Assembly (NCBI GenBank): GCA_021325455.1
Contig: JAJPHD010000003.1
Coordinates: 1-64,000, forward strand
Source: Actinomycetota bacterium
Lineage (GTDB): Bacteria > Actinomycetota > Acidimicrobiia > Acidimicrobiales > JAJPHD01
Length of the DNA: 64,000 nucleotides
Direction of reading: 5' to 3'
Shown: positions 1 through 64,000 of the stretch, one piece after another
How positions within the stretch are numbered: position 1 is the stretch's first letter
Layout of the letters: every line of letters begins with the position of its first letter
Translations under genes and position numbers: made by a program
Notes under the pieces: generated by a model
The model's database searches: none
What the model was told of the DNA's origin: nothing
Seen by the model: only the letters and a program-made list of their open reading frames with translations

Positions 1-357
<357 letters not shown>

Positions 358-436
358 GACCCATCCTCTGCTTGTGCTCGCTATGGAAGGCTCACAGGGG
401 CTGGCGCCAGTGGCTCCCAGCCGTGTGCTTGACAGC

Positions 437-555
<119 letters not shown>

Positions 556-565
556 ACCTTCTGGG

Positions 566-595
566 CCAGGGCCCCGCCACATGGCGGGGCCCTGG
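566..595 (+). terminator. Hairpin terminator of the rRNA operon
   Basis: A perfect 14-bp inverted repeat with a 2-nt centre (566-579 with 582-595) lies 10 nt after 5S. No T-tract follows, which is common in high-G+C actinomycetes. Confidence 0.75.
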
Positions 596-656
596 TCGCG
601 TCCAGCCCCGGGCCAGAGCCCGGGAGGCGGCGGGAGAGGACCCAGGGGGCGCCCCG

Positions 657-662
657 TACCAT
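657..662 (+). promoter_or_regulatory. -10 element TACCAT, leaderless
   Basis: TACCAT stands 6 nt before GTG 669, and there is no Shine-Dalgarno sequence. This supports GTG 669 as the TPR gene start. Confidence 0.45.
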
Positions 663-668
663 GGCTCG

Positions 669-1841
669 GTGCGCAGGGACGGCGATAGCAGGCGGCGTCA
701 GGGTCAGGCGGGGCGCCGGGAGGACCCTGAGGGAGCCAAGCCCGCCCGGCGCGCCCGGCCGCCGAGGAAGGCGCCCGCCCAGCAGGCCCGGGCCAGGCGC
801 AGCGGGGGTGACGGGGAGCCGAGGCCCCCTCGTGACCGGGGCGGAGAGGGGGGGCCCGCCCGCCGCCAGGGGGAGGAAAGGACCGCCCGGGGGGAGGGCG
901 GGAGCAAGCGGCCCGGCGACCAGGGAGGCCGGAGCGGCCCGCGCACCAGCCGTTCGACCGGCCCGCGCACCGCTGGGGGGAGACGCCAGGGCAGGGACGA
1001 AGCCCGGAAGGGATGGGGGAGCATCGCCCGCCGGGGGGCCCGTGCCCTGGGGGAGGGTGAGGAGGGGCCGGGAAGCCCGGGCCGGGGCCGCCCCGATACG
1101 TCGCACGCCCCCGGGCCCCCCCCGGCCTGGGAGCCGGAGGTCTGGGTCCGCTCCGAGGAGGACGGGCGCCCGGGGCCCACGCGTCGCCGCCGGGCTCCAG
1201 GGGGGAGCCACGGGCGCCTGCCCGAGGACGTGGGCCACGAGCTGCGCCAGGCAGCCGAGCCCCGTCTGGTCCCAGCCCTCGAGGCGCAGCTGGCCCGGGC
1301 CGCCCGGGCCTACGAGCGGGACCGCTACCAGGAGGCCGAGCGCCTGCTGGCCCGGTTGGCACGGGAGGCTCCCGCTGCTGCCGCGGTCCGGGAGCTGTAC
1401 GGGCTGTGCCTGTACCGGCGGGGCCGCTGGGCGGCCGCCATCCGGCAGCTGGAGGCCTTTCACGACCTCACCGGGTCCTTCGACCAGCACCCCGTGCTGG
1501 CGGACTGCTACCGGGCGCTGGGCCGGCGAGCCCAGGTGCGCCGCCTGTGGGACGAGCTGCGCCGCGCCTCGCCGGGCCCCGACCTAGTGGCGGAGGGGCG
1601 CATCGTCATGGCCGAGACCCTGGCAGAGGGCGGGGACCTGGCCGGGGCCGTCTCCCTTCTGGAGAGGTCCCTGCGCCCGGCCCGGGTGACCCGCGAGCAC
1701 CATGTGCGCCAGTGGTACGCCTTGGCCGACCTCTACGAGCGGTCAGGCGAGCTGGCCCGGGCCCGGGAGCTGTTCCAGAGGGTCCTCGACCACGACCCTG
1801 AGCTGTCCGACACGGCGGAGCGCCTGGCGTCCCTCGGGTAG
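669..1841 (+). CDS. Tetratricopeptide-repeat protein with Arg/Gly-rich N-terminus
   Basis: This 390-residue protein has two parts. Residues 1 to about 185 are low-complexity and rich in Arg, Gly and Pro, with a more ordered segment EARKGWGSIARRGARAL near 110-126. Residues from about 190 to 390 are helical TPR-like repeats, such as AYERDRYQEAERLLARLA and LARARELFQRVLDHDPEL. TPR domains bind other proteins, so a scaffold role is likely, but the partner is unknown. No signal peptide or membrane segment is visible, so it should be cytoplasmic. The very basic N-terminus could contact RNA. The GTG start is supported by a TACCAT element 6 nt upstream. It converges on the downstream GGT-like gene. 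Confidence 0.75.
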   Translation: MRRDGDSRRRQGQAGRREDPEGAKPARRARPPRKAPAQQARARRSGGDGEPRPPRDRGGEGGPARRQGEERTARGEGGSKRPGDQGGRSGPRTSRSTGPRTAGGRRQGRDEARKGWGSIARRGARALGEGEEGPGSPGRGRPDTSHAPGPPPAWEPEVWVRSEEDGRPGPTRRRRAPGGSHGRLPEDVGHELRQAAEPRLVPALEAQLARAARAYERDRYQEAERLLARLAREAPAAAAVRELYGLCLYRRGRWAAAIRQLEAFHDLTGSFDQHPVLADCYRALGRRAQVRRLWDELRRASPGPDLVAEGRIVMAETLAEGGDLAGAVSLLERSLRPARVTREHHVRQWYALADLYERSGELARARELFQRVLDHDPELSDTAERLASLG

Positions 1842-1875
1842 GCGGGCCCCGAGCTCACCAGCCCGGCCTAAGACC

Positions 1876-3585
1876 TCACCAGCCAGCAGCGGCCCCGGAC
1901 CGGGGCCGGGGGTCGGTGGCCCCCACGAGGCCCGCCCCGGGGCCGCCTCTCACCTCGATGGCGTGGGCATGGCCGAACCCCCGGGCCCAAGGCTCCTGCA
2001 TCGCCACGGCGTGGCCCCGGGTGGTCAGGCCCTCGGCCCAGCGGGGCGGAGCCTGCCCCTCCACGAGGACCGATACGGCCCCCCGCCAGGCCCAGGTGTC
2101 GAAGCCCGCCGGCGGCCCGCCGCCCGCTGCACCCGTCGCCGGGGCCCCGGACTGCGCCGGGACGGTCCCGGCCGGGGCCGGCAGGGTCCCGGCTCCGGGC
2201 GCCTGCGACCCGTTCTCTCCCTGCGCCGGCCCGAGGGCGAACCTCCCCGCCGCCACGGCCTCCTCCACCGCCTGGCCCGAGCTGAGGAGGCGAGCCAGCA
2301 GCTGGAGGAGGATCTGGGGCTGGGCGTCACCGCCCATGGTGCCGAGGACCAGCCGCAGCTCCCCTCCTGGACGGGTGACCAGGGTGGGGGACAGGGTGTG
2401 GGGCGGCCGCCGGCCGGGCCCGTACTCGGCCAGGTGGCCCGGCACCAGTGAGAAGCCCTGGCCGCGGTTGTGCAGGAAGATGCGCACGCCGGGGACGATC
2501 AGCCCTGACCCCCACCCCGAGGCATTGGACTGCACCAGCGAGACGCCCTGGAGGCTCGAGTCCACAGCGCACAGGGCGATGGTGTCCCCGGCCCCGGCGG
2601 GGACGGGGATGAGCCCGGCCCGGTCGGGCCGGATGGCGTCCCGCCGTGGCGCCAGGCGGCCCGGCCCCACCAGGGCGGCGCCGTCAGCCCCTTCGTGCAG
2701 CACGTCGAGGCGGTCGTAGGCCGCCTGGCGGGATGCCTCCACCAGCAGATGGGCCCACAGGGGGTCGTCAGGGTCGGTGGGCAGGTCGAGCCCGCTGGCG
2801 ATCCAGGCGCTGGCCAGGGTCAGGTAACCCTGGGAGTTGGGGGGCACCGTCCACAGGTGGTGGCCCCAGGCGTCGGCCACCAGGGGGTCCACCCAGTCGG
2901 CCTGGCTGCGGGCCAGGTCGGCCTCCGAGTACTCCCCTGCGCCCAGGGACAGGAGGCCCTCGCCGAACTCCCCCCGGTAGAAGGCGTCCCGTCCCCCCGT
3001 GGCGATGGCAGCAAGGGCCCGGGCCACCCCGGGGCGGCGGATGGTGTCCCCGGCCTGGGGTGGGCTCCCCCCGGCCAGGTAGTCGGCCGCCTCCGGCAGG
3101 TGGGCCACGTTGGCAACGGAGGCGGCCAGGCCGGGGGAGGCGGGGAACCCGTGGGCGGCGTACCACTGCGCCGCCCCCAGCACCTCGTCCAGGCTCAAGC
3201 GGCCGAAGCGCTCGTGCAAGGCGACCCAGCCGTCCACGCAACCCGGGACGGTGACCGCCGCCGGATGGCCAAAGGCCGGCATCCACCTGTGGCCCTCGTC
3301 CCGGAGGCGCCCGGGGTCCGCCCCCGAGCCTGCCCTTCCGGAGGCGTTGAGCGCCACGGGCGGCTCGCCGGGGCCCGGGTGCACCAAGGCCCACAGGTCA
3401 CCTCCCATCCCACAGGCGTGCTGGCAGGTGACGGCCAGCACGGCGCTGGTGGCCAGGGCGGCGTCCACGGCCGAGCCCCCTTGGCGGAGGACGGCGACGC
3501 CGGCCTCCGACGCCAGGTGGTCGATGGCGCACACCATCCCCCGGGGGGCGTAGCGGACGGGAGCGGGCACGAGGGAGAAGCTCAT
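1876..3585 (-). CDS. Gamma-glutamyltransferase family protein
   Basis: This 569-residue protein belongs to the Ntn-hydrolase GGT family, whose members transfer or hydrolyse gamma-glutamyl groups from glutathione-like substrates. Visible family features are the N-terminal block MVCAIDHLASEAGVAVLRQG, GGSAVDAALA, CGMGGDLWALV, and the processing site before the catalytic Thr in GDTIALCAVDSS, followed by SLVQSNASGWGSG and a substrate loop GTMGGDAQPQ. No clear signal peptide is present, so it may be cytoplasmic. GGT paralogues of this kind may act on substrates other than glutathione. ATG 3585 is chosen because ATG 3597 would overlap a TACCAT -10 element. It is divergent from the oxidoreductase gene, with only 27 nt between the chosen starts. 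Confidence 0.88.
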   Translation of the reverse strand: MSFSLVPAPVRYAPRGMVCAIDHLASEAGVAVLRQGGSAVDAALATSAVLAVTCQHACGMGGDLWALVHPGPGEPPVALNASGRAGSGADPGRLRDEGHRWMPAFGHPAAVTVPGCVDGWVALHERFGRLSLDEVLGAAQWYAAHGFPASPGLAASVANVAHLPEAADYLAGGSPPQAGDTIRRPGVARALAAIATGGRDAFYRGEFGEGLLSLGAGEYSEADLARSQADWVDPLVADAWGHHLWTVPPNSQGYLTLASAWIASGLDLPTDPDDPLWAHLLVEASRQAAYDRLDVLHEGADGAALVGPGRLAPRRDAIRPDRAGLIPVPAGAGDTIALCAVDSSLQGVSLVQSNASGWGSGLIVPGVRIFLHNRGQGFSLVPGHLAEYGPGRRPPHTLSPTLVTRPGGELRLVLGTMGGDAQPQILLQLLARLLSSGQAVEEAVAAGRFALGPAQGENGSQAPGAGTLPAPAGTVPAQSGAPATGAAGGGPPAGFDTWAWRGAVSVLVEGQAPPRWAEGLTTRGHAVAMQEPWARGFGHAHAIEVRGGPGAGLVGATDPRPRSGAAAGW

Positions 3586-3595
3586 GAGGCCAATC

Positions 3596-3605
3596 ATGGT
3601 ATGAC
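3596..3605. promoter_or_regulatory. Overlapping back-to-back -10 elements
   Basis: On the minus strand TACCAT (3596-3601) lies 10 nt before ATG 3585. On the plus strand TATGAC (3600-3605) lies 7 nt before ATG 3613. The two hexamers overlap, so both genes could not be transcribed from here at the same time. Confidence 0.35.
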
Positions 3606-3612
3606 GGAGCCC

Positions 3613-4545
3613 ATGCATGCCGCTCTTACCGAACGCTACGGGAAGCCCGAGGAGCTGAGGTGGGGAGACGCCCCCCAGCCCAAGGTGGGGCCCGACTCGC
3701 TGCTGGTGCGGGTCCGGGCCGCCGGGTGCAACCCGGTCGACTACAAGATCCTGGCCGGCAACCTGGACTCGCTCATACCCACCTTCTTCCCTCTGGTGCC
3801 GGGGTGGGACCTGGCCGGCACGGTGGAGCAGGTGGGGCCGGCGGTCACCTCCTTCCAGGTGGGTGACGAGGTCATCGGCTACGCCCGCCAGGACTTCGTC
3901 CACCTGGGCACGTTCGCCGAGCTGGCCAGCGTCCCGGTGCGGGCCCTGGCGAGGAAGCCAGCCGGCCTCTCCTGGGCCGAGGCCGGGGCCCTGCCGCTGG
4001 CCGGCCTCACCGCCTACCAGGCGCTCACCGAGGCCCTGGGTGTCGGCCCGGGCCAGACCGTGGTGGTCCTGGCCGCCGGAGGGGGAGTGGGGAGCTTCGC
4101 CGTGCAGATCGCCAGGTCCCTGGGCGCCGGGGTGCTGGGCACGACCAGTCCCCGGCACCGCGACTGGGTGGCGTCCCTCGGGGCCACCCCGGTCGACTAC
4201 ACGGCGGGCGACGTGGCGGACCAGGTGAGGCAGCACTGCCCTGATGGCGTGGACGCCGTGCTGGACCTGGTGGGTGGGGAGGCCCTGCGTCAGGCGCCGG
4301 GGCTGCTGTCCCCCGGCGGCCGGCTGGCCTCGGTCATGGACCCCCCCGCGGTGAAGGAGCTGGGCGGCCGGTACGTCTTCGTGCGCCCCGAGCCCTCCCA
4401 GCTGGGCGAGCTGGCCGCCATGGCCGAGAAGGGGGATATCCGGGTCGGGCTCCAGCAGACCTACCCGCTCGACCGGGCCGGCGAGGCCCTGGCGAAGCTG
4501 GCCGAGGGCCACACCCAGGGAAAGATCGCCGTCGAGGTGGGCTAG
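3613..4545 (+). CDS. Quinone oxidoreductase-like MDR-superfamily dehydrogenase
   Basis: This 310-residue medium-chain dehydrogenase/reductase has the GroES-like N-terminal fold with AAGCNPVDYKI and the VPGWDLAGTVEQVG stretch. The NADPH-binding motif AAGGGVGSFAVQIARSLGA follows. The zinc ligands of alcohol dehydrogenases are absent, so it fits the zinc-independent NADPH:quinone or enone reductase branch. The C-terminal QTYPLDRAGEALAKLAEGHTQGKIAV is typical of the family. ATG 3613 is preferred over ATG 3601 because 3601 falls in the likely -10 element. Substrate cannot be told from sequence. Confidence 0.88.
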   Translation: MHAALTERYGKPEELRWGDAPQPKVGPDSLLVRVRAAGCNPVDYKILAGNLDSLIPTFFPLVPGWDLAGTVEQVGPAVTSFQVGDEVIGYARQDFVHLGTFAELASVPVRALARKPAGLSWAEAGALPLAGLTAYQALTEALGVGPGQTVVVLAAGGGVGSFAVQIARSLGAGVLGTTSPRHRDWVASLGATPVDYTAGDVADQVRQHCPDGVDAVLDLVGGEALRQAPGLLSPGGRLASVMDPPAVKELGGRYVFVRPEPSQLGELAAMAEKGDIRVGLQQTYPLDRAGEALAKLAEGHTQGKIAVEVG

Positions 4546-4548
4546 GGG

Positions 4549-4570
4549 CGGGGGCCGCCGGCCGCCCCCG
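4549..4570. terminator. Bidirectional hairpin between convergent genes
   Basis: A 7-bp stem (4549-4555 with 4564-4570) with an 8-nt loop lies between two convergent genes. There is no T-tract. Confidence 0.5.
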
Positions 4571-4587
4571 GGGCACCGCCGGCGCCC

Positions 4588-6117
4588 TCAGACGATCCTG
4601 GTCTGGTGGCCGGCCCAGTAGCGGTCCCGCAGCAGCCGCTTGTAGAGCTTGCCCGTCGGGTGCCGGGGCAGCTCGGCTTCGAAGTCCACGCTGCGGGGGC
4701 ACTTGAGGGGCGACAGCCGGGACCGGCACCAGGCCAGCAGCTCGGCCTCGAGGTCGGGGCCGGCGAGAGCCATGTCCCGGGGCTGGACCACAGCCTTCAC
4801 CTCCTCGCCGTAGTCCTCGTTGGGCACGCCGAACACGGCCACGTCCTCCACCTGGGGGTGCATGATGAGGACGTTCTCGGCCTCCTGGGGATAGATGTTG
4901 ACCCCCCCTGAGATGATCATGAAGGCCCGGCGGTCGGTGAGGTAGAGCCAACCGTCCTCGTCGAGGTAGCCGACGTCCCCGAGGGTGGTCCACCCGGCAG
5001 GGTGGCGGGAGGCCGCCGTGGCCGCCGGGTCGTGGTGGTACTCGAACTGCCCGCCCCCCTCGAACCAGATCGTCCCCGGCCGTCCGGGCGGCAGCTCCCG
5101 CCCGTCGTCGTCGGTGACATGCACCACGCCCGCCAAGGGGCGTCCCACCGACCCGGGGTGGGCCAGCCACTGCTCGGAGTCGATGGCCACGAAGCCGTTG
5201 GCCTCCGTGCCGGCGTAGTACTCGTGGAGGACGGGCCCCCACCACTCGATCATCTGGCGCTTGACCGGGACCGGGCAGGGGGCGGCGGCGTGGATGCAGC
5301 AGCGCAGGCTGGACAGGTCGTAGCGGGAGCGGATGGCGGGGTCCAGCTTCAGGAGGCGCACGAACATGGTGGGCACCACCTGGGTGTGGGTGACGCGATA
5401 GCGCTCGATGGCGGCCAGGAACGCCTCCGGGTCGAAGTGCTCCATGACGACCAGGCTGGTGCCGATGCGGGTGGCCTCCATGCAGAACCGCAGGGGGGCG
5501 GCATGGTAGAGGGGTGCGGGCGAGAGGAAGACGCTGGCGTCCGAGAACCCGTACAGGCCGGTGAGCAGCAGGTGAAGCGGTGTCGGCGTGCCGAGCGGCT
5601 GGCCGGGCAGGGGGCGCCTGATGCCCTTGGGCCGGCCGGTGGTGCCCGAGGAGTAGAGCAGGTCCGCCCCCTCGACCTGGGCAGAACTGGGCAGGGGCCG
5701 GGCCGGTTGCCTGGTGAGGGCCTCCTCGTACCCCTCTCCGAGCACCAGCCAGGTGCGCACCTCCGGGCAGAGCTCCCTGGTGCGGGCAGCGACCCCGGCC
5801 ATGGCCTGGGAGGTGACGACGGCCCGGGCACCGGAGTCGGTGACTATGTAGGCCACCTCGGGGGGGCTGAGCCGGGTGCTGATGGCCGTGTAGTAGAGGC
5901 CGGAGCGCTGGGCGGCCCAGCAGGCCTCGAGGTAGTGGGCGTTGTTCTCCATGAGGATGGCGACGAAGTCGCCGGTCCGGGCGCCTTCCTCCCAGAAGAG
6001 GCCGGCCAGGCGGGCGGACCGCTCGTCCAGCTCCTGGTACGTGACCGTCTCCCCGGAGGCGGCCATCGTGCAGGCGGCCTTGCCCGGCTGGCTCGCGGCT
6101 ATGGCGCCAGGGTGCAC
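4588..6117 (-). CDS. Acyl-CoA synthetase (AMP-forming)
   Basis: This 509-residue ANL-superfamily enzyme activates a carboxylic acid with ATP and transfers it to CoA. The P-loop-like motif is YSSGTTGRPKGIRR. The adenylate-binding region YYAGTEANG, the hinge-side motif TLGDVGYLDEDGWLYLTDR and the C-terminal catalytic Lys in HPTGKLYKRLLRDRYW are all present. The length is normal for fatty-acid or aromatic acyl-CoA ligases. The start MHPGAIA at GTG 6117 matches how related actinomycete proteins begin, and AAGGAT lies 5 nt upstream. The acyl substrate is not predictable from this alone. Confidence 0.9.
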   Translation of the reverse strand: MHPGAIAASQPGKAACTMAASGETVTYQELDERSARLAGLFWEEGARTGDFVAILMENNAHYLEACWAAQRSGLYYTAISTRLSPPEVAYIVTDSGARAVVTSQAMAGVAARTRELCPEVRTWLVLGEGYEEALTRQPARPLPSSAQVEGADLLYSSGTTGRPKGIRRPLPGQPLGTPTPLHLLLTGLYGFSDASVFLSPAPLYHAAPLRFCMEATRIGTSLVVMEHFDPEAFLAAIERYRVTHTQVVPTMFVRLLKLDPAIRSRYDLSSLRCCIHAAAPCPVPVKRQMIEWWGPVLHEYYAGTEANGFVAIDSEQWLAHPGSVGRPLAGVVHVTDDDGRELPPGRPGTIWFEGGGQFEYHHDPAATAASRHPAGWTTLGDVGYLDEDGWLYLTDRRAFMIISGGVNIYPQEAENVLIMHPQVEDVAVFGVPNEDYGEEVKAVVQPRDMALAGPDLEAELLAWCRSRLSPLKCPRSVDFEAELPRHPTGKLYKRLLRDRYWAGHQTRIV

Positions 6118-6134
6118 GCCCCATCCTTAGCGCG

Positions 6135-6203
6135 AACCGGTGAGGGGGGCGATCGGGCCTTCCGGGCAGGAACCGGCGGGGGCGATCGGGCCTTCCGGGC
6201 CGG
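6135..6203. repeat. Two tandem copies of a ~35-bp unit between divergent genes
   Basis: Copy one is 6135-6170 and copy two is 6171-6203. Both begin AACCGG and share the 20-base core GGGCGATCGGGCCTTCCGGG, with small differences between. They lie between the acyl-CoA synthetase and tyrS starts, where a regulator could bind. Confidence 0.7.
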
Positions 6204-6300
6204 GGACGCCTGGGGCCGGCCATCACCTGGCCCGGAGCCTGCTAGGGGGCCTCCGGGACCCCCGGCCGAGCCCGGGGCCGGGGGCTGACAGGATGGGGGT

Positions 6301-7572
6301 ATGAGCTCGCTTGCCGCCGACCTGCGCTTCCGGGGGCTGGTCCACCAGGTGACCGACGAGGGCCTCGAGAAGCGCCTGGACGGCGAGCGCCTGGTGGTCT
6401 ACATCGGTTTCGACCCGACCGCCGACAGCCTGCACGTGGGCAGCCTGCTCCAGCTGTGCCTGCTGCGCCGGCTGCAGGAGGCCGGCCACCGGCCCATCGC
6501 CCTGGCGGGGGGGGCGACGGGGATGGTGGGCGATCCCGGCGGCAAGACCGAGGAGAGGGTCATGCAGTCCCCCGAAGAGGTCGCTGCCCGGGTGGAGGGG
6601 ATCAGGCCCCAGCTGGCCCAGTTCGTCGACTTCGCTGCCGGGGCGGTCCTGGTGGACAACTCCTCCTGGCTGGGGCCGATGGGCCTGCTCGACTTCCTCC
6701 GCGACGTGGGGAAGCACTTCACGGTGAACCAGATGGTGGCCAAGGAATCGGTGCGGGCCCGCCTGGAGGGTAGGGAGCAGGGCATCTCCTTCACGGAGTT
6801 CTCCTACATGCTTCTCCAGGCCTACGACTTCCTGCACCTGTACGACACCTACGGCTGCCGGCTCCAGGTCGGGGGGAGCGACCAGTACGGGAACATCACC
6901 ATGGGCATCGACCTCATACGCCGGGTGCGCGGCGCCGAGGCCTGGGGGATGACCACACCTCTCGTGCTCAAGGCCGACGGGACCAAGTTCGGCAAGTCCG
7001 AGGGTGGCACGGTCTGGCTCGACCGGCGGCGCACCTCGCCCTACCAGCTGCACCAGTTCTTCATGCAGGCCGAGGACAAGGTGGTGGGGCAGTACCTGAG
7101 GTACTTCACCTGGCTGCCGCACGAGCGGATCCAGGAGCTGGACGAGGAGGTGGCGGCCAGACCGGAGGGCCGGGAGGCCCAGAGGGTCCTGGCCCGGGAG
7201 GTGGTGGCGCTGGTCCACGGGGAGGGCGAGGCGCGCCGGGCCGAGCGGGCGGCGGCGGCGCTCTTCGGCGGAGACCTCCGGGGCCTCGACGAGGAGGACC
7301 TGCTCGAGGTGTTCGCCGAGGCGCCCTCCGCTGATGCCAGCGTTGGCCGCCTGGCCGGCGCCGGGTGGCCGCTCGTGGAGGCGATGGTCGAGTCGGGGAT
7401 GGAGCCCAGCCGCTCGGCGGCACGCAGGACGATCGCCCAGGGCGGGGCCTATGTGAACAACCGCCGGGAGACCGATGTGGAGCGGAGGCTGGGGAGGGGG
7501 GACCTGCTGGCCGGGAGGTGGGTGGTGCTGCGGCGCGGCCGGCGGGACTACCACCTGGTGCGCTTCGGCTAG
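6301..7572 (+). CDS. tyrS: Tyrosyl-tRNA synthetase
   Basis: This 423-residue class I aminoacyl-tRNA synthetase charges tRNA-Tyr. The ATP-binding HIGH-type motif appears as SLHVGSL near residues 43-49, and the tyrosine pocket includes YIGFDPTADS. The KMSKS-type loop is KFGKS near 225-230, the bacterial TyrRS form. A C-terminal S4 RNA-binding domain occupies about 355-420 (SRSAARRTIAQGGAYVNN). CAGGAT lies 6 nt before the ATG and there is no good Shine-Dalgarno sequence, which is consistent with a leaderless message. Confidence 0.97.
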   Translation: MSSLAADLRFRGLVHQVTDEGLEKRLDGERLVVYIGFDPTADSLHVGSLLQLCLLRRLQEAGHRPIALAGGATGMVGDPGGKTEERVMQSPEEVAARVEGIRPQLAQFVDFAAGAVLVDNSSWLGPMGLLDFLRDVGKHFTVNQMVAKESVRARLEGREQGISFTEFSYMLLQAYDFLHLYDTYGCRLQVGGSDQYGNITMGIDLIRRVRGAEAWGMTTPLVLKADGTKFGKSEGGTVWLDRRRTSPYQLHQFFMQAEDKVVGQYLRYFTWLPHERIQELDEEVAARPEGREAQRVLAREVVALVHGEGEARRAERAAAALFGGDLRGLDEEDLLEVFAEAPSADASVGRLAGAGWPLVEAMVESGMEPSRSAARRTIAQGGAYVNNRRETDVERRLGRGDLLAGRWVVLRRGRRDYHLVRFG

Positions 7573-7724
7573 GCGGCCGCCCCAGCACCTGGAGCCCGGC
7601 TCGCCGGGAGCCCGGACCGACGGTACATGCTGTGGTTAGAGTGGCTCCCGCTTCCTTCCCCCGCCGGCCTGCCGGCCCCGCCGGCCGGGCCGGAGACGCG
7701 CGAGAAGGAGGGGAGAAAAGGAAG

Positions 7725-8093
7725 ATGGCCTATCTGAACCTGGCCGTGCTGAGCGGGCGTCTGAGCCGGCCGGCCGAGCTGCGCCTGCTGCCCTCGGGGG
7801 ACCGGCTGGTGGCCCTCGAGGTGAGCGTCCCCAGGGAGGGGGCGAGGACCGAGACCGTCCCCGTGGCCTGGATGGCGGCGCCGCCAGCGGCAGCGGACCT
7901 CGACACGGGCGAGGAGGTGCTGGTGGTGGGCCGGGTGCGGCGGCGCTTCTGGAAGGCCAGAGGGGGTGGGACCATGAGCAGCACCGAGATCCTGGCCGAC
8001 CGGGTGGTCCCGCTTCGCCGGGGGGCACGGTGCCGGGCGGCGCTGGCCGAGGCGGTCGGGCGGCTGGGGGAGGCGGCCCCGCCGGCTCGCTGA
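7725..8093 (+). CDS. Single-stranded DNA-binding-like OB-fold protein
   Basis: This is a 122-residue OB-fold protein of the SSB type. The N-terminus MAYLNLAVLSGRLSRPAELR with a following VALEVSVPR strand is typical, as is the GEEVLVVGRVRRRFWK strand. It is shorter than a canonical SSB, lacks the acidic DDDIPF-type tail that recruits repair proteins, and varies at positions that usually carry the aromatic bases-stacking residues. A divergent SSB paralogue is therefore more likely than the main replication SSB. A strong Shine-Dalgarno sequence (AAGGAGGGGAG) precedes the ATG. Confidence 0.72.
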   Translation: MAYLNLAVLSGRLSRPAELRLLPSGDRLVALEVSVPREGARTETVPVAWMAAPPAAADLDTGEEVLVVGRVRRRFWKARGGGTMSSTEILADRVVPLRRGARCRAALAEAVGRLGEAAPPAR

Positions 8094-8104
8094 CCGCCCC
8101 TTCC

Positions 8105-8166
8105 CCCCCTGAGCTGGGCCGCCCCTTCCCACGCCCGGACCGTCCCTCCCCCTGAGCTGGGCCGCC
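8105..8166. repeat. Direct repeat of 19 bp, 43-bp period
   Basis: CCCCCTGAGCTGGGCCGCC occurs at 8105-8123 and again at 8148-8166, in the 240-bp gap before the aldolase gene. No other feature was found in that gap apart from the ribosome-binding site. Confidence 0.7.
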
Positions 8167-8333
8167 TCCCGGCCCGCTTGCGGCCACCAGGGTCCGGGTA
8201 GGGTTGGGGAGGAGCTTTCCTGCCGGCCTGGCCGGTGCAAGACTTGGTTGGCCGGTGCCCCACTCTCCGGCGGCACGCCGGAGCCAGGAGACGGAGGAAG
8301 TCGGCAGGCGAGGATACGAGCGAGGAGCGATCC

Positions 8334-9383
8334 GTGGATATCCAGCAGCTGCTCGGGGACGAGGCTGAGTCCCTGCTCAGCCATACCTGCAAGACCATCT
8401 CCAAGGAGGACCTCATCCTCCCGGGGCCAGACTTCATCGACCGGGTCATGCTCGACACCGACCGCCCGGTGGCGGTCATCCGCAACCTGGCCCAGGTCGT
8501 GAACACGGGCCGCCTGGCCGGGACGGGGTACCTGTCCATCCTGCCCGTGGACCAGGGGATCGAGCACTCGGCGGCGGCCAGCTTCGCCAAGTACCCCGCC
8601 TACATGGACCCCGCCAAGCTGTGCGAGCTGGCCGTCGAGGGGGGCTGCAGCGCCATCGCCACCACCCTCGGGGGGTTGGGGATGGTGGCCAGGCGGTGGG
8701 CGCACCGCATCCCGTTCATCGTCAAGCTCAACCACAATGAGCTGCTCACCTACCCCAACCGCTACGACCAGGTGATGTTCGGCTCCGTGGCCCAGGCCTT
8801 CGACCTGGGGGCCGTGGGCGTGGGCGCCACCATCTACTGGGGCTCCGAGGAGTCCACCCGCCAGCTCCAGGAGGTGAGCGAGGCCTTCGCCGAGGCGCAC
8901 CGCCTCGGCATGTTCACCGTGCTGTGGTGCTATCTGCGCAACTCCGCCTTCAAGAAGGACGGGGTGGACTACTCGCTGTCCGCCGACCTCACGGGGCAGG
9001 CCAACCACCTGGGGGTCACCCTGGAGGCCGACATCGTGAAGCAAAAGCAACCGGAGTGCAACGGCGGCTTCATGGCCCTCAACTTCGGGCGCACGGACCC
9101 CCTGGTCTACAGCGAGCTCACTACCGACCACCCCATCGACCTGACCCGCTGGCAGGTGGCGAACTGCTACATGGGCCGGGTGGGCCTCATCAACTCCGGC
9201 GGGGAGTCCAAGGGGGCCGGCGACCTCGGCCAGGCGGTTCGCACCGCCGTCATCAACAAGCGGGCCGGCGGGACGGGCCTCATAGTGGGGCGCAAGTCCT
9301 TCCAGCGACCGACCGCCGAGGGCGTGAAGCTGCTGAACGCCGTCCAGGACGTGTTCCTGGACACCTCCATCACCATCGCCTGA
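8334..9383 (+). CDS. Class I fructose-bisphosphate aldolase (DhnA type)
   Basis: This 349-residue aldolase belongs to the archaeal-type/DhnA class I family, which cleaves fructose 1,6-bisphosphate through a Schiff-base lysine in glycolysis or gluconeogenesis. Family marks are [39 protein letters not shown] and the C-terminal phosphate-binding segment [14 protein letters not shown] followed by [14 protein letters not shown]. The GTG at 8334 is chosen because AGGAG lies about 6 nt upstream. Reading further upstream adds only low-complexity sequence. The 3' end overlaps the convergent hydrolase gene by 14 nt. Confidence 0.93.
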
Positions 9384-10140
9384 GGCGCAGGACCGCCCGC
9401 AAGGCCCGGTGGTCGGAGCCGGTCCTCGGCATGACCCGGCCGCTCACCACCTCGACGGGCGGGGTGACCATAAGGTGGTCGATCTGGCTGTGCGGACGGG
9501 AGGCGGGCCAGGTCCTGCCCCGCACTGAGCGGCGCCAGCCAGGCAGGAACGTGGTGAGGAGGGGCCCCCACATGTTCATGTCGCCGCCCAGCACGGCCGC
9601 CTCGCCCTCACCGGGCAGCGCCCTGCGCAGCCGCAGGAGCTGCCAGAGGGAGCCGTGGGAGAGGTGGGACAGGTGGGTGCCCACGACGGTGAAGGGCCGG
9701 CCGTCCACGTCCAGCTCCAGGCGCAAGGCGCCTCTGCGGGAGGGGTCGAGGGGCAGGTGGCCGAGGTCGATGCGCTCCTCGGAGCGGACGGGCAGGCGGG
9801 ACAGCACGGCCACCCCCCAGTCGCCCCGGCCCCTCGGGGCCCGGCCCCCCCTTGTCCCCTGCCCGAGCAGCCGGGCCTTGGCCGGCGGAACGGGGAGCCG
9901 CTGGTGGGCGAGCAGGTCACCCCGGGCCAGGGGCAACCAGCTCAGCGCATAGCCGAGGCGCTGGGCGGCCTCGGCGGCGAAGCCCACCGTCCCGTCGGCC
10001 CGCCAGGCCTCCTGCAGGATGAGGACGTCGGCCGCCAGCTGGCGGCAGGCGTCGACCACGTCGTAGGGCCTCCGGAACCGGTCCACACCCCAGTGCGTGT
10101 TGAAGGTGGCCACGCTCACCTCGGGCGGGGGGGAGGGCAC
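9370..10140 (-). CDS. Endonuclease/exonuclease/phosphatase-family hydrolase
   Basis: This 256-residue protein has the DNase-I-like fold. Metal and catalytic motifs are visible in order: ATFNTHWG (N), LILQEAW (Glu), VVGTHLSH (His), GGDMNMWG (Asp/Asn), QIDHLMVT and the final GSDHRAL (Asp-His). Members cleave phosphodiesters in DNA, phosphoinositides or sphingomyelin, so the substrate is open. No signal peptide is seen. TAGCGT lies 9 nt before the GTG start. Confidence 0.88.
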
Positions 10141-10194
10141 GGGACGGTCACGCTAGCCGTCACCTGACCCGACGGGGCGCCTCGGCCCCTACCA

Positions 10195-10222
10195 CCTGAC
10201 GGAAGGGCGGCGCCAATACAAT
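10195..10222 (+). promoter_or_regulatory. Promoter of korAB
   Basis: A -10 TACAAT is at 10217-10222 with a weak -35 CCTGAC at 10195-10200 (16-bp spacer). Transcription would begin near 10229, leaving GGAGG (10242-10246) in a short leader. Confidence 0.45.
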
Positions 10223-10250
10223 GCCTCCTGCGCAAGAGATCGGAGGCACA

Positions 10251-12152
10251 TTGACCGATACCGCGACGTCCCCCCGCCCTCCCGAGGAGCTGGACAGCGT
10301 CGTCATCCGCTTTGCCGGGGACTCGGGAGACGGCATGCAGTTGGCGGGGGACCGCTTCACCAGCGTGAGTGCCGTCTTCGGCAACGACCTGGCCACCTTC
10401 CCGGACTTCCCGGCCGAGATCCGGGCCCCGGCGGGGACCCTGGCGGGCGTGTCGGCCTTCCAGGTCCACATCTCCGACCACGACATCCTCACCCCCGGTG
10501 ATGCGCCCAACGTCCTGGTGGCGATGAACCCCGCTGCCCTGCGCTCCAACCTCGGTGACCTCCCGAGGGGGGCCACCCTCATCGTCAATGCCGACGCCTT
10601 CGATGACCGGGCCCTGGGCAAGGCCGGCTACGCCTCCAACCCCCTCACCGATGGGTCCCTGGCCGGCTACCGGGTCTACGAGGTCCCCATGACCAGCCTC
10701 ACCCAGGAGGCGGCCAAGGAGGCGGGTGCCAAGCCCCGGGACGCCGAGCGGGCCAAGAACTTCTTCGCCCTCGGCCTCCTGTCCTGGATGTACCACCGTC
10801 CCCTGGAGCCCACCCTGGCCTGGACGGAGAAGCGCTTTGCCGACCGTCCCCTGGTGGCCCAGACCAACATCCTGGCCCTGCGGGCGGGCTGGAACTTCGG
10901 GGAGACCGCCGAGCTCTTCGAGTCGTCCTACGAGGTCCACCCCGCCGACCTGGCGCCGGGGACCTACACCAACGTCACCGGCAACACCGCCCTGGCCTGG
11001 GGGCTCGTGGCCGCCAGCCAGCTGGCCAAGCTCCCCCTCTTCCTCGGCTCCTATCCCATAACTCCCGCCTCCGACATCCTCCACGAGCTGTCCAAGCACA
11101 AGAGCTTCGGTGTCCGGACCCTCCAGGCCGAGGACGAGATAGCCGGCGTGGGAGCGGCCCTGGGAGCGGCCTTCGGGGGCCACCTGGGCGTCACCACCAC
11201 CAGCGGGCCCGGCTTCTCGCTCAAGTCCGAGACCATCGGCCTGGCGCTCACCCTCGAGCTGCCCCTCGTGGTGGTGGACATCCAGCGGGCCGGTCCGTCC
11301 ACGGGCATGCCCACCAAGCCCGAGCAGGCGGACCTCCTCCAGGCCATGTACGGCCGCCACGGGGAGGCCCCCGTCCCGGTGGTGGCAGCCATGAGCCCCG
11401 CCCACTGCTTCGAGGCCGCCATCGAGGCCTGCCGCATCGCCCTGCGTTACCGCACGCCGGTGGTGCTGCTCTCGGACGGCTACCTGGCCAACGGGGCCGA
11501 GCCCTGGCGGCTTCCCGACGTGGCTGACCTGCCCGACATCTCCGTGACCTTCGCCACTGAGGCCAACCACACCGGCGAAGACGGGGAGCCGGTCTTCTGG
11601 CCCTACCTGCGGGACCCGGAGACCTTGGCCCGCCCCTGGGCCCTGCCCGGCACGCCGGGCCTGGAGCACCGCCTCGGGGGCCTGGAGAAGCAGGACGGGA
11701 CGGGCAACGTGTCCTACGACCCCGCCAACCACGAGCGGATGGTCCGCTTGCGGGCGGCCAAGGTGGCGGGCATAGCCCGGGACATCCCCCCCGTCGCCGT
11801 GGACGACCCCAGCGGGGAGGCCGACCTGCTCGTGCTGGGGTGGGGCTCGACCTACGGCGCCATAGCGGCGGCCTGCCGCCGCCTCCGGGCCAGGGGCCGG
11901 CAGGTGGCCCACGCCCACCTGGTCCACCTCAACCCGTTCCCCTCCAACCTGGGCGACGTGCTCTCGCGCTACCGCCAGGTCGTGGTGCCGGAGAACAACC
12001 TGGGCCAGCTGGTGAAGCTGGTCCGGGCGGAGTTCCTGGTGGACGCCCAGCCCATCACCAAGGTCCAGGGAGTGCCCTTCCGGGCCGGCGAGGTGGAGGC
12101 GGCGTTGGCCGCCTTCCTGGAAGGCCGCCGTGACCAGAGGGGGAACCGATGA
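10251..12152 (+). CDS. korA: 2-oxoacid:ferredoxin oxidoreductase, fused gamma-alpha subunit
   Basis: This 633-residue subunit has an N-terminal gamma domain (about 15-190, beginning VVIRFAGDSGDGMQ) followed by the pyrimidine-binding alpha domain (from about 240, TGNTALAWGLVAASQLA). This is the usual arrangement of 2-oxoglutarate:ferredoxin oxidoreductase. With KorB it decarboxylates a 2-oxoacid to the acyl-CoA and reduces ferredoxin, replacing or complementing the dehydrogenase complex of the TCA cycle. TTG 10251 is the likely start because GGAGG lies just upstream and the in-frame ATG 10221 sits in the -10 element. Its stop overlaps korB by ATGA. The exact 2-oxoacid used is inferred. Confidence 0.93.
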   Translation: MTDTATSPRPPEELDSVVIRFAGDSGDGMQLAGDRFTSVSAVFGNDLATFPDFPAEIRAPAGTLAGVSAFQVHISDHDILTPGDAPNVLVAMNPAALRSNLGDLPRGATLIVNADAFDDRALGKAGYASNPLTDGSLAGYRVYEVPMTSLTQEAAKEAGAKPRDAERAKNFFALGLLSWMYHRPLEPTLAWTEKRFADRPLVAQTNILALRAGWNFGETAELFESSYEVHPADLAPGTYTNVTGNTALAWGLVAASQLAKLPLFLGSYPITPASDILHELSKHKSFGVRTLQAEDEIAGVGAALGAAFGGHLGVTTTSGPGFSLKSETIGLALTLELPLVVVDIQRAGPSTGMPTKPEQADLLQAMYGRHGEAPVPVVAAMSPAHCFEAAIEACRIALRYRTPVVLLSDGYLANGAEPWRLPDVADLPDISVTFATEANHTGEDGEPVFWPYLRDPETLARPWALPGTPGLEHRLGGLEKQDGTGNVSYDPANHERMVRLRAAKVAGIARDIPPVAVDDPSGEADLLVLGWGSTYGAIAAACRRLRARGRQVAHAHLVHLNPFPSNLGDVLSRYRQVVVPENNLGQLVKLVRAEFLVDAQPITKVQGVPFRAGEVEAALAAFLEGRRDQRGNR

Positions 12153-13174
12153 GCGATACCCTTGCCCCCGCCACCACCCGCAAGGACTGGACCTCGGACC
12201 AGGAGGTCCGCTGGTGCCCGGGTTGCGGGGACTACTCGATCCTCGCCGCCGTGCAGATGCTGCTGCCCGAGCTCGACGTCAGGCGGGAGAGCACGGTCTT
12301 CATCTCCGGCATCGGGTGTGCCGCCCGCTTCCCCTACTACATGCGGACCTACGGGATGCACTCCATCCACGGGCGTGCCCCGGCCATCGCCACCGGCCTG
12401 GCCCTGGCCCGCCCCGACCTCGACGTGTGGGTCATCAGCGGTGACGGGGATGCCCTGTCGATAGGGGGCAACCACCTCATCCACGCCCTGAGGCGGAACG
12501 TGAACCTCACGATCCTGCTGTTCAACAACCAGATCTACGGCCTCACCAAGGGCCAGTACTCGCCCACCTCCGAGGTGGGCAAGGTCACCAAGTCCACCCC
12601 CTTCGGGTCCCTCGACGCCCCCTTCAACCCCGTGAGCCTGGCGCTCGGGGCCAATGCCAGCTTCGTGGCCCGGACCCATGACATGGACCGCAAGCACATG
12701 ATGGAGACGTTCCGGCGGGCCCATGACCACCGCGGATCGGCTCTGGTCGAGATCTACCAGAACTGCAACGTGTTCAACGACGGCGCCTTCGAGCAGATAA
12801 CGGCCAAGGAGGCCCGGCCCCGCAACCTGATCCCCCTCGTGCACGGCCAGCCCATCCGCTTCGGCATCGAGAGGGAGAAGGGCGTGATGCTGGACGGCCA
12901 GGGCCGGGCCCGCATCGTCGACGTGGCCGACGTGGGGGAGGAGGCCCTGCTCGTCCACGACGAGCGCCGGGAGGACCCCAGCCTGGCCTTCATGCTCTCC
13001 CGGCTGGCCGAGGGCCCCTACTCGCCCACCCCCATCGGCGTCTTCCGGGCGGTGGAGCGGCCCGATTACGGCTCTCTGATGGACGAGCAGCTGGCCGGGG
13101 CCCAGGACCGCCAGGGACCCGGTGACCTCCGGGCCCTGCTCCACTCCTCCCCGACCTGGGAGGTCTCCGCCTAG
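12149..13174 (+). CDS. korB: 2-oxoacid:ferredoxin oxidoreductase, beta subunit
   Basis: This 341-residue thiamine-diphosphate and iron-sulfur subunit pairs with KorA. The WCPGCGDYSIL motif supplies cluster cysteines, and ISGIGCAARFPYY and the ThDP motif VISGDGDALSIGGNHLIHALRRN continue with FNNQIYGLTKGQ. EIYQNCNVFNDG near residue 210 carries a further conserved Cys. Its 4-nt ATGA overlap with korA implies coupled translation. No ferredoxin gene is nearby. Confidence 0.95.
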   Translation: MSDTLAPATTRKDWTSDQEVRWCPGCGDYSILAAVQMLLPELDVRRESTVFISGIGCAARFPYYMRTYGMHSIHGRAPAIATGLALARPDLDVWVISGDGDALSIGGNHLIHALRRNVNLTILLFNNQIYGLTKGQYSPTSEVGKVTKSTPFGSLDAPFNPVSLALGANASFVARTHDMDRKHMMETFRRAHDHRGSALVEIYQNCNVFNDGAFEQITAKEARPRNLIPLVHGQPIRFGIEREKGVMLDGQGRARIVDVADVGEEALLVHDERREDPSLAFMLSRLAEGPYSPTPIGVFRAVERPDYGSLMDEQLAGAQDRQGPGDLRALLHSSPTWEVSA

Positions 13175-13247
13175 GCCTGGCCAAAGGGCGCCTTTCCGGC
13201 CCCCGCCTGGCTGTCCGGTCCCGGGCCGTTGTGGGTAGCTAGGAGGC

Positions 13248-14579
13248 ATGGGCCTCACTGCCCGGCTGGACGGGTTCCAGCGCCGCCACGACTGGCTCGG
13301 CTTCCCCATCGCCGTGGCCTACAAGTTCTTCGAGGACCAGGGAAACTTCCTCGCCGCCCTCATCACCTACTACGGCTTCATCTCCCTGTTCTTCCTCCTT
13401 CTGCTCTTCGTGGCCATCGTGAGCTTCCTGGCCCAGGGCCACCCGGGGCTCAGGTCCCAGATCGTGCACTCGGCCATCACCGACTTCCCCATCGTGGGCA
13501 ACCGGATCCTCACCAACATCCGCTCGCTGGCGACCAACCGCTTCGGGCTGGTCGCCGGGGTGGTGGTGAGCCTCCACGGAGGCCTGGAGGTGGTTCAGGC
13601 GGGGCAGAAGGCCTTCAACCGGGTCTGGGCCGTCCCCCGCCAGGACCGCCTCAACCCGGCCCAGACCAGGATCCGTAGCGCCGCCATGCTGGGGGTGCTC
13701 GGAGTGGGCGTGCTGGTCACCACGGGCCTGTCGGGGTTCACCACCAACGCCTCCCCTGTCATCGGCGAGGGCGCCACCGTGGCCGCCACCCTCGTCTCCT
13801 TCGTCCTCAACGTGGCGATCTTCGTCGTCGCCTACCGGTGGCTGACCTCGCTGCCCCTGCGGACCAGGGACGTGGCGCCCGGGGCGGTGATGGCAGGCAT
13901 TGCCTGGCAGGTCCTCCAGCTGGTGGGCACCTTCTACGTGGCGCGCACGCTGCGGGGAACGGCAGCGCTGGCGGGACTGTTCGGCGTGGTGCTGGGCCTC
14001 CTGGCCTGGATCTACGTCGAGGCGGTGGTCACCGTGGTCTGCGCCGAGGTGAACGTGGTCCTGGCCCGGCGCCTCTGGCCGAGGGGCCTGCTCAGCCTGT
14101 TCACCGACACCAAGAACCTCACCCCTGCCGACCAGGCCGTCTATGCCTTCTACGCCGGGATCGAGCGCTACAAGAGCTTCCAGCACATCAGCGTGACCTT
14201 CGACCCCGCCCGCCCCCTCCCCCCCGAGCAGCCGCCCCCCGCCGAGCTGCCCCACCAGGTGCGCCTTGTCCCGGGGACCTCGGGCTCCGGCCAGGGCCCG
14301 GGGCCGTCCTCAGACCCGGGCGCCGGTGGCGAGGGCGGCGGCCCGGGTGGGCCCGTCGGGCCGACTGGAGAGGGCCGGGGCCAGGGGGGCCAGGCCCCGG
14401 GCCAGGGCCGAGACGGCCCGGAGGGTAGCCCCCCGCGGTGCGTCGGGGTGGGCCAGGCCGTAGGCGGGGCGGAGGGCGGGGGGCAGGAGGTCGGCGGTGA
14501 CCAGCCGCAGCGCCGCCCAGGCGACCCGCTCTCCGGCGGGCCCCAGGCGGCCCCAGGCCCGGCGCAAGGGGGGCCTTAG
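13248..14579 (+). CDS. YihY/BrkB-family inner-membrane protein
   Basis: This 443-residue polytopic protein has about six hydrophobic segments. The first is near 32-60 (LITYYGFISLFFLLLLFVAI) and the last near 240-265 (LAGLFGVVLGLLAWIYVEAV). The pattern matches the BrkB/YihY family, whose molecular function is uncertain although older literature calls it a virulence factor or RNase BN by mistake. Homologous sequence appears to end near residue 335. The remaining roughly 100 residues are Gly/Pro-rich and read through DNA that is antisense to the mpaB-like gene for 270 nt. TAGCTA lies 6 nt before the ATG. AGGAGG is present but only 1 nt from the ATG, too close to work normally. Confidence 0.83.
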   Translation: MGLTARLDGFQRRHDWLGFPIAVAYKFFEDQGNFLAALITYYGFISLFFLLLLFVAIVSFLAQGHPGLRSQIVHSAITDFPIVGNRILTNIRSLATNRFGLVAGVVVSLHGGLEVVQAGQKAFNRVWAVPRQDRLNPAQTRIRSAAMLGVLGVGVLVTTGLSGFTTNASPVIGEGATVAATLVSFVLNVAIFVVAYRWLTSLPLRTRDVAPGAVMAGIAWQVLQLVGTFYVARTLRGTAALAGLFGVVLGLLAWIYVEAVVTVVCAEVNVVLARRLWPRGLLSLFTDTKNLTPADQAVYAFYAGIERYKSFQHISVTFDPARPLPPEQPPPAELPHQVRLVPGTSGSGQGPGPSSDPGAGGEGGGPGGPVGPTGEGRGQGGQAPGQGRDGPEGSPPRCVGVGQAVGGAEGGGQEVGGDQPQRRPGDPLSGGPQAAPGPAQGGP

Positions 14580-15188
14580 GACCTCCTCGGCGATGGCCCG
14601 GGCCTGGTCTGTAACGGAGAGGGAGGCGGCCTGTTCCTCCACCCAGGCGGAGAAGGCCCCGACCTCGGGCGGGAGGGCGTCCTTGGTCACCCCGAAGGCG
14701 GCGGCCAGGGCCATGGTCTCCCGGTAGAAGCAGGCCCTCTCCCCGTCGCTGAGCCGCCCGATCCAGCGCCGCTCCACCACCAGGGCGGTGTCGACCAGGG
14801 TGGCGTGCACCCATGCCGCCAGCTCGGGATCGGTGGCCGAGTATGGACGTCCGTCAGGCCGCCGTCCCCGCACCCGGCGGTGGGTGCGCCCCACGGCCTG
14901 GAGGGCCCGGCGGGAGGAGGCGGGGTCGGCAAAGGCGATGGTCCCCATGGCCGACACCGTGCGCAGGAGCCGGTCGAAGGGATTGGCCCGGAAGTCCGAG
15001 TGCTGGGCCACACCGGCGGCCACCGAGGGGTGAGCCAGCTGGAGGAGGAGGGCACGGGGACCTCCCAGGAGGAGGGCGGGGTGGCCGAGGAGGCGGGCCG
15101 CCACCGTCTCTGGCCCCAGCATGGCCTGAGGGTGGACGCTGGCCGGCGGGGGCCCTAGGTCACCGAGGTCGTGGACGGCGGCGGGCAT
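14310..15188 (-). CDS. MpaB/latex-clearing-protein-like oxygenase (DUF2236)
   Basis: This 292-residue protein resembles the DUF2236 haem-oxygenase-like family that includes fungal MpaB and rubber oxygenase Lcp. Family segments are LLQLAHPSVAAGVAQHSDF, FDRLLRTVSAMGTIAF, AWVHATLVDTAL and CFYRETMALAAAFGV, with conserved His residues that could bind haem. The reaction is unknown. TAGGCT lies 8 nt before the ATG start. The 3' end overlaps the convergent BrkB gene by 270 nt, and since family-like sequence continues here to about residue 240, this strand probably carries the selected coding information for most of the overlap. Confidence 0.82.
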   Translation of the reverse strand: MPAAVHDLGDLGPPPASVHPQAMLGPETVAARLLGHPALLLGGPRALLLQLAHPSVAAGVAQHSDFRANPFDRLLRTVSAMGTIAFADPASSRRALQAVGRTHRRVRGRRPDGRPYSATDPELAAWVHATLVDTALVVERRWIGRLSDGERACFYRETMALAAAFGVTKDALPPEVGAFSAWVEEQAASLSVTDQARAIAEEVLRPPLRRAWGRLGPAGERVAWAALRLVTADLLPPALRPAYGLAHPDAPRGATLRAVSALARGLAPLAPALSSRPDGPTRAAALATGARV

Positions 15189-15196
15189 CTGCCGCC

Positions 15197-15202
15197 AGCC
15201 TA
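15197..15202 (-). promoter_or_regulatory. -10 element TAGGCT, leaderless
   Basis: The hexamer lies 8 nt before ATG 15188 in the 22-nt gap after the DUF1015 gene. It suggests mpaB can be transcribed separately. Confidence 0.45.
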
Positions 15203-15210
15203 AGCGAGGC

Positions 15211-16434
15211 TCAATCCGTCACCGGGCGCCAGACCATCCCCGTACGGGGCTTGGGGGTGAAGAAGGTGGTCTTGGGCGGCATGCGCCGGCGCTCCCGGGC
15301 CGCCGAGGCGATGGCCGCGACCGAGGGCGGCCGCACCAGCACGGCGGCGTCGGCTTGCCCGCCCGCCACGGCCCCCAGGACCACGGCCGGGTCATGGTGG
15401 AAGGAGACCTCGCCGCCGGGCAGGTCGCCCAGGGCCACGTCCAGGCGGGCCGTGTCCAGGTCGTCCCCGGCCCGGGTGGCGGTCTCCGGGTGGGCGAGGA
15501 GGTACCAGCTGCGCTCGGCAGTGACGAGCGCAGGCGCCCCCGCCCCGGTGAGGAGGCGGGCCAGGGTAGGGGGGTCAGGGGGGTCGGCGGCCCGGATGGG
15601 GGCGGGCTCGAGGTCGAAGCGGGCCCGGAGGGCCCCCTCCAGGTCCAGGCCCTCCGGTAGGCCGGTCAGGAGCCGGTGGATGGGGCCGACGGCCAGCTCG
15701 TCCTCGGTGAGCTCGACGACGAGGGCCATCACCAGGTCGTAGTCGCCCGGTGCTCCCGAGCGGTCGACCCGGCGTTCCTCGGAGTAGGCCAGGGCCGTCT
15801 CGTAGCGGTGGTGGCCGTCGGCGATGACCACGGGCGCCGATCCCACGCTGGAGGCGATGGCCCCGATCCGCTCCAGGTCGCTCACCACCCACAGCTCGTG
15901 GAGGACCCCCTGGTCGTCGGTGGCGGTGGCGGCGGGCGCCCCGTCCCCCTGGCAGTGGGCGCTCAGTCCCCCGGCCAGGGACAGCCCCCACACGGGCGAG
16001 GTGTTGGTCCGGCAGGCCCGCAGAAGCTCCAGCCGGTCCGTCTTGGCCTTGGGGGTGGTGCGCTCGTGGAGGAGCACGTCACCCTCACCCGGGCGGGAAA
16101 CCTCGAGGGCCCCGATCACCCCCCGGGTGGTGCGGGCCTGGCCGGCGTGGTCCGTGAAGCTCATCCGGTAGAGGTAGAAGCCGGGGCGGGTGTCGGTCCG
16201 GAGCACTCCTCGGTCCACCCAGTCCGAAAGGAGCCGGGCCGCTTCCCGGTAGGGGTCGGGGCCGCCCTCGGGCAGCTCCACCCGCACCGCGTTCCACGGG
16301 CTGCGCCCGGCCAGGGCCTCCCTCTGGGGGGGGTCGATGACGTCGTAGGGAGGGGCGACCACCCGGGACAGGTCCGGGCCGCCCACGGTGGCCGGGTCGT
16401 AGCGCAGCCCGGCGAAGGGCTCGAAGCGGGGCAC
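15211..16434 (-). CDS. DUF1015-family protein
   Basis: This 407-residue protein matches the DUF1015 (SerC-like) family. Signatures are the N-terminal FEPFAGLRYDP, VVAPPYDVIDP, LHERTTPKAKTDRLELLRA and VIADGHHRYETALAYSEER. The family is widespread but has no agreed activity, and in some organisms it is encoded near serine or phosphoglycerate metabolism genes. No membrane segment is present. GTG 16434 gives the expected N-terminus, and a weak TAGGCA lies 6 nt upstream. It is divergent from the HAD phosphatase. Confidence 0.88.
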   Translation of the reverse strand: MPRFEPFAGLRYDPATVGGPDLSRVVAPPYDVIDPPQREALAGRSPWNAVRVELPEGGPDPYREAARLLSDWVDRGVLRTDTRPGFYLYRMSFTDHAGQARTTRGVIGALEVSRPGEGDVLLHERTTPKAKTDRLELLRACRTNTSPVWGLSLAGGLSAHCQGDGAPAATATDDQGVLHELWVVSDLERIGAIASSVGSAPVVIADGHHRYETALAYSEERRVDRSGAPGDYDLVMALVVELTEDELAVGPIHRLLTGLPEGLDLEGALRARFDLEPAPIRAADPPDPPTLARLLTGAGAPALVTAERSWYLLAHPETATRAGDDLDTARLDVALGDLPGGEVSFHHDPAVVLGAVAGGQADAAVLVRPPSVAAIASAARERRRMPPKTTFFTPKPRTGMVWRPVTD

Positions 16435-16495
16435 GTGACCTGCCTACACGTCCTGGGATGGACTCGCCACTCGACCGCTCGCCAGGATGGGGGGT

Positions 16496-17269
16496 GTGAC
16501 CTGGGCGGTGGACCTGGACGGAGTGGTTTGGCTGGCGGGGCGGCCCATACCGGGGGCCGCCGAGGCAGTGGGGCAGCTGCGTGAGTCGGGGGTAAGGGTG
16601 GTCTTCCTCACCAACAACTCCTCGCTCACGGTGGCGGACTACCAGCAGCGGCTGGGCTCCATGGGTATCCCCGTGGAGGCGGGGGACATCCTGACCTCGG
16701 CCCAGGCCGCCGCCTCCCTGCTCCCCCCGGGGTCCACCGCCCTGGTCTGCGCCGGCCCCGGGGTGGACGAGGCGCTGGCCGAGCGGGGGGTGCGAACGGT
16801 CACCGAGGGCCGGGCGGACGCCGTGGTGGTCGGGTGGCACCGGTCGTTCGACTTCGACCGGCTGGCGGCCGCCACCAGCTGCGTGCTGGGCGGGGCCCGC
16901 CTCATCGGGACCAACGACGACGCCACCTACCCCACCCCGGAGGGGCCGCTGCCCGGCGGCGGGGCGCTGCTCGCCGCCGTGGCCTATGCCAGTGGCGCCG
17001 ACCCGGTGGTGGCCGGGAAGCCCCACCCTCCCGTGGCGGCCCTGCTGAGGGAGAGGGTGGGCGAGGTCGAGGTCATGGTGGGGGACCGTCCCTCCACCGA
17101 CGGGCTCATGGCTCGCAGGCTGGAGGCCCGTTTCGCCCTGGTCCTCACGGGAGTGACCGAGCCCGGGCACGACAAGGTGGACCCCGCCCCCGACATGGAG
17201 GCCAAGGACCTGGCCGAGCTGGTGGCCCGGGCCATCCCTCGCCACGGGTCCCTCGAGGGCAAGGGGTAG
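16496..17269 (+). CDS. HAD-IIA family hydrolase (NagD-like phosphatase)
   Basis: This 257-residue HAD hydrolase begins VTWAVDLDGVVWLAG, the DxDGV motif with the nucleophilic Asp and the acid/base Asp. Motif II is FLTNNSS, motif III is the Lys in VVAGKPHPP, and motif IV is MVGDRPSTDG. A C2 cap of the NagD/4-nitrophenylphosphatase type sits between. Likely substrates are small phosphates such as nucleotides or glycolytic phosphates. In many actinomycetes such a gene lies beside tlyA, as it nearly does here. GTG 16496 is preferred because CAGGAT ends 7 nt before it. The in-frame ATG 16487 overlaps that hexamer. Confidence 0.92.
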   Translation: MTWAVDLDGVVWLAGRPIPGAAEAVGQLRESGVRVVFLTNNSSLTVADYQQRLGSMGIPVEAGDILTSAQAAASLLPPGSTALVCAGPGVDEALAERGVRTVTEGRADAVVVGWHRSFDFDRLAAATSCVLGGARLIGTNDDATYPTPEGPLPGGGALLAAVAYASGADPVVAGKPHPPVAALLRERVGEVEVMVGDRPSTDGLMARRLEARFALVLTGVTEPGHDKVDPAPDMEAKDLAELVARAIPRHGSLEGKG

Positions 17270-17313
17270 CCGATCGGCGGGTCCCGACCGTGGCTCGGCG
17301 TGCCGGGCCCGGC

Positions 17314-17904
17314 CTAGTGGGACGGGCGAAAGCCGAACGGGCGGCCGCCGCCCAGCGGGGAGGCCCCCCCGGCGGGGTGCAGCACCTCGTCTATGAGCCG
17401 GTAGCGGACCGCCTCCCCGGCCGAGAGGTAGCGGCCGGCGGCCAGGTCCGCCTCAACATGCTCTGCGGGCCACCCGGTCACCTGGGCCAGCCGGCCGGTG
17501 AACTGGGCCAGCCGGGCCTGGTGGTGACGGACCCATTGCTCCAGCTCGCTGGCCCGCCCCTCGGCCCGGGCTTCCGGCTCGCACAGGCGGAAGCGGGTGT
17601 GGGCCCCGGCCACCCGGTGGGAGGCGACGGCCACCACCCCCACGGCGGGGCCCTCGACCCGCCCCACGCACACGGCGTTCACGGGCACGCCGAGAAGGTC
17701 GATGGTGTCCATGAGGGTGAAGGCGGCCTCGAGCGTGCCCCCGGCCGCGTCCAGGTACATGGTCACGGGCCCGTCCCCCGTGGCGTCCAAGGTCATCAGC
17801 TCGGCGGCAGCCCGGCCGGCGACCTCGTCGTCGAGGACCCCCCTCACCATCACCAGGCGCCTCTCCAGGGGGGCCAGGGGCTGCTCAGCGGGCACCGGGG
17901 TCAT
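17314..17904 (-). CDS. ClpP-fold paralogue lacking the catalytic triad
   Basis: This 196-residue protein aligns with ClpP along its length: the strand VTMYLDAAGGTLEAAFTLMDTI, the CVGRVEGPAVGVV region and the C-terminal YLSAGEAVRYRLIDEVLHP. By hand alignment with the neighbouring ClpP, catalytic Ser102 becomes Gly85, His127 becomes Cys108 (with a 2-residue gap), and Asp166 becomes Gly. It is therefore probably not a peptidase. Like ClpR of cyanobacteria, it may assemble with active ClpP and change access or specificity. The start MTPVPAEQ is supported by GGAGGAG upstream. It overlaps the XRE gene by 20 nt and must be co-transcribed with it. Confidence 0.85.
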   Translation of the reverse strand: MTPVPAEQPLAPLERRLVMVRGVLDDEVAGRAAAELMTLDATGDGPVTMYLDAAGGTLEAAFTLMDTIDLLGVPVNAVCVGRVEGPAVGVVAVASHRVAGAHTRFRLCEPEARAEGRASELEQWVRHHQARLAQFTGRLAQVTGWPAEHVEADLAAGRYLSAGEAVRYRLIDEVLHPAGGASPLGGGRPFGFRPSH

Positions 17905-18169
17905 CACGCTCCTCCAGCTGCCACTCCAGGCGGTGCCCGAGGGCGGCCGCGTACCTCTCCAGCGTGGACAGGCGCACATCGGCTCCTCCCGACTCCAAGC
18001 GGGCCACCGCCGATTGCGAGGTGCCCATGCGGGCGGCCACCTCGGTCTGGGACAGACCGAGGCGGACCCTTCTCTCCACCAGCAGGTGGGCCAGCTGCTC
18101 CCGCCTCTCAGCCATCTCCCTGAAGCCCGGGAACACGGGGGTGCGCCGGGGGCGCTGGTCGTCGCTCAT
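17885..18169 (-). CDS. XRE-family helix-turn-helix regulator
   Basis: This 94-residue protein has a lambda-repressor-like HTH at about 30-85: RRVRLGLSQTEVAARMGTSQ then SAVARLESGGADVRLSTLE. It overlaps the downstream ClpP-like gene by 20 nt and is divergent from clpP, so it is a candidate regulator of both. TAGCGT lies 7 nt before the ATG with TTGGGA 17 bp further upstream. It is too small to carry a ligand domain. It also resembles antitoxins of the HigA type, but no toxin gene adjoins it. Confidence 0.88.
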   Translation of the reverse strand: MSDDQRPRRTPVFPGFREMAERREQLAHLLVERRVRLGLSQTEVAARMGTSQSAVARLESGGADVRLSTLERYAAALGHRLEWQLEERDDPGAR

Positions 18170-18176
18170 ACCGAAG

Positions 18177-18205
18177 ACGCTATCTCACTGATAAGATGCT
18201 CCCAA
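18177..18205 (-). promoter_or_regulatory. Promoter of the XRE/ClpP-like operon
   Basis: Reading the minus strand, -35 TTGGGA (18200-18205) and -10 TAGCGT (18177-18182) are separated by 17 bp. The -10 is 7 nt from ATG 18169, so the message would be leaderless or nearly so. Confidence 0.55.
18192..18197 (+). promoter_or_regulatory. -10 element of clpP
   Basis: TAAGAT lies 32 nt before the clpP ATG, inside the spacer of the opposing promoter. It leaves a short leader that holds GGGAGGAG. The -35 is poor. Confidence 0.4.
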
Positions 18206-18229
18206 AAGCATAACAGGGAGGAGAGCCCC

Positions 18230-18889
18230 ATGCCGGTCCGCCACTCGATCATCCCCACCGTGCTCGACCAGTCGGCGCGGGGGGAAAGGGCCTTCGACAT
18301 CTACTCCCTGCTCCTGAAGGAGCGCATCGTCTTCCTCGGCCAGGAGGTGGACGACCAGGTTGCCAACCTCATCGTGGCCGAGATCCTGTACCTGGAGGCC
18401 CAGGACCCCGACCGGGACATCCAGCTCTACATCAACTCCCCCGGGGGCCTCTCCTACGCCGGCATGGCCATCTACGACGTCATCCAGCACGTGCGCCCGG
18501 ACGTCTCCACCATCTGCGTGGGCATGGGCATGTCGGCGGCGGCCATGATCCTGTGCGGAGGGGCGGCCGGCAAGCGCCTGGCCCTGCCCAGCGCCAAGAT
18601 CATGATCCACCAGGGGTCGGCTGGCACCAGGGGGGCGCCGAGCGACATGGAGATCCACCTGCGCGAGGTGCTCGCCACCACCAGGCGCATGGCCCAGATC
18701 ATCTCCCACCACTCGGGGCGGCCCTTGGACCAGGTCGAGCGGGACATCGACCGGGACTACTACATGACCGCCGCCGAGGCCAAGGAGTACGGGATCATCG
18801 ACGAGGTCATCAGCCCCCGGCGGGGGGTGTCGGCCGAGGCCCTCGAGGCCGCTCACCGGATGGTGGCGGGGGCACCGGTGCCGGCATGA
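18230..18889 (+). CDS. clpP: ATP-dependent Clp protease proteolytic subunit
   Basis: This 219-residue serine peptidase forms the barrel that degrades proteins fed by ClpX or ClpC. The catalytic triad is complete: Ser102 in GMGMSAAAM, His127 in AKIMIHQG and Asp166 in DIDRDYYM. The oxyanion segment YINSPGG is present. GGGAGGAG stands just before ATG 18230. Neither clpX nor a second active clpP is in the window. The divergent ClpP-like protein is a possible partner. Confidence 0.96.
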   Translation: MPVRHSIIPTVLDQSARGERAFDIYSLLLKERIVFLGQEVDDQVANLIVAEILYLEAQDPDRDIQLYINSPGGLSYAGMAIYDVIQHVRPDVSTICVGMGMSAAAMILCGGAAGKRLALPSAKIMIHQGSAGTRGAPSDMEIHLREVLATTRRMAQIISHHSGRPLDQVERDIDRDYYMTAAEAKEYGIIDEVISPRRGVSAEALEAAHRMVAGAPVPA

Positions 18890-18971
18890 GAGCCCGGCCC
18901 GGCACCCGTCCCCGGGCCGGGGCCGTCCGCCCCGGGGCCGAGAACCGCTGGTAGGGGCGCCGGTGGCGGGC

Positions 18972-18977
18972 TACGGT
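18972..18977 (+). promoter_or_regulatory. -10 element TACGGT, leaderless
   Basis: The hexamer ends 8 nt before ATG 18986, and there is no Shine-Dalgarno sequence. It probably starts the run through recN. Confidence 0.45.
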
Positions 18978-18985
18978 CTAGTCCC

Positions 18986-19549
18986 ATGGCTGACGGCGAC
19001 CTGTTCAAGCGCTACCTCGAAGCGGGCATGGCCTTCACCCAGATGACGAGGGCCCGGGCCGAGGAGATCGTGAGGGAGCTGGTGCGGGCCGGGGAGGTCC
19101 AGCGCAGCCAGACCCAGGAGTGGGTGGAGCAGCTCCTCGACCAGGGGCGGCGCAACACCGAGCAGCTGGTGGAGCTGGTCCGCACCGAGGTGTCCCGCCA
19201 GCTGGCCCAGGTGATGAACCTGGTGGAGCGGGAGGTGGCTCGCCAGGTGGCCCTCCTGGACCAGGCCCGCCAGGAAGGGGCCCGGGCCGCGGGCGGAGCG
19301 GGCGGCTCACGGGCCTCGGAGGCCAAGGAGGGGGGCGCCAAGAGGCCGGCGGCCAAGAAGGCGGCCCCCAGGTCCGGGGCCGGGTCCAGCGCCAAGAAGG
19401 CCCCCGCCGACGGGTCGAGCGCCAAGAAGACCCCGGCCAAGAAGCAGGCGGCCCCGGCCGACAGGTCTTCGTCCCGGTCCAGCCGGGCGACGAGCTCCAC
19501 CTCGAAGCGGTCGCCGGCCAGGAAGGCGGCCAAGACGAGGTCGAGCTGA
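18986..19549 (+). CDS. Coiled-coil protein with lysine/alanine-rich histone H1-like tail
   Basis: This 187-residue protein has a predicted amphipathic helical region at 10-100 (EEIVRELVRAGEVQRSQTQE, VEQLLDQGRRNTEQLVELVR) resembling phasin-like or coiled-coil proteins. Its basic tail at about 110-187 is built from AKKA, AKKT and AKKQ repeats with Ser and Arg, like eukaryotic H1 or mycobacterial HupB tails. It may bind DNA or RNA, but that is inference. It is translationally linked to tlyA, since its TGA stop is shared with the CTG start of tlyA. I do not recognise a named family. Confidence 0.72.
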   Translation: MADGDLFKRYLEAGMAFTQMTRARAEEIVRELVRAGEVQRSQTQEWVEQLLDQGRRNTEQLVELVRTEVSRQLAQVMNLVEREVARQVALLDQARQEGARAAGGAGGSRASEAKEGGAKRPAAKKAAPRSGAGSSAKKAPADGSSAKKTPAKKQAAPADRSSSRSSRATSSTSKRSPARKAAKTRSS

Positions 19550-20370
19550 GCCGGCGGCGCCGGCTGGACCTGGAGCTGGTGGCAAGGGGCCTGCTCCCTT
19601 CCCGGGAGCAGGCCCGGGAGGCGGTGATGGCGGGCCGGGTGCTGGTGGGAGGTGCCCCCGCCGACAAGCCGGGGCGCCTGGTGGCGGCGGAGGAGCCGGT
19701 GGTGCTGACCGGTCCCCCCCGCCGCTACGCCAGCCGGGGGGGCGAGAAGCTGGCGGCAGCCCTGGCGCGCTTCGGCGTGGACCCGAGGGGCCGGAGGGCC
19801 CTCGACGCCGGGGCGTCCACGGGGGGGTTCACCGACTGCCTGCTGCAGCACGGGGCCAGGCAGGTCGTCGCCCTGGACGTGGGGCGGGGGCAGCTCGACC
19901 CCCGGCTGCGGGAAGACCCCCGGGTGGTCCCCATGGAAGGGACCAACCTGCGCCACCTGACCCTGGCCCAGGTGGGAGGGGAGGCCTTCGACCTCGTGAC
20001 GGCGGACCTGTCGTTCATCTCCCTGGGCCTGGTGGCGCCGGTGCTGCTCGGGGACCTGGCCGGGGCGGGGGCCGACGCCGTGCTGCTGGTGAAGCCGCAG
20101 TTCGAGGCGGGCCGCCGGGAGGTGTCGAGGGGCCACGGCGTGGTGCGGGACCCCGACGTCTGGCGGGAGGCGCTGGAGTCCGTGGCGTCCGCAGTCGCTG
20201 CCTGCGGAGCCGCCATTATGGGAGCCATGGCTTCGCCACTGCCCGGTGCCCGCGGCAACGTGGAGTTCTTCCTGCACGCCCGGGCCCACGGCGGCCCCCG
20301 GGGACGGGCGGCCGACCTGGCCCGGGCCGTCGGGGAGGGTCAGGCCCTGGTGGCCGGAAGGGAGCGGTAG
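19546..20370 (+). CDS. tlyA: TlyA-type 2'-O rRNA methyltransferase (apparent CTG start)
   Basis: This 274-residue TlyA protein has an N-terminal S4 RNA-binding domain (about 1-62) and an FtsJ-like Rossmann methyltransferase domain with the SAM-binding motif LDAGASTGGFTDCLL. Characterised TlyA proteins methylate 16S and 23S rRNA, which affects capreomycin sensitivity. The only start that keeps the S4 domain is CTG 19546, reading LSRRRRLDLELVARGLL, which overlaps the preceding TGA as CTGA. The next normal start, GTG 19579, would cut into the S4 domain. GAGG lies a few bases upstream. Confidence 0.92.
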   Translation: MSRRRRLDLELVARGLLPSREQAREAVMAGRVLVGGAPADKPGRLVAAEEPVVLTGPPRRYASRGGEKLAAALARFGVDPRGRRALDAGASTGGFTDCLLQHGARQVVALDVGRGQLDPRLREDPRVVPMEGTNLRHLTLAQVGGEAFDLVTADLSFISLGLVAPVLLGDLAGAGADAVLLVKPQFEAGRREVSRGHGVVRDPDVWREALESVASAVAACGAAIMGAMASPLPGARGNVEFFLHARAHGGPRGRAADLARAVGEGQALVAGRER

Positions 20371-20373
20371 GGA

Positions 20374-21222
20374 GTGGCCACGGTTGCCTTCGTCGTGCAC
20401 GCCGGCCGGCCTGATGCGGTCATGGTCGCCGAGAAGGCGGCGGCGTGGCTCGGGGCCCGGGGCCACGAGGCCAGGCTCACCGTGAGCGAGGACGGGATGG
20501 AGCCGCTGCAGGGCGTGGACCTGGCCGTCAGCCTGGGCGGGGACGGCACCATGCTGCGCACGGCGGAGCTGGTCCAGGGGGCAGGCGTGCCCATCCTCGG
20601 GGTCAACCTGGGCCACCTGGGCTACCTGACGGCGGTCGAGCCGGATGGCCTGCGAGCGGCCCTGGAGCGCTTCCTCGCCGGCGACTACGGGGTGCACGAG
20701 CGCATGACGCTGGACGTGTCCCTCAGCCGGAGCGGCCCCCCCGCCCCGGAGGCCGGGGCCCCGGCCAGCAGGCCCGCCTTCAACGAAGCCGTGGTGGAGA
20801 AGTGCGCCCCCGGCCACACGATCCGCCTGGCCCTGTCGATCGCCGGGCGGCACTTCGTCACCTACGCCGCCGACGGGCTCATCGTGGCCACCCCCACCGG
20901 GTCCACGGCCTACAACCTCTCGTCCCGGGGCCCCATTGCTTCGCCCTGCCTCCGGGCCATCATCGTCACCCCCGTGTCGCCGCACATGCTCTTCGACCGC
21001 AGCTTGGTGCTGGAGCCGGGAGAGGGGGTGCAGGTGCAGCTGGTGGGGGACCGCCCGGCCGTGCTGGTGGTAGACGGGATCAAGGCATCCGAGCTGGCCC
21101 CGGGGGACGTCGTGAGCTGCCGGACCAGCGTCAGCCCGGTGCGCCTGGTCGACCTGGGGGTGCGGGACTTCCACTCCATCCTGAAAGCGAAGTTCGGGCT
21201 GGCCGACCGGTCCGAGCGGTAG
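20374..21222 (+). CDS. nadK: NAD kinase
   Basis: This 282-residue enzyme phosphorylates NAD to NADP. The GGDGT motif (VSLGGDGTMLR), the ADGLIVATPTGSTAYNLSSRG diphosphate-binding region and the NEAVVEK segment are conserved. The GTG start is 3 nt after the tlyA stop. The order tlyA-nadK-recN is widely conserved in actinomycetes and supports all three calls. Confidence 0.96.
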   Translation: MATVAFVVHAGRPDAVMVAEKAAAWLGARGHEARLTVSEDGMEPLQGVDLAVSLGGDGTMLRTAELVQGAGVPILGVNLGHLGYLTAVEPDGLRAALERFLAGDYGVHERMTLDVSLSRSGPPAPEAGAPASRPAFNEAVVEKCAPGHTIRLALSIAGRHFVTYAADGLIVATPTGSTAYNLSSRGPIASPCLRAIIVTPVSPHMLFDRSLVLEPGEGVQVQLVGDRPAVLVVDGIKASELAPGDVVSCRTSVSPVRLVDLGVRDFHSILKAKFGLADRSER

Positions 21223-21229
21223 GGCAACG

Positions 21230-22834
21230 GTGCTGGTCGAGCTGTCCGTGCGCGAGCTGGGCGTGATCGAGGCGGCCAGCCTGGTCCTCGGACCGGGCAT
21301 GACCGCCCTCACCGGGGAGACCGGAGCGGGCAAGACCCTGCTGGTGGAGGCCCTGGGGCTGCTCCTCGGGGGCCGGGCGGACCCCTCCTTGGTGAGGACC
21401 GGGGCCGAGGAGGCGCTCGTGGAGGGGCGCTTCGACCATGAGGGGGCCGAGACCGTGCTGGCCCGGGCCGTCCCCCGGGAGGGGCGGTCCCGGGCGTGGG
21501 TGGACGGCCGGATGGCCCCCCTCTCGTCCTTGGCCGAGAGAGGAGCGTGCCTGGTGGAGCTGCACGGCCAGCAGGCTCACCAGGTCCTCCTGGCCGGAGG
21601 GGCCCAGCGCCGGGCGCTGGACGCCTGGGGGGGCGTCGACCTCGGCCCCCGGGGCCGGGCCCGGGCCGAGCTGGCCCGCATCGAGGAGGAGCTGGCCCGC
21701 CTGGGGGGGGATGCCCGCAGCCGGGCCCGGGAGGTGGACCTGTTGCGCTTCCAGCTGGAGGAGCTGGACCGGGCCGGGCTCTCGGACCCGGGCGAGGAGG
21801 AGTCGCTGGCGGCCGAGGAGGAGCGCCTGGCCGGCGCCAGCGCCCACCGGGAGGCGGCGTTCTCCGCCCTGGCGGCCCTCACGGGGGAGGGCACGGCCGG
21901 ACTGGACGCTGCGGCCAGGTGGCTGAGCGGCCATCCCCCGCTGGCGGAGGCAGGGGCCCGCCTCGAGGGGGTGATGGCGGAGCTGGCCGACCTGGCCAGC
22001 GAGGTGCGCCGGGTGGGGGAGTCCCTGGACGACGACCCGGCCCGCCTCGAGGCGGTGAGGGCCCGCCGCCAGATGCTGAGGGACCTGCGGCGCAAGTACG
22101 GCGAGACCCTGGAGGAGGTCATGGGGTTCCACCAGGCGGCCGCAGGCCGCCTGGTGGAGCTGGAGGGTCACGAGGCCCGGGTGGCCGAGCTGGAGGGGGA
22201 GCGGGCCGCCGCCAGCCGCAGGCTGGAGGCGGCCGAGGAGGCCCTGGGGGAGGTTCGGCGAAGGGTGGCCCCCCGCCTGGCCACCGCCGTGCAGTCCCGC
22301 CTGCGCACCCTGGCCATGCCCCGGGCCCGCTTCGAGGTGGAGGTGGGGGGAGGGGCGGGCGACGAGGTGGTGTTCGGCCTGGGCGCCAACCCCGGCGAGG
22401 CCGTCCTGCCCCTCTCCAAGGTGGCCTCGGGAGGTGAGCTGTCCCGTACCATGCTGGCCCTGCGCCTGGCCCTGGGGGGCTGGGACAGCCCGGGCCCCGG
22501 CGGGAGCGGGCCGACCCTCGTGTTCGACGAGGTGGACGCGGGGATAGGGGGGGAGGCGGCCCTGGCCGTGGGGAGGTCCCTGGCCGCCCTGGCGGCGACC
22601 CACCAGGTCCTGGTCGTGACCCACCTGCCCCAGGTGGCGGCGTTCGCCGACCACCAGGTGGCGGTGGGAAAGACGGTGCGCCGGAGGCGCACCGTGTCGG
22701 AGGTGCGGGCCCTGGAGGGGGAGGCCCGGGTGGTGGAGCTGTCCCGCATGCTGTCGGGCCAGCCCGACAGCATGCGGGCCCGGGAGCACGCCGGCGAGCT
22801 GCTGGCCATCGCCGCCGCGGAGCGGCGGCGATGA
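21230..22834 (+). CDS. recN: DNA repair protein RecN
   Basis: This 534-residue SMC-like ATPase acts in double-strand break repair. It has the Walker A LTGETGAGKTLLVEAL, a central coiled coil (about 160-360), the ABC signature KVASGGELSR and the Walker B/D-loop VFDEVDAGIGG. The GTG start lies 7 nt after nadK. It overlaps the next gene by ATGA. Confidence 0.96.
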   Translation: MLVELSVRELGVIEAASLVLGPGMTALTGETGAGKTLLVEALGLLLGGRADPSLVRTGAEEALVEGRFDHEGAETVLARAVPREGRSRAWVDGRMAPLSSLAERGACLVELHGQQAHQVLLAGGAQRRALDAWGGVDLGPRGRARAELARIEEELARLGGDARSRAREVDLLRFQLEELDRAGLSDPGEEESLAAEEERLAGASAHREAAFSALAALTGEGTAGLDAAARWLSGHPPLAEAGARLEGVMAELADLASEVRRVGESLDDDPARLEAVRARRQMLRDLRRKYGETLEEVMGFHQAAAGRLVELEGHEARVAELEGERAAASRRLEAAEEALGEVRRRVAPRLATAVQSRLRTLAMPRARFEVEVGGGAGDEVVFGLGANPGEAVLPLSKVASGGELSRTMLALRLALGGWDSPGPGGSGPTLVFDEVDAGIGGEAALAVGRSLAALAATHQVLVVTHLPQVAAFADHQVAVGKTVRRRRTVSEVRALEGEARVVELSRMLSGQPDSMRAREHAGELLAIAAAERRR

Positions 22835-23424
22835 GCCGCCTGCGGCGGGTGTGCGTCTTCTGCGGGTCCAGCCCCGGGCGGCGCCCGGCCTACCGCAAGG
22901 CTGCCCTCGACCTGGCGGCCGCCCTGGTGGAGCGGGACCTGGGGCTGGTCTACGGGGGCAGCAGGGTGGGGCTCATGGGGTCCCTGGCCGGGGAGGTGCG
23001 CCGCCTGGGCGGCACGGTCACGGGGGTGATCCCGGAGGCCCTGGTGGCAAAGGAGGTGGCCGAGGTGGGGCTGGAGGACCTGCGGATCGTCGGTTCGATG
23101 CACGCCCGCAAGGCCCTCATGGCGGACCTGGCCGACGGGTTCGTGGCCCTCCCGGGGGGCTTCGGCACCCTGGAGGAGTTCGCCGAGGTCGTCACCTGGA
23201 CCCAGCTGGGGCTGCAGGCCAAGCCCTGCGGGCTGCTGGACGTGGAGGGCTACTGGCAGCACCTCCTCCGGTTCTTCGACCACGCCGTGGACGAGGGGTT
23301 CGTGAGGGAGGCCAACCGGGCCCTGGTGATCGGCGAGAGGGAGGCCGGGGCGCTCCTGGACAGGCTGGCGGAGTGGCAGCCGGTGCCGGTGGAGAAGTGG
23401 ATCACCAGCCTGCGCCAGGCATGA
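22831..23424 (+). CDS. LOG-family protein (TIGR00730)
   Basis: This 197-residue Rossmann-fold protein has the LOG signature [16 protein letters not shown] and the N-terminal [18 protein letters not shown] proteins release free cytokinin-type bases from nucleoside monophosphates, and bacterial members often act more generally on nucleotides. GSRVGLMG and MHARKALM also fit. It is coupled to recN by ATGA, which is an unusual partner. Confidence 0.9.
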
Positions 23425-23506
23425 GGGGGGGCTGAGGGCGCCGGCAGGGGATGCACCGTTTCCCCCATGGCCCCGGGTAGCCTGGGTGGGACCGGGAGGA
23501 GGATCG

Positions 23507-25162
23507 GTGGCGAAGCACATCTTCGTGACGGGCGGGGTGGCCAGCTCGCTCGGCAAGGGCCTTACGGCCTCGTCCCTCGGGCGCCTGCTCAAGTGCCGTG
23601 GGTTGCGGGTGGCCATGCAGAAGCTCGACCCCTACATCAACGTGGACCCGGGAACCATGAACCCCTTCGAGCACGGCGAGGTCTTCGTGACGAGGGACGG
23701 GAGCGAGACGGACCTCGACCTCGGGCACTACGAGCGGTTCGTGGACGAGGCCTTCTCCGGGGACTCGAATGCCACGACGGGATCGATCTACGCGGCGGTC
23801 ATCGCCAAGGAGCGCCGGGGGGACTACCTGGGCCGGACGGTCCAGGTCATCCCCCATGTCACCGACGAGATCAAGGAGCGCATCAGGCGCCTGGCCACCG
23901 ACGACGTGGACGTGGTCATCACCGAGGTGGGGGGCACGGTGGGCGACATCGAGATCCTCCCCTTCCTCTATGCCATCCGCCAGTTCCGCAACGACGTGGG
24001 CCGGGCCAACGTCTGCTACGTCCACCTCACCCTGGTCCCCTCGATCGGGCCCGCCGGTGAGCACAAGACCAAGCCCACCCAGCACTCGGTGGAGGAGCTT
24101 CGCAGCCGGGGCATACAGCCGGACGTGATCGTGTGCCGGAGCGACCAGCCCCTCACGGCGGGCCTCAAGCGCAAGATCTCTCTCACCTGCGACGTCCCTC
24201 TGGCCGCCGTCATCTCCAACATCGACGTGACCAACATCTACGAGATGCCCCTGGTGCTGCACGCCGAGGGGCTGGACGACCACGTGTGCTCCCTGCTCGG
24301 CTTCGACGGCCCTGGCCATGCTGTGGACCTGTCGGGATGGGAGGCCATGGTGGCCCGGGCCCGGGCCGCCTCCCGCACCGTGCGCATCGGGCTCATCGGC
24401 AAGTACGTCACGCTGCCCGATGCGTACCTGTCGGTGGTGGAGGCCCTGCGCCACGCCGGCTTCTACCACGGGGCCCAGGTGGAGATCGACTGGATCAGGG
24501 CCGAGGAGGTGACCGGGCTGCTGGCCGAGGGACGGTTGGCCCAGCTGTCGGGGATCGTCATACCGGGCGGGTTCGGCGAGCGGGGGGTGGAGGGCAAGAT
24601 CGCCGCCGCCTCCTACGCCCGGGAGCACGGGCTTCCCTGCCTTGGCATCTGCCTGGGGCTGCAGGCCATGGTCATCGACGTGGCCCGCTCCCTGGCCGGC
24701 CTGGAAGGGGCCAACTCCACCGAGTTCGACCCCCTGACCGCCTACCCGGTCATCGACCTGATGGAGGACCAGCGCAAGGTGGTGGACTACGGGGGGACCA
24801 TGCGCCTGGGGACCTACGCCGCCGTGCTGCAGCCGGGGACCCGGGTGGCCGCCGCCTACGGGGAGCCGGTGGTGAGGGAACGCCACCGCCATCGCTACGA
24901 GGTGAACCCGCGCTTTCGCCAGCGCCTGGAGCGGGGGGGCCTGGTGTGCTCGGGAACGTCCGTGGACGACCGGCTGGTGGAGATGGTCGAGCTGCCTGAG
25001 CATCCCTTCTGGGTGGGGACCCAGTCCCACCCCGAGTTCCTCTCCCGCCCCGACCGCCCTCACCCCCTCTTCCGGGAGCTGGTGGGGGCCGCTTTGGAGC
25101 GGGCCAGCGGCACCGGGCGGGACGGGACCCGGCCCGAGGTGGCCGCCGTGACCGGCCGGTGA
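23507..25162 (+). CDS. pyrG: CTP synthase
   Basis: This 551-residue enzyme aminates UTP to CTP using glutamine. The N-terminal synthetase domain begins [19 protein letters not shown]. The glutamine amidotransferase domain has the nucleophile Cys in [12 protein letters not shown] and the His-Glu of [13 protein letters not shown] 23507 is chosen because GGAGGAGGA lies just before it. TAGCCT at 23478-23483 is a possible -10. Confidence 0.97.
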
Positions 25163-25710
25163 GCGCAGCGTTCCGCCCCCTCGGGGAGGAGGAGCTCTAC
25201 CGGGGCTCGCTGGTGACCCTGGCCCGGGCCGGCTTCGAGGCCCCCGACGGCCGGCGCTTCTCGCGCGAGATCGTCCACCATCCCGGGGCGGTGGTCGTGG
25301 TGGCCGTCGAAGGAGGCGACTCCGCCTGGCTAGTCCGCCAGTTCCGGGCGCCGATCGGGGCGGAGCTGCTCGAGCTGCCGGCAGGCAAGCGGGACGTCGA
25401 CGGGGAGGCACCGCTCGACACGGCCCGCCGGGAGCTGGAGGAGGAGGTCGGCATGCGGGCGGCGCGCTGGAGGGAGCTGGCCCGGTTCTACAACTCACCC
25501 GGCTACTGCGACGAGCTGTCCTACCTGTTCCTGGCCGAGGGCCTGTCCCCCTGCCACGCCTCCCCCCAGGGCGTGGAGGAGGCCCACATGGCCACCGAGA
25601 CCGTGGCTCTGGCCGAGGTGCCGAGGCTGGTGGCGGAGGGGGCCATCACGGACGCCAAGACGATCCTCGGGCTGTGCCTGGCTCGCAGCGTCCTCACCTC
25701 GACCGGCTAG
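25159..25710 (+). CDS. Nudix hydrolase (ADP-ribose pyrophosphatase-like)
   Basis: This 183-residue protein contains the Nudix box, [20 protein letters not shown] followed by EEVG, with the REXXEE metal core. The first Gly of the consensus is shifted by one residue, as in related actinomycete proteins. [15 protein letters not shown] is typical of ADP-ribose pyrophosphatases. It overlaps pyrG by GTGA, and this pyrG-Nudix-xerD order is common in actinomycetes. Confidence 0.9.
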
Positions 25711-25862
25711 CGGAGGGCCCCCGGGGTGGAGGGCCTGCCCCGGGCGACAGCCCGCCGGAGGGAGGCCGGGGCGGGCCGGGACCGCCGTCCCGCCCCCGTC
25801 CCGGGGCCGGGGGACGGGCCTCCCGCCGGCCGCCCGCCCCGCGTGACGAGGGAGCAGGCCGA

Positions 25863-26855
25863 GTGGTGCCCCGCCGGCCGCCCGGGACGGCCCCTCCCCT
25901 CTCCCGCCGCCCGCTCAGCGCCGATGCCGAGGAGTTCCTGTCCTGGCTGGCCGTCGAGAAGGGAAGGGCGGGCAACACGCTTAGCGGGTACCGGCGAGAC
26001 CTGGCCGCCTACGAGTCCTGGCTCTCCGAGCGGGGGTCCTCGCCCCGGGAGGCGGGCGAGGTCGAGGTGGCGGGTTACGTTGCCCACCTGAGAGCCGCCG
26101 GCCGGCGGCCTGCCACCGTGGCCCGGGCCCTGGCTGCGGTTCGGGGTCTCCACCGCTTCTGCCTGGAGGAGGGCCGGGCCGCCGCCGACCCCAGCGCCGA
26201 CCTGGGACGCCCCGCCGTTCCCCAGGGCCTGCCCAGGCCTCTCAGCGAGGAGGAGGTGGGGGCGCTCCTCCAGGTGGTGGTGGGGGACGACCCGGCCGCC
26301 CGTCGGGACCGGGCCGTGCTGGAGCTGCTCTACGGGGCGGGGCTGCGCATCTCCGAGCTCGTGTCCCTGTCCCTGGCCGACCTGTCCCTGGAGGAGGGGC
26401 TGTTGAGGGTCCTCGGTAAGGGGTCCAGGGAGCGGGTGGTACCAGTGGGGCGCCTGGCCGGCCAGGCCCTCGAGAGGTGGCTGGCGCCGGGGGGGCGGCC
26501 GGTGTGGGCGGAGCGGGCCGGGAGGCGGCGCCGGCGGGGTGACGCCGAGGCCCTCTTCCTCAACGCCAGGGGGGGACGCCTGTCCCGGCAAGGAGCTTGG
26601 GGGGTGGTGCGCCGCCACGGGGACCGGGCCGGCCTCGGCGAGCGGCTGAGCCCCCACGTCTTGCGCCACTCCTGTGCCACCCACATGCTGGACCACGGCG
26701 CCGACATCCGGGTGGTACAGGAGCTGCTGGGCCACGCCTCGGTGGCCACGACCCAGGTCTACACCCGGGTCTCCACCCAGCGGCTCCATGCCGTCTACCG
26801 GGCCGCCCACCCCCGGGCCCGAGGGTGGGATAGGACCCCTGTCGACGGGGGGTAG
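25863..26855 (+). CDS. xerD: Tyrosine site-specific recombinase XerD/XerC
   Basis: This roughly 330-residue recombinase resolves chromosome dimers at dif sites. The SAM-like N-terminal domain (about 25-110) includes FLSWLAVEKGRAGNTLSGYR. The catalytic residues are visible: Arg in LYGAGLRISELVSL, the Lys region LRVLGKGSRERVVPV, HVLRHSCATHM, the LLGHASVATTQ His, and the Tyr nucleophile in QVYTRV. GTG 25863 is preferred; the open frame extends upstream, but that sequence is only Pro/Gly/Arg-rich. An XerC assignment cannot be excluded. Confidence 0.93.
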   Translation: MVPRRPPGTAPPLSRRPLSADAEEFLSWLAVEKGRAGNTLSGYRRDLAAYESWLSERGSSPREAGEVEVAGYVAHLRAAGRRPATVARALAAVRGLHRFCLEEGRAAADPSADLGRPAVPQGLPRPLSEEEVGALLQVVVGDDPAARRDRAVLELLYGAGLRISELVSLSLADLSLEEGLLRVLGKGSRERVVPVGRLAGQALERWLAPGGRPVWAERAGRRRRRGDAEALFLNARGGRLSRQGAWGVVRRHGDRAGLGERLSPHVLRHSCATHMLDHGADIRVVQELLGHASVATTQVYTRVSTQRLHAVYRAAHPRARGWDRTPVDGG

Positions 26856-26858
26856 GAT
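26853..26858 (+). promoter_or_regulatory. -10 element TAGGAT, leaderless
   Basis: TAGGAT overlaps the xerD stop codon and ends 7 nt before GTG 26866. It makes ATG 26857 unlikely as a start. Confidence 0.5.
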
Positions 26859-26865
26859 GGCATCT

Positions 26866-27210
26866 GTGTCCAACGACGCACCGGCTGTCGACTACCGCGA
26901 GCTGCTCGAGAACGAGCGGGCCGGTCTTCGCGCCAAGCTGGCCGAGCTGGGATACGGCGAGGACGGTGGCCTGAGCTACGACCCCAACTTCGCCGACTCC
27001 AGCCAGGTGACAGCGGAGCGGGGGGAGGCCGAGGCCCTGGCCGGCTCCCTGCGGGAGGCCCTGGCCGAGGTGGAGCGGGCCCTTGCCAAGTTGGCCGAGG
27101 GGACCTACGGGCGCTGCGAGTCCTGCGGGCAGCAGATCGCCGAGGCCAGGCTGGAGGCCATGCCCACGGCGCGCTTTTGCATCAACTGCGCCTCAGCCAG
27201 CAAGCGCTAG
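26866..27210 (+). CDS. DksA/TraR-type C4 zinc-finger protein
   Basis: This 114-residue protein has a coiled-coil hairpin region (about 15-75, ERGEAEALAGSLREALAEVE) and a C-terminal C4 zinc finger, CESC with 17 residues to CINC. DksA/TraR proteins enter the RNA polymerase secondary channel and modulate transcription, often with ppGpp. The acidic coiled-coil tip of true DksA is not obvious, so a related role is possible. GTG 26866 is chosen over ATG 26857, which lies in the -10 hexamer. Confidence 0.88.
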   Translation: MSNDAPAVDYRELLENERAGLRAKLAELGYGEDGGLSYDPNFADSSQVTAERGEAEALAGSLREALAEVERALAKLAEGTYGRCESCGQQIAEARLEAMPTARFCINCASASKR

Positions 27211-27226
27211 CCCAGGGGTGGCGCCC

Positions 27227-27964
27227 GTGGCGACAAGCAGCCGCAGGCTCCGCGGCTATCAGGGGCTGGTCATCATCCTGGCCGCCCTGCTGGCCTACAT
27301 CCTGCTCCGGGGCCATCTGGTCAAGCCCACCTCCATGCTGCTGTTCGCCGTGCTGGTGCCCTCGATCATCCTGCACGAGGTCTCCCACGGGGCGGTGGCC
27401 TGGGCCTTCGGCGACGACACGGCCAAGCGGGCGGGGCGGCTGACGCTCAACCCTATCTCCCACATCGACATCTTCGGCTCCCTCATCCTGCCGGCGATCC
27501 TCGTGCTCGGGGGGTTCCCGGCCTTCGGCTATGCCAAGCCGGTACCGGTCAACGTGGCCCGCCTTCGCCACCCCCGGAACGAGGGCCTCATCGTGAGCCT
27601 GGCCGGTCCGGCCACCAACGTGGTCCTGGCGGGGATAGCCGCCGGTGCCCTGCGGGCAGTGCTGCCCTCGGTGGGCTACCTCGCCTTCGCCGGCCCCTCC
27701 AGCATGCCCATCGGCGTGCAGCTGCTCTTCTACTTCGGGGTGGCCAACGTGCTCCTGGCCGTCTTCAACCTCATCCCCCTGCCGCCCCTGGACGGGTCGG
27801 CGGTGGTGGAGCGCCTCCTGCCCCGGTCCTGGTGGCCGGGGTACCTCCGTATCAGGATGTACACCCTTCCCCTCATCTTCCTCCTCGTGTTCCTCGTCCC
27901 GAGCGCCCTCGGGCACGTGTTCGACCCGGCCCTCAACCTCTGGTTCCGGCTGGTCGTCGGCTAG
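27227..27964 (+). CDS. Site-2 protease (M50) family metalloprotease
   Basis: This 245-residue membrane protein has the zinc-binding HEVSHG (HExxH at residues 50-54) in a transmembrane helix and a second metal motif NLIPLPPLDGS. About five or six membrane segments are visible. S2P family members cleave proteins inside the membrane, such as anti-sigma factors. This short form without a PDZ domain is common near scpA and trpS in actinomycetes, as here. GTG 27227 is better placed than GTG 27218 relative to AGGGG. Confidence 0.9.
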   Translation: MATSSRRLRGYQGLVIILAALLAYILLRGHLVKPTSMLLFAVLVPSIILHEVSHGAVAWAFGDDTAKRAGRLTLNPISHIDIFGSLILPAILVLGGFPAFGYAKPVPVNVARLRHPRNEGLIVSLAGPATNVVLAGIAAGALRAVLPSVGYLAFAGPSSMPIGVQLLFYFGVANVLLAVFNLIPLPPLDGSAVVERLLPRSWWPGYLRIRMYTLPLIFLLVFLVPSALGHVFDPALNLWFRLVVG

Positions 27965-28507
27965 GTGGCTCCGCCCAGGGCCAGCTGGGGCCACCTGGCC
28001 CGCCGCTTCGCCGGGTCCCTCTGGCCCGGTGGCCCGACCCGGGCCGCAGAGGCCTGGGTGGCCGGGCTGCTCTCGCCGGCCGAGAGGGACCTCTGGAGGC
28101 GCATGAGCGGGCCCGATCGCAGGCACGCCGTGGCTGTGGCCCGCCGGGTGGTGGCCATGGAGGGGGGGTCCCGGGCCATGGTGGTGGCCGCCCTGCTGCA
28201 CGACGTGGGCAAGGTGGAGTCGGGGCTGGGCACCCTGGCCCGGGTGGGGGCCACCCTGGCTGCCGCCGGCCTGGGGAAGGGGCGGCTCCTGGCCTGGGCC
28301 AATGACGCCAATGAGGAGGCGAGGAGCGGGGTGGCCGTCAGGGTCGCCCGCTACCTGGCCCACGACCGCATCGGTGCCGAGCTGCTGGCGGCCGCCGGCA
28401 GCGACCCGCTGGTGGTGGCCTGGGCCGCCCAGCACCACCTCCCCGCCGACCGCTGGGAGGTGCCCGCGGCCCTCGGGTCCTGCCTCAAGGCCGCTGACGG
28501 CGACTGA
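27965..28507 (+). CDS. HD-domain protein
   Basis: This 180-residue protein has an HD phosphohydrolase-like core: His in GPDRRHAVAVARRVV, the doublet in ALLHDVGKVESG, and a later QHH. HD proteins hydrolyse nucleotides or cyclic nucleotides, but the substrate is unknown. GTG 27965 follows the site-2 protease stop directly, so the two are almost certainly co-translated. Confidence 0.82.
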   Translation: MAPPRASWGHLARRFAGSLWPGGPTRAAEAWVAGLLSPAERDLWRRMSGPDRRHAVAVARRVVAMEGGSRAMVVAALLHDVGKVESGLGTLARVGATLAAAGLGKGRLLAWANDANEEARSGVAVRVARYLAHDRIGAELLAAAGSDPLVVAWAAQHHLPADRWEVPAALGSCLKAADGD

Positions 28508-28601
28508 GCGACGGGGGCGCAGCGGCGGACGGCGAGGACGGCGCAGGCCGGTTCCCGGGGCCCGGGTGTGGCGACCCCCGCTCCCGGGTAGACGGGAGCC
28601 C

Positions 28602-29708
28602 ATGGCTCCTGCATCCGGCCCGCCCATCGAGTCCGTGCGGGTGGCGGCCTACACGGTCCCCACCGACCAGCCGGAGTCGGACGGGACCATGGCCTGGGAA
28701 GCCACCACGCTGGTGGTGGTGGAGGTCGAGGCGGGAGGGATGGGCGGCCTGGGCTACACCTATGCCGACACCGCCACCGCCACCCTGGTGCGGGACAAGC
28801 TGGCCTCCATCGTCACGGGGCGGGACGCCATGGCTACCGCCGCGGCCTGGGACGCCATGGTGGGAGCCATCCGCAACCTGGGCCGGCCCGGGATCGCCAG
28901 CATGGCCATCTCGGCGGTGGACACCGCCCTTTGGGACCTGAAGGCCCGGCTGCTGGGGGTGCCCCTGGTGGTGGCCCTGGACGCCCACCACGACACCGTC
29001 CCCATCTACGGCAGCGGGGGCTTCACCTCCTATTCCCTCGACACCCTGGCCGACCAGCTGCGGGGGTGGGTCGAGGCCGGGATCCCGAGGGTGAAGATGA
29101 AGGTGGGGCGCCACCCCGGGCAGGACGGTGACCGGTTGCAGGCCGCCTTGGATGCCATCGGGCCCGGGACGGAGCTGTTCGTGGACGCCAACGGCGCCCT
29201 CACCCGCAAGCAGGCCCTGGCCTGGGCGGAGCGCTACGGGGAGGCGGGGGTGAGCTGGTTCGAGGAGCCGGTCAGCTCGGACGACCTGGAGGGCCTGCGG
29301 CTGCTGCGCGACCGGGCCCCTGCCGGCCTCGACATCGCCGCCGGCGAGTACGGCTACGACGCCTGGTACTTCGCCCGCATGCTCGCCGCCGGCGCCGTGG
29401 ACTGCCTCCAGGCCGACGTGACGCGCTGCGGGGGTTACACGGGCTTCCGCCAGGCCGCCGCCCTGTGTGACGCCCACGGGGTCGACATCTCGGCCCACTG
29501 CGCCCCCCAGATATCGGCCCATGCCTGCGCGGCGGCCTGGCACCTGCGCCACCTGGAGTACTTCCACGACCATGTCCGCATCGAGCACATGCTCTTCGAC
29601 GGGGTGCTGGAGCCCGAGAAGGGGGGAGTGCTCCGCCCCGACCGCTCCCGGCCCGGGCACGGCCTTTCCTTCCGGCATGCCGACGCGGAGCGCTTCGTGG
29701 TCCGCTGA
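28602..29708 (+). CDS. Enolase-superfamily enzyme (mandelate racemase-like)
   Basis: This 368-residue protein has the capping domain (about 1-130) and TIM barrel of the enolase superfamily. The KxK acid/base pair is K165/K167 (VKMKVG). Metal ligands are D195 (FVDANGA), E221 (FEEPV) and E249 (AAGEYG). H299 (ISAHCAP) is the opposite general base, as in mandelate racemase and sugar-acid dehydratases. It probably racemises or dehydrates a hydroxyacid or sugar acid. GGGAG lies before ATG 28602. Confidence 0.88.
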   Translation: MAPASGPPIESVRVAAYTVPTDQPESDGTMAWEATTLVVVEVEAGGMGGLGYTYADTATATLVRDKLASIVTGRDAMATAAAWDAMVGAIRNLGRPGIASMAISAVDTALWDLKARLLGVPLVVALDAHHDTVPIYGSGGFTSYSLDTLADQLRGWVEAGIPRVKMKVGRHPGQDGDRLQAALDAIGPGTELFVDANGALTRKQALAWAERYGEAGVSWFEEPVSSDDLEGLRLLRDRAPAGLDIAAGEYGYDAWYFARMLAAGAVDCLQADVTRCGGYTGFRQAAALCDAHGVDISAHCAPQISAHACAAAWHLRHLEYFHDHVRIEHMLFDGVLEPEKGGVLRPDRSRPGHGLSFRHADAERFVVR

Positions 29709-29712
29709 GGCC

Positions 29713-30243
29713 GTGCCGGGGACCCGGCGCCGGTGGCTGGTGGACGGCATGAACGTGATCGGGTCCCAGCCCTCGGGATGGTGGAGGGACCGCCAGGCGG
29801 CCAAGGGGGACCTGGTCAGGGCCCTGGGGCGCTTCGCCCGGGCCCTCGAAGAGCCGGTGACGGTGGTGTTCGACGGCGCTGCCCCGGGCGGGGTGCCCGG
29901 GGTGGAGGTGCGGGGAGCCCCCGGGGGGCCCGATGCCGCCGACCGGGAGATCGCCCGGCTGGTGGCGGCCGACCCCAGTCCCCATGAGCTGGTGGTGGTC
30001 ACCTCCGACGGCCGTCTGGCGGGCCAGGCCCGGGCCGGCGGGGCCCGGGTGGTGGGAGCAGGAGGGTTCGCCCGCCGGCTGGTGCCGGCCGCCCTGGGCT
30101 CAGCCAGCCAGGAAGGACAGCCGGACCCGCCGGCTGGGGTTGTCGGCGTTGAGGTCGACCAGGACCAGGGACTGCCAGGTGCCGAGCTGGAGCCGGCCGC
30201 CCGAGACCGGCAGGGTGAGGGAGGGGCTCACCAGGACTGGTAG
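29713..30243 (+). CDS. NYN/YacP-like predicted ribonuclease
   Basis: This 176-residue protein has the NYN/PIN-like fold of the YacP (Rae1) family. Acidic residues for metal binding are visible in WLVDGMNVIG, VVFDGAAP, PDAADREIARLV and VVTSDGRLAGQA. YacP-type proteins cleave RNA, in Bacillus on the ribosome. GTG 29713 keeps the first Asp; the ATG at the second Met would lose it. The last roughly 48 residues are low-complexity and overlap the convergent yjbQ-type gene for 144 nt. Confidence 0.82.
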   Translation: MPGTRRRWLVDGMNVIGSQPSGWWRDRQAAKGDLVRALGRFARALEEPVTVVFDGAAPGGVPGVEVRGAPGGPDAADREIARLVAADPSPHELVVVTSDGRLAGQARAGGARVVGAGGFARRLVPAALGSASQEGQPDPPAGVVGVEVDQDQGLPGAELEPAARDRQGEGGAHQDW

Positions 30244-30501
30244 CAGGTGGTCGGCCCCGTGCCCGGGCGAGCCGTGCTGATGGTGGTACCGGTGGTCCCG
30301 GGGGAGGAGGCGGTCGAGCAGCTGCTCGAGGTCGGGCTCCGACCCGGACCCGGTCTCCATGAGGGCCAGGCCGGCGGTGGCGTGGGGGGCGAGCACGTTC
30401 AAGAGCCCGTCCCCCCGGCCCTGGCACCAGCCGGCCACCTCCGAGGTGAGGTCGGCCACCCGCCGGCGGGACGTGTCCACCCGGAGCTCGGTCGTGTTCA
30501 T
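30100..30501 (-). CDS. YjbQ-family protein (UPF0047)
   Basis: This 133-residue protein matches the YjbQ/UPF0047 family, sometimes annotated secondary thiamine-phosphate synthase because some members have that activity. Signatures are NVLAPHATAGLALMET, the GSPGHGADHLLPVLVSPSL stretch with its His residues, and LGTWQSLVLVDLN. The true cellular role is uncertain. A weak TAGACC lies 7 nt before the ATG. It overlaps the NYN gene tail-to-tail. Confidence 0.92.
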   Translation of the reverse strand: MNTTELRVDTSRRRVADLTSEVAGWCQGRGDGLLNVLAPHATAGLALMETGSGSEPDLEQLLDRLLPRDHRYHHQHGSPGHGADHLLPVLVSPSLTLPVSGGRLQLGTWQSLVLVDLNADNPSRRVRLSFLAG

Positions 30502-30562
30502 GGCCAGTGGTCTACCCTGTGGCCGCCCGCCCGCCGCCAGCTGTGGGTGGCGAGCCCGGTCC

Positions 30563-31564
30563 CTAGCGCCGGCCCCCCTGGGGAGGGACCAGGCCCACGG
30601 CCTCCTTGGCCCGGGCGAAGGTGGCGGCCGCCACGTCGGACGCCTTGGCGGCGCCCTTGGCCAGGATGGCGGCGACCCCGGCCGGGTCTGCCGACAGCTC
30701 GGCGTAGCGCTCCCGCACGGGGGCCAGCAGCTCGACCACGGCCTCGGCCACGTCGGACTTGAGCTGGCCGTAGCCGGCGCCCGTGTAGCTGTCTGCCACC
30801 TCGGAGGGGGACCGGCCCGTGGCCGCCCCCAGGATCTCCAGTAGGTTGGAGACCCCCGGCTTGTGCACCGGGTCGTAGCGGACGTCGGTGCCGGTGTCGG
30901 TGACGGCCCTCTTCACCTTGCGCTCGATGACGGCCGGCTCGTCCAGGACCAGCACCGTGCCCTGGGGCGACTCCACGGACTTGGACATCTTGCGGGTGGG
31001 CTCCTGCAGGTCCATGATCCGGGCCCCCACCCGGGGTATGGAAGCCTCGGGGACCACGAAGGTCTCCCCGTAGCGATGGTTGAAGCGCTGGGCCAGGTCG
31101 CGGCACAGCTCCAGGTGCTGGCGCTGGTCGTCCCCCACCGGTACCCGATCGGTGTCGTAGAGGAGGATGTCGGCGGCCATGAGGGCGGGGTAGGTGAACA
31201 GGCCGGCGCTCACCGACTCCTGGCCGGCGCTCTTGTCCTTGAACTGGGTCATCCGGCGCAGCTCGCCGAACCCGGCCACGCACTCCATGAGCCAGGCCAG
31301 CCCGGTGTGCTCCTGGACATGGCTCTGAAGGAACAGGGTGCAGACATCGGGGTCCAGACCCAGGGCCAGCAGGACCCTGGCCGTGGAGAGGATCCGCTCC
31401 CGCAGCTCGGCGGGGTCCTGCTCGACGGTGAGGGCATGGAGGTCCACCACGCAGAAGAACGAGTCGTGCTCGTGCTGGTCCGCCGCCCAGTGCCGGAAGG
31501 CCCCCAGGTAGCCCCCCAGGTGCATGTCGCCGGTCGGCTGGACGCCGGAGAACACTCTCGCCAT
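30563..31564 (-). CDS. trpS: Tryptophanyl-tRNA synthetase
   Basis: This 333-residue class I synthetase charges tRNA-Trp. The HIGH-type motif is [11 protein letters not shown] (His15), the N-terminal [10 protein letters not shown] is characteristic, and the KMSKS loop is intact in [13 protein letters not shown]. Length is normal. TACCAT lies 6 nt before the ATG, suggesting a leaderless message. It is divergent from scpA. Confidence 0.97.
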
Positions 31565-31570
31565 GGGGGC

Positions 31571-31576
31571 ATGGTA
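31571..31576 (-). promoter_or_regulatory. -10 element TACCAT of trpS
   Basis: Reading the minus strand, the hexamer ends 6 nt before ATG 31564. It is the same hexamer and spacing as before the TPR gene at 669. Confidence 0.45.
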
Positions 31577-31604
31577 GGTCCCCAGCCGGCCGGGACCGAG
31601 CCGG

Positions 31605-31610
31605 TAACCT
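31605..31610 (+). promoter_or_regulatory. -10 element TAACCT of scpA
   Basis: The hexamer ends 8 nt before GTG 31619, with no Shine-Dalgarno sequence. Confidence 0.45.
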
Positions 31611-31618
31611 GAGGCCCC

Positions 31619-32356
31619 GTGCCCTATGAGGTCACCACCCCGGTGTTCGAGGGCCCCCTCGACCTTCTCCTCAACCTCATCACGGCCCAGCAGGTGGACC
31701 TATGGGAGGTGTCCATCTCCAGCCTGGTGGACGCCTACCTGGCCCACATGGAGCAGATGGCGGCCATGGACCTCGAGGTGGCAACGGAGTTCGTGCTCAT
31801 AGCGGCCACCCTCATACAGCTCAAGTGCCGCCGGATGCTGCCCGGCCCCGAGGAGGTCGACCTGGACGAGGAGCTGGCCCTGTGGGAGGAGCGGGACCTC
31901 CTGCTGGCCCGGCTGCTCGAGTGCAAGACCTTCAAGGACGCCGGGAGAGCCCTGGCCGAGCTGGCCGCCGAGGCCTCGCGGTCCCTTCCCAGGCTGGCCG
32001 GGATGGAGGAGCCCTTCTCCCACCTGGCGCCCGACCTCCTGGCCGGGGTGAGCCCCGAGGACCTCCGCCAGGCCTACCTGAGGGCGGCCAGCCCCCGCCC
32101 GGCGCCCCGGGTCGAGGTGGACCACCTGCCCCCGCTCGGACCGAGCGTGTCCGAGGTCGCCACGGCGTTGGTGGACAAGGTGGCCAGGGTGCGACGGACG
32201 ACCTTTCGCAGCCTGACGAGGGACGCGGCCACCCGCATGGAGGTGGTCGTGGCCTTCCTGGCCGTGCTGGAGCTCTACAAGGACGGTCTGGTCGACCTGG
32301 ACCAGCCCGAGACCTTCGGCGAGCTCACCGTCTCCTGGGTGGGAGTGGCGGCGTGA
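31619..32356 (+). CDS. scpA: Segregation and condensation protein A
   Basis: This 245-residue kleisin closes the SMC condensin ring with ScpB. The N-terminal [12 protein letters not shown] and [17 protein letters not shown], then [20 protein letters not shown], are family hallmarks. The C-terminal winged-helix part ends with [19 protein letters not shown]. It overlaps scpB by GTGA. Confidence 0.96.
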
Positions 32357-32916
32357 GCAGGCCGGAGGAGCTGCGGGCCATAGAGGCCGTCCTGATGGTG
32401 GCGGAGGAGCCCGTGCCGCCCCACCTGCTGGCCGAGCTGCTGGAGGTGCCGGCCGAGCGGGTGGAGGAGCTGTGCGGGCAGCTGGCCGACGCCTACCGGG
32501 CCGAGGAGAGGGGGTTCGTGCTGGCCCGGGTGGCCGGGGGGTACCGCTTCCAGAGCCATCCCGAGCTGGCCGGGTTCGTGGAGCGCTTCGCCCTGGAGGG
32601 ACAGTCGTCCCGCCTGTCCGCCGCCGCCCTGGAGACCCTCGCCATCGTGGCATACCGCCAGCCGGTGTCCCGGGCCCAGATCGCCGCCATCAGGGGGGTC
32701 AACGTGGACGGGGTGGTGAGGATGCTCTGCCAGCGGGGCTACCTGGAGGCGGTGTCCCGGGACCCGGGGCCGGGCCAGGCCATCCTGTACGGGACCACGC
32801 CGGCCTTCCTGGAGAAGCTGGGCCTGGACCGGCTGGAGGAGCTGCCTCCGGTAGGGGACTTCGTGCCGGGCCCGGAGGTGGTGGAGACACTGGAGGAGGG
32901 CCTGCGGGACAGGTGA
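32353..32916 (+). CDS. scpB: Segregation and condensation protein B
   Basis: This 187-residue protein has two winged-helix domains. ELRAIEAVLMVAEEPVPPHL begins the first, and SAAALETLAIVAYRQPVSRA with IRGVNVDGVVRMLCQRGYLE marks the second. It binds the ScpA linker in the condensin complex. Start and stop both overlap neighbours by 4 nt. Confidence 0.96.
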   Translation: MSRPEELRAIEAVLMVAEEPVPPHLLAELLEVPAERVEELCGQLADAYRAEERGFVLARVAGGYRFQSHPELAGFVERFALEGQSSRLSAAALETLAIVAYRQPVSRAQIAAIRGVNVDGVVRMLCQRGYLEAVSRDPGPGQAILYGTTPAFLEKLGLDRLEELPPVGDFVPGPEVVETLEEGLRDR

Positions 32917-33719
32917 CGGGGGCCGGCGAGAGGGCGGCTCCAGGGGAGCCGGCCGGCGGGGGCGCCGTGGGGGAGAGGGGCGGCGGTGAGCGCCTGCAGC
33001 GGGTCCTGGCCCGGGCGGGGCTGGGCAGCCGGCGGGCGTGCGAGGAGCTGATCAGGGCGGGGCGGGTCACGGTCGACGACGAGGTGGCCCACCTGGGCCA
33101 GCGGGTCGACCCCGGCGCCGCCCGGGTGGCGGTCGATGGCCGGCCCGTCCCGGTGCGGCCGGACCTGGTCTGCTACCTGCTCAACAAGCCGGCCGGGGTC
33201 ATCACCACCGCCCGGGACGAGCGGGGGCGGCCCTGCGTGGTGGACCTCGTCCCGCCCGAGCCCCGCGTGTTCCCCGTGGGGCGCCTGGACGCCGACACAG
33301 AGGGGCTGTTAGTCCTCACCAACGACGGGGAGCTGGCCCAGCGGCTCACGCACCCGTCCTTCGGGGTGGAGAAGGAGTACCTGGCCTCGGTGGAGGGCCC
33401 GGTGCCGCCGGGCGCCCTGCGCCGTCTCCGCCAGGGGGTTGACCTGCCCGACGGGCGGACGGCCCCGGCCCGGGTCTCCCAACCGGCACCGGGCCTCCTG
33501 CGCCTGGTGGTTCACGAGGGCCGCAACCGCCAGGTGCGCCGCATGTGCGAGGCCGTGGGCCACCCCGTGCGCCGCCTGGTACGGGTTCGGATCGGCCCCC
33601 TCGTCGACCGCTCGCTGCCGCCCGGGGGCTGGCGCCGGCTCAGCCCGGAGGAGGTCCGCCTGCTGGGCCAGGCCGCCGGGCCGGGGGCCAGGGATAGGCT
33701 CTCCCACCCATGGCGGTGA
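32913..33719 (+). CDS. rluB: Pseudouridine synthase of the RsuA/RluB family
   Basis: This 268-residue enzyme converts uridine to pseudouridine in rRNA. An S4 domain (about 25-75, RLQRVLARAGLGSRRACEEL) precedes the catalytic domain with the Asp motif FPVGRLDADTEGLLVLTNDG and the EGRNRQVRRMCEAVGHPV signature. The first 25 residues are Gly/Glu-rich and may not be conserved. It overlaps scpB by GTGA and aroH by 10 nt. Target position in 23S is inferred from the family. Confidence 0.93.
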   Translation: MTGAGERAAPGEPAGGGAVGERGGGERLQRVLARAGLGSRRACEELIRAGRVTVDDEVAHLGQRVDPGAARVAVDGRPVPVRPDLVCYLLNKPAGVITTARDERGRPCVVDLVPPEPRVFPVGRLDADTEGLLVLTNDGELAQRLTHPSFGVEKEYLASVEGPVPPGALRRLRQGVDLPDGRTAPARVSQPAPGLLRLVVHEGRNRQVRRMCEAVGHPVRRLVRVRIGPLVDRSLPPGGWRRLSPEEVRLLGQAAGPGARDRLSHPWR

Positions 33720-34072
33720 GAGCCCTGCGGGGCGCCACGACGGTGGGGGCCGACACCGTGGAGGAGGTGACGGCCAAGGTCCAGGTCCTGATCCGCACGC
33801 TGATGGAGCGCAACGGGCTCGGCCATGACGACCTCATAAGCATCCTGTTCACCTCCACCGAGGACCTGGTGTCGATGTTCCCCGCCGCCGCTGCCCGGGC
33901 GGCGGGCCTCGGGGACGTCCCCCTCCTCTGCGCCCGGGAGCTGTCGGTCATAGGCTCCACCCCGCACTGCGTCCGGCTGCTCCTGCACGTGGAGACGGAC
34001 CGGCCCCGGGCGGAGCTGCACCACGTGTACCTGGAGGGGGCCAAGGGCCTGCGAGATGACCTGCCCGAATGA
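33710..34072 (+). CDS. aroH: Chorismate mutase, AroH type
   Basis: This 120-residue trimeric-type chorismate mutase makes prephenate for tyrosine and phenylalanine. VRALRGATTVGADTVEEV, MERNGLGHDDLISILFT and LLCARELSVIGSTPHCVR contain the active-site Arg, Glu and Cys positions of the Bacillus enzyme. Next to tyrA and aroA its role is clear. TAGGCT lies 9 nt before the ATG inside the preceding gene. Confidence 0.95.
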   Translation: MAVRALRGATTVGADTVEEVTAKVQVLIRTLMERNGLGHDDLISILFTSTEDLVSMFPAAAARAAGLGDVPLLCARELSVIGSTPHCVRLLLHVETDRPRAELHHVYLEGAKGLRDDLPE

Positions 34073-35195
34073 GGGTGAGCGCCGGCGGGCGGCCGTCATC
34101 GGCACCGGGTTGATCGGGGGGTCCATAGGGCTGGCCCTGCGGGCCCGTGGCTGGCACGTGACGGGAAGGGACCTCGACCCCGGCCGGGAGAGGCGGGCCC
34201 TGGAGCTGGGAGCCCTCGATGTCCCGGGGGACGACCCCGGGGCGGAGGTGGTCTTCGTGGCCACTCCCGTGTCTGCCGTGGCGGGGGTGGCCCGGGGCGT
34301 CCTGGCCGGCGACGGCGGGGCCGGGGCCCGAGGAGGCCCGGGCCTGCCCGGGCGCCAGGCCCGAGGACGCCTGCCGGTGGTGACCGACGTGGGGGGGGTG
34401 AAGGCCCCGGTGGTGGGGGCCGTCGACCACCCCCTCTTCGTGGGAGGTCACCCCATGGCCGGAAGCGAGCAGGAGGGGGTGGAGGGGGCCGACGCCGAGC
34501 TGTTCGAGGGGGCGACCTGGGTGCTCACTCCCACGGCCAGGACCGACCCCGCCGCCTTCGCCCGCCTGCGGGAGGTGATCTCCTCCCTGGGAGCGGACGT
34601 GATCGCCATCCCTCCCGCCGGCCACGACCGGCTCGTCGCCCTGGTCTCCCACGTTCCCCACCTCACGGCGGCCACCCTCATGAGGGTGGCGGCCGCCGGT
34701 GCCCAGGAGCATGCCGCCCTCCTGCGGCTGGCGGCGGGGGGCTTCCGGGACATGACCCGCATCGCTGCCGGCCACCCCGGCATCTGGCCCGACATCTGCG
34801 CCGAGAACCGCCAGGCGATCGTGGATGCCCTGGACCAGCTGCTGGAAGCCCTGCAGGGGGTGAGGGACATGGTGGAGGCCGGGGACCGGGAGGGCCTGCT
34901 GGACCTGCTGGAGCGGGCCCGGGGGGCCCGGCGAAGCCTTCCCGCCCGGGCCGTGAGGGCCGAGGACCTGGTGGAGCTGCGGGTTCCGGTGGCGGACCGG
35001 CCGGGAGCCCTGGCCGAGGTGACCACGCTGGCCGGCCGGCTGGGGGTGAACATCGCCGACCTGGAGATCGCCCACTCGGCAGAGGGGAACCGGGGGGTGG
35101 TGATCCTGGTCGTGGAGGCCGAGAAGGTTGGGCTCGTGCGGCGGGCCCTGGTGGGGGCGGGCCTGCGTCCCTCCTCTCTGCGGCGGCTGGACTGA
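34056..35195 (+). CDS. tyrA: Prephenate dehydrogenase with C-terminal ACT domain
   Basis: This 379-residue enzyme oxidatively decarboxylates prephenate on the way to tyrosine. The NAD motif is VIGTGLIGGSIGLAL, followed by FVATPVSAVA, the GGHPMAGSEQEG active-site segment and LVSHVPHLTA. An ACT domain (about 305-375, LRVPVADRPGALAEVTTLAG) suggests feedback control by an amino acid. A low-complexity Gly/Arg insert lies near residues 87-107. It overlaps aroH by 17 nt. Confidence 0.95.
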   Translation: MTCPNEGERRRAAVIGTGLIGGSIGLALRARGWHVTGRDLDPGRERRALELGALDVPGDDPGAEVVFVATPVSAVAGVARGVLAGDGGAGARGGPGLPGRQARGRLPVVTDVGGVKAPVVGAVDHPLFVGGHPMAGSEQEGVEGADAELFEGATWVLTPTARTDPAAFARLREVISSLGADVIAIPPAGHDRLVALVSHVPHLTAATLMRVAAAGAQEHAALLRLAAGGFRDMTRIAAGHPGIWPDICAENRQAIVDALDQLLEALQGVRDMVEAGDREGLLDLLERARGARRSLPARAVRAEDLVELRVPVADRPGALAEVTTLAGRLGVNIADLEIAHSAEGNRGVVILVVEAEKVGLVRRALVGAGLRPSSLRRLD

Positions 35196-36496
35196 TGGCC
35201 GCCCCGGTGGCGCCCCGGGGGCTCCCCGCGCTGGCCGTGCGGCCGGCCGGGCCCCTCTCGGGCACCGTCAGGGCCCCCGGGAGCAAGAGCCATGCCAACC
35301 GGGCCCTGGTGGTGGCCGCCCTGGCTGCCGGGCCCAGCCAGCTGGCGGGGCTGCCCGGCTCGGACGACGTGGGGCGCATGGCCGCCGGGGTCGAGGCCCT
35401 GGGAGCGACGGTGACCCGGCAGGGGAGCACCTGGGCGGTCGGGGGCACGGGGGGGTCCCTTACCGGGAAGGACGTGGAGGTCGATGCTGGCCTGTCCGGC
35501 ACCACCTTGCGCTTCCTCTGCGCCGTGGCCACCCTGAGCCCGGGCACGGTCACCCTGACCGGGCGGCCCAGCCTGCTGCGCAGGCCCATGCTTCCCTTGG
35601 CCCGGGCACTGTCCCACCTGGGGTGCTCGGTCAGCCTGTGCGACTCGGGGGCGGTGGTGGTGGGGCCGGGGCGCCCCCGGGGCGGCGCCGTCACCGTGGA
35701 CTGCTCTACGAGCAGCCAGTTCGCCAGCGCCGTGCTGCTCGTCGCCCCCTATGCGCAAGGCGACCTGCTGGTCAGGCCCACCGGCCTGGGGGCGGCCGGC
35801 TACCTGGGCATGACCGCCAGCCTGATGCGCCGCTGGGGGGCCGAGGTGGCGCCGGGGGAGGAGGGCCTTCTCGTCCGGGCCGGGGCGCCCTATGGGGGGC
35901 GCAGGGAGGCCATCCCGGGTGATGCCAGCTCCGCCGCCCACCTGTTCGCCCTGGCGGCCGCCACCGGTGGCGAGGTCAGGGTGACGAACCTGGGGGGCTC
36001 GGCTGACCAGCCCGACCTGGGCTCGCTCCCCCTCCTGGCCAGGATGGGGGCCGTCGCCGCCTGGGAGGGGGGGGACGCCGTGACGGTCAGAGGGCCGGAG
36101 CGCCTCGATCCCCTGGAGGCGGACCTGGGAGCCACGCCTGACCTCCTGCCCGCCATGGCGGCGCTGGCCTCTCTGGCCAGGGGTCGCTCGACCCTGACCG
36201 GGCTGGCGGTGGCCCGCCACCACGAGACGGACCGGGTGGCGGCGGTCTGCGCCGAGCTCGCCAAGCTGGGGGTCCCCGCCTGGGCCAGGGGGGATGGGCT
36301 GACCATCGACGGCGGGACCCCCCGGGGGCCGGCCTCCATCTGCACCTACGGCGACCACCGTATGGCCATGGCCTTCGCCGCCCTCGGGGCCAGGGTGCCC
36401 GGCATCACCATCGAGGAGCCGGGCTGCGTGGCCAAGACCTACCCCTCCTTCTGGGAGGACGCCGCCTCGCTGGGGCTGGTAGCGGTGGGACCGTGA
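35195..36496 (+). CDS. aroA: 3-phosphoshikimate 1-carboxyvinyltransferase (EPSP synthase)
   Basis: This 433-residue enzyme joins shikimate 3-phosphate and phosphoenolpyruvate. APGSKSHANRALVVAAL contains the conserved Lys and Ser, LSGTTLRFLCAVATL replaces the usual NAGTxxR, and HHETDRVAAVCAEL and TYGDHRMAMAFA are present. The SGTT variant in place of NAGT is typical of some actinomycete forms. Its ATG shares the final A of the tyrA TGA stop. Confidence 0.94.
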   Translation: MAAPVAPRGLPALAVRPAGPLSGTVRAPGSKSHANRALVVAALAAGPSQLAGLPGSDDVGRMAAGVEALGATVTRQGSTWAVGGTGGSLTGKDVEVDAGLSGTTLRFLCAVATLSPGTVTLTGRPSLLRRPMLPLARALSHLGCSVSLCDSGAVVVGPGRPRGGAVTVDCSTSSQFASAVLLVAPYAQGDLLVRPTGLGAAGYLGMTASLMRRWGAEVAPGEEGLLVRAGAPYGGRREAIPGDASSAAHLFALAAATGGEVRVTNLGGSADQPDLGSLPLLARMGAVAAWEGGDAVTVRGPERLDPLEADLGATPDLLPAMAALASLARGRSTLTGLAVARHHETDRVAAVCAELAKLGVPAWARGDGLTIDGGTPRGPASICTYGDHRMAMAFAALGARVPGITIEEPGCVAKTYPSFWEDAASLGLVAVGP

Positions 36497-36542
36497 GCCC
36501 CGGGCGAGCCTGCCGCCCTGGCCCCTGGGCCACGGGTTGGGC

Positions 36543-36548
36543 CAGGAT
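36543..36548 (+). promoter_or_regulatory. -10 element CAGGAT of cmk
   Basis: The hexamer ends 8 nt before ATG 36557. The same CAGGAT precedes tyrS and the HAD phosphatase gene. Confidence 0.4.
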
Positions 36549-36556
36549 GAGGGCCC

Positions 36557-37204
36557 ATGGGATCGCTGGTGATCGCCATAGACGGGCCGGGCGGGTCGGG
36601 GAAGTCCACCCTGGCCAGGGAGCTCGCCGGCCGGCTCGGCCTGGAGCGCCTCGACACGGGGGCCATGTACCGCGCCCTCGCCCTGGCCGTCCTGCGCCAG
36701 GGGATGGACCCGGGGGATGCCAGGGGGGTGACCGAGCTGGCTGGGAGGGTCCGCCTCGAGATCGAGGGGTCGGCGGTACGGCTGGACGGAGAGGATGTCT
36801 CGGCCGCCATCCGCACTCCCGAGGTGACCCGGGCCGCCTCGGCGGTGGCTGCCCACCCCGGGGCCAGGAGGGTCCTCGTGGCGGAGCAGCGGGCCTGGGT
36901 GGAGAGCCACGGGGGCGGGGTCGTGGAGGGCCGTGACATCGGGACGGTCGTGTGCCCCGACGCCGACCTCAAGGTGTACCTGACCGCCGACCCCGTCGAG
37001 CGGGCCCGTCGGCGGTCGGCGGAGCTGGCCGGGGCCCAGGCCGCCGACGCTGCTGCCGACGAGCTGGCCCGGAGGGACCGGGACGACTCCACCCGGGCCA
37101 CCTCGCCCCTGGATGTGGCTCCGGGAGCGGTCGTGATCGATACCACCGGCCGCCCCGTCGAGGGGGTCGTGGACCAGATCCTGTCCTTGCTGGAGAAGCG
37201 GTGA
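36557..37204 (+). CDS. cmk: Cytidylate kinase
   Basis: This 215-residue enzyme phosphorylates CMP and dCMP. The P-loop is IDGPGGSGKSTLARELA, followed by LDTGAMYRALAL and the VVEGRDIGTVVCPDADLKVY motif. Cmk next to aroA and ahead of plsC and der is a common bacterial order. It overlaps plsC by GTGA. Confidence 0.96.
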   Translation: MGSLVIAIDGPGGSGKSTLARELAGRLGLERLDTGAMYRALALAVLRQGMDPGDARGVTELAGRVRLEIEGSAVRLDGEDVSAAIRTPEVTRAASAVAAHPGARRVLVAEQRAWVESHGGGVVEGRDIGTVVCPDADLKVYLTADPVERARRRSAELAGAQAADAAADELARRDRDDSTRATSPLDVAPGAVVIDTTGRPVEGVVDQILSLLEKR

Positions 37205-38004
37205 TCGCCGCCGTCCCCCCCCGCCCCGGCCGGGAGCCTGGCGACGTCGGCCTCCCCGCCCGCCGCCCCGCACCCAGGCGCCCCCCGCCCCGCCTCGTCC
37301 CCCCCACCCTCCCGGCTCGCTGGTTCTACGCCCTGGCCCGGGTCGTGCTCTACGCCCTGGCCCGGGCGCTGTGGCAGGTGACGATCGAGGGCCGGGAAAG
37401 GGTCCCGAGCTCGGGACCCTTCATCGTGGCCCCCGTCCACCGGTCGAACATCGACACCGTGCTGATGGCCGTCGTCACCAGGCGCCGGCTCTGCTACCTG
37501 GCTAAAGACTCCCTGTGGCGCTGGCGTCCGCTGGGATGGTTGTTCAGCGCCCTGGGTGGCTTCCCGGTCCGGAGAGGGATGGCGGACCGGGAGGCCCTGC
37601 GCCGCTCGATCCAGATCCTGGAGAGTGGGCAGTCCCTCGTGGTCTTCCCCGAAGGCACCCGCCGCTCGGGCCCCGAGGTGCAGGAGCTCTTCGAGGGCGC
37701 CGCCTACCTGTCCCTGCGCACGGGGGCGCCCATAGTCCCCATAGGCATCGGCGGGTCCGAGGGAGCGCTCCCCCGGGGAGCCAAGCTGCCCTCCCGGACC
37801 AAGGTGCACATGGTGGTGGGCAACCCGATCGTCCCCCCCCGGCCGGCGGGCCCCGGAGGCCGGGTCCACCGCCACGAGGTGAGGGACATGACCGCCGAGC
37901 TCCGCCTCCGCCTGCAGGCCTTGTTCGACCGGGCCCAGGCCCTGAGCAGCACCGGTGAGCGGGGGGGAGGGCGGGGCTTACCCGGGAGCTCCGGGCGGGG
38001 ATAA
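37201..38004 (+). CDS. plsC: 1-acyl-sn-glycerol-3-phosphate acyltransferase
   Basis: This 267-residue protein is a PlsC-family acyltransferase of phospholipid synthesis. The catalytic HxxxxD-type block is VAPVHRSNIDTVLMAV, and the acyl-acceptor motif is VVFPEGTRRSGPEVQ. A hydrophobic segment near 40-58 should anchor it to the membrane. The first 35 residues are Pro/Arg-rich. A GTGA overlap with cmk fixes the start. Confidence 0.9.
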   Translation: MIAAVPPRPGREPGDVGLPARRPAPRRPPPRLVPPTLPARWFYALARVVLYALARALWQVTIEGRERVPSSGPFIVAPVHRSNIDTVLMAVVTRRRLCYLAKDSLWRWRPLGWLFSALGGFPVRRGMADREALRRSIQILESGQSLVVFPEGTRRSGPEVQELFEGAAYLSLRTGAPIVPIGIGGSEGALPRGAKLPSRTKVHMVVGNPIVPPRPAGPGGRVHRHEVRDMTAELRLRLQALFDRAQALSSTGERGGGRGLPGSSGRG

Positions 38005-38005
38005 T
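38000..38005 (+). promoter_or_regulatory. -10 element GATAAT, leaderless
   Basis: The hexamer ends 6 nt before ATG 38012 and overlaps the end of plsC. CTTACC at 37977-37982 is a weak -35, 17 bp away. Confidence 0.45.
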
Positions 38006-38011
38006 GGGTGC

Positions 38012-38575
38012 ATGACCACAGCACGAGAGGATGAGGCCCCCCGCTGGCGGGGCATCAACCACCTGGCCCTGGTGACCCAGGACATGGACGCCACGGTGCG
38101 CTTCTACCACGGGGTGCTGGGGGCCCGCCTGGTGTGCACGATAGGGACGCCGGCCTTCCGGCACTACTTCTTCGAGTTCGGGGCGGAGAACACCGTGGCC
38201 TTCTTCGAGTACGCCGGGGCCCCCGGGGAGCCCTTTGCCAAGCCAGCCGGGGTCCCCGACCCCCGGGCCGTCCAGTTCGACCACCTGTCGTTCAACCTCC
38301 CCGACGAGGACGCCCTCCTGGCCCTCCGGGCCCGGCTCAAGGAGGCGGGTTGCGAGGTGACCGACGTGGTGGACCACGGGTTCATCCACTCCATCTACTT
38401 CCACGACCCCAACGGCATCGCCCTGGAGGCGTCGTGGTGGGTCCTGGATGCCACCGGGCGCCCGGCCGACTACGGGGACGACCGGCTCTTCGCCGACCCC
38501 GACCCCGTGCCGGCTGTGCGCGAGCTGCAGGAGACGGGGTCGGTGGCCTCCGTCCCCCACACCCGCTTGGCCTAG
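38012..38575 (+). CDS. VOC-superfamily (glyoxalase/dioxygenase-fold) protein
   Basis: This 187-residue protein has the paired beta-alpha-beta-beta-beta modules of the VOC superfamily: INHLALVTQDMDATVRFYHG, FDHLSFNLPDEDAL and IYFHDPNGIALEASWW. The His and Glu positions could bind a metal. Family activities range from glyoxalase to extradiol dioxygenase and resistance proteins, so the function is open. Confidence 0.88.
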   Translation: MTTAREDEAPRWRGINHLALVTQDMDATVRFYHGVLGARLVCTIGTPAFRHYFFEFGAENTVAFFEYAGAPGEPFAKPAGVPDPRAVQFDHLSFNLPDEDALLALRARLKEAGCEVTDVVDHGFIHSIYFHDPNGIALEASWWVLDATGRPADYGDDRLFADPDPVPAVRELQETGSVASVPHTRLA

Positions 38576-38615
38576 CGCCTACCGGCGCCCCGGTTCGGCC
38601 CCGAGCACCAGAGAG

Positions 38616-40655
38616 CTACCCCTCGATCGAGGGCAGCTGCTGGGTGGGCACGTCGGGGTCGTCCCCGGCGGGCCCCGGTCCGCCCGACCCCGCCGGCCGG
38701 GAGTGCTGGCGCCCGGTCGCCGGGGCCTCGAGCTCGGCGGTCTCTCCGGGAAGCCTGCCCTCTCCCGGGCCTGGCCCCGAGATGAGCACCCCGCCCTCCG
38801 CCGGTGCGGGGATGCGGACCAGGGGAGGGGCGTGCTGGCCGGGGCCCAGGGCGGAGGGCGACGGTGATGAACCGGCGCGGTCGGCCGGCGACGGGGGCCG
38901 AGTTGCCGGGGGCCCGGGGGGTGGCTCCGTCCTCCCGGTCGGCTGGCCTCCTTGCCCGTGGTCGGCCTGACCGGCCGCTCCCGGTGACGAGGGATCCGGT
39001 ACCGGGACCCGGGGGGAGGGGGCCGGGGGGGCAGGAGTGGAGGGGGGCGCTTCCGGCCATGGATGGGGGCGGCCCTCGGGCGCCCCGCCGCTCCTGGCCC
39101 CGGTCCCGGCCGGCCCGGGGCTCACCTCTGGAGCCCCAGCCGGTGGGGATGAGGGGGCCTTTGGGGGACGGGCCTCGCCGGCAGGGGGCGGGGAGGAGCC
39201 TGCACCCGGTGAGCCCCGGGCTTCGTTCTGGCTGCCGTCAGCGTCCTCACTGCCCACGGGGGAGGGCTGCCGGCGGCGCCTGGCCGTCCAGGGGGCCCGC
39301 CAGGACGGCCCCCCGGTGACGGCCGGGCCGGCGACCCCGTCTTCCACCCGGGACCCTCCCGCCGGGGCAGGCTCCCTGCTCCCGGCTCGGGGTCGTCCCG
39401 CTGGCGCCCTCTCCCCCCCAGCCCGGTGGGGGCGCCCCCCTCCCGGGCCCTTTGGCCGGGAGGAGAGGTACTGCTGCATGAGCCGGGCGGCTGAGGAGCC
39501 GGGGTCGGACCGGGGGGCACTCTCGGCCTGCAGCAGGGGGGCGCTGGCGGCCACGGCCACGGCCCCGTCAAGTGCCGTCCGCCAGATGGACTCCTCCACG
39601 GGCCCGGCCGCGGCGCGGATGCGTTGGGAAAGGAGGCGCCACGCCCCGGCGGTGGCACCGGCCAGGAAGGCCACCCCGATGGCGGCCAGGGCGGCGGGGT
39701 CGCCGGGCACGACCCAGGCGAGGAGGGCCAGGACCAGGCCTGTCAGGCAGGCCAGCAGGGCCAGGGGGAGCCAGGCGGTGCTGGCCACGGCCCAGCCCAG
39801 CCGGCGGTGGGCTGCCGACACCTCCCGGGCCATCGAGAGGTGGCTGTCCTGGTCCAGGAGGTCCTCGGCGGTCACCCGCCCCGTGAGAAGCGCCCGCCAG
39901 CGCTGGCGCTGCTCGGAGAGAGCAGCGGTCAGGGCGTCGAGGGAGCGGGGCGAGGGCCGGGAGGTCGCAGGGGCCTCCGGTCGGCGACCACCCGGCCGGT
40001 CTGCCTCGTCTTCTTCCTCTCCCGGACCGCTCGCCCCCCCGGCCAGGGCCTCGCCCCACCACCCGAGGGACCGGGCAACGGCCTGGCCGGCATGGGGGGG
40101 GAGCGAGCTGGACAGGTCCTCCAGGCACCGGCGCAGGTGGTCCACCCGGCCGGTCAGGCCAGCGACCGTGCTGGAGCCGCCCTCTCCCAGGCGGGTGGCC
40201 GTGGCCAGCTCCAGCCCCAGCTGGTAGGCGGAGCCCCATTGCCGGTTGGCTCCCCCCAGGGCCTGGAGCAGGCGCTCGTGCAGCTGGGCCAGCTCCCGGC
40301 GGTAGGCGTCGGCCCGGCTGCCGGCCGGGGACGGCTCGGGCCTGCGCTCCTCCAGGATGCGGCGGGCCAGGCTGGTGGTCGGCAGGGGCAGGTCCGTGGG
40401 CCAGGCCGGGTGCTGGCGGATGGCCCGGATGCCCGCCTCGACCCGGACCAGGCCAACGGCGTGCTGCTGGCGGGACGCCAGGGGCGCCAGGGCCGACGGT
40501 CCGGCGGGATCGCCCTCACCAGCGGTGGGCGAGCCCAGCCCGTAGAGGTCGCCGATCTCCCACCCGAGGTCCAGGGCGATCCGGACATGAGGGTCACCTT
40601 GGTGCTCACCGGCCGAGCTGGCTGCGTGGCTGCCGGCATCGAGGACTGCGCTCAT
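38616..40655 (-). CDS. Large two-TM protein of unknown function with Pro-rich tail
   Basis: I do not recognise this 679-residue protein. It has a mainly helical N-terminal region (1 to about 290), an Arg/Glu/Asp-rich linker near 205-238, a membrane hairpin with segments at about 292-315 and 321-342, a short helical stretch to about 400, and a Pro/Gly/Ser-rich tail from about 400 to the end. The final PTQQLPSIEG is neat. A good Shine-Dalgarno sequence (GAGGGAG) precedes ATG 40655, and a TAGGGT element about 115 nt upstream on this strand may be its -10. The tail composition makes the open frame easy to keep by chance, but the start region and the TM hairpin look real. Confidence 0.72.
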   Translation of the reverse strand: MSAVLDAGSHAASSAGEHQGDPHVRIALDLGWEIGDLYGLGSPTAGEGDPAGPSALAPLASRQQHAVGLVRVEAGIRAIRQHPAWPTDLPLPTTSLARRILEERRPEPSPAGSRADAYRRELAQLHERLLQALGGANRQWGSAYQLGLELATATRLGEGGSSTVAGLTGRVDHLRRCLEDLSSSLPPHAGQAVARSLGWWGEALAGGASGPGEEEDEADRPGGRRPEAPATSRPSPRSLDALTAALSEQRQRWRALLTGRVTAEDLLDQDSHLSMAREVSAAHRRLGWAVASTAWLPLALLACLTGLVLALLAWVVPGDPAALAAIGVAFLAGATAGAWRLLSQRIRAAAGPVEESIWRTALDGAVAVAASAPLLQAESAPRSDPGSSAARLMQQYLSSRPKGPGGGRPHRAGGERAPAGRPRAGSREPAPAGGSRVEDGVAGPAVTGGPSWRAPWTARRRRQPSPVGSEDADGSQNEARGSPGAGSSPPPAGEARPPKAPSSPPAGAPEVSPGPAGTGARSGGAPEGRPHPWPEAPPSTPAPPAPSPRVPVPDPSSPGAAGQADHGQGGQPTGRTEPPPGPPATRPPSPADRAGSSPSPSALGPGQHAPPLVRIPAPAEGGVLISGPGPGEGRLPGETAELEAPATGRQHSRPAGSGGPGPAGDDPDVPTQQLPSIEG

Positions 40656-40795
40656 CTGCTCTCCCTCGTGTCATGGCGGGTCAGGCCTCGCTGCCCTGGC
40701 CGCCGGGCGCCCGCCTTGGGTCCAGGGTCCACCCCTGGTGGCGGGCGGCAGGTCGCTTTGCCGGATCAGACCCTACCGAGAGGAGGTGGCGCCTG

Positions 40796-41872
40796 TCAGC
40801 CCCGGCTCCGGGCCCGCCCCCCGGCAGCCGTTCCCGGGAGCGACCGGGCCCCTCCTCTGCCCTCGAGGAGCGGCCTCCCTGGTGCCCGGGAACGGGGGCC
40901 CTGAGCGCCGGCGTCCAGCCGGCGGGCGCAGTGCCCGGACAGGGCCTCCAGGACCACCCGGTTGGCCAGGTAGGCCGTCACCTCGGCATGGTCGTAGGGG
41001 GGCGACAGCTCCACCACGTCCATGCCGGCCAAGGGCAGCTCGAGGGCGCAGCGGCGCACGGCGTCGAGCAGCTGGCGCGCCGTGAGGCCCCCGGGTTCGG
41101 GGGTCCCGGTGCCGGGGGCCATCCTCGGGTCCACCACGTCCACGTCCACCGAGAGGAAGACCCCGTCACACCCGTCGGTGGCGATGCCGAACGCCTCGTC
41201 GAGGCAGTCGTCGAGGCCCCGGCCGACGATCTCTGTCATCTCGAAGGAGCGCATCCCCTGGTCGGCCATCCAGTCCAGGGTCTCGGGCTCGGGCCAGTAC
41301 CCCCGGAGCCCGATCTGGAGGAAGCGGTCGCCCCGGACCGCCCCCGACTCGATGAGCCGCCGCATCGGGGTCCCATGACCGATCAGCGACCCGAACTGGG
41401 TGTCGCCGGTGTCGGCATGGGCGTCGAAGTGCACCACCGAGACCCGGCCCATCCCGAGGTGGCGGGCCACGCCCGTGACGTCGGGCCAGGCGATGGTGTG
41501 ATCGCCCCCCAGCACCACGGGGAGGGCTCCGGCCCCGGCCACGGCGGCCACGGCATCCTCCAACCGGTGGAGGGAGGCCTCGCTGTCGACCCCCGGCATC
41601 TCCACGTCCCCGGCATCCACCACGTGGAGCTGGCGCAAGGGATCCACACCGAGGGCCAGGTGGGGCCGGGAACCATCGTGGGCCAGGTAGTCGGTGGCCC
41701 GGGCGGCCTGGGGGCCGAAGCGGGCCCCGGGACGGTGCGAGGTGCCGGCGTCGTAGGGGGCACCGATCACCACCACGTCGACATGGCTGAGGGACGGGCC
41801 GTCTCCCAGGTCCACCCTGGGTACACCGAGGAAGGTGATGTCCGGTCCGTACATCCCGCCCTCCCTGGTCAT
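40796..41872 (-). CDS. speB: Agmatinase/ureohydrolase-family protein
   Basis: This 358-residue arginase-fold enzyme has the manganese ligands in VLGGDHTIAWPD, VHFDAHADTGD and FLSVDVDVVDPRMAPGTGTP. The GTGTPEPGG loop suits agmatinase or guanidinobutyrase. The product would be a diamine or amino acid plus urea. The class III aminotransferase divergent to it could act on the product, for instance putrescine or 4-aminobutyrate. The last 35 residues are low-complexity. A near-perfect GGAGGTGA precedes ATG 41872, while ATG 41854 also has GGGAGG. Confidence 0.88.
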   Translation of the reverse strand: MTREGGMYGPDITFLGVPRVDLGDGPSLSHVDVVVIGAPYDAGTSHRPGARFGPQAARATDYLAHDGSRPHLALGVDPLRQLHVVDAGDVEMPGVDSEASLHRLEDAVAAVAGAGALPVVLGGDHTIAWPDVTGVARHLGMGRVSVVHFDAHADTGDTQFGSLIGHGTPMRRLIESGAVRGDRFLQIGLRGYWPEPETLDWMADQGMRSFEMTEIVGRGLDDCLDEAFGIATDGCDGVFLSVDVDVVDPRMAPGTGTPEPGGLTARQLLDAVRRCALELPLAGMDVVELSPPYDHAEVTAYLANRVVLEALSGHCARRLDAGAQGPRSRAPGRPLLEGRGGARSLPGTAAGGRARSRG

Positions 41873-41984
41873 CCCTCACCTCCCTCGCCGATGGCGGGAT
41901 CCTATCTTATCCAGGGTTCTCGTAGGAGAGGGCCTGTGGCACCATTGATTCCGTTGACTGAAGGCTGCTTCGCCACGGATTCGC

Positions 41985-42014
41985 TTGACAGGAAGGGGCC
42001 GGAGCGGACAAGAT
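41985..42014 (+). promoter_or_regulatory. Promoter of the class III aminotransferase gene
   Basis: A consensus -35 TTGACA (41985-41990) and -10 CAAGAT (42009-42014) are 18 bp apart. The start of transcription would be near 42021, about 40 nt before ATG 42062. Confidence 0.6.
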
Positions 42015-42061
42015 GGGGCAGCATCCATCCAACACCAAGCGCGAGAAGGGACCCCGACCCC

Positions 42062-43456
42062 ATGACCGCCACCGGCTCCACCTCGACCCACCTGGACCCC
42101 GCCCGCCTGCAGGAGGCGGCCAAGCGTCACCTCTGGATGCACTTCACCCGCATGTCGGCCTACTCGGACCACGACGTGCCGGTCATAGCCAGGGGGCAGG
42201 GGCCCTACGTCTGGGACTCCCGGGGAAGGCGCTACCTGGACGGCCTGTCGGGCCTGTTCGTGGTGCAGGCCGGGCACGGACGCCAAGAGCTGGCCGATGC
42301 GGCCTCGGCCCAGGCCGCCACCCTTGGCTACTTCCCCCTCTGGAGCTACGCCCACCCGACCGGGGTGGAGCTGGCCGAGCGCCTGGCGACAATGGCCCCC
42401 GGCCAGATCAACCGGGTCTTCTTCACCACCGGGGGCTCCGAAGCGGTGGAGTCGGCGTGGAAGCTGGCCCGCCAGTACTTCCGGGCCATCGGCCAGCCCG
42501 GCCGCTACAAGGTCATCAGCCGCAACATCGCCTACCACGGCACGACCATGGGCGCCCTTTCCATAACCGGGCTGGCCGACATCAAGGCTCCCTTCGAGCC
42601 CCTCGTGCCCGGGTCGGTGCGGGTGCCCAACACGAACTTCTACCGGGCCCCTGAGCACGGTGACGACCCCGAGGCCTTCGGCCGGTGGGCGGCGGGGGCC
42701 ATAGAGGCCGCCATCGAGATGGAGGGGCCGGAGTCGGTGGCGGCAGTCTTCCTGGAGCCGGTGCAGAACTCCGGGGGGTGCTTCACCCCTCCTCCCGGCT
42801 ACTTCGCCCGGGTGCGGGAGATCTGCGACCGCCACGGCGTCCTCCTCGTCTCCGACGAGGTGATCTGCGCCTTCGGCCGGCTGGGCCACTGGTTCGGCGC
42901 CGAGCGCTACGGCTATGAGCCGGACATGATCACGGTGGCCAAGGGGCTCACCAGCGGCTACTCGCCCATCGGGGCCCTCCTCGCCAGCGACCGGCTCATG
43001 GAGCCCTTCCTCGCCGACCACCGCACCTTCCTGCACGGGATCACCTTCGCCGGCCACCCGGTCAGCTCGGCCGTGGCCCTCGCCAACCTCGACCTGTTCG
43101 AGAAGGAGGACCTCCTCGGCAACGTGCGGACCCGCGAGGAGCGGTTCCGCCAGACCCTGGAGCGGCTGCTCGAGCTCCCCATAGTCGGTGATGTCCGGGG
43201 CGCGGGGTACTTCTACGGCATAGAGCTGGTGAAGGACAAGGCCACCAAGGAGAGCTTCGAGGAGGAGGAGTGCGAGAGGCTGCTGAGGGGGTTCGTGTCG
43301 CCGGCCCTCTTCGAGGCCGGCCTCATCTGCCGGGCCGACGACCGGGGCGACCCCGTGATCCAGCTGGCTCCGCCCCTCGTGTGCGGCCCGGAGCACTTCG
43401 ACGAGATCGAGCAGGTGCTGCGGGACGTGCTGAGCCAGGCCTGGCAGCGGCTGTGA
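42062..43456 (+). CDS. Class III PLP-dependent aminotransferase
   Basis: This 464-residue enzyme is of the omega-aminotransferase type. It has YLDGLSGLFVVQAGHG, the cofactor contact FFTTGGSEAVESAWKLAR, the DEVICAFGRLGHWFGA segment with its Asp, and the PLP lysine in MITVAKGLTSGYSP. Typical substrates are 4-aminobutyrate, beta-alanine, putrescine or taurine-like amines with pyruvate. It is divergent from the agmatinase-like gene and just upstream of alanine dehydrogenase, which could recycle the alanine made. Confidence 0.93.
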   Translation: MTATGSTSTHLDPARLQEAAKRHLWMHFTRMSAYSDHDVPVIARGQGPYVWDSRGRRYLDGLSGLFVVQAGHGRQELADAASAQAATLGYFPLWSYAHPTGVELAERLATMAPGQINRVFFTTGGSEAVESAWKLARQYFRAIGQPGRYKVISRNIAYHGTTMGALSITGLADIKAPFEPLVPGSVRVPNTNFYRAPEHGDDPEAFGRWAAGAIEAAIEMEGPESVAAVFLEPVQNSGGCFTPPPGYFARVREICDRHGVLLVSDEVICAFGRLGHWFGAERYGYEPDMITVAKGLTSGYSPIGALLASDRLMEPFLADHRTFLHGITFAGHPVSSAVALANLDLFEKEDLLGNVRTREERFRQTLERLLELPIVGDVRGAGYFYGIELVKDKATKESFEEEECERLLRGFVSPALFEAGLICRADDRGDPVIQLAPPLVCGPEHFDEIEQVLRDVLSQAWQRL

Positions 43457-43556
43457 GTCCTAAGGTAGAGGCCATGCAAGGAGCGCGGCACAGGCGGAGG
43501 AGCCGGGCCGGGCGGCCCGGCCCGAGCGGCGAGGCCCCGGAGAGAAGGAGCGGACT

Positions 43557-44669
43557 ATGAGAGTCGGCATCCCCCGTGAGGTGAAGAACCACGAGTACCG
43601 GGTGGCCATCACCCCCGCCGGCGTCAAGGAGCTCACCTCCGCCGGGCACTTCGTCTACGTCGAGCAAGGCGCTGGCGCGGGCTCGTCCATCCCCGACGCC
43701 GACTACATGGCGGCGGGGGCCAAGACCCTGGAGTCCGCCGACGACGTGTGGGCCGAAGCCGACCTGGTGCTCAAGGTGAAGGAGCCGGTGGAGGAGGAGT
43801 ACCACCGGCTGCGCTCGGGCCAGGTGCTCTTCACCTACCTCCACCTGGCCGCTTCCCGGCCCTGCACCGACGCCCTCCTGTCCTCGGGCATCACTGCCGT
43901 GGCCTACGAGACGGTCCAGCTGCCCGATGGCTCCCTCCCCCTTCTTGCCCCCATGAGCGAGGTGGCGGGGCGCATGGCGCCCCAGGTCGGGGCCCGCTGC
44001 CTCGAGAGGGAGGTGGGGGGCCGGGGGATCCTGATGGGCGGGGTGTCGGGGGTCTACGCCGCCAAGGTCGTGGTGCTCGGCGCCGGCGTCTCGGGCATGA
44101 ACGCGGCGGCCATCGCCCTGGGCATGCAGGCCGAGGTCCTCCTCATGGACAAGAACATCGACAAGCTGAGGGCGGCCGACCGCATCTACCAGGGGCACCT
44201 GCAGACGGTGGCCTCCAACACCTACGAGATCGAGCGGGCCTGCGTGGATGCCGACCTCGTCATCGGGGCCGTGCTGGTGCCCGGGGCCAAGGCTCCGACC
44301 CTGGTCACCAACGACCTGGTGGCCCGCATGAAGCCGGGGTCGGTGCTGGTGGACATCTCCGTCGACCAGGGAGGGTGCTTCGAAGCCACCCGTCCCACCA
44401 CCCACTCCAACCCCACCTTCATGGTCTCCGACTCGGTCTTCTATTGCGTGGCCAACATGCCAGGGGCCGTTCCCCACACCTCGACCTATGCCCTCACCAA
44501 CGTCACCCTGCCCTACATAGAGGCCATCGCCAACCGGGGTCTGGCCGACGCCTGCGCTGCCGACCCTGCCCTGGCCCTCGGCGTGAACGTGGTGGGGGGA
44601 CAGCTCACCAACGCCCCCGTGGCCGAAGCTCACGGCCTCTCGAGCGTGGCACTGGACGAGGTGCTGTAG
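43557..44669 (+). CDS. ald: Alanine dehydrogenase
   Basis: This 370-residue NAD-dependent enzyme interconverts alanine and pyruvate plus ammonia. MRVGIPREVKNHEYRVAITP is the pyruvate-binding start, and the NAD motif is VVVLGAGVSGMNAAAIALGM. The lysine and His of the active site fall in LKVKEPVEEEY and FTYLHLAA. AAGGAG precedes the ATG. TAAGGT at 43461-43466 is a possible -10, giving a leader of about 85 nt. Confidence 0.95.
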   Translation: MRVGIPREVKNHEYRVAITPAGVKELTSAGHFVYVEQGAGAGSSIPDADYMAAGAKTLESADDVWAEADLVLKVKEPVEEEYHRLRSGQVLFTYLHLAASRPCTDALLSSGITAVAYETVQLPDGSLPLLAPMSEVAGRMAPQVGARCLEREVGGRGILMGGVSGVYAAKVVVLGAGVSGMNAAAIALGMQAEVLLMDKNIDKLRAADRIYQGHLQTVASNTYEIERACVDADLVIGAVLVPGAKAPTLVTNDLVARMKPGSVLVDISVDQGGCFEATRPTTHSNPTFMVSDSVFYCVANMPGAVPHTSTYALTNVTLPYIEAIANRGLADACAADPALALGVNVVGGQLTNAPVAEAHGLSSVALDEVL

Positions 44670-44748
44670 GGGAGGGAAGCCCGAAGCCGTCCGCCCCGTC
44701 GCCTCCTCGGGCCCCGGCCGGTGGCGCTGGTGGCAAGCCTGCCTTGGG

Positions 44749-44754
44749 TAGCCT
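44749..44754 (+). promoter_or_regulatory. -10 element TAGCCT, leaderless
   Basis: The hexamer ends 7 nt before GTG 44762, the start of the ATP-binding protein. Confidence 0.45.
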
Positions 44755-44761
44755 GGGGGAG

Positions 44762-45676
44762 GTGACGGCGCCGGACCAGGGGCCGCCCGGCGGGAGCCGG
44801 CGGGCCGGCACCCCCCTGCCGGCCGCACCGGCCATGGCCGGGTGGGCCCGCCAGTTCGTCCGGGCCACCCTCTCCGCCTGGTCGGTGGAGGAGCCGCTCA
44901 TAGAGGCGGCCGTGCTGGTGGCCTCCGAGCTGGCCACCAACGCCCTCCTGCACGCCCCGGGGCCCTATCAGCTGGACGTGGTGGAGATGACCTCGGGAGT
45001 GAGGCTCAGCGTGGCGGATGCCTCGCCCCTACCGCCTCGCCTGCGGTCCTACCGCCTGCTCTCCACCACGGGGAGGGGAATGGCTCTCGTGGTCCAGCTG
45101 GCCCGGGCCTGGGGCAGCGAGCTCACGGGCACGGGCAAGACGGTGTGGGCGGAGCTGGCCTCCACCCCCATCCCCGGTAGGGGGGTGGGCCAGGCTGGAT
45201 GGCGGCCCTTGCCGGAGGTGGCCGGGGAGGAGCTGGTGTGGGTGGACTACCTGGGAGTGCCCGTGGCGGCCTACCTGGCCCTCCAGGAGGACAATGACGA
45301 CCTGGTGCGGGACTGCGAGCTGCTTCTCACCACCCGGGCCAGGCCCGGATCGACACCCCCCCGGCTGCTCGACGCCGCCCTGGCCCTCACCGAGCGCTTC
45401 GCCAGAGCCCGGGAGGCCCACCGGGACATCGTGGCCGCCGCCGCCTCGGAGGGGCGGGACCGGGTGGACCTGCGCGTCCAGGTGGGGCGCAGGGGGGCGG
45501 TCGCCGGGGTGGAGGAGTACCTGGCGCTCATGGAGGAGCTGGACGGCTTCTGCCGCTCCGGGGCCCTGCTGGTGGACCCCCCCAGCGACCAGGTGGTGGC
45601 CCTGCGGCGCTGGTTCGTGGAGGAGACGACGGCCCAGCTCGGCCAGCTCGCCGGTCCCACCCCCTTCCCGGGCTAG
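44762..45676 (+). CDS. RsbW-like ATP-binding protein with extra C-terminal domain
   Basis: This 304-residue protein has a GHKL/HATPase_c_2 domain at about 25-140. The N-box is VASELATNALLHA, the G1 region VADASPLPP, and G2 is TTGRGMALVVQLA. This domain is found in anti-sigma serine kinases of the RsbW/SpoIIAB type. A second, helical domain at about 160-304 (VDYLGVPVAAYLALQEDNDD onwards) is not one I recognise. It may act in signalling with a STAS antagonist and a PP2C phosphatase; a SpoIIE phosphatase lies 4.6 kb downstream, but no STAS gene is in view. Confidence 0.82.
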   Translation: MTAPDQGPPGGSRRAGTPLPAAPAMAGWARQFVRATLSAWSVEEPLIEAAVLVASELATNALLHAPGPYQLDVVEMTSGVRLSVADASPLPPRLRSYRLLSTTGRGMALVVQLARAWGSELTGTGKTVWAELASTPIPGRGVGQAGWRPLPEVAGEELVWVDYLGVPVAAYLALQEDNDDLVRDCELLLTTRARPGSTPPRLLDAALALTERFARAREAHRDIVAAAASEGRDRVDLRVQVGRRGAVAGVEEYLALMEELDGFCRSGALLVDPPSDQVVALRRWFVEETTAQLGQLAGPTPFPG

Positions 45677-45707
45677 GGCGGTGCTCCGGTCCTCCCGGGG
45701 CCCGTCG

Positions 45708-45713
45708 TACACT
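45708..45713 (+). promoter_or_regulatory. -10 element TACACT, leaderless
   Basis: The hexamer ends 9 nt before ATG 45723. Confidence 0.4.
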
Positions 45714-45722
45714 TGCCCGCCA

Positions 45723-46406
45723 ATGGTAAAGCCCTCTGCGAGCTCCCCGGCGGCGGCAGCGTGGGGCCTGCCCGCCAGGCGGGAGCCGCGATGGCCGGCT
45801 TCCCTGGCGGTGGCCGTGGCGGTGGCGCTCACGGCCACCCTCCCTCCCCCCTTCTTCTACGGGCCGCGCTGGGTCCTGCCCGCCATAGAGGCGGTGCTGG
45901 TGGTGCCCCTCACCGTGGCCGCCCCCTACCGGCACCGCGACGAGCACCGGGCCGTGAGATGGCTGTCCCTGTCGTTCATAGCGGTGGTCGAGCTGGCCAA
46001 CCTGGTCTCCCTGGGGCTCCTCATCGACGCCATCCTGCGGGGGACGACCACCTCGGGCCGGGAGCTCATCCTGTCGGCCATCCAGATCTACGTGACGAAC
46101 ATCTTGGTCTTCGCCCTTTGGTACTGGGAGCTCGACCGGGGGGGACCGGGCGGGAGGCTGCTCGCCGACCACCGGCAGCCCGACTTCCTCTTCCCCCAGA
46201 TGGTCACGCCCGAGTCCGCCCCGCCCGACTGGAGCCCGAGCTTCGTGGACTACCTCTACGTCTCGTTCACCGACGCCACGGCCTTCAGCCCCACCGACAC
46301 CATGCCCCTCACGGCGGCGGCCAAGGTGCTCATGCTGGTGGAGGCGGTGGGGGCCCTGCTCACGGTGGCCGTGGTGGCCGCCCGGGCCATCAACATCATC
46401 AAATAG
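45723..46406 (+). CDS. Membrane protein with pore-loop-like segment
   Basis: This 227-residue protein has hydrophobic helices near 25-45, 50-66, 80-104 and 118-138, then a re-entrant-looking stretch DYLYVSFTDATAFSPTDTMP at about 174-193, and a last helix (VLMLVEAVGALLTVAVVAAR). The helix-loop-helix at the end resembles the pore module of two-TM potassium channels, but the TVGYG-type filter is replaced by TDATAFSPTD. I infer a channel-like or degenerate channel protein; ion selectivity is unknown. It overlaps ispH tail-to-tail by 8 nt. Confidence 0.72.
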   Translation: MVKPSASSPAAAAWGLPARREPRWPASLAVAVAVALTATLPPPFFYGPRWVLPAIEAVLVVPLTVAAPYRHRDEHRAVRWLSLSFIAVVELANLVSLGLLIDAILRGTTTSGRELILSAIQIYVTNILVFALWYWELDRGGPGGRLLADHRQPDFLFPQMVTPESAPPDWSPSFVDYLYVSFTDATAFSPTDTMPLTAAAKVLMLVEAVGALLTVAVVAARAINIIK

Positions 46407-47439
46407 GCGCCAAGGCGTCCAGCGCCTCGGTGGCCCCCATCTCCCTGTCGTCGGCCAGGGGCTGAGTGGCCGACGGGGGCGCCCCCACGGCCGCAGAGGC
46501 GGCGGTGGCCACGGCCCGCACCAGGTCCCGCAGCTCCCGGGGCGGGGGGAAGTACTCCTCCTCGTCCACGACGTGGACCTCCTCCACGCCCGAGCGGGGA
46601 TGGAGGCGGGCCAGCACCTGGCGCACCAGCTCCTCGGGGGCGGAGGCGCCGGCGGTCACCCCCACGGTGCCGAAGAGGTCCTCGGGCAGCTCGGCGGCGC
46701 TGTCGACGCGCAGCACGGCGGGGCACCCGGCCGCCCGGGCCACCTTCTCCAGGGCCACGGTGTTGGACGAGTTGGCCGACCCTATCACCACCATGGCGTC
46801 CACCCGCCCGGCGATGGCCTTGAGGGCAGCCTGGCGGTTGGTGGTGGCGAAGCAGAGGTCTGCCCTGCCCGGCATCCACAGCCCCGGGAACCGGTCCCGG
46901 GCCCGCTCCATGATGCCCGACCATTCGTCGTGGGAAAGGGTGGTCTGGGCCAGCAGGGCAACCTCCCCCTCGATGTCGTCGAGGGCGTCCACCTCGGCCT
47001 CGCTCTCCACGAGACGCACGGCCTTTGGCGCCACCGCCATGGTGCCAATGGCCTCCTCGTGCCCGGCGTGGCCCACGTATATGACCGTGTAGCCCTTGTT
47101 GGCCCTGACCTTCATCTCGTGGTGGACCTTGGTCACCAGGGGGCACACCGCGTTCACCACCACGCTGGCCCGGTCCCGGGCGTCGGCCACCACCTCGGGC
47201 GCCGAGCCGTGGGCCGAGAGCATGAGGGGCGCCCCCTCGGGGACCTCGGCCACATCGTCCACGAAGACCACCCCCAGCTCCCGGAAGCGGTCCACCACCA
47301 GCTGGTTGTGGACGATCTCGTGATAGCAGTACACCGGAGGCTCGAAGAGCCGGCACATCCAGGCCAGAGCCTTGATGGCCATCTCCACGCCGGCACAGAA
47401 GCCACGGGGCCTGGCCAGCACCACCCGCTCCACGTCCAC
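46399..47439 (-). CDS. ispH: 4-hydroxy-3-methylbut-2-enyl diphosphate reductase
   Basis: This 346-residue iron-sulfur enzyme makes IPP and DMAPP in the last step of the MEP pathway. Cluster cysteines are in RPRGFCAGVEMA, VVNAVCPLVTKVHHE and ADLCFATTNRQAA. YCYHEIVHNQLVVDRF holds a conserved His. The GTG start 47439 is set by TAGCCT 8 nt before it. A low-complexity tail of about 30 residues follows the usual end. Confidence 0.96.
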   Translation of the reverse strand: MDVERVVLARPRGFCAGVEMAIKALAWMCRLFEPPVYCYHEIVHNQLVVDRFRELGVVFVDDVAEVPEGAPLMLSAHGSAPEVVADARDRASVVVNAVCPLVTKVHHEMKVRANKGYTVIYVGHAGHEEAIGTMAVAPKAVRLVESEAEVDALDDIEGEVALLAQTTLSHDEWSGIMERARDRFPGLWMPGRADLCFATTNRQAALKAIAGRVDAMVVIGSANSSNTVALEKVARAAGCPAVLRVDSAAELPEDLFGTVGVTAGASAPEELVRQVLARLHPRSGVEEVHVVDEEEYFPPPRELRDLVRAVATAASAAVGAPPSATQPLADDREMGATEALDALAPI

Positions 47440-47447
47440 GACCCCCC

Positions 47448-47453
47448 AGGCTA
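47448..47453 (-). promoter_or_regulatory. -10 element TAGCCT of ispH
   Basis: Reading the minus strand, the hexamer ends 8 nt before GTG 47439. Confidence 0.45.
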
Positions 47454-47520
47454 CCGGGGCCTGGATGCCTTCTGGACGCAGCGCCGCCCCCGGACCTAGT
47501 GGCCGAGCAGGCCTGGGACC

Positions 47521-47526
47521 TATCCT
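47521..47526 (+). promoter_or_regulatory. -10 element TATCCT, leaderless
   Basis: The hexamer ends 6 nt before ATG 47533, the first gene of the der run. Confidence 0.45.
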
Positions 47527-47532
47527 GGCGGC

Positions 47533-48897
47533 ATGTCGCTGCCTCGGGTGGTGGCTGTGGGCGAGGGCTCGCCAGCCGCCCGGGCCGGGCTGGTGCCGGG
47601 TGACGAGATCATCGCCGTCAACGGCCAGGTCCCCCGTGATGTCATCCAGTACCAGTTCCTCACCGACGGGCCCGAGGTCGACCTCGAGCTGCGCCGGGGC
47701 GGCCTGGAGGTGGGCGCCCTGGTGCGCAAGGAGGCCGGCCAGCCGCTCGGCGTGGAGGTCTCCTCGGCCCTCTTCGACCGGCTGAGGACCTGCGACAACC
47801 ACTGCGAGTTCTGCTTCATCCATCAGCTCCCCAAGGGCATGCGCCGCAGCCTCTACCAGCGGGACGACGACTACCGCCTCTCGTTCCTGTACGGGAACTT
47901 CACCACCCTCACCCGCTTCACCGAGGCCGACCTGGAGAGGGTGGTGACCGAGCGGCTCTCGCCCCTTTTCGTGAGCATCCATGCCACCGACCCCGCCGTA
48001 CGGGCCCGGATGCTGCGCAACCGCCGGGGCGCCACCAGCCTGCGCTGGCTGGGCGAGCTGCTGTCCGCCGGCATCGAGGTGCACGGCCAGGTCGTGGTGT
48101 GCCCGGGGGTCAACGACGCCTCGGTGCTGGAGGACACCCTGTGCGGGGTCCTCGACGAGTACCCGGGGCTGGCGACGGTGGCCGTGGTCCCTCTGGGGGT
48201 GAGCAAGCACTCGGGTGAGGCGGCCATGCGGGCCCACACGCCGGCCGAGGCCGAGGCCGTGGTGGCCCTGGTGGAGGAGTGGCAGGGCATCTACGCCGCC
48301 GTCCTGGGCCGGCGCCTGGCCTACGCCTCGGACGAGTACTACCTGCTGACAGGGCGGCCCTTTCCCCCGGCCCAGGCCTACGATGGCTTCCCCCAGCACG
48401 AGAACGGGGTGGGCATGGCGGCGGCCTTCGCGGCCGCCTTCCAGGGGGAGGATGGGCCGGTCCACGGGGTCCGCCCGGGCTTCTTCGCCTGGGTCGACGG
48501 GGCCCCGGCCCTCGGCTACCGGGCGGCGCGGACCCTGCCAAAGAGGGGGGAGCGGCCCCGCTCCGGGGTCGGTGGCCCCCGCCGGACCGCCGTCCTCACG
48601 GGCGAGTACGGGGCCCGGGTCCTGGGCCCCCTGGTGGCGGGCTGGCCCCGGGCCCGGCTGGTCCCGGTGCGCAACGACTTCTTCGGCGGGAACATCGCCG
48701 TGACCGGCCTCCTGACGGGTGCGGACCTCGTGGCGGCCCTCGGCTCCGAGCCCGAGGGGGACCGCTACCTCCTGCCCGACGTCTGCCTGTCCGGGGGGCG
48801 CTTCCTGGACGGCCTCACCCCGGCCGACCTCCCTCGCCCCGTGGAGGTGGTGCCCACCGACGGACGGTCGCTGCGCCGGGCCCTGGAGGTGGCGTGA
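47533..48897 (+). CDS. Radical SAM/DUF512 protein with N-terminal PDZ domain
   Basis: This 454-residue protein has a PDZ-like N-terminus (AARAGLVPGDEIIAVNGQVP), a radical SAM cluster motif CDNHCEFCFI (CxxxCxxC) and the C-terminal DUF512 domain (GVRPGFFAWVDG, VPVRNDFFGGNIAVTGLLTG). The family is conserved beside der in several phyla, but its substrate is unknown. It overlaps der by GTGA. Confidence 0.92.
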   Translation: MSLPRVVAVGEGSPAARAGLVPGDEIIAVNGQVPRDVIQYQFLTDGPEVDLELRRGGLEVGALVRKEAGQPLGVEVSSALFDRLRTCDNHCEFCFIHQLPKGMRRSLYQRDDDYRLSFLYGNFTTLTRFTEADLERVVTERLSPLFVSIHATDPAVRARMLRNRRGATSLRWLGELLSAGIEVHGQVVVCPGVNDASVLEDTLCGVLDEYPGLATVAVVPLGVSKHSGEAAMRAHTPAEAEAVVALVEEWQGIYAAVLGRRLAYASDEYYLLTGRPFPPAQAYDGFPQHENGVGMAAAFAAAFQGEDGPVHGVRPGFFAWVDGAPALGYRAARTLPKRGERPRSGVGGPRRTAVLTGEYGARVLGPLVAGWPRARLVPVRNDFFGGNIAVTGLLTGADLVAALGSEPEGDRYLLPDVCLSGGRFLDGLTPADLPRPVEVVPTDGRSLRRALEVA

Positions 48898-50282
48898 GCA
48901 CGGTGCCAGCGGCCGACCCCGGCCCGGCCGTGGTGACGATCGTGGGGCGGCCCAACGTGGGCAAGTCCTCCCTGGTGAACCGGCTGGCCGGCCGGCGGGT
49001 CACGGTGGTGGAGGAGAAGCCGGGCGTGACGAGGGACCGCAAGGTGGTGGAGGCTGACTGGCGGGGCAGGCCGCTGGCCCTCGTGGACACCGGGGGCTGG
49101 CTGTCGGCCGGAGGGGCCCTGGAGGCAGCCGTGAGCGCCCAGGCCGAGCGGGCCCTCTCCCAGGCCGACCTGGTCCTGGTGGTGGTTGACGCCGCCGTGG
49201 GGGTGACGGTGGAGGACGAGGCGGTGGCCGCCCTGGTGCGCCGCTCGGGTGTGCCGGCGCTGGTCGTGGCGAACAAGGTGGACTCTGCCTCCCGGGAGCC
49301 CGATGCGTGGGCGGCGAGCGCTCTGGGGCTGGGGGACCCGGTGATGGTGAGCGCCCTCCACGGGCGGGGCGCAGGCGACCTCCTGGACGAGATCGTGCGC
49401 CGGCTGCCCCCCGCCAATGAGAGGGGGGAGGAGCCCGGGGGGGAAGGGCCTGGCTCCGAAGAGCCATCCGGCCCGAAGGTGCCGTCCATAGCGGTGGTGG
49501 GGCGGCCCAACGTAGGAAAGTCAACCTTGTTCAACCGGCTGGTGGGCGACGAGCGCTCGATCGTGCACGACATGCCGGGCACCACCAGGGACACGGTGGA
49601 CACGGTGGTGGAGACCGAGGCCGGGGCCCTGAAGCTGGTGGACACGGCGGGTATGCGCCGGCAGGCCCGCATCGACGAGGGGGTGGAGTACTACTCCCTG
49701 GTGCGGGCTCTCCAGGCCGTGGACCGGGCCGACGTGGCCCTCCTCGTCATCGACGCCTCGGAGGGGGTGACCCACCAGGACCAGCGGCTGGCCGAGAGGG
49801 TGGACGGCGCCGGATGCCCGATCGTGATCGTGCTGAACAAGTGGGACCTGGTGGAGCCGGGAGCCCGGGAGGAGGTGAGGGAGCAGGTGGGGGACCGGCT
49901 GGGGTTCCTCTCCTACGCCCCCGTGCTGGCCGTGAGCGCCAGGACCGGCCTGGGTGTACAGCGGCTGGTGCCCGCCCTCTCCTCGGCTGTCGAGGCCTAC
50001 GGGCGGCGGGTGCCCACGAGGGAGCTGAACCTGGTGGTGCAGGCGGCCCAGCGGGCCCAGCCGGCGCCGGGGGCCCGGGTCCTCTACGCCGTGCAGGGGG
50101 CCACCGACCCACCCACCTTCACCCTCTTCACGGACCGCCCCCTGCCCCCGCCCTACCTCAGGTACCTGGAGCGCCGCATCAGGGAGCACTTCGCCCTGGG
50201 CCCGACGTCGCTCAAGCTCCGGGTACGGCCCCGCTCGGAGCGGTCCCGCCCCGGGCGGCGCCGGAGGGGAAGCCGCGGGTGA
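48894..50282 (+). CDS. der: Ribosome biogenesis GTPase Der (EngA)
   Basis: This 462-residue protein has two tandem GTPase domains, VGRPNVGKSSLVNRLAG and VGRPNVGKSTLFNRLVG, each with DTGG or DTAG, NKVD or NKWD motifs, then the KH-like C-terminal domain. Der helps assemble the 50S subunit. The C-terminal tail is Arg-rich. It overlaps both neighbours by GTGA. Confidence 0.96.
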   Translation: MSTVPAADPGPAVVTIVGRPNVGKSSLVNRLAGRRVTVVEEKPGVTRDRKVVEADWRGRPLALVDTGGWLSAGGALEAAVSAQAERALSQADLVLVVVDAAVGVTVEDEAVAALVRRSGVPALVVANKVDSASREPDAWAASALGLGDPVMVSALHGRGAGDLLDEIVRRLPPANERGEEPGGEGPGSEEPSGPKVPSIAVVGRPNVGKSTLFNRLVGDERSIVHDMPGTTRDTVDTVVETEAGALKLVDTAGMRRQARIDEGVEYYSLVRALQAVDRADVALLVIDASEGVTHQDQRLAERVDGAGCPIVIVLNKWDLVEPGAREEVREQVGDRLGFLSYAPVLAVSARTGLGVQRLVPALSSAVEAYGRRVPTRELNLVVQAAQRAQPAPGARVLYAVQGATDPPTFTLFTDRPLPPPYLRYLERRIREHFALGPTSLKLRVRPRSERSRPGRRRRGSRG

Positions 50283-51379
50283 CACCCCTGGTGAGTCGGC
50301 CCGTTCTAGGGGTGGTGGCAGCCGCCTGTGTCCTGGCGGCGGTCCTCTGGGGCCGCTCCGCCCGGCGGCTGCTGCGCGCCTACCGGCGCATCGAGCGGAC
50401 GGGGCGCCAGGACGAGGGCAGCGTGCAGGCCCTCCACCTGGCCCAGTCCTCGTACCTGAAGGACCTGCACACCACCGTTCTGTACTCCGCCCTCTTCGTC
50501 GTGGCGGCCCTGGCGGCGGCGACGGGGAGGTCGCTCTACGCCCTGCCGTTCCTGCTCATACTGGTCGGCGTGGGGCTGACCTTGCGCTACGGCCGGCGCT
50601 TCCTCGGGGCGGCCCGGGTGTCGGAGGCCCGGGCCCTTCTCGAGAGGCGGGCCGAGGAGGTGCTGGCCCAGCAGGAGCTGGCCCCGGTCCGCTGGTCGGC
50701 CCGGTTGGCCCCGGCCCACCTCCCCGAGATGGAGGGCTTCGAGATCGGCCAGGCCTACCAGCCCGGCACGGGGGCCATGGCGGGGGACTTCTACGACGTC
50801 ACGACTTTGGTGCCCTCCCGGTGGGCGGCGGTCATCGGGGACGTGACGGGGCACGGGATCGACGCCTCCATAACTGCGTTCCAGGTGAAGTACCTCCTCC
50901 GGGTCCTCCTCGGCCAGTACCGGGACCCGGCCCAGGCCGTGGAGGAGCTGAACGCCGTGCTCTCGGCGCAGACCAGGGGAGAAGAGCTGGTATCCCTGTG
51001 TGCGGTGGTGTTCGATCAAGCGGCCGGCACGCTGCGCTACGCCTCGGCGGGGCACCCGCCGGCCTGGCTGTGGCACGGCGGCGAGGTCCGGCCCCTCCGG
51101 GCCACCGGCCCCCTGGTGGCCCTGGACCCCCGGGGCACCTACTTCAGCCGGGAGGTCTCCCTCGACCCCGACGACGTCCTGCTGCTCTACACCGACGGGC
51201 TGTCGGAGGCCCGCTCGGGCGAGGTCCTCTTCGGCGACGAGCGGGTGGCCCAGATGTTGCGGCGGGATCCGGGTATGGATCTCACTGCCATGTGCAAGCA
51301 GCTTCTGGGCACAGCCCAGGACTTTGCCAGCGAGCCCCTCTCGGACGACGTGGCCATCCTGGCCATCCGCCGCACATGA
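50279..51379 (+). CDS. Membrane-anchored SpoIIE/PP2C serine phosphatase
   Basis: This 366-residue protein has hydrophobic segments at about 7-24 and two near 62-100, then a PP2C SpoIIE domain at about 145-366. The metal-binding motifs are AGDFYDV, VIGDVTGHGIDAS, YASAGHPPAWL, LLYTDGLSEARSG and the final LSDDVAILAIR. Such phosphatases dephosphorylate STAS anti-anti-sigma factors. It overlaps der (GTGA) and the carboxylase gene (ATGA). Confidence 0.92.
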   Translation: MTPLVSRPVLGVVAAACVLAAVLWGRSARRLLRAYRRIERTGRQDEGSVQALHLAQSSYLKDLHTTVLYSALFVVAALAAATGRSLYALPFLLILVGVGLTLRYGRRFLGAARVSEARALLERRAEEVLAQQELAPVRWSARLAPAHLPEMEGFEIGQAYQPGTGAMAGDFYDVTTLVPSRWAAVIGDVTGHGIDASITAFQVKYLLRVLLGQYRDPAQAVEELNAVLSAQTRGEELVSLCAVVFDQAAGTLRYASAGHPPAWLWHGGEVRPLRATGPLVALDPRGTYFSREVSLDPDDVLLLYTDGLSEARSGEVLFGDERVAQMLRRDPGMDLTAMCKQLLGTAQDFASEPLSDDVAILAIRRT

Positions 51380-52950
51380 GCGCCGAGCCGGTCCAGGCTG
51401 CGCCGGGCGAGCCCGAGGGCGGCGACGGCTCGAGGCTGGCGGCGGCCATCGAGGCCGCCCGGGAGGGCAACCGGTCCTCCCCCAAGGCCGCCGCCAAGCT
51501 GGCCCGCCAGCACAAGCTGGCCGTGCGCGACCGCCTGGACCTGCTCTTGGACCCGGGCTCCTTCTTGGAGGACGGGCTCCTCGCCAACGCCCTGTCACCG
51601 GGCCTACCCGCCGATGGGGTGGTGACCGGCCGGGGCACGGTGGACGGCAGGCCGGTGTGCGTCATGGCGAACGACCCCACCGTGAAGGCGGGCTCGTGGG
51701 GGGCGAGGACAGTGGAGAAGATCGTGAGGCTCACCGAGTACGCCCTCGAGCACGAGCTGGCCGTCTTCTGGCTGGTGGACTCGGCCGGCGCCCGCATCAC
51801 CGACCAGGTGGAGCTGTTCCCCGGCCGCCGGGGGGCGGGCCGTATCTTCTACAACCAGGTCCGCCTGTCGGGCAAGGTCCCCCAGATCTGCTGCCTCTTC
51901 GGGCCCTCGGCGGCCGGGGGGGCCTACATCCCTGCCTTCTGCGACGTGGTGTTCATGGTCGAGGGGAACGCCTCCATGTACCTGGGCTCGCCCCGTATGG
52001 CCGAGATGGTGATAGGGGAGCGCACCTCGCTGGAGGAGATGGGCGGGGCCCGCATGCACGCCACCGTCTCGGGCTGCGGGGACAACCTGTTCCCCGACGA
52101 CGCCTCCGCCATCGAGGCGGCCAGGCACTACTTCTCCTACCTGCCCGGGTCGTGGCGGGACGCCCCGCCGGTGTCCGCCCCCGAGGGGCCGGCCCTGGAG
52201 CTGGTGGAGGGCACCGTGCCGGCCTCGGAGAAGGTGGCCTACGACATGCACGTGGTGATCGACGGGCTGGTGGACGCCGGTTCGTTCTTCGAGATCAAGC
52301 CCGACTTCGCCCCCGAGCTCATAGTGGGGTGGGCCCGCCTCGAGGGCCACCCGGTGGGGCTGGTGGCCAACAACCCGGCGGTGAAGGGCGGCGTCCTCTT
52401 CGTGGACTCGGCCGACAAGGCGGCCCGCTTCATATGGTGCGCCGATGCCTTCAACGTGCCCCTCGTGTTCCTGGCCGACGTGCCTGGCTTCATGATCGGC
52501 ACCCAGGTGGAGAAGGAGGGGATCATCCGCCACGGGGCCAAGATGATCACTGCCGTCTCGGAGGCCACGGTGCCCAAGGTCTCGGTGATCGTGCGCAAGG
52601 CCTACGGTGCCGGCCTTTACGCCATGGCCGGTCCCGCCTTCGCCCCTGACGCCTGCATCGCCCTGCCCACCGCCCAGATCGCCGTCATGGGCCCCGAGGC
52701 GGCGGTGAACGCGGTGTTCGCCAACAAGATCGCCGAGATCTCCGACCCGGCGGAGCGGGCCGCCTACGTGGCCGAGCGCCGGGCGGAGTACGAGGCCGAC
52801 GTGGACCTGCTGCGGCTGGCCTCGGACCTGGTGGTGGACGCCGTGGTCCCCCCCGAGCGCCTCCGGGAAGAGGTGATAGGCCGGGTGGCCCTGGCCACCA
52901 GCAAGGACAGGCAGTTCTCCGAGCGCCGCCACGGGGTGCCCCCCGTATGA
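51376..52950 (+). CDS. Acyl-CoA carboxylase beta (carboxyltransferase) subunit
   Basis: This 524-residue subunit transfers carboxyl from biotin to an acyl-CoA. The N- and C-terminal crotonase-like domains have oxyanion-forming Gly pairs in GPSAAGGAYIPAFCD and KAYGAGLYAMAGPAF. Its place next to an HMG-CoA lyase-like gene suggests 3-methylcrotonyl-CoA carboxylase in leucine breakdown, but propionyl-CoA is also possible. No biotin-carrying alpha subunit is in the window. Confidence 0.92.
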   Translation: MSAEPVQAAPGEPEGGDGSRLAAAIEAAREGNRSSPKAAAKLARQHKLAVRDRLDLLLDPGSFLEDGLLANALSPGLPADGVVTGRGTVDGRPVCVMANDPTVKAGSWGARTVEKIVRLTEYALEHELAVFWLVDSAGARITDQVELFPGRRGAGRIFYNQVRLSGKVPQICCLFGPSAAGGAYIPAFCDVVFMVEGNASMYLGSPRMAEMVIGERTSLEEMGGARMHATVSGCGDNLFPDDASAIEAARHYFSYLPGSWRDAPPVSAPEGPALELVEGTVPASEKVAYDMHVVIDGLVDAGSFFEIKPDFAPELIVGWARLEGHPVGLVANNPAVKGGVLFVDSADKAARFIWCADAFNVPLVFLADVPGFMIGTQVEKEGIIRHGAKMITAVSEATVPKVSVIVRKAYGAGLYAMAGPAFAPDACIALPTAQIAVMGPEAAVNAVFANKIAEISDPAERAAYVAERRAEYEADVDLLRLASDLVVDAVVPPERLREEVIGRVALATSKDRQFSERRHGVPPV

Positions 52951-53882
52951 GCTCGCCGGCCGGGGCGGCAGCGGTGACGATCCGCGAGGTGGGCCCCCGG
53001 GACGGCCTTCAGGTGGAGGCGCCCACCCCCCCCGGGGCCCGTATCCGCCTGGTCCAGGCCCTGGTGGATGCGGGCGTCCGGGAGGTGGAGGCGGCTGCCT
53101 TCGTGTCGCCGAGGGCCGTGCCCGCCATGGCGGGAGGGGCCGAGGTGATGGCCGGGCTGCCCCGGCGGGAGGGCGTGCGCTACTGGGCCTTGGTGCCCAA
53201 CCTGCGGGGGGCGGAGATGGGCCTCGAGGCCGGGGCGGGCGGCCTATCGGTCACCGTGTCGGCCTCCCCGGCCTACAGCCGGCGCAACGTGGGCATGGAG
53301 GTGGAGGAGTCGGTGGCCCAGGCCGCCGCTATTTGCGGGCTGGCGGGGGGAAGGGTGCCGGTGGACGTGGTCGTGTCGTGCGCCTTCGGCTCGCCCTACG
53401 AGGGGGACCTGGAGCCCGGGGCCGTGGCCGCCCTGGGCCGGCGCCTCACGGAGGGGGGCGCCACCTCCCTCACCTACGCCGACACCACGGGGATGGCCAC
53501 CCCGCGTCGGGTGGCCGACCTCCTGGCCGAGGTGGGCACCGACGTGGGCCTCCACCTCCACGAGACCAGGGGGACGGGCCTGGTGAACGCCTACGCCGCC
53601 TGGCAGGCCGGGGTGAGGCGGTTCGACACCTCAGTGGGTGGCCTGGGGGGGTCGCCCTTCGCCGCCGGGGCCGGCGGGAACCTGGCCACCGAGTCCTTCG
53701 TGCACCTGCTGGACGACCTGGGGGTGGAGACGGGGATCGACCTGGACGCCCTGCTCGAGGCGGCTGCGGTGGTGCGCTCGATCGTGGGCCACGACCTGCC
53801 TAGCCCCCTGGTGGCGGCGGGACCGAGGGACCGTTTGGCCGCCGGCACCTCGGGGGAGGGGGGTGGCGGTGCCCTGGTGTGA
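52947..53882 (+). CDS. HMG-CoA lyase-like enzyme (catalytic Cys replaced by Ser)
   Basis: This 311-residue TIM-barrel protein has REVGPRDGLQ (metal-binding Asp and catalytic Arg), HLHETRGTGLVNAYAA (the HxH metal ligands), and GGLGGSPFAAGAGGNLATE. In characterised HMG-CoA lyases the loop reads GGCP with a catalytic Cys; here it is Ser. It may still be a lyase on a related acyl-CoA. It overlaps the carboxylase gene by ATGA and the next gene by 14 nt. Confidence 0.85.
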   Translation: MSSPAGAAAVTIREVGPRDGLQVEAPTPPGARIRLVQALVDAGVREVEAAAFVSPRAVPAMAGGAEVMAGLPRREGVRYWALVPNLRGAEMGLEAGAGGLSVTVSASPAYSRRNVGMEVEESVAQAAAICGLAGGRVPVDVVVSCAFGSPYEGDLEPGAVAALGRRLTEGGATSLTYADTTGMATPRRVADLLAEVGTDVGLHLHETRGTGLVNAYAAWQAGVRRFDTSVGGLGGSPFAAGAGGNLATESFVHLLDDLGVETGIDLDALLEAAAVVRSIVGHDLPSPLVAAGPRDRLAAGTSGEGGGGALV

Positions 53883-54066
53883 GGACTGTGCCCAGTTCCA
53901 CGACCGGTCGGCCATCAACCGCCGGGGCGAGTGCCCGGTGTGCGGGCGCGTCATCGCCAAGCCGGCCCGCCTGGCCTGGCACTTCAAGATCCTCATGATC
54001 GCCACCGCCGCCTACCTCGCTTACCGCCTCTACCAGGGGATCGTGCTCCTGGTGCACGTGCTGTAG
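53869..54066 (+). CDS. Small zinc-ribbon membrane protein
   Basis: This 65-residue protein has an N-terminal C4 zinc ribbon, Cys4/Cys7 and Cys22/Cys25 (PWCEDC and CPVCG), and a single membrane helix at about 40-60 (ILMIATAAYLAYRLYQGIVL). GTG 53869 has a purine-rich GGGGAGGGGG upstream and overlaps the lyase gene by 14 nt. The function is unknown. Confidence 0.78.
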   Translation: MPWCEDCAQFHDRSAINRRGECPVCGRVIAKPARLAWHFKILMIATAAYLAYRLYQGIVLLVHVL

Positions 54067-54155
54067 CAGGGGCGCCAGGGACGGCCCGGGGTCGGCGGCC
54101 CGGGGCGGCTGCGGGCTGAGGGGACCTCGGATCAGCCCGTCCTGCCCCCACGGTC

Positions 54156-54161
54156 TAGGAT
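54156..54161 (+). promoter_or_regulatory. -10 element TAGGAT of tRNA-Pro
   Basis: The hexamer ends 8 nt before the tRNA, fitting transcription from just before its first base. Confidence 0.45.
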
Positions 54162-54169
54162 GCGACCGA

Positions 54170-54244
54170 CGGGCTGTGGCGCAGCTTGGTTAGCGCGCTT
54201 GACTGGGGGTCAAGAGGTCCCGGGTTCAAATCCCGGCAGCCCGA
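54170..54244 (+). tRNA. tRNA-Pro (anticodon GGG)
   Basis: The 7-bp acceptor stem CGGGCTG/CAGCCCG, D-loop AGCTTGGTTAGC, anticodon stem-loop CTTGA-CTGGGGG-TCAAG with GGG at 34-36, and T-arm with GGTTCAAATCC fold properly. The discriminator base is A. CCA is not encoded. It reads CCC and CCU codons. Confidence 0.97.
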
Positions 54245-54252
54245 CGAAGAGC

Positions 54253-54271
54253 GCCAGGCCGAAGGCCTGGC
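54253..54271 (+). terminator. Hairpin terminator after tRNA-Pro
   Basis: A perfect 8-bp stem GCCAGGCC/GGCCTGGC with a GAA loop lies 8 nt after the tRNA. No T-tract follows. Confidence 0.7.
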
Positions 54272-54443
54272 CTCGATGGCCTATCTCCCCTTCATCGACT
54301 GGAGCTCCGGGGCGATCGGGGATGGCCGATGGGCGGCGGCCCTGGGGATCGGGGGGGCCGGGGCCACCCTTCCTCGACGACGAGGGCCGGGGGGCGCCCC
54401 GGCGCCATGGACAGGTCGGGCAACCTGGGCCAAGGTGGGAACC

Positions 54444-55157
54444 ATGAGCCTGCCAGAGACCCATGCAGCCGGCCCCTCTGCTGCCCTCAGCTCGGCCGGG
54501 CCCCCCCACCTCGGCCACGATGACCTGGTGAGAGCCCAGGCCGAGACCGAGGCCACGCCCAGGCGCCGCTACGGGCTGGCGGCCCGCAGCCTCTTCTCCC
54601 TCCTCGACGCCCTCTACGGCAAGGGGCGGACCCTTTCCAAGTTCAAGGTGCTGGAGCTGGTGGCCCGGGTGCCCTACCAGTCCTGGGAGCAGGTGGCCTA
54701 CATAGCCATCACCCATGTCCATGAGCGCACCGGTCTGGCCCGGCGCATCCATGAGCGGGTGATCGAGTCCCGCTCCCAGCAGGACAACGAGGGATGGCAC
54801 CTGCTCATCCTGGAGGAGCTAGTGGCCCGCCAGGGGGGGAAGGAGAGTTGGCTGCGCTACTGGCTCATCCCCCAGGTCCTGTCCTTCGCCTACTACCAGC
54901 TCTCCTTCCTCCTCTTCACCCTCCACCCCTCCTGGAGCTACCGCCTCAATGCCGACTTCGAGGACCACGCCGAGCACGAGTACATGGCCCTGGTGGCAGA
55001 GCACCCCGAATGGGAGGACGAGCCCTTCGAGTCCTCCTTCGCCGAGGACTATGGGCCCTTCCAGTCGCTGGCCGACCTGTTCCGCCAGATCGGCCACGAC
55101 GAGCGGGTCCACAAGCAGGAGAGCCTGGCCCGGATGGGCGAGGCCAGGTTCAGGTGA
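54444..55157 (+). CDS. Alternative oxidase/plastid terminal oxidase-like di-iron quinol oxidase
   Basis: This 237-residue protein aligns with plastid terminal oxidases and AOX over about residues 63-232. All six expected iron ligands appear: E94 (HVHERTG), E116 and H119 (DNEGWHLLILEEL), E173 (DFEDHAEHEY), and E220 and H223 (GHDERVH). Shared flanks include LELVARVPY and YYQLSFLLFTLHPSWSYR. Such enzymes oxidise quinol and reduce oxygen to water without pumping protons, attached to one face of the membrane. AGGTGGGA precedes ATG 54444. Family assignment is by eye and should be checked against other di-iron proteins. Confidence 0.85.
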   Translation: MSLPETHAAGPSAALSSAGPPHLGHDDLVRAQAETEATPRRRYGLAARSLFSLLDALYGKGRTLSKFKVLELVARVPYQSWEQVAYIAITHVHERTGLARRIHERVIESRSQQDNEGWHLLILEELVARQGGKESWLRYWLIPQVLSFAYYQLSFLLFTLHPSWSYRLNADFEDHAEHEYMALVAEHPEWEDEPFESSFAEDYGPFQSLADLFRQIGHDERVHKQESLARMGEARFR

Positions 55158-55234
55158 ACCTGCGGACCTGATCGGGGGCGGGCCCGACCCGCTCCGGGGA
55201 CATGGCCCCAGCGCCCTTTGGGCCCGCGGCGGCC

Positions 55235-55258
55235 CCGGCGCTCCCCTCCCGGCGCCGG
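55235..55258. terminator. Hairpin, possible terminator of the oxidase gene
   Basis: CCGGCGC (55235-55241) pairs with GCGCCGG (55252-55258) around a 10-nt loop, about 80 nt past the oxidase stop. Confidence 0.35.
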
Positions 55259-55439
55259 AGCCGCCTGCGCAGCTCTGCGGTGTGCGCCGCTCCTGCGGCA
55301 CCGCACCATCCGGCGGCCGGTTTCGCCACTAGCTCCCCCCCCGCCGTCAAGTGGCGACCAACAAAGCGTGGGGATCGTCGCTCCGCCTGGACCGAACGTT
55401 ACTAGGAGTGGTCAAAGGCCGGCAATCATTTGGGCGCCT

Positions 55440-55480
55440 GGAGGCAATTATTGCCCGATAGGGCAACCCTTTGTGCCTCC
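55440..55480. other. Nested hairpin in A+T-richer intergenic DNA
   Basis: An outer 7-bp stem GGAGGCA/TGCCTCC (55440-55446 with 55474-55480) encloses a 6-bp stem TTGCCC/GGGCAA with a GATA loop (55451-55466). It could be a terminator of the convergent genes or part of a small RNA. I could not match it to a riboswitch class. Confidence 0.5.
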
Positions 55481-55586
55481 CTGTGCACCTCCTGATGGGA
55501 AAGGCCCCGTCGGCGCCAGCAGGGACCTCCCCCGGCCGGACGGCACCGACCTCGGTCCCGGCTACCGGCGTCCTATGGAGGGGGCG

Positions 55587-56207
55587 TCAGACAGCCGCCG
55601 TGCCGATGAGGCCCCGGCGGGTGACGAGGCCGGCCAGTGCGTCCTCCGCCATCCCCTCGGTGCCCGCCGGCCGGCGGGGGACCACCATGTAGCGGGTCTC
55701 GGCGCTGGCGTCCCAGACCCTCACCTCCACGTGGCCCGGCAGGTGGAGGCCGAACTCCTCCAGCACCTCACGGGGGCGCCGGACCACGCGGGAACGGTAG
55801 GCCTCGCTGCGGTACCAGGACGGTGAGGGCCCCAGCAGGGCCAGGGGATAGCACGAGCACAGGGTGCACACCACGACGTTGTGGAGCCGGGGAGTGTTCT
55901 CCACCACCCGCAGGAGCTGGGGTTGGATCCCGCCCCCCATGCTGAAGCCGAGCTCCGCCACGGCGGCGTTGCCGTCGGCGAGCAGGCGGTGGCGAAAGCC
56001 CTCGTCCACCCAGGCCCGGGCCACCACGCGGGCACCGTTCGCCGGCTTGGCGGTGGCGAGGTAGCGGTCGAGGATGGCGTCCAGCTCGGCCCCGGTGACG
56101 ACGCCAGCCGCTTCAAGGAGCTCCTCCAGCCGGCGCTGGCGCCGGGCCAGCCTGGAGTCAGGGTGGCCATCTTCTCTTTGCCCCCGGGAGCGGGTGGGGA
56201 CGCTCAC
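55587..56207 (-). CDS. Cobalt-type nitrile hydratase alpha/thiocyanate hydrolase gamma subunit
   Basis: This 206-residue metal-binding subunit carries the claw-setting motif VCTLCSCYP with C114, C117, S118 and C119. The CTLCSC form goes with cobalt rather than iron. Flanking VVENTPRLHNVVV and GPSPSWYRSEAYRSRVVRRP are family hallmarks. It hydrates nitriles to amides, or thiocyanate in the SCNase branch. It overlaps the preceding subunit gene by GTGA. No activator or cobalt transporter gene is next to it. Confidence 0.92.
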   Translation of the reverse strand: MSVPTRSRGQREDGHPDSRLARRQRRLEELLEAAGVVTGAELDAILDRYLATAKPANGARVVARAWVDEGFRHRLLADGNAAVAELGFSMGGGIQPQLLRVVENTPRLHNVVVCTLCSCYPLALLGPSPSWYRSEAYRSRVVRRPREVLEEFGLHLPGHVEVRVWDASAETRYMVVPRRPAGTEGMAEDALAGLVTRRGLIGTAAV

Positions 56208-56572
56208 GGCCCCGTCCCCTGGAGGGGGAGAGGCTCGAGGTACGCCTCCCAGAGGTTCACGGTGACGCTGTGGTCGCCCTCCCCCCAGAGGTCGGCGGCG
56301 CTGAAGCGCACGGCGTACACCGGCTCCATGGCAGGCGGGTGGGCTCCGGTCACCACGTCGTCGGGCCGCGGGTGGACGCCGTGCACCTCCACGACCACGC
56401 CCCTGTGCCCCCTCACGTAGCGGGGGGCCCGGGTGTGGTGGGGCGGGTCTAGGGCCTTCACCACCACCGTCTCACCGGGCCGGAACCGCTCACCCGGAGG
56501 GGACCCCTCCGCTCCTGGCCCCGACCGGGGCGGCTCGAGGGCCCTGCCGGTGGCCCCACCCTCGTCTTTCAC
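56204..56572 (-). CDS. Nitrile hydratase beta C-terminal-half/SCNase alpha-type subunit
   Basis: This 122-residue protein corresponds to the C-terminal SH3-like barrel of nitrile hydratase beta: FRPGETVVVKALDPPHHTRA, YVRGHRGVVVEVHGVHPRPD, YAVRFSAADLWGEG and NLWEAYLEPL. GTG 56572 overlaps the previous stop as GTGA, so it is a separate gene rather than a frameshift. The first 35 residues are a Pro/Gly-rich linker. Confidence 0.88.
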   Translation of the reverse strand: MKDEGGATGRALEPPRSGPGAEGSPPGERFRPGETVVVKALDPPHHTRAPRYVRGHRGVVVEVHGVHPRPDDVVTGAHPPAMEPVYAVRFSAADLWGEGDHSVTVNLWEAYLEPLPLQGTGP

Positions 56573-56907
56573 CGGCCCCGCCCCTCCCCCGAGCCCCTCG
56601 GGCCCGGTCCGGGGGCGTCCCCGCCCTCCTCTTCGAGGTCGCCCGGGGCGACCAGGCCCTTCTTCACCGCCAGGCCCTCCAGCGCCTCCAGCCAACGTTC
56701 GTAGTAGCTGCTGGCCAGGTAGCGCTCCGGCGCCAGATGCTCTATGGCATCCCTGAACTCGTCCAACGTGTACGCCTGGCGGCGGATGAGGGCGGTGTTG
56801 AGAGCGAACACCCGGGCCTCCCAGTCGGCATGGAAGGCGCGGCCGTCCTCGGTCGGGTCCACGGGCCCGAACCCCTCCATGCCCCCCACGTCGTGGATCC
56901 TGGTCAC
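56569..56907 (-). CDS. Nitrile hydratase beta N-terminal-half/SCNase beta-type subunit
   Basis: This 112-residue protein matches the N-terminal helical part of nitrile hydratase beta, MTRIHDVGGMEGFGPV then FHADWEARVFALNTALI and YLASSYYERWLEALEGLAVK. The order beta-like, alpha-like, gamma-like is that of scnBAC of thiocyanate hydrolase. The GTG start has TAGCGT 6 nt upstream. A Gly/Glu/Arg-rich tail precedes the overlap with the next gene. Confidence 0.88.
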   Translation of the reverse strand: MTRIHDVGGMEGFGPVDPTEDGRAFHADWEARVFALNTALIRRQAYTLDEFRDAIEHLAPERYLASSYYERWLEALEGLAVKKGLVAPGDLEEEGGDAPGPGPRGSGEGRGR

Positions 56908-56913
56908 CCGCCC

Positions 56914-56919
56914 ACGCTA
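56914..56919 (-). promoter_or_regulatory. -10 element TAGCGT of the nitrile hydratase operon
   Basis: Reading the minus strand, the hexamer ends 6 nt before GTG 56907. TAGCGT also precedes the genes starting at 10140 and 18169. Confidence 0.45.
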
Positions 56920-56975
56920 CCAATGCGCCTGGAGGCCGGCCCGCTGGTCCGTCCTGCTTACCCCTCGCTCGATCC

Positions 56976-57004
56976 TTGACATGGAATGGGCAGGGAAACA
57001 TACT
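56976..57004 (+). promoter_or_regulatory. Promoter of the DUF3311-symporter pair
   Basis: TTGACA (56976-56981) and CATACT (56999-57004) are 17 bp apart, close to the consensus. The first A of ATG 56981 is part of the -35, so translation should begin downstream, at GTG 57014. Confidence 0.65.
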
Positions 57005-57013
57005 GATCCGGTC

Positions 57014-57271
57014 GTGGAGTCGCTCAATCAACCAGATGGCCCAGTGGTTCGGCGCCCGAACAACTGGAGCCTCTGGCTCCTCCTGATTCCCTTTGTCGCC
57101 ACCCTCGTCCCCCCCTTCTACAACCGGGTCAACCCGACCATCGGCGGACTGCCCTTCTTCGACTGGTACCTGCTGGTGTGGGTGGTCGTGACGGCGGCCA
57201 TCCTGACCACGGTTTACACGTTGCGCCGGCCGAGGTCGGGCCCCGGCGAGAACCGGACCGGGCAGGCATGA
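57014..57271 (+). CDS. DUF3311 small membrane protein
   Basis: This protein of about 85 residues has two membrane helices, LWLLLIPFVATLVPPFYNRV and FFDWYLLVWVVVTAAILTTV, joined by NPTIGGLPFFDWY, the DUF3311 pattern. Such proteins are encoded ahead of sodium:solute symporters and are probably an accessory subunit, like YhdT/DUF997 with PanF. It overlaps the symporter gene by ATGA. An ATG at 56981 is in frame but falls in the promoter. Confidence 0.88.
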   Translation: MESLNQPDGPVVRRPNNWSLWLLLIPFVATLVPPFYNRVNPTIGGLPFFDWYLLVWVVVTAAILTTVYTLRRPRSGPGENRTGQA

Positions 57272-58788
57272 TTGCCACCATCAAAGCCTCCCAGCTGGCG
57301 GTCTTCGCCATCCTCTTCGGTGGCATCACGGTCGTGGGGTTCGCCGCCGCCCGGTGGCGGAGAGGCAACCTGGCCGAGCTGACGGAGTGGGGGCTCGGGG
57401 GCCGTCGGTTCGGGACCTTCGTCACCTGGTACCTCCTCGGCGGTGACCTCTACACCGCCTACACGTTCGTGGCCGTCCCCGCCCTGGTATTCGGCAAAGG
57501 CGCATTCGGTCTGTTCGCCCTGCCCTACACCATCATCGTGTTCCCCGTCATCTACGTGGTGATGCCCAAGCTGTGGCAGGTCTCTCGCAATCGGGGCTAC
57601 GTCACCGCCTCGGACTTCGTGAAGGAGCGCTTCGACAGCCCCCTCCTGGCCGGCCTGGTCGGCATCACGGGGATCGTGGCCCTGATCCCGTACATCGCCC
57701 TGCAGATCTACGGCATCGAGGTGTCCATCGCCGAGATGGGCATCCCCGTGGACGCCTCCCTTACGGTGGCCTTCGTCGTCCTCGTGATCTTCACGGCCGT
57801 GAGCGGCCTGCGTGCCCCCACCCTGATTGCGGCCATCAAGGACACCCTCATATGGATCACGGTCCTGGTGGCCGTCATCTACCTGCCCATACGCCTGGGG
57901 GGTTACGGCTTCATCTTCCACCATGTCCCGGCAGCCCAGCTCACCCTGCCCCCCAAGCTGTTCAACGGCTATTGGACCTACGCCTTGGGGTCGGCCCTGT
58001 TCCTCTTCCTGTATCCGCACTCCATCACGGGCACCCTCAGCGCCTCCAGCAAGAGGGCCGTCGAGCGCAATGCCGCCATCCTGCCCTTCTACTCGATCCT
58101 GCTGGGGCTGATCGCCCTGCTGGGCTATTTCGCCCTCGCGGCGGGCATCCACCCGTCCAAGGCCTACGGGGCCAACAGCATCGTCCCGGCCCTGTTCGAG
58201 AAGTTCTTCCCCGGGCCTTTCGCCGGGTTCGCCTTCGCGGCCATCTCCATAGGCGCCCTGGTCCCGGCAGCCATCATGTCGGTCAGTGCCGCCAACGTCT
58301 TCAGTCGCAACATCTGGCACCAGTACATCCGGCCCCAGGGCAGCGCCCGGGAGGAAGCCAACGTGGCCAAGGTCGTGTCGGCCATCATCAAGTTCGGCGC
58401 CTTGGCCTTCATCCTCGCCGTCACGACCCAGTACGTCCTCTACTTCCAGACCGCCGGCGGCGCCTGGATCCTCCAGACGCTGCCTGCCGTCTTCCTCGCC
58501 GTGTGGTTCGGATGGATGGACCGTTGGGCGACCATCGCCGGGTGGGCGGTGGGGATCGGCTGGACCACCTACCTACTCGTGGAGGAGGGCTTCAAGACCT
58601 CCACGTACAGCTTCGGCTTCCTCGGTCACCTGACCATCTTCCTGGGCCTGCCCCCTCTCATCGCCAACCTCATCGTGGCCTTTGGCGGCACAGCCCTCCT
58701 GCGTGCCCTCGGCGTGCGCCGGCAGCCCTCCTACGGGCCGGCCGAGTTCGAGGTGGACCGGCCCGCGGCCGTGGCCCCGCCCTCCTAG
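57268..58788 (+). CDS. Sodium:solute symporter (monocarboxylate/MctC-like)
   Basis: This 506-residue transporter has about 13 hydrophobic helices of the SSS fold. LTEWGLGGRRFGTFVTWYLL matches the first repeat, and YPHSITGTLSASSKRAVERN is characteristic of the acetate/pyruvate/propionate subfamily (MctC and PutP-related). It should couple uptake of a small carboxylate to sodium or protons. The substrate is inferred from the subfamily only. Confidence 0.9.
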   Translation: MIATIKASQLAVFAILFGGITVVGFAAARWRRGNLAELTEWGLGGRRFGTFVTWYLLGGDLYTAYTFVAVPALVFGKGAFGLFALPYTIIVFPVIYVVMPKLWQVSRNRGYVTASDFVKERFDSPLLAGLVGITGIVALIPYIALQIYGIEVSIAEMGIPVDASLTVAFVVLVIFTAVSGLRAPTLIAAIKDTLIWITVLVAVIYLPIRLGGYGFIFHHVPAAQLTLPPKLFNGYWTYALGSALFLFLYPHSITGTLSASSKRAVERNAAILPFYSILLGLIALLGYFALAAGIHPSKAYGANSIVPALFEKFFPGPFAGFAFAAISIGALVPAAIMSVSAANVFSRNIWHQYIRPQGSAREEANVAKVVSAIIKFGALAFILAVTTQYVLYFQTAGGAWILQTLPAVFLAVWFGWMDRWATIAGWAVGIGWTTYLLVEEGFKTSTYSFGFLGHLTIFLGLPPLIANLIVAFGGTALLRALGVRRQPSYGPAEFEVDRPAAVAPPS

Positions 58789-58898
58789 GGCCGGCGGGGA
58801 GGCCTTCCCGGCTGGATATGCGTTATGCCCGGGGGCCCGCCCCCGGGCGTCCCCTGGGGGCCGGGGCGAGGGGGCCGGGCCTCCTGCTCACCCCGCCC

Positions 58899-59513
58899 CT
58901 ACCCAGCATGCAGATGGGCGGTGGCTTCCCGCACCAGAACCAGGGCCTGGCCCGCCACCAGGGCGGAGATGACGAGGGCCACGACGGGGTCTAGCCAGTA
59001 GAGCCCGTCGGCAGCCAGGATGATCCCCCCGGCCAGGGCCACCCCGGCGGCGCTGAGAGCGTCGGCCCCCGTGTCGAGGAGGACGGCCCGGGTGGCCAGG
59101 CCGTCCCCTGGTCGGCGGCCCTGGTGCAGGAGGAGGGCCCCAGCCATGAGCACCAGCGCCGCCACCCCGCTCATGGCCAGGACGGCCAGCCCGTCCACCC
59201 TGCCCGCCCCGGTGACCAGGCGGTAGGCGGCGCCGCCCATGACGAGGAGGCTGGCCGCCACCAGCCAGGCCGCCGTGGCCAGGGCCGCCAGGGCCTCGGC
59301 CCGGGCCGGTACCGGGCCTCGGCGGTGGCGCGCCACCCAGGCGGCGAGGAGGGAAAGGGCGATGGCGCCGGCATCGAGGAGGTCGTCCACGGCCTGGGCC
59401 AGCACCCCTACGGAATGGGCGGACAGCCCCACCCCGAGGGCTGCCCCCACCAACGCCAGGTTGAGCCCCAGCACCGCCCCCATCCGGCCGGTTGCCGGCT
59501 GGGCCTGCCTCAC
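58899..59513 (-). CDS. Cation diffusion facilitator-like transporter
   Basis: This 204-residue protein has six membrane helices in the CDF pattern. HSVGVLAQAVDDLLDAGAIA and TRAVLLDTGADALSAAGVAL carry the paired Asp positions (DxxxD) expected for zinc-site ligands. The C-terminal cytoplasmic domain of full CDF proteins is missing, giving a short form. The start is uncertain: GTG 59513 is used, ATG 59483 is possible. Confidence 0.8.
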   Translation of the reverse strand: MRQAQPATGRMGAVLGLNLALVGAALGVGLSAHSVGVLAQAVDDLLDAGAIALSLLAAWVARHRRGPVPARAEALAALATAAWLVAASLLVMGGAAYRLVTGAGRVDGLAVLAMSGVAALVLMAGALLLHQGRRPGDGLATRAVLLDTGADALSAAGVALAGGIILAADGLYWLDPVVALVISALVAGQALVLVREATAHLHAG

Positions 59514-59635
59514 CGGCCTGGCCTGCAGGCCAGGGGCTGCCCTCGTCCCCCGCCGGGGAGGTTCCCCGAGGGCCGGGCCCGACCCGTGCACCGCTCGAGC
59601 ACCGTCCCCAGGGTAGGACTGTGGCCCATGGCCGC

Positions 59636-60604
59636 TCAGCTCCAGATGGTGACGTAGACGGGCGGGCGGAACCGCGAGGGGGGGACTCCCCGTACGGGGG
59701 AGTGCATGGCCTGGGTGGCAATGGGGGTCCCGATGAAGCGCCCCAGCGCCGAGGCGGCCGGGCTGCGCCGGGTGGGGGCGAGCATGGTGGCGTGCCACAG
59801 CAGCTCGAGGGGGGTCTCCTCCACGTGCAGGGCCACGAGGGACCCCCGCTCGAGCTCACCCGCCACGAGGTGGGCCACCGCCGGCGCCACTCCCTCTCCC
59901 TCCTCGGCTGCCACCCAGGCGGCGGCCTGGCTGGGGAACACCCGGACCTGGCCCTCGGGGACGCCCAGCCGGGCGAGGATGCGCCTGACCGGGGAGCCGG
60001 CCTCGGTGGCGTCGGGGTCGACCAGGAAGGACTGGCCCGAGAGGGCGGCGAGCGGCAGGCGCCCGGCCCGGGCCAGGCAGTGCGAGGGGGCGGCCACGAA
60101 GACCAGCCGGTAGCGCAGGAGGGGCAGGGACTCGAGGCCGGCGCCAGGGCCCGGGGCGAGGGCGGGGCCGAGGGCCACGTCGGCCAGCCTCTCCTGGAGG
60201 ACGGCGGCCATCTCGGCGCTCGTGGCCACCCCCAGGGAAACCTCGATGCCGGCACCGGAGCGGGTGCTGAAGGCGGCCAGGAGGGCGGGGGCCACCGACT
60301 CGGCCAGGGCGCTGGTGGCCACCACCCGCAGCCGCTCGGGGGCGCCCCGGGCCTGGCGGATGGCGGCCTCGGCCTCGGCGGCGAGCGCCACCATCTGGGA
60401 GGCCACGCTCACCAGCCTGCGCCCACCGGCTGTGAGCACCATCCCTCCCGGGCCTCGCTGCACCAGGGGGTCTCCCAGCTGCTGGCGCAGGGCCGCCAGG
60501 GCGCCGGAGACGGCCGGCTCGCTGACGCCCAGCGCTCGGGCCGCCGCTGTCACCGAGCCCAGCCTGGCCACCAGGACGAAGGCCTCGAGCTGGGTGATGG
60601 TCAC
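59636..60604 (-). CDS. LysR-family regulator divergent from coxMSL (CutR-like)
   Basis: This 322-residue protein has the LysR HTH at about 1-60 (TITQLEAFVLVARLGSVTAA, ALGVSEPAVSGALAALRQQL) and a periplasmic-binding-like effector domain at about 90-290. In Mycobacterium a divergent LysR gene, cutR, activates CO dehydrogenase, so this is a likely counterpart. The start GTG 60604 has GGAGG upstream, although close. A palindrome fitting LysR binding lies between the divergent genes. Confidence 0.88.
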   Translation of the reverse strand: MTITQLEAFVLVARLGSVTAAARALGVSEPAVSGALAALRQQLGDPLVQRGPGGMVLTAGGRRLVSVASQMVALAAEAEAAIRQARGAPERLRVVATSALAESVAPALLAAFSTRSGAGIEVSLGVATSAEMAAVLQERLADVALGPALAPGPGAGLESLPLLRYRLVFVAAPSHCLARAGRLPLAALSGQSFLVDPDATEAGSPVRRILARLGVPEGQVRVFPSQAAAWVAAEEGEGVAPAVAHLVAGELERGSLVALHVEETPLELLWHATMLAPTRRSPAASALGRFIGTPIATQAMHSPVRGVPPSRFRPPVYVTIWS

Positions 60605-60659
60605 AGGCCTCCAGGTGTACCACGCCCGGGAGCCTGCCTCCCTGCCCGAGAGGCCAGCC

Positions 60660-60677
60660 CATAAGCGAACCCTTATG
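60660..60677. promoter_or_regulatory. Palindrome CATAAG-N6-CTTATG, candidate LysR operator
   Basis: An inverted repeat (60660-60665 with 60672-60677) lies 56 bp before the LysR start codon and just ahead of the coxMSL -35. It is A+T-rich in a G+C-rich setting and has the size of a LysR box. Confidence 0.55.
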
Positions 60678-60683
60678 CGGCCC

Positions 60684-60712
60684 TTGACGACCGGCCGGAC
60701 CGGCGCGACCGT
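60684..60712 (+). promoter_or_regulatory. Promoter of coxMSL
   Basis: TTGACG (60684-60689) and GACCGT (60707-60712) are 17 bp apart. The -35 is good and the -10 poor, which suits a promoter that needs an activator. Confidence 0.4.
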
Positions 60713-60742
60713 CCCTGGCGAGCGAGCGAAAGGGGGCCCCGG

Positions 60743-61630
60743 TTGCAAGTCCCGGCGCCGGTCGAGTACGAGCGGGCCAGGAGCGTGGAGGATGCCCTGG
60801 CCCTGCTGGAGAGAAGGGGCCCTGAAGCCAGGCTCCTGGCGGGGGGCCACAGCCTGTTGCCCATGATGAAGCTGCGGCTGGCCCGCCCCCAGGTGCTGAT
60901 CGACGTGAACGAGCTCTCGGACCTGGCCTACATCCGGGTGGAGGGCGGCGACCTGCGCATCGGGGCCATGGCCCGCCACCGGGACCTGCTGGAGTCCCCT
61001 GTGGCCTGGGAGCACTTCCCGATCATGCGGGAAGCCGAGACGGTCATCGCCGACCCCCTGGTGCGGAACCGGGGGACGGTGGGGGGGTCACTGTGCCAGG
61101 CCGACCCCAACGAGGACCTGTCAGCGGTGTTCGCCGCCCTCAAGGCGCAGGCGGTCATCCGCTCCACCTCGGAGTCCCGGGTGGTCTCCATGGACCAGTT
61201 CCACCAGGGCCCCTACACCACTGCGGTGGGACCGGCCGAGATGCTGGTGGAGTTGCGGGTCCCCATCCGGCCCGGCTCGGGCAGCGCCTATGAGAAGGTC
61301 GAACGCCGGGTGGGGGACTGGCCGGTGGGCGCGGCCGGGGCCTTCCTGCGCCTGGACGCAGGCAGGGTGGCCGAGGCGGGCATAGGGCTGGCAGCGGTGG
61401 GGGCCGAGCACTTCAGGGTGCCGGCGGCCGAGGAGTCCCTGGTGGGCGAGGAGCCGGTCGAGGAGGCTTTCACCGAGGCTGGTCGCCTGGCGGCAGAGGG
61501 CTGCCACCCGGTGACCGACCAGCGCGGCCCCGCCGACTACAAGCGTCACCTCGCCTACGAGCTCACCCGGCGCGCCTTGCGGAGGGCCGCGGCCCGGGCC
61601 CGGGGAGAGGGGGACCAGCCGTGCAGGTGA
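60743..61630 (+). CDS. coxM: CO dehydrogenase medium subunit (FAD-binding)
   Basis: This 295-residue flavoprotein binds FAD through the motif LLAGGHSLLPMMKLRLARP and the second motif NRGTVGGSLCQADPNED. It passes electrons from the iron-sulfur subunit to the acceptor, probably the quinone pool. TTG 60743 is the start because AGGGGG lies 7 nt upstream and no ATG or GTG fits. Confidence 0.93.
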   Translation: MQVPAPVEYERARSVEDALALLERRGPEARLLAGGHSLLPMMKLRLARPQVLIDVNELSDLAYIRVEGGDLRIGAMARHRDLLESPVAWEHFPIMREAETVIADPLVRNRGTVGGSLCQADPNEDLSAVFAALKAQAVIRSTSESRVVSMDQFHQGPYTTAVGPAEMLVELRVPIRPGSGSAYEKVERRVGDWPVGAAGAFLRLDAGRVAEAGIGLAAVGAEHFRVPAAEESLVGEEPVEEAFTEAGRLAAEGCHPVTDQRGPADYKRHLAYELTRRALRRAAARARGEGDQPCR

Positions 61631-62115
61631 CCATGACCGTGAACGGGGAGCAGGTGACCCGCGACGTCGAGCCCCGCCTCCTCCTGGTCCACTTCCTGAG
61701 GGACGACCTCGGGCTCACGGGCACCCACTGGGGCTGCGACACCTCCAACTGCGGGGTGTGCGCGGTGTGGATGGACGGGGAGCCGGTCAAGAGCTGCACC
61801 GTGCTTGCCGCCATGGCCAGCGGGCACGAGATACGCACGGTGGAGGGCCTGGAGCGGGAGGGCCAGCTGGACCCGGTCCAGGAGGGCTTCATCCAGGAGC
61901 ACGGCCTCCAGTGCGGCTTCTGCACCCCGGGGATGATGATGACGGCCCGCTACCTGCTGGACCGAAACCCCCACCCGACCGACGAGGAGATACGGGAGGC
62001 CATCTCCGGACAGATCTGCCGCTGCACAGGCTACGAGAACATCGTGCGGGCCGTGCGCTGGGCGGCCCGGCATGCCGCCGCCGGCCAGGCCCGTGAGGAG
62101 GTGAGCGCTCCATGA
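61621..62115 (+). CDS. coxS: CO dehydrogenase small subunit (2Fe-2S)
   Basis: This 164-residue protein has two [2Fe-2S] clusters: plant-type CDTSNCGVCAVWMDG with a later Cys, and the alpha-helical CGFCTPGMMM with CRCTGYENI. It moves electrons from the molybdenum centre to FAD. GTG 61621 overlaps coxM by 10 nt. GTG 61627 (GTGA overlap) is an alternative. Confidence 0.95.
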   Translation: MQVTMTVNGEQVTRDVEPRLLLVHFLRDDLGLTGTHWGCDTSNCGVCAVWMDGEPVKSCTVLAAMASGHEIRTVEGLEREGQLDPVQEGFIQEHGLQCGFCTPGMMMTARYLLDRNPHPTDEEIREAISGQICRCTGYENIVRAVRWAARHAAAGQAREEVSAP

Positions 62116-64000
62116 CCACCGCCGAGGCCCCCCCGGCCAACCCCGTCGGCTTCGGCCGCATGACGCGCAAGGAGGACGCCCGCTTCGTGCGGGGGAAGGG
62201 CACCTACGTGGACGACGTGGTGCTCCCGGGCATGCTCCACGGCGCCGTGCTGCGCTCCAACCTGGCCCATGCCCGCATCGTGTCCATGGACACCTCCGCC
62301 GCCGAGGCCCACCCCAAGGTCAAGGCGGTCATAACCGGCAAGACCCTCGAGGGCCTCAAGCTGGCCTGGATGCCCTCTCTCTCCCACGACGTGGTGCCCG
62401 TGCTCGCCACCGACAAGGTCCGCTACCAGGGGCAGGAGGTGGCCTTCGTGGTGGCCGAGGACCGCTACTCGGCCAGGGACGCCCTGGAGCTCATCGAGGT
62501 GGACTACGAGCCGCTGCCGCCGGTCATGGACGCCCGGGAGGCTCTCTCACCAGGCAGCGCGGTGATCCGCGACGACATCGAGGGGAAGGCCGACAACCAC
62601 ATCTTCGACTGGGAGGCCGGCGACCGGTCCGCCACCGACCAGGTCTTCGAGCGGGCCGAGGTGGTGGTGACCCAGGACATGCTCTACCCGAGGGTGCACC
62701 CCGCCCCCATGGAGACCTGTGGGGCGGTGGCCCACATGGACAAGGTGAGCGGCAAGCTCACGATCTGGTGCACGACGCAGGCCCCCCACGCCCACCGCAC
62801 CCTCTACGCCCTGGTGGCCGGGCTGCCCGAGCACAAGATCCGGGTCATCAGCCCCGACATCGGTGGCGGCTTCGGCAACAAGGTGGGCATCTACCCCGGC
62901 TACGTGCTGGCTGTGGTGGGCTCCATCCTCACCGGGGCGCCGGTCAAGTGGACCGAGGACCGTTCCGAGAACCTCATGTCCACCAGCTTCGCCCGCGACT
63001 ACCACATGCACGGGGAGATCGCCTCCACCCGGGACGGCAGGATCACGGGCCTGCGGGTGAAGGTGCTGGCCGACCACGGGGCGTTCAACAACACGGCCCA
63101 GCCCTCCAAGTTCCCCGCCGGGTTCTTCCACGTGTTCACCGGCTCCTACGACCTGGAGGCGGCCCACTGCGAGGTCACCGGGGTGTACACCAACAAGGCG
63201 CCCGGCGGGGTGGCCTACGCCTGCTCCTTCCGGGTGACCGAGGCCGTGTACCTGGTGGAGCGCATGGTCGACTGCCTGGCCGACGAGCTGGGCATGGACC
63301 CCGCCGAGCTCAGGCTCAAGAACCTCCTGCGCCCCGAGCAGTTCCCCTACATGAGCAAGACGGGATGGGAGTACGACTCGGGTGACTACCCGCGGGCCCT
63401 CCGGTTGGCCATGGACATCGCCGGGTACGAGCAGCTGCGAGCCGAGCAGGAGCGCCGGCGCCGGGCCCCGGCCCCGCAAGGGGCCCCGGCCCCCCTGATG
63501 GGCATCGGGGTCTCGTTCTTCACCGAGACGGTCGGCGCCGGCCCCCGCAAGCACATGGACATCCTGGGCCTGGGAATGGCCGACGGGGCCGAGGTGCGCG
63601 TCCACCCGACCGGGAAGGCCGTGGTGCGCCTGTCGGTCCAGACCCAGGGCCAAGGGCACGAGACCACCTTCGCCCAGATCGTGGCCGAGCAGCTGGGCAT
63701 CCCTCCGGAGGACATCGAGGTGGTGCACGGCGACACCGACAACACGCCCTTCGGCCTGGGCACGTACGGCTCCCGGTCCACTCCCGTGTCGGGGGCGGCG
63801 GTGGCCGTGGCCGCCCGGCGGGTGAGGGACAAGGCCCGCCTCATCGCATCGGCCATGCTCGAGGTGGACCCCGACGACCTCGAGTGGGAGAAGGGGCGCT
63901 GGTTCGTGAGGGGCAACCCCACCTCGGCCCGGACCATCCAGGAGATAGCCCTGGCTGCCCACGGTCCCCTCGAGCTGCCCGAGGGGGTGGAGGGCCACCT
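62112..64000 (+). CDS. coxL: CO dehydrogenase large subunit, Form I (3' end outside window)
   Basis: The first 629 residues of the molybdenum hydroxylase large subunit are in view, out of roughly 800. The active-site loop AYACSFR (368-374, with Cys371) is the AYXCSFR signature of Form I, the true aerobic CO dehydrogenase that binds Cu-S-Mo. The motif GGGFGNKVGIYPGYV and QGQGHETTFAQIVAEQLGIP are also typical. The ATGA overlap with coxS and the M-S-L order agree with known cox operons. Accessory genes would lie beyond the window. Confidence 0.96.
   Translation, partial: MTTAEAPPANPVGFGRMTRKEDARFVRGKGTYVDDVVLPGMLHGAVLRSNLAHARIVSMDTSAAEAHPKVKAVITGKTLEGLKLAWMPSLSHDVVPVLATDKVRYQGQEVAFVVAEDRYSARDALELIEVDYEPLPPVMDAREALSPGSAVIRDDIEGKADNHIFDWEAGDRSATDQVFERAEVVVTQDMLYPRVHPAPMETCGAVAHMDKVSGKLTIWCTTQAPHAHRTLYALVAGLPEHKIRVISPDIGGGFGNKVGIYPGYVLAVVGSILTGAPVKWTEDRSENLMSTSFARDYHMHGEIASTRDGRITGLRVKVLADHGAFNNTAQPSKFPAGFFHVFTGSYDLEAAHCEVTGVYTNKAPGGVAYACSFRVTEAVYLVERMVDCLADELGMDPAELRLKNLLRPEQFPYMSKTGWEYDSGDYPRALRLAMDIAGYEQLRAEQERRRRAPAPQGAPAPLMGIGVSFFTETVGAGPRKHMDILGLGMADGAEVRVHPTGKAVVRLSVQTQGQGHETTFAQIVAEQLGIPPEDIEVVHGDTDNTPFGLGTYGSRSTPVSGAAVAVAARRVRDKARLIASAMLEVDPDDLEWEKGRWFVRGNPTSARTIQEIALAAHGPLELPEGVEGH

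Follow-up and report, generated by a model that had tools for sequence, protein, structure and literature searches.

An alternative oxidase superfamily protein from an acidimicrobiial actinomycetotan belongs to a third bacterial clade outside AOX and PTOX

The 64,000-nucleotide stretch of DNA analysed here (the window) encodes a 237-amino-acid protein which is a real member of the alternative oxidase (AOX) superfamily and which falls in a distinct bacterial third clade, neither plastid terminal oxidase (PTOX) nor classical AOX. In plants and trypanosomes, the alternative oxidase hands electrons directly from quinols in the membrane to oxygen. We consider it quite probable that the window protein acts in a comparable way, as a stand-alone, monotopic, single-subunit di-iron quinol:O2 oxidoreductase which pumps no protons and serves as an overflow valve or bypass, with menaquinol the most likely quinol.

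A December 2025 survey places prokaryotic AOX only in the Alpha-, Beta- and Gammaproteobacteria (Pseudomonadota) and PTOX only in Cyanobacteria, and it reconstructs the age and transfer of both enzymes from that distribution (PMC7618691). A 2022 review considers the distribution of prokaryotic AOX uncertain and names only proteobacteria (PMC9246349). Searches of the open-access literature on AOX in Actinobacteria, Rokubacteria or Omnitrophota, or on AOX with menaquinol, brought up no account of the clade, which is apparently undescribed. The presence of a deep third clade in six or more phyla alters the known distribution of AOX and PTOX and could alter the rooting of their evolution.

The gene, its host and its neighborhood

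The oxidase gene opens with an ATG at 54444, just 5′ of which stands a Shine-Dalgarno-like stretch, AAGGTGGG, and its stop codon ends at 55157. The gene and the neighboring features discussed below are:

54444–55157, + strand: coding sequence for an AOX-superfamily di-iron quinol oxidase (predicted activity), 237 amino acids; identified by Pfam AOX, an 83-member alignment, an AlphaFold model and fold matches in the PDB
54170–54245, + strand: tRNA-Pro (GGG), immediately upstream of the oxidase gene and outside the system
55587–56907, − strand: split nitrile hydratase-type enzyme in three open reading frames, with the beta subunit divided between two genes, one N-terminal and one C-terminal, and with CTLCSC, a Co-type motif, in the alpha subunit
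60743–64463, running past the window end at 64000: form I aerobic CO dehydrogenase genes coxM, coxS and coxL, the last with an AYACSFR motif and 1335 bits against TIGR02416

This is the sole AOX-family gene found in the 2.95-Mb host genome. Contamination is an unlikely source, because the gene is internal to a contig of 109.5 kb and is most closely related to actinobacterial genes. The host, called an actinomycete in an earlier note on this DNA, does belong to the Actinomycetota, but it is an acidimicrobiial actinomycetotan rather than an actinomycete sensu stricto. We rejected tRNA-linked mobility, as the tRNA-Pro gene directly upstream here is absent beside relatives.

Searches of the host genome found two genes for subunit I of heme-copper oxidases and none for cytochrome bd; the window gene would therefore be the sole heme-free oxidase route among those searched. 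Occurrence of the family is patchy: 7 of 59 same-order genomes carry it, as do 5 of 396 genomes drawn from across the phylum. Among the 59 same-order genomes, cytochrome bd was present in 1 of the 7 carriers versus 14 of the 52 others (Fisher p = 0.67, not significant), and the idea that the oxidase replaces cytochrome bd was rejected.

CO dehydrogenase and nitrile hydratase genes both lie within about 6 kb of the oxidase gene, which hints at a function when CO or cyanide stresses the cell, and AOX-type enzymes are in general cyanide-insensitive. The protein might thus be a specialised accessory oxidase, tolerant of CO and cyanide, that the neighboring cox and nitrile hydratase genes have drawn into CO oxidation and nitrile or thiocyanate metabolism. 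We regard such recruitment as unlikely: the co-occurrence of form I coxL with the oxidase was not statistically significant across the 59 same-order genomes (Fisher p 0.11–0.34), the oxidase gene is a lone gene in convergent orientation to those for nitrile hydratase, and no gene family recurs beside the relatives. Conserved partner genes were found only among closely related Rokubacteria or Pseudonocardiales, and the absence of a shared operon partner is as expected for a one-gene oxidase.

Several other features of this region were recorded. The split of the beta subunit resembles that of thiocyanate hydrolase, while the top-scoring model for the alpha subunit is nitrile hydratase, with a score slightly below the cut-off. 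A LysR regulator gene (59636–60604) is divergent from the CO dehydrogenase genes, and at 57044–58788 (+ strand) a DUF3311 gene is followed directly by a gene for an MctP-like monocarboxylate sodium symporter.

Family membership and predicted fold

Scanning 84,980 prokaryotic species genomes identified relatives at 158 loci. The best 80 of these show 53–77% identity and come from Actinomycetota, Rokubacteria/Methylomirabilota, Omnitrophota, Elusimicrobiota, Myxococcota/Deltaproteobacteria and Candidatus Manganitrophus (Nitrospirota). The window protein matched the Pfam AOX model (PF01786) with E = 2.3e-8 and a score of 34.4 bits (cut-off 22.7). Since this score exceeds the cut-off and homologues at such identities occur across many phyla, chance is excluded as the source of the AOX assignment. 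The same model matched all 51 family members scanned, whereas COQ7 appeared as a weak second match in 13 of them (best E 7e-4). NCBIfam holds no model naming this oxidase family.

All six di-iron ligands of alternative oxidases can be placed, as the earlier note had proposed: E71, E116, H119, E173, E220 and H223, four glutamates and two histidines, are each invariant in 83 of 83 aligned members. So are N115, Y180 and D219, the equivalents of Asn161, Tyr220 and Asp265 in the trypanosomal alternative oxidase (TAO); Y180 corresponds to the catalytic tyrosine. The ligand motifs are distributed along the gene as follows:

54639–54677, + strand: ligand motif 1, KFKVLELVARVPY, with ligand E71 and with K66 at the position of TAO Arg118
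54783–54809, + strand: ligand motif 2, DNEGWHLLI, with ligands E116 and H119
54957–54983, + strand: ligand motif 3, FEDHAEHEY, with ligand E173, with H175 and E179 in the quinol pocket, and with Y180 at TAO Tyr220
55095–55115, + strand: ligand motif 4, HDERVHK, with ligands E220 and H223

An AlphaFold model built from a 51-row alignment reached a mean pLDDT of 92.9. In a Foldseek search of the PDB with this model, matches 1–14 were all TAO (E 1.5e-5 to 6.8e-4, probability 1.00, TM about 0.6–0.69), and ferritin-like folds trailed far behind, with COQ7:COQ9 in 15th place (E 0.23, TM 0.30) and bacterioferritin beyond E 1. The best matches thus fell to an alternative oxidase and not to a ferritin-like or desaturase-like di-iron family. 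Because phmmer and profile searches against PDB sequences gave unrelated weak matches only, the structural link to TAO comes from the fold search.

COQ7, the demethoxyubiquinone hydroxylase, is also a ferritin-like di-iron helical bundle acting on a quinone, and the window protein might conceivably be a monooxygenase or quinone-modifying enzyme of this type, hydroxylating a quinone or another lipid while keeping an AOX-like fold. The weak Pfam matches in some members, the long stem of the family and its altered quinol-pocket residues (both described below) could be read in this way. However, AOX scores are far stronger and occur in all members, the similarity to COQ7 is much weaker in sequence and in fold alike, the three AOX residues equivalent to Asn161, Tyr220 and Asp265 are invariant, and the relatives share no neighboring gene of any kind. 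Hydroxylation is therefore improbable, and we continue to favor a quinol oxidase.

The N-terminus, an extension of about 60 residues, had been thought unusual, but most of it proved to be a helix conserved throughout the family, and variability with low model confidence is confined to residues 1–23:

54444–54512, + strand: variable N-terminal tail, residues 1–23, pLDDT about 57–60, poorly conserved in the 83-member alignment
54516–54617, + strand: conserved N-terminal element of the family, residues 25–58, comprising helix 25–37 and a probable membrane-side helix 45–58 (alignment and model)

Conservation extends over residues ∼28–58 (Q32 in 92%, T35 in 90%, P39 in 86%, R40 in 92% and Y43 in 94% of members), giving the motif L..EQ..TL..PRRRYG..A..LF. 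As helix 25–37 is conserved family-wide and is mostly missing from cyanobacterial and phage PTOX, it is a hallmark of the family and not an oddity of a single protein.

A clade outside AOX and PTOX

We placed 41 family members in a tree with PTOX from cyanobacteria and cyanophages (9 rows only) and AOX from Legionella, Sphingomonadales, Azospirillum, Photobacterium and Chelatococcus, both taken from annotated plasmid or phage records, and with TAO from the PDB alignment. Two observations concern these references. The “alternative oxidase” of the Chelatococcus sp. CO-6 plasmid (L106:265–924) lacks some of the ligands, with Gln in place of TAO Glu162 and Ala in place of Glu213, and is a degenerate AOX homologue. 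On Nostoc plasmids from two strains (L093 and L097), the PTOX/AOX genes lie near genes for a hexameric tyrosine-coordinated heme protein and a GMC oxidoreductase.

The 41 members grouped as one clade (support 100/100) whose stem measures about 5.9 substitutions per site, and after phage and degenerate sequences were dropped the support was 100/99. The AOX clade was separate from this family (100/100 and 100/99), and the window protein did not fall inside it; with the 9 PTOX rows available, the family was monophyletic outside PTOX in 100% of bootstraps. Nearly all actinobacterial members grouped in one subclade (99/94). The family is placed nearer PTOX, but with few PTOX rows and very long stems, and with long branches meeting in the tree, the root and the sister relation are provisional.

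Mean identities were 27% between the family and PTOX, 20% between the family and AOX, and 22% between AOX and PTOX. The resemblance to PTOX in particular, which the earlier note had pointed out, thus holds for identity and does not extend to membership of PTOX. Common to PTOX and the third clade are the motif LExxARxPY and, at the positions of TAO His206 and Glu215, Tyr and His respectively; the third clade differs in forming its own fully supported clade, in Lys at Arg118 and Glu at Thr219, and in the extra conserved N-terminal helix. That an actinobacterium gained a true PTOX from cyanobacteria is very hard to credit despite the higher identity and these common residues, given the separate clade with its long stem, the single subclade of almost all actinobacterial members, hosts which do not belong to photosynthetic phyla, and the lack of the C-terminal insert between motifs 3 and 4 that is present in the four cyanobacterial PTOX sequences compared here (and is also absent from phage PTOX).

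Compared with mitochondrial and proteobacterial AOX (TAO, PDB 3VV9), the third clade retains the fold, the six ligands, the Asn161, Tyr220 and Asp265 equivalents and the PF01786 match. In contrast, it is only about 20% identical, it forms a separate clade, its hosts mostly carry menaquinone-pathway markers, and it differs at Arg118 (Lys), Thr219 (Glu), Glu215 (His), Arg96 (Phe), His206 (Tyr) and Arg263 (Gly). Characterised members are all distant, at about 20–27% identity.

The quinol pocket and the proposed reaction

TAO cleaves O2 at its di-iron centre, where Tyr220 becomes a radical. Its quinol lies close to Glu215 and to Arg118 and Thr219, which contact it, and the proton acceptors are Glu215, paired with Arg96/Arg93, and Asp100 (PMC11492382). 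In the family alignment, TAO Arg118 is replaced by Lys66 (83/83), Thr219 by Glu179 (82/83), Glu215 by His175 (83/83) and Arg96 by Phe51 (81/83), while Asp100 corresponds to Asp55 (79/83); invariant ligands next to Lys66, His175 and Glu179 fix the alignment there, and the first helix is aligned with less certainty. In this alignment, the residues on the O2 side are retained and the quinol-side cluster is rebuilt relative to TAO. Given the polar changes in the pocket (Phe51, Lys66, His175 and Glu179), the substrate or even the reaction could therefore differ.

In the quinol oxidase reaction that we favor, a quinol, most likely menaquinol, would enter a pocket beside the di-iron centre of E71, E116, H119, E173, E220 and H223, presumably from a membrane to which the protein is attached. 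O2 would be bound and split at the irons with the assistance of Y180, and two quinols would be oxidised for each O2 reduced to water, with neither proton pumping nor heme. Glu179, one helical turn from His175, may act as the proton-accepting carboxylate, with Lys66 as its partner. Such an enzyme would provide an electron overflow valve and a bypass insensitive to heme poisons such as cyanide and CO, beside the two heme-copper oxidases of a genome lacking cytochrome bd.

The host genome encodes MenD (399.6 bits). Among 50 sampled carriers, MenD exceeded the cut-off in 21, and 18 of the other 29 had a full-length MqnA/D match, giving a menaquinone marker in 39. Menaquinol is thus the likely substrate in Actinomycetota. 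The 11 carriers with neither marker are Manganitrophus (Nitrospirota), whose chromosome is titled complete, and draft metagenome-assembled genomes; methyl-plastoquinone is known in Nitrospirota (PMC13386864).

We speculate that the superfamily comprises three quinol-specific classes, in which AOX, PTOX and the third clade would correspond to ubiquinone, plastoquinone and menaquinone (or methyl-plastoquinone), respectively. The third would be a non-heme menaquinol oxidase whose carboxylate has moved from Glu215 to Glu179 with Lys66. This scheme is plausible but tentative. If menaquinol is indeed oxidised, the protein would be a heme-free and copper-free menaquinol oxidase.

Distribution among cultured and uncultured bacteria

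Among the best 80 of the 158 relatives, the actinomycetotan carriers are Pseudonocardiales, Acidimicrobiia, Mycolicibacter, Actinomadura, Nonomuraea, Streptomyces and Granulicoccus. Several of the carriers, such as Mycolicibacter, Pseudonocardia asaccharolytica, Actinomadura and Granulicoccus, are isolates. This rules out assembly contamination as the origin of the family and makes the question of menaquinol oxidation accessible in culturable strains. Viral spread was rejected: a profile search of IMG/VR found no viral relative of the family, and the phage matches were cyanophage PTOX only. In one same-order genome (G016) the oxidase gene is split over contig ends, between the end of C133 and the start of C10 (L008 and L010), probably by an assembly break.
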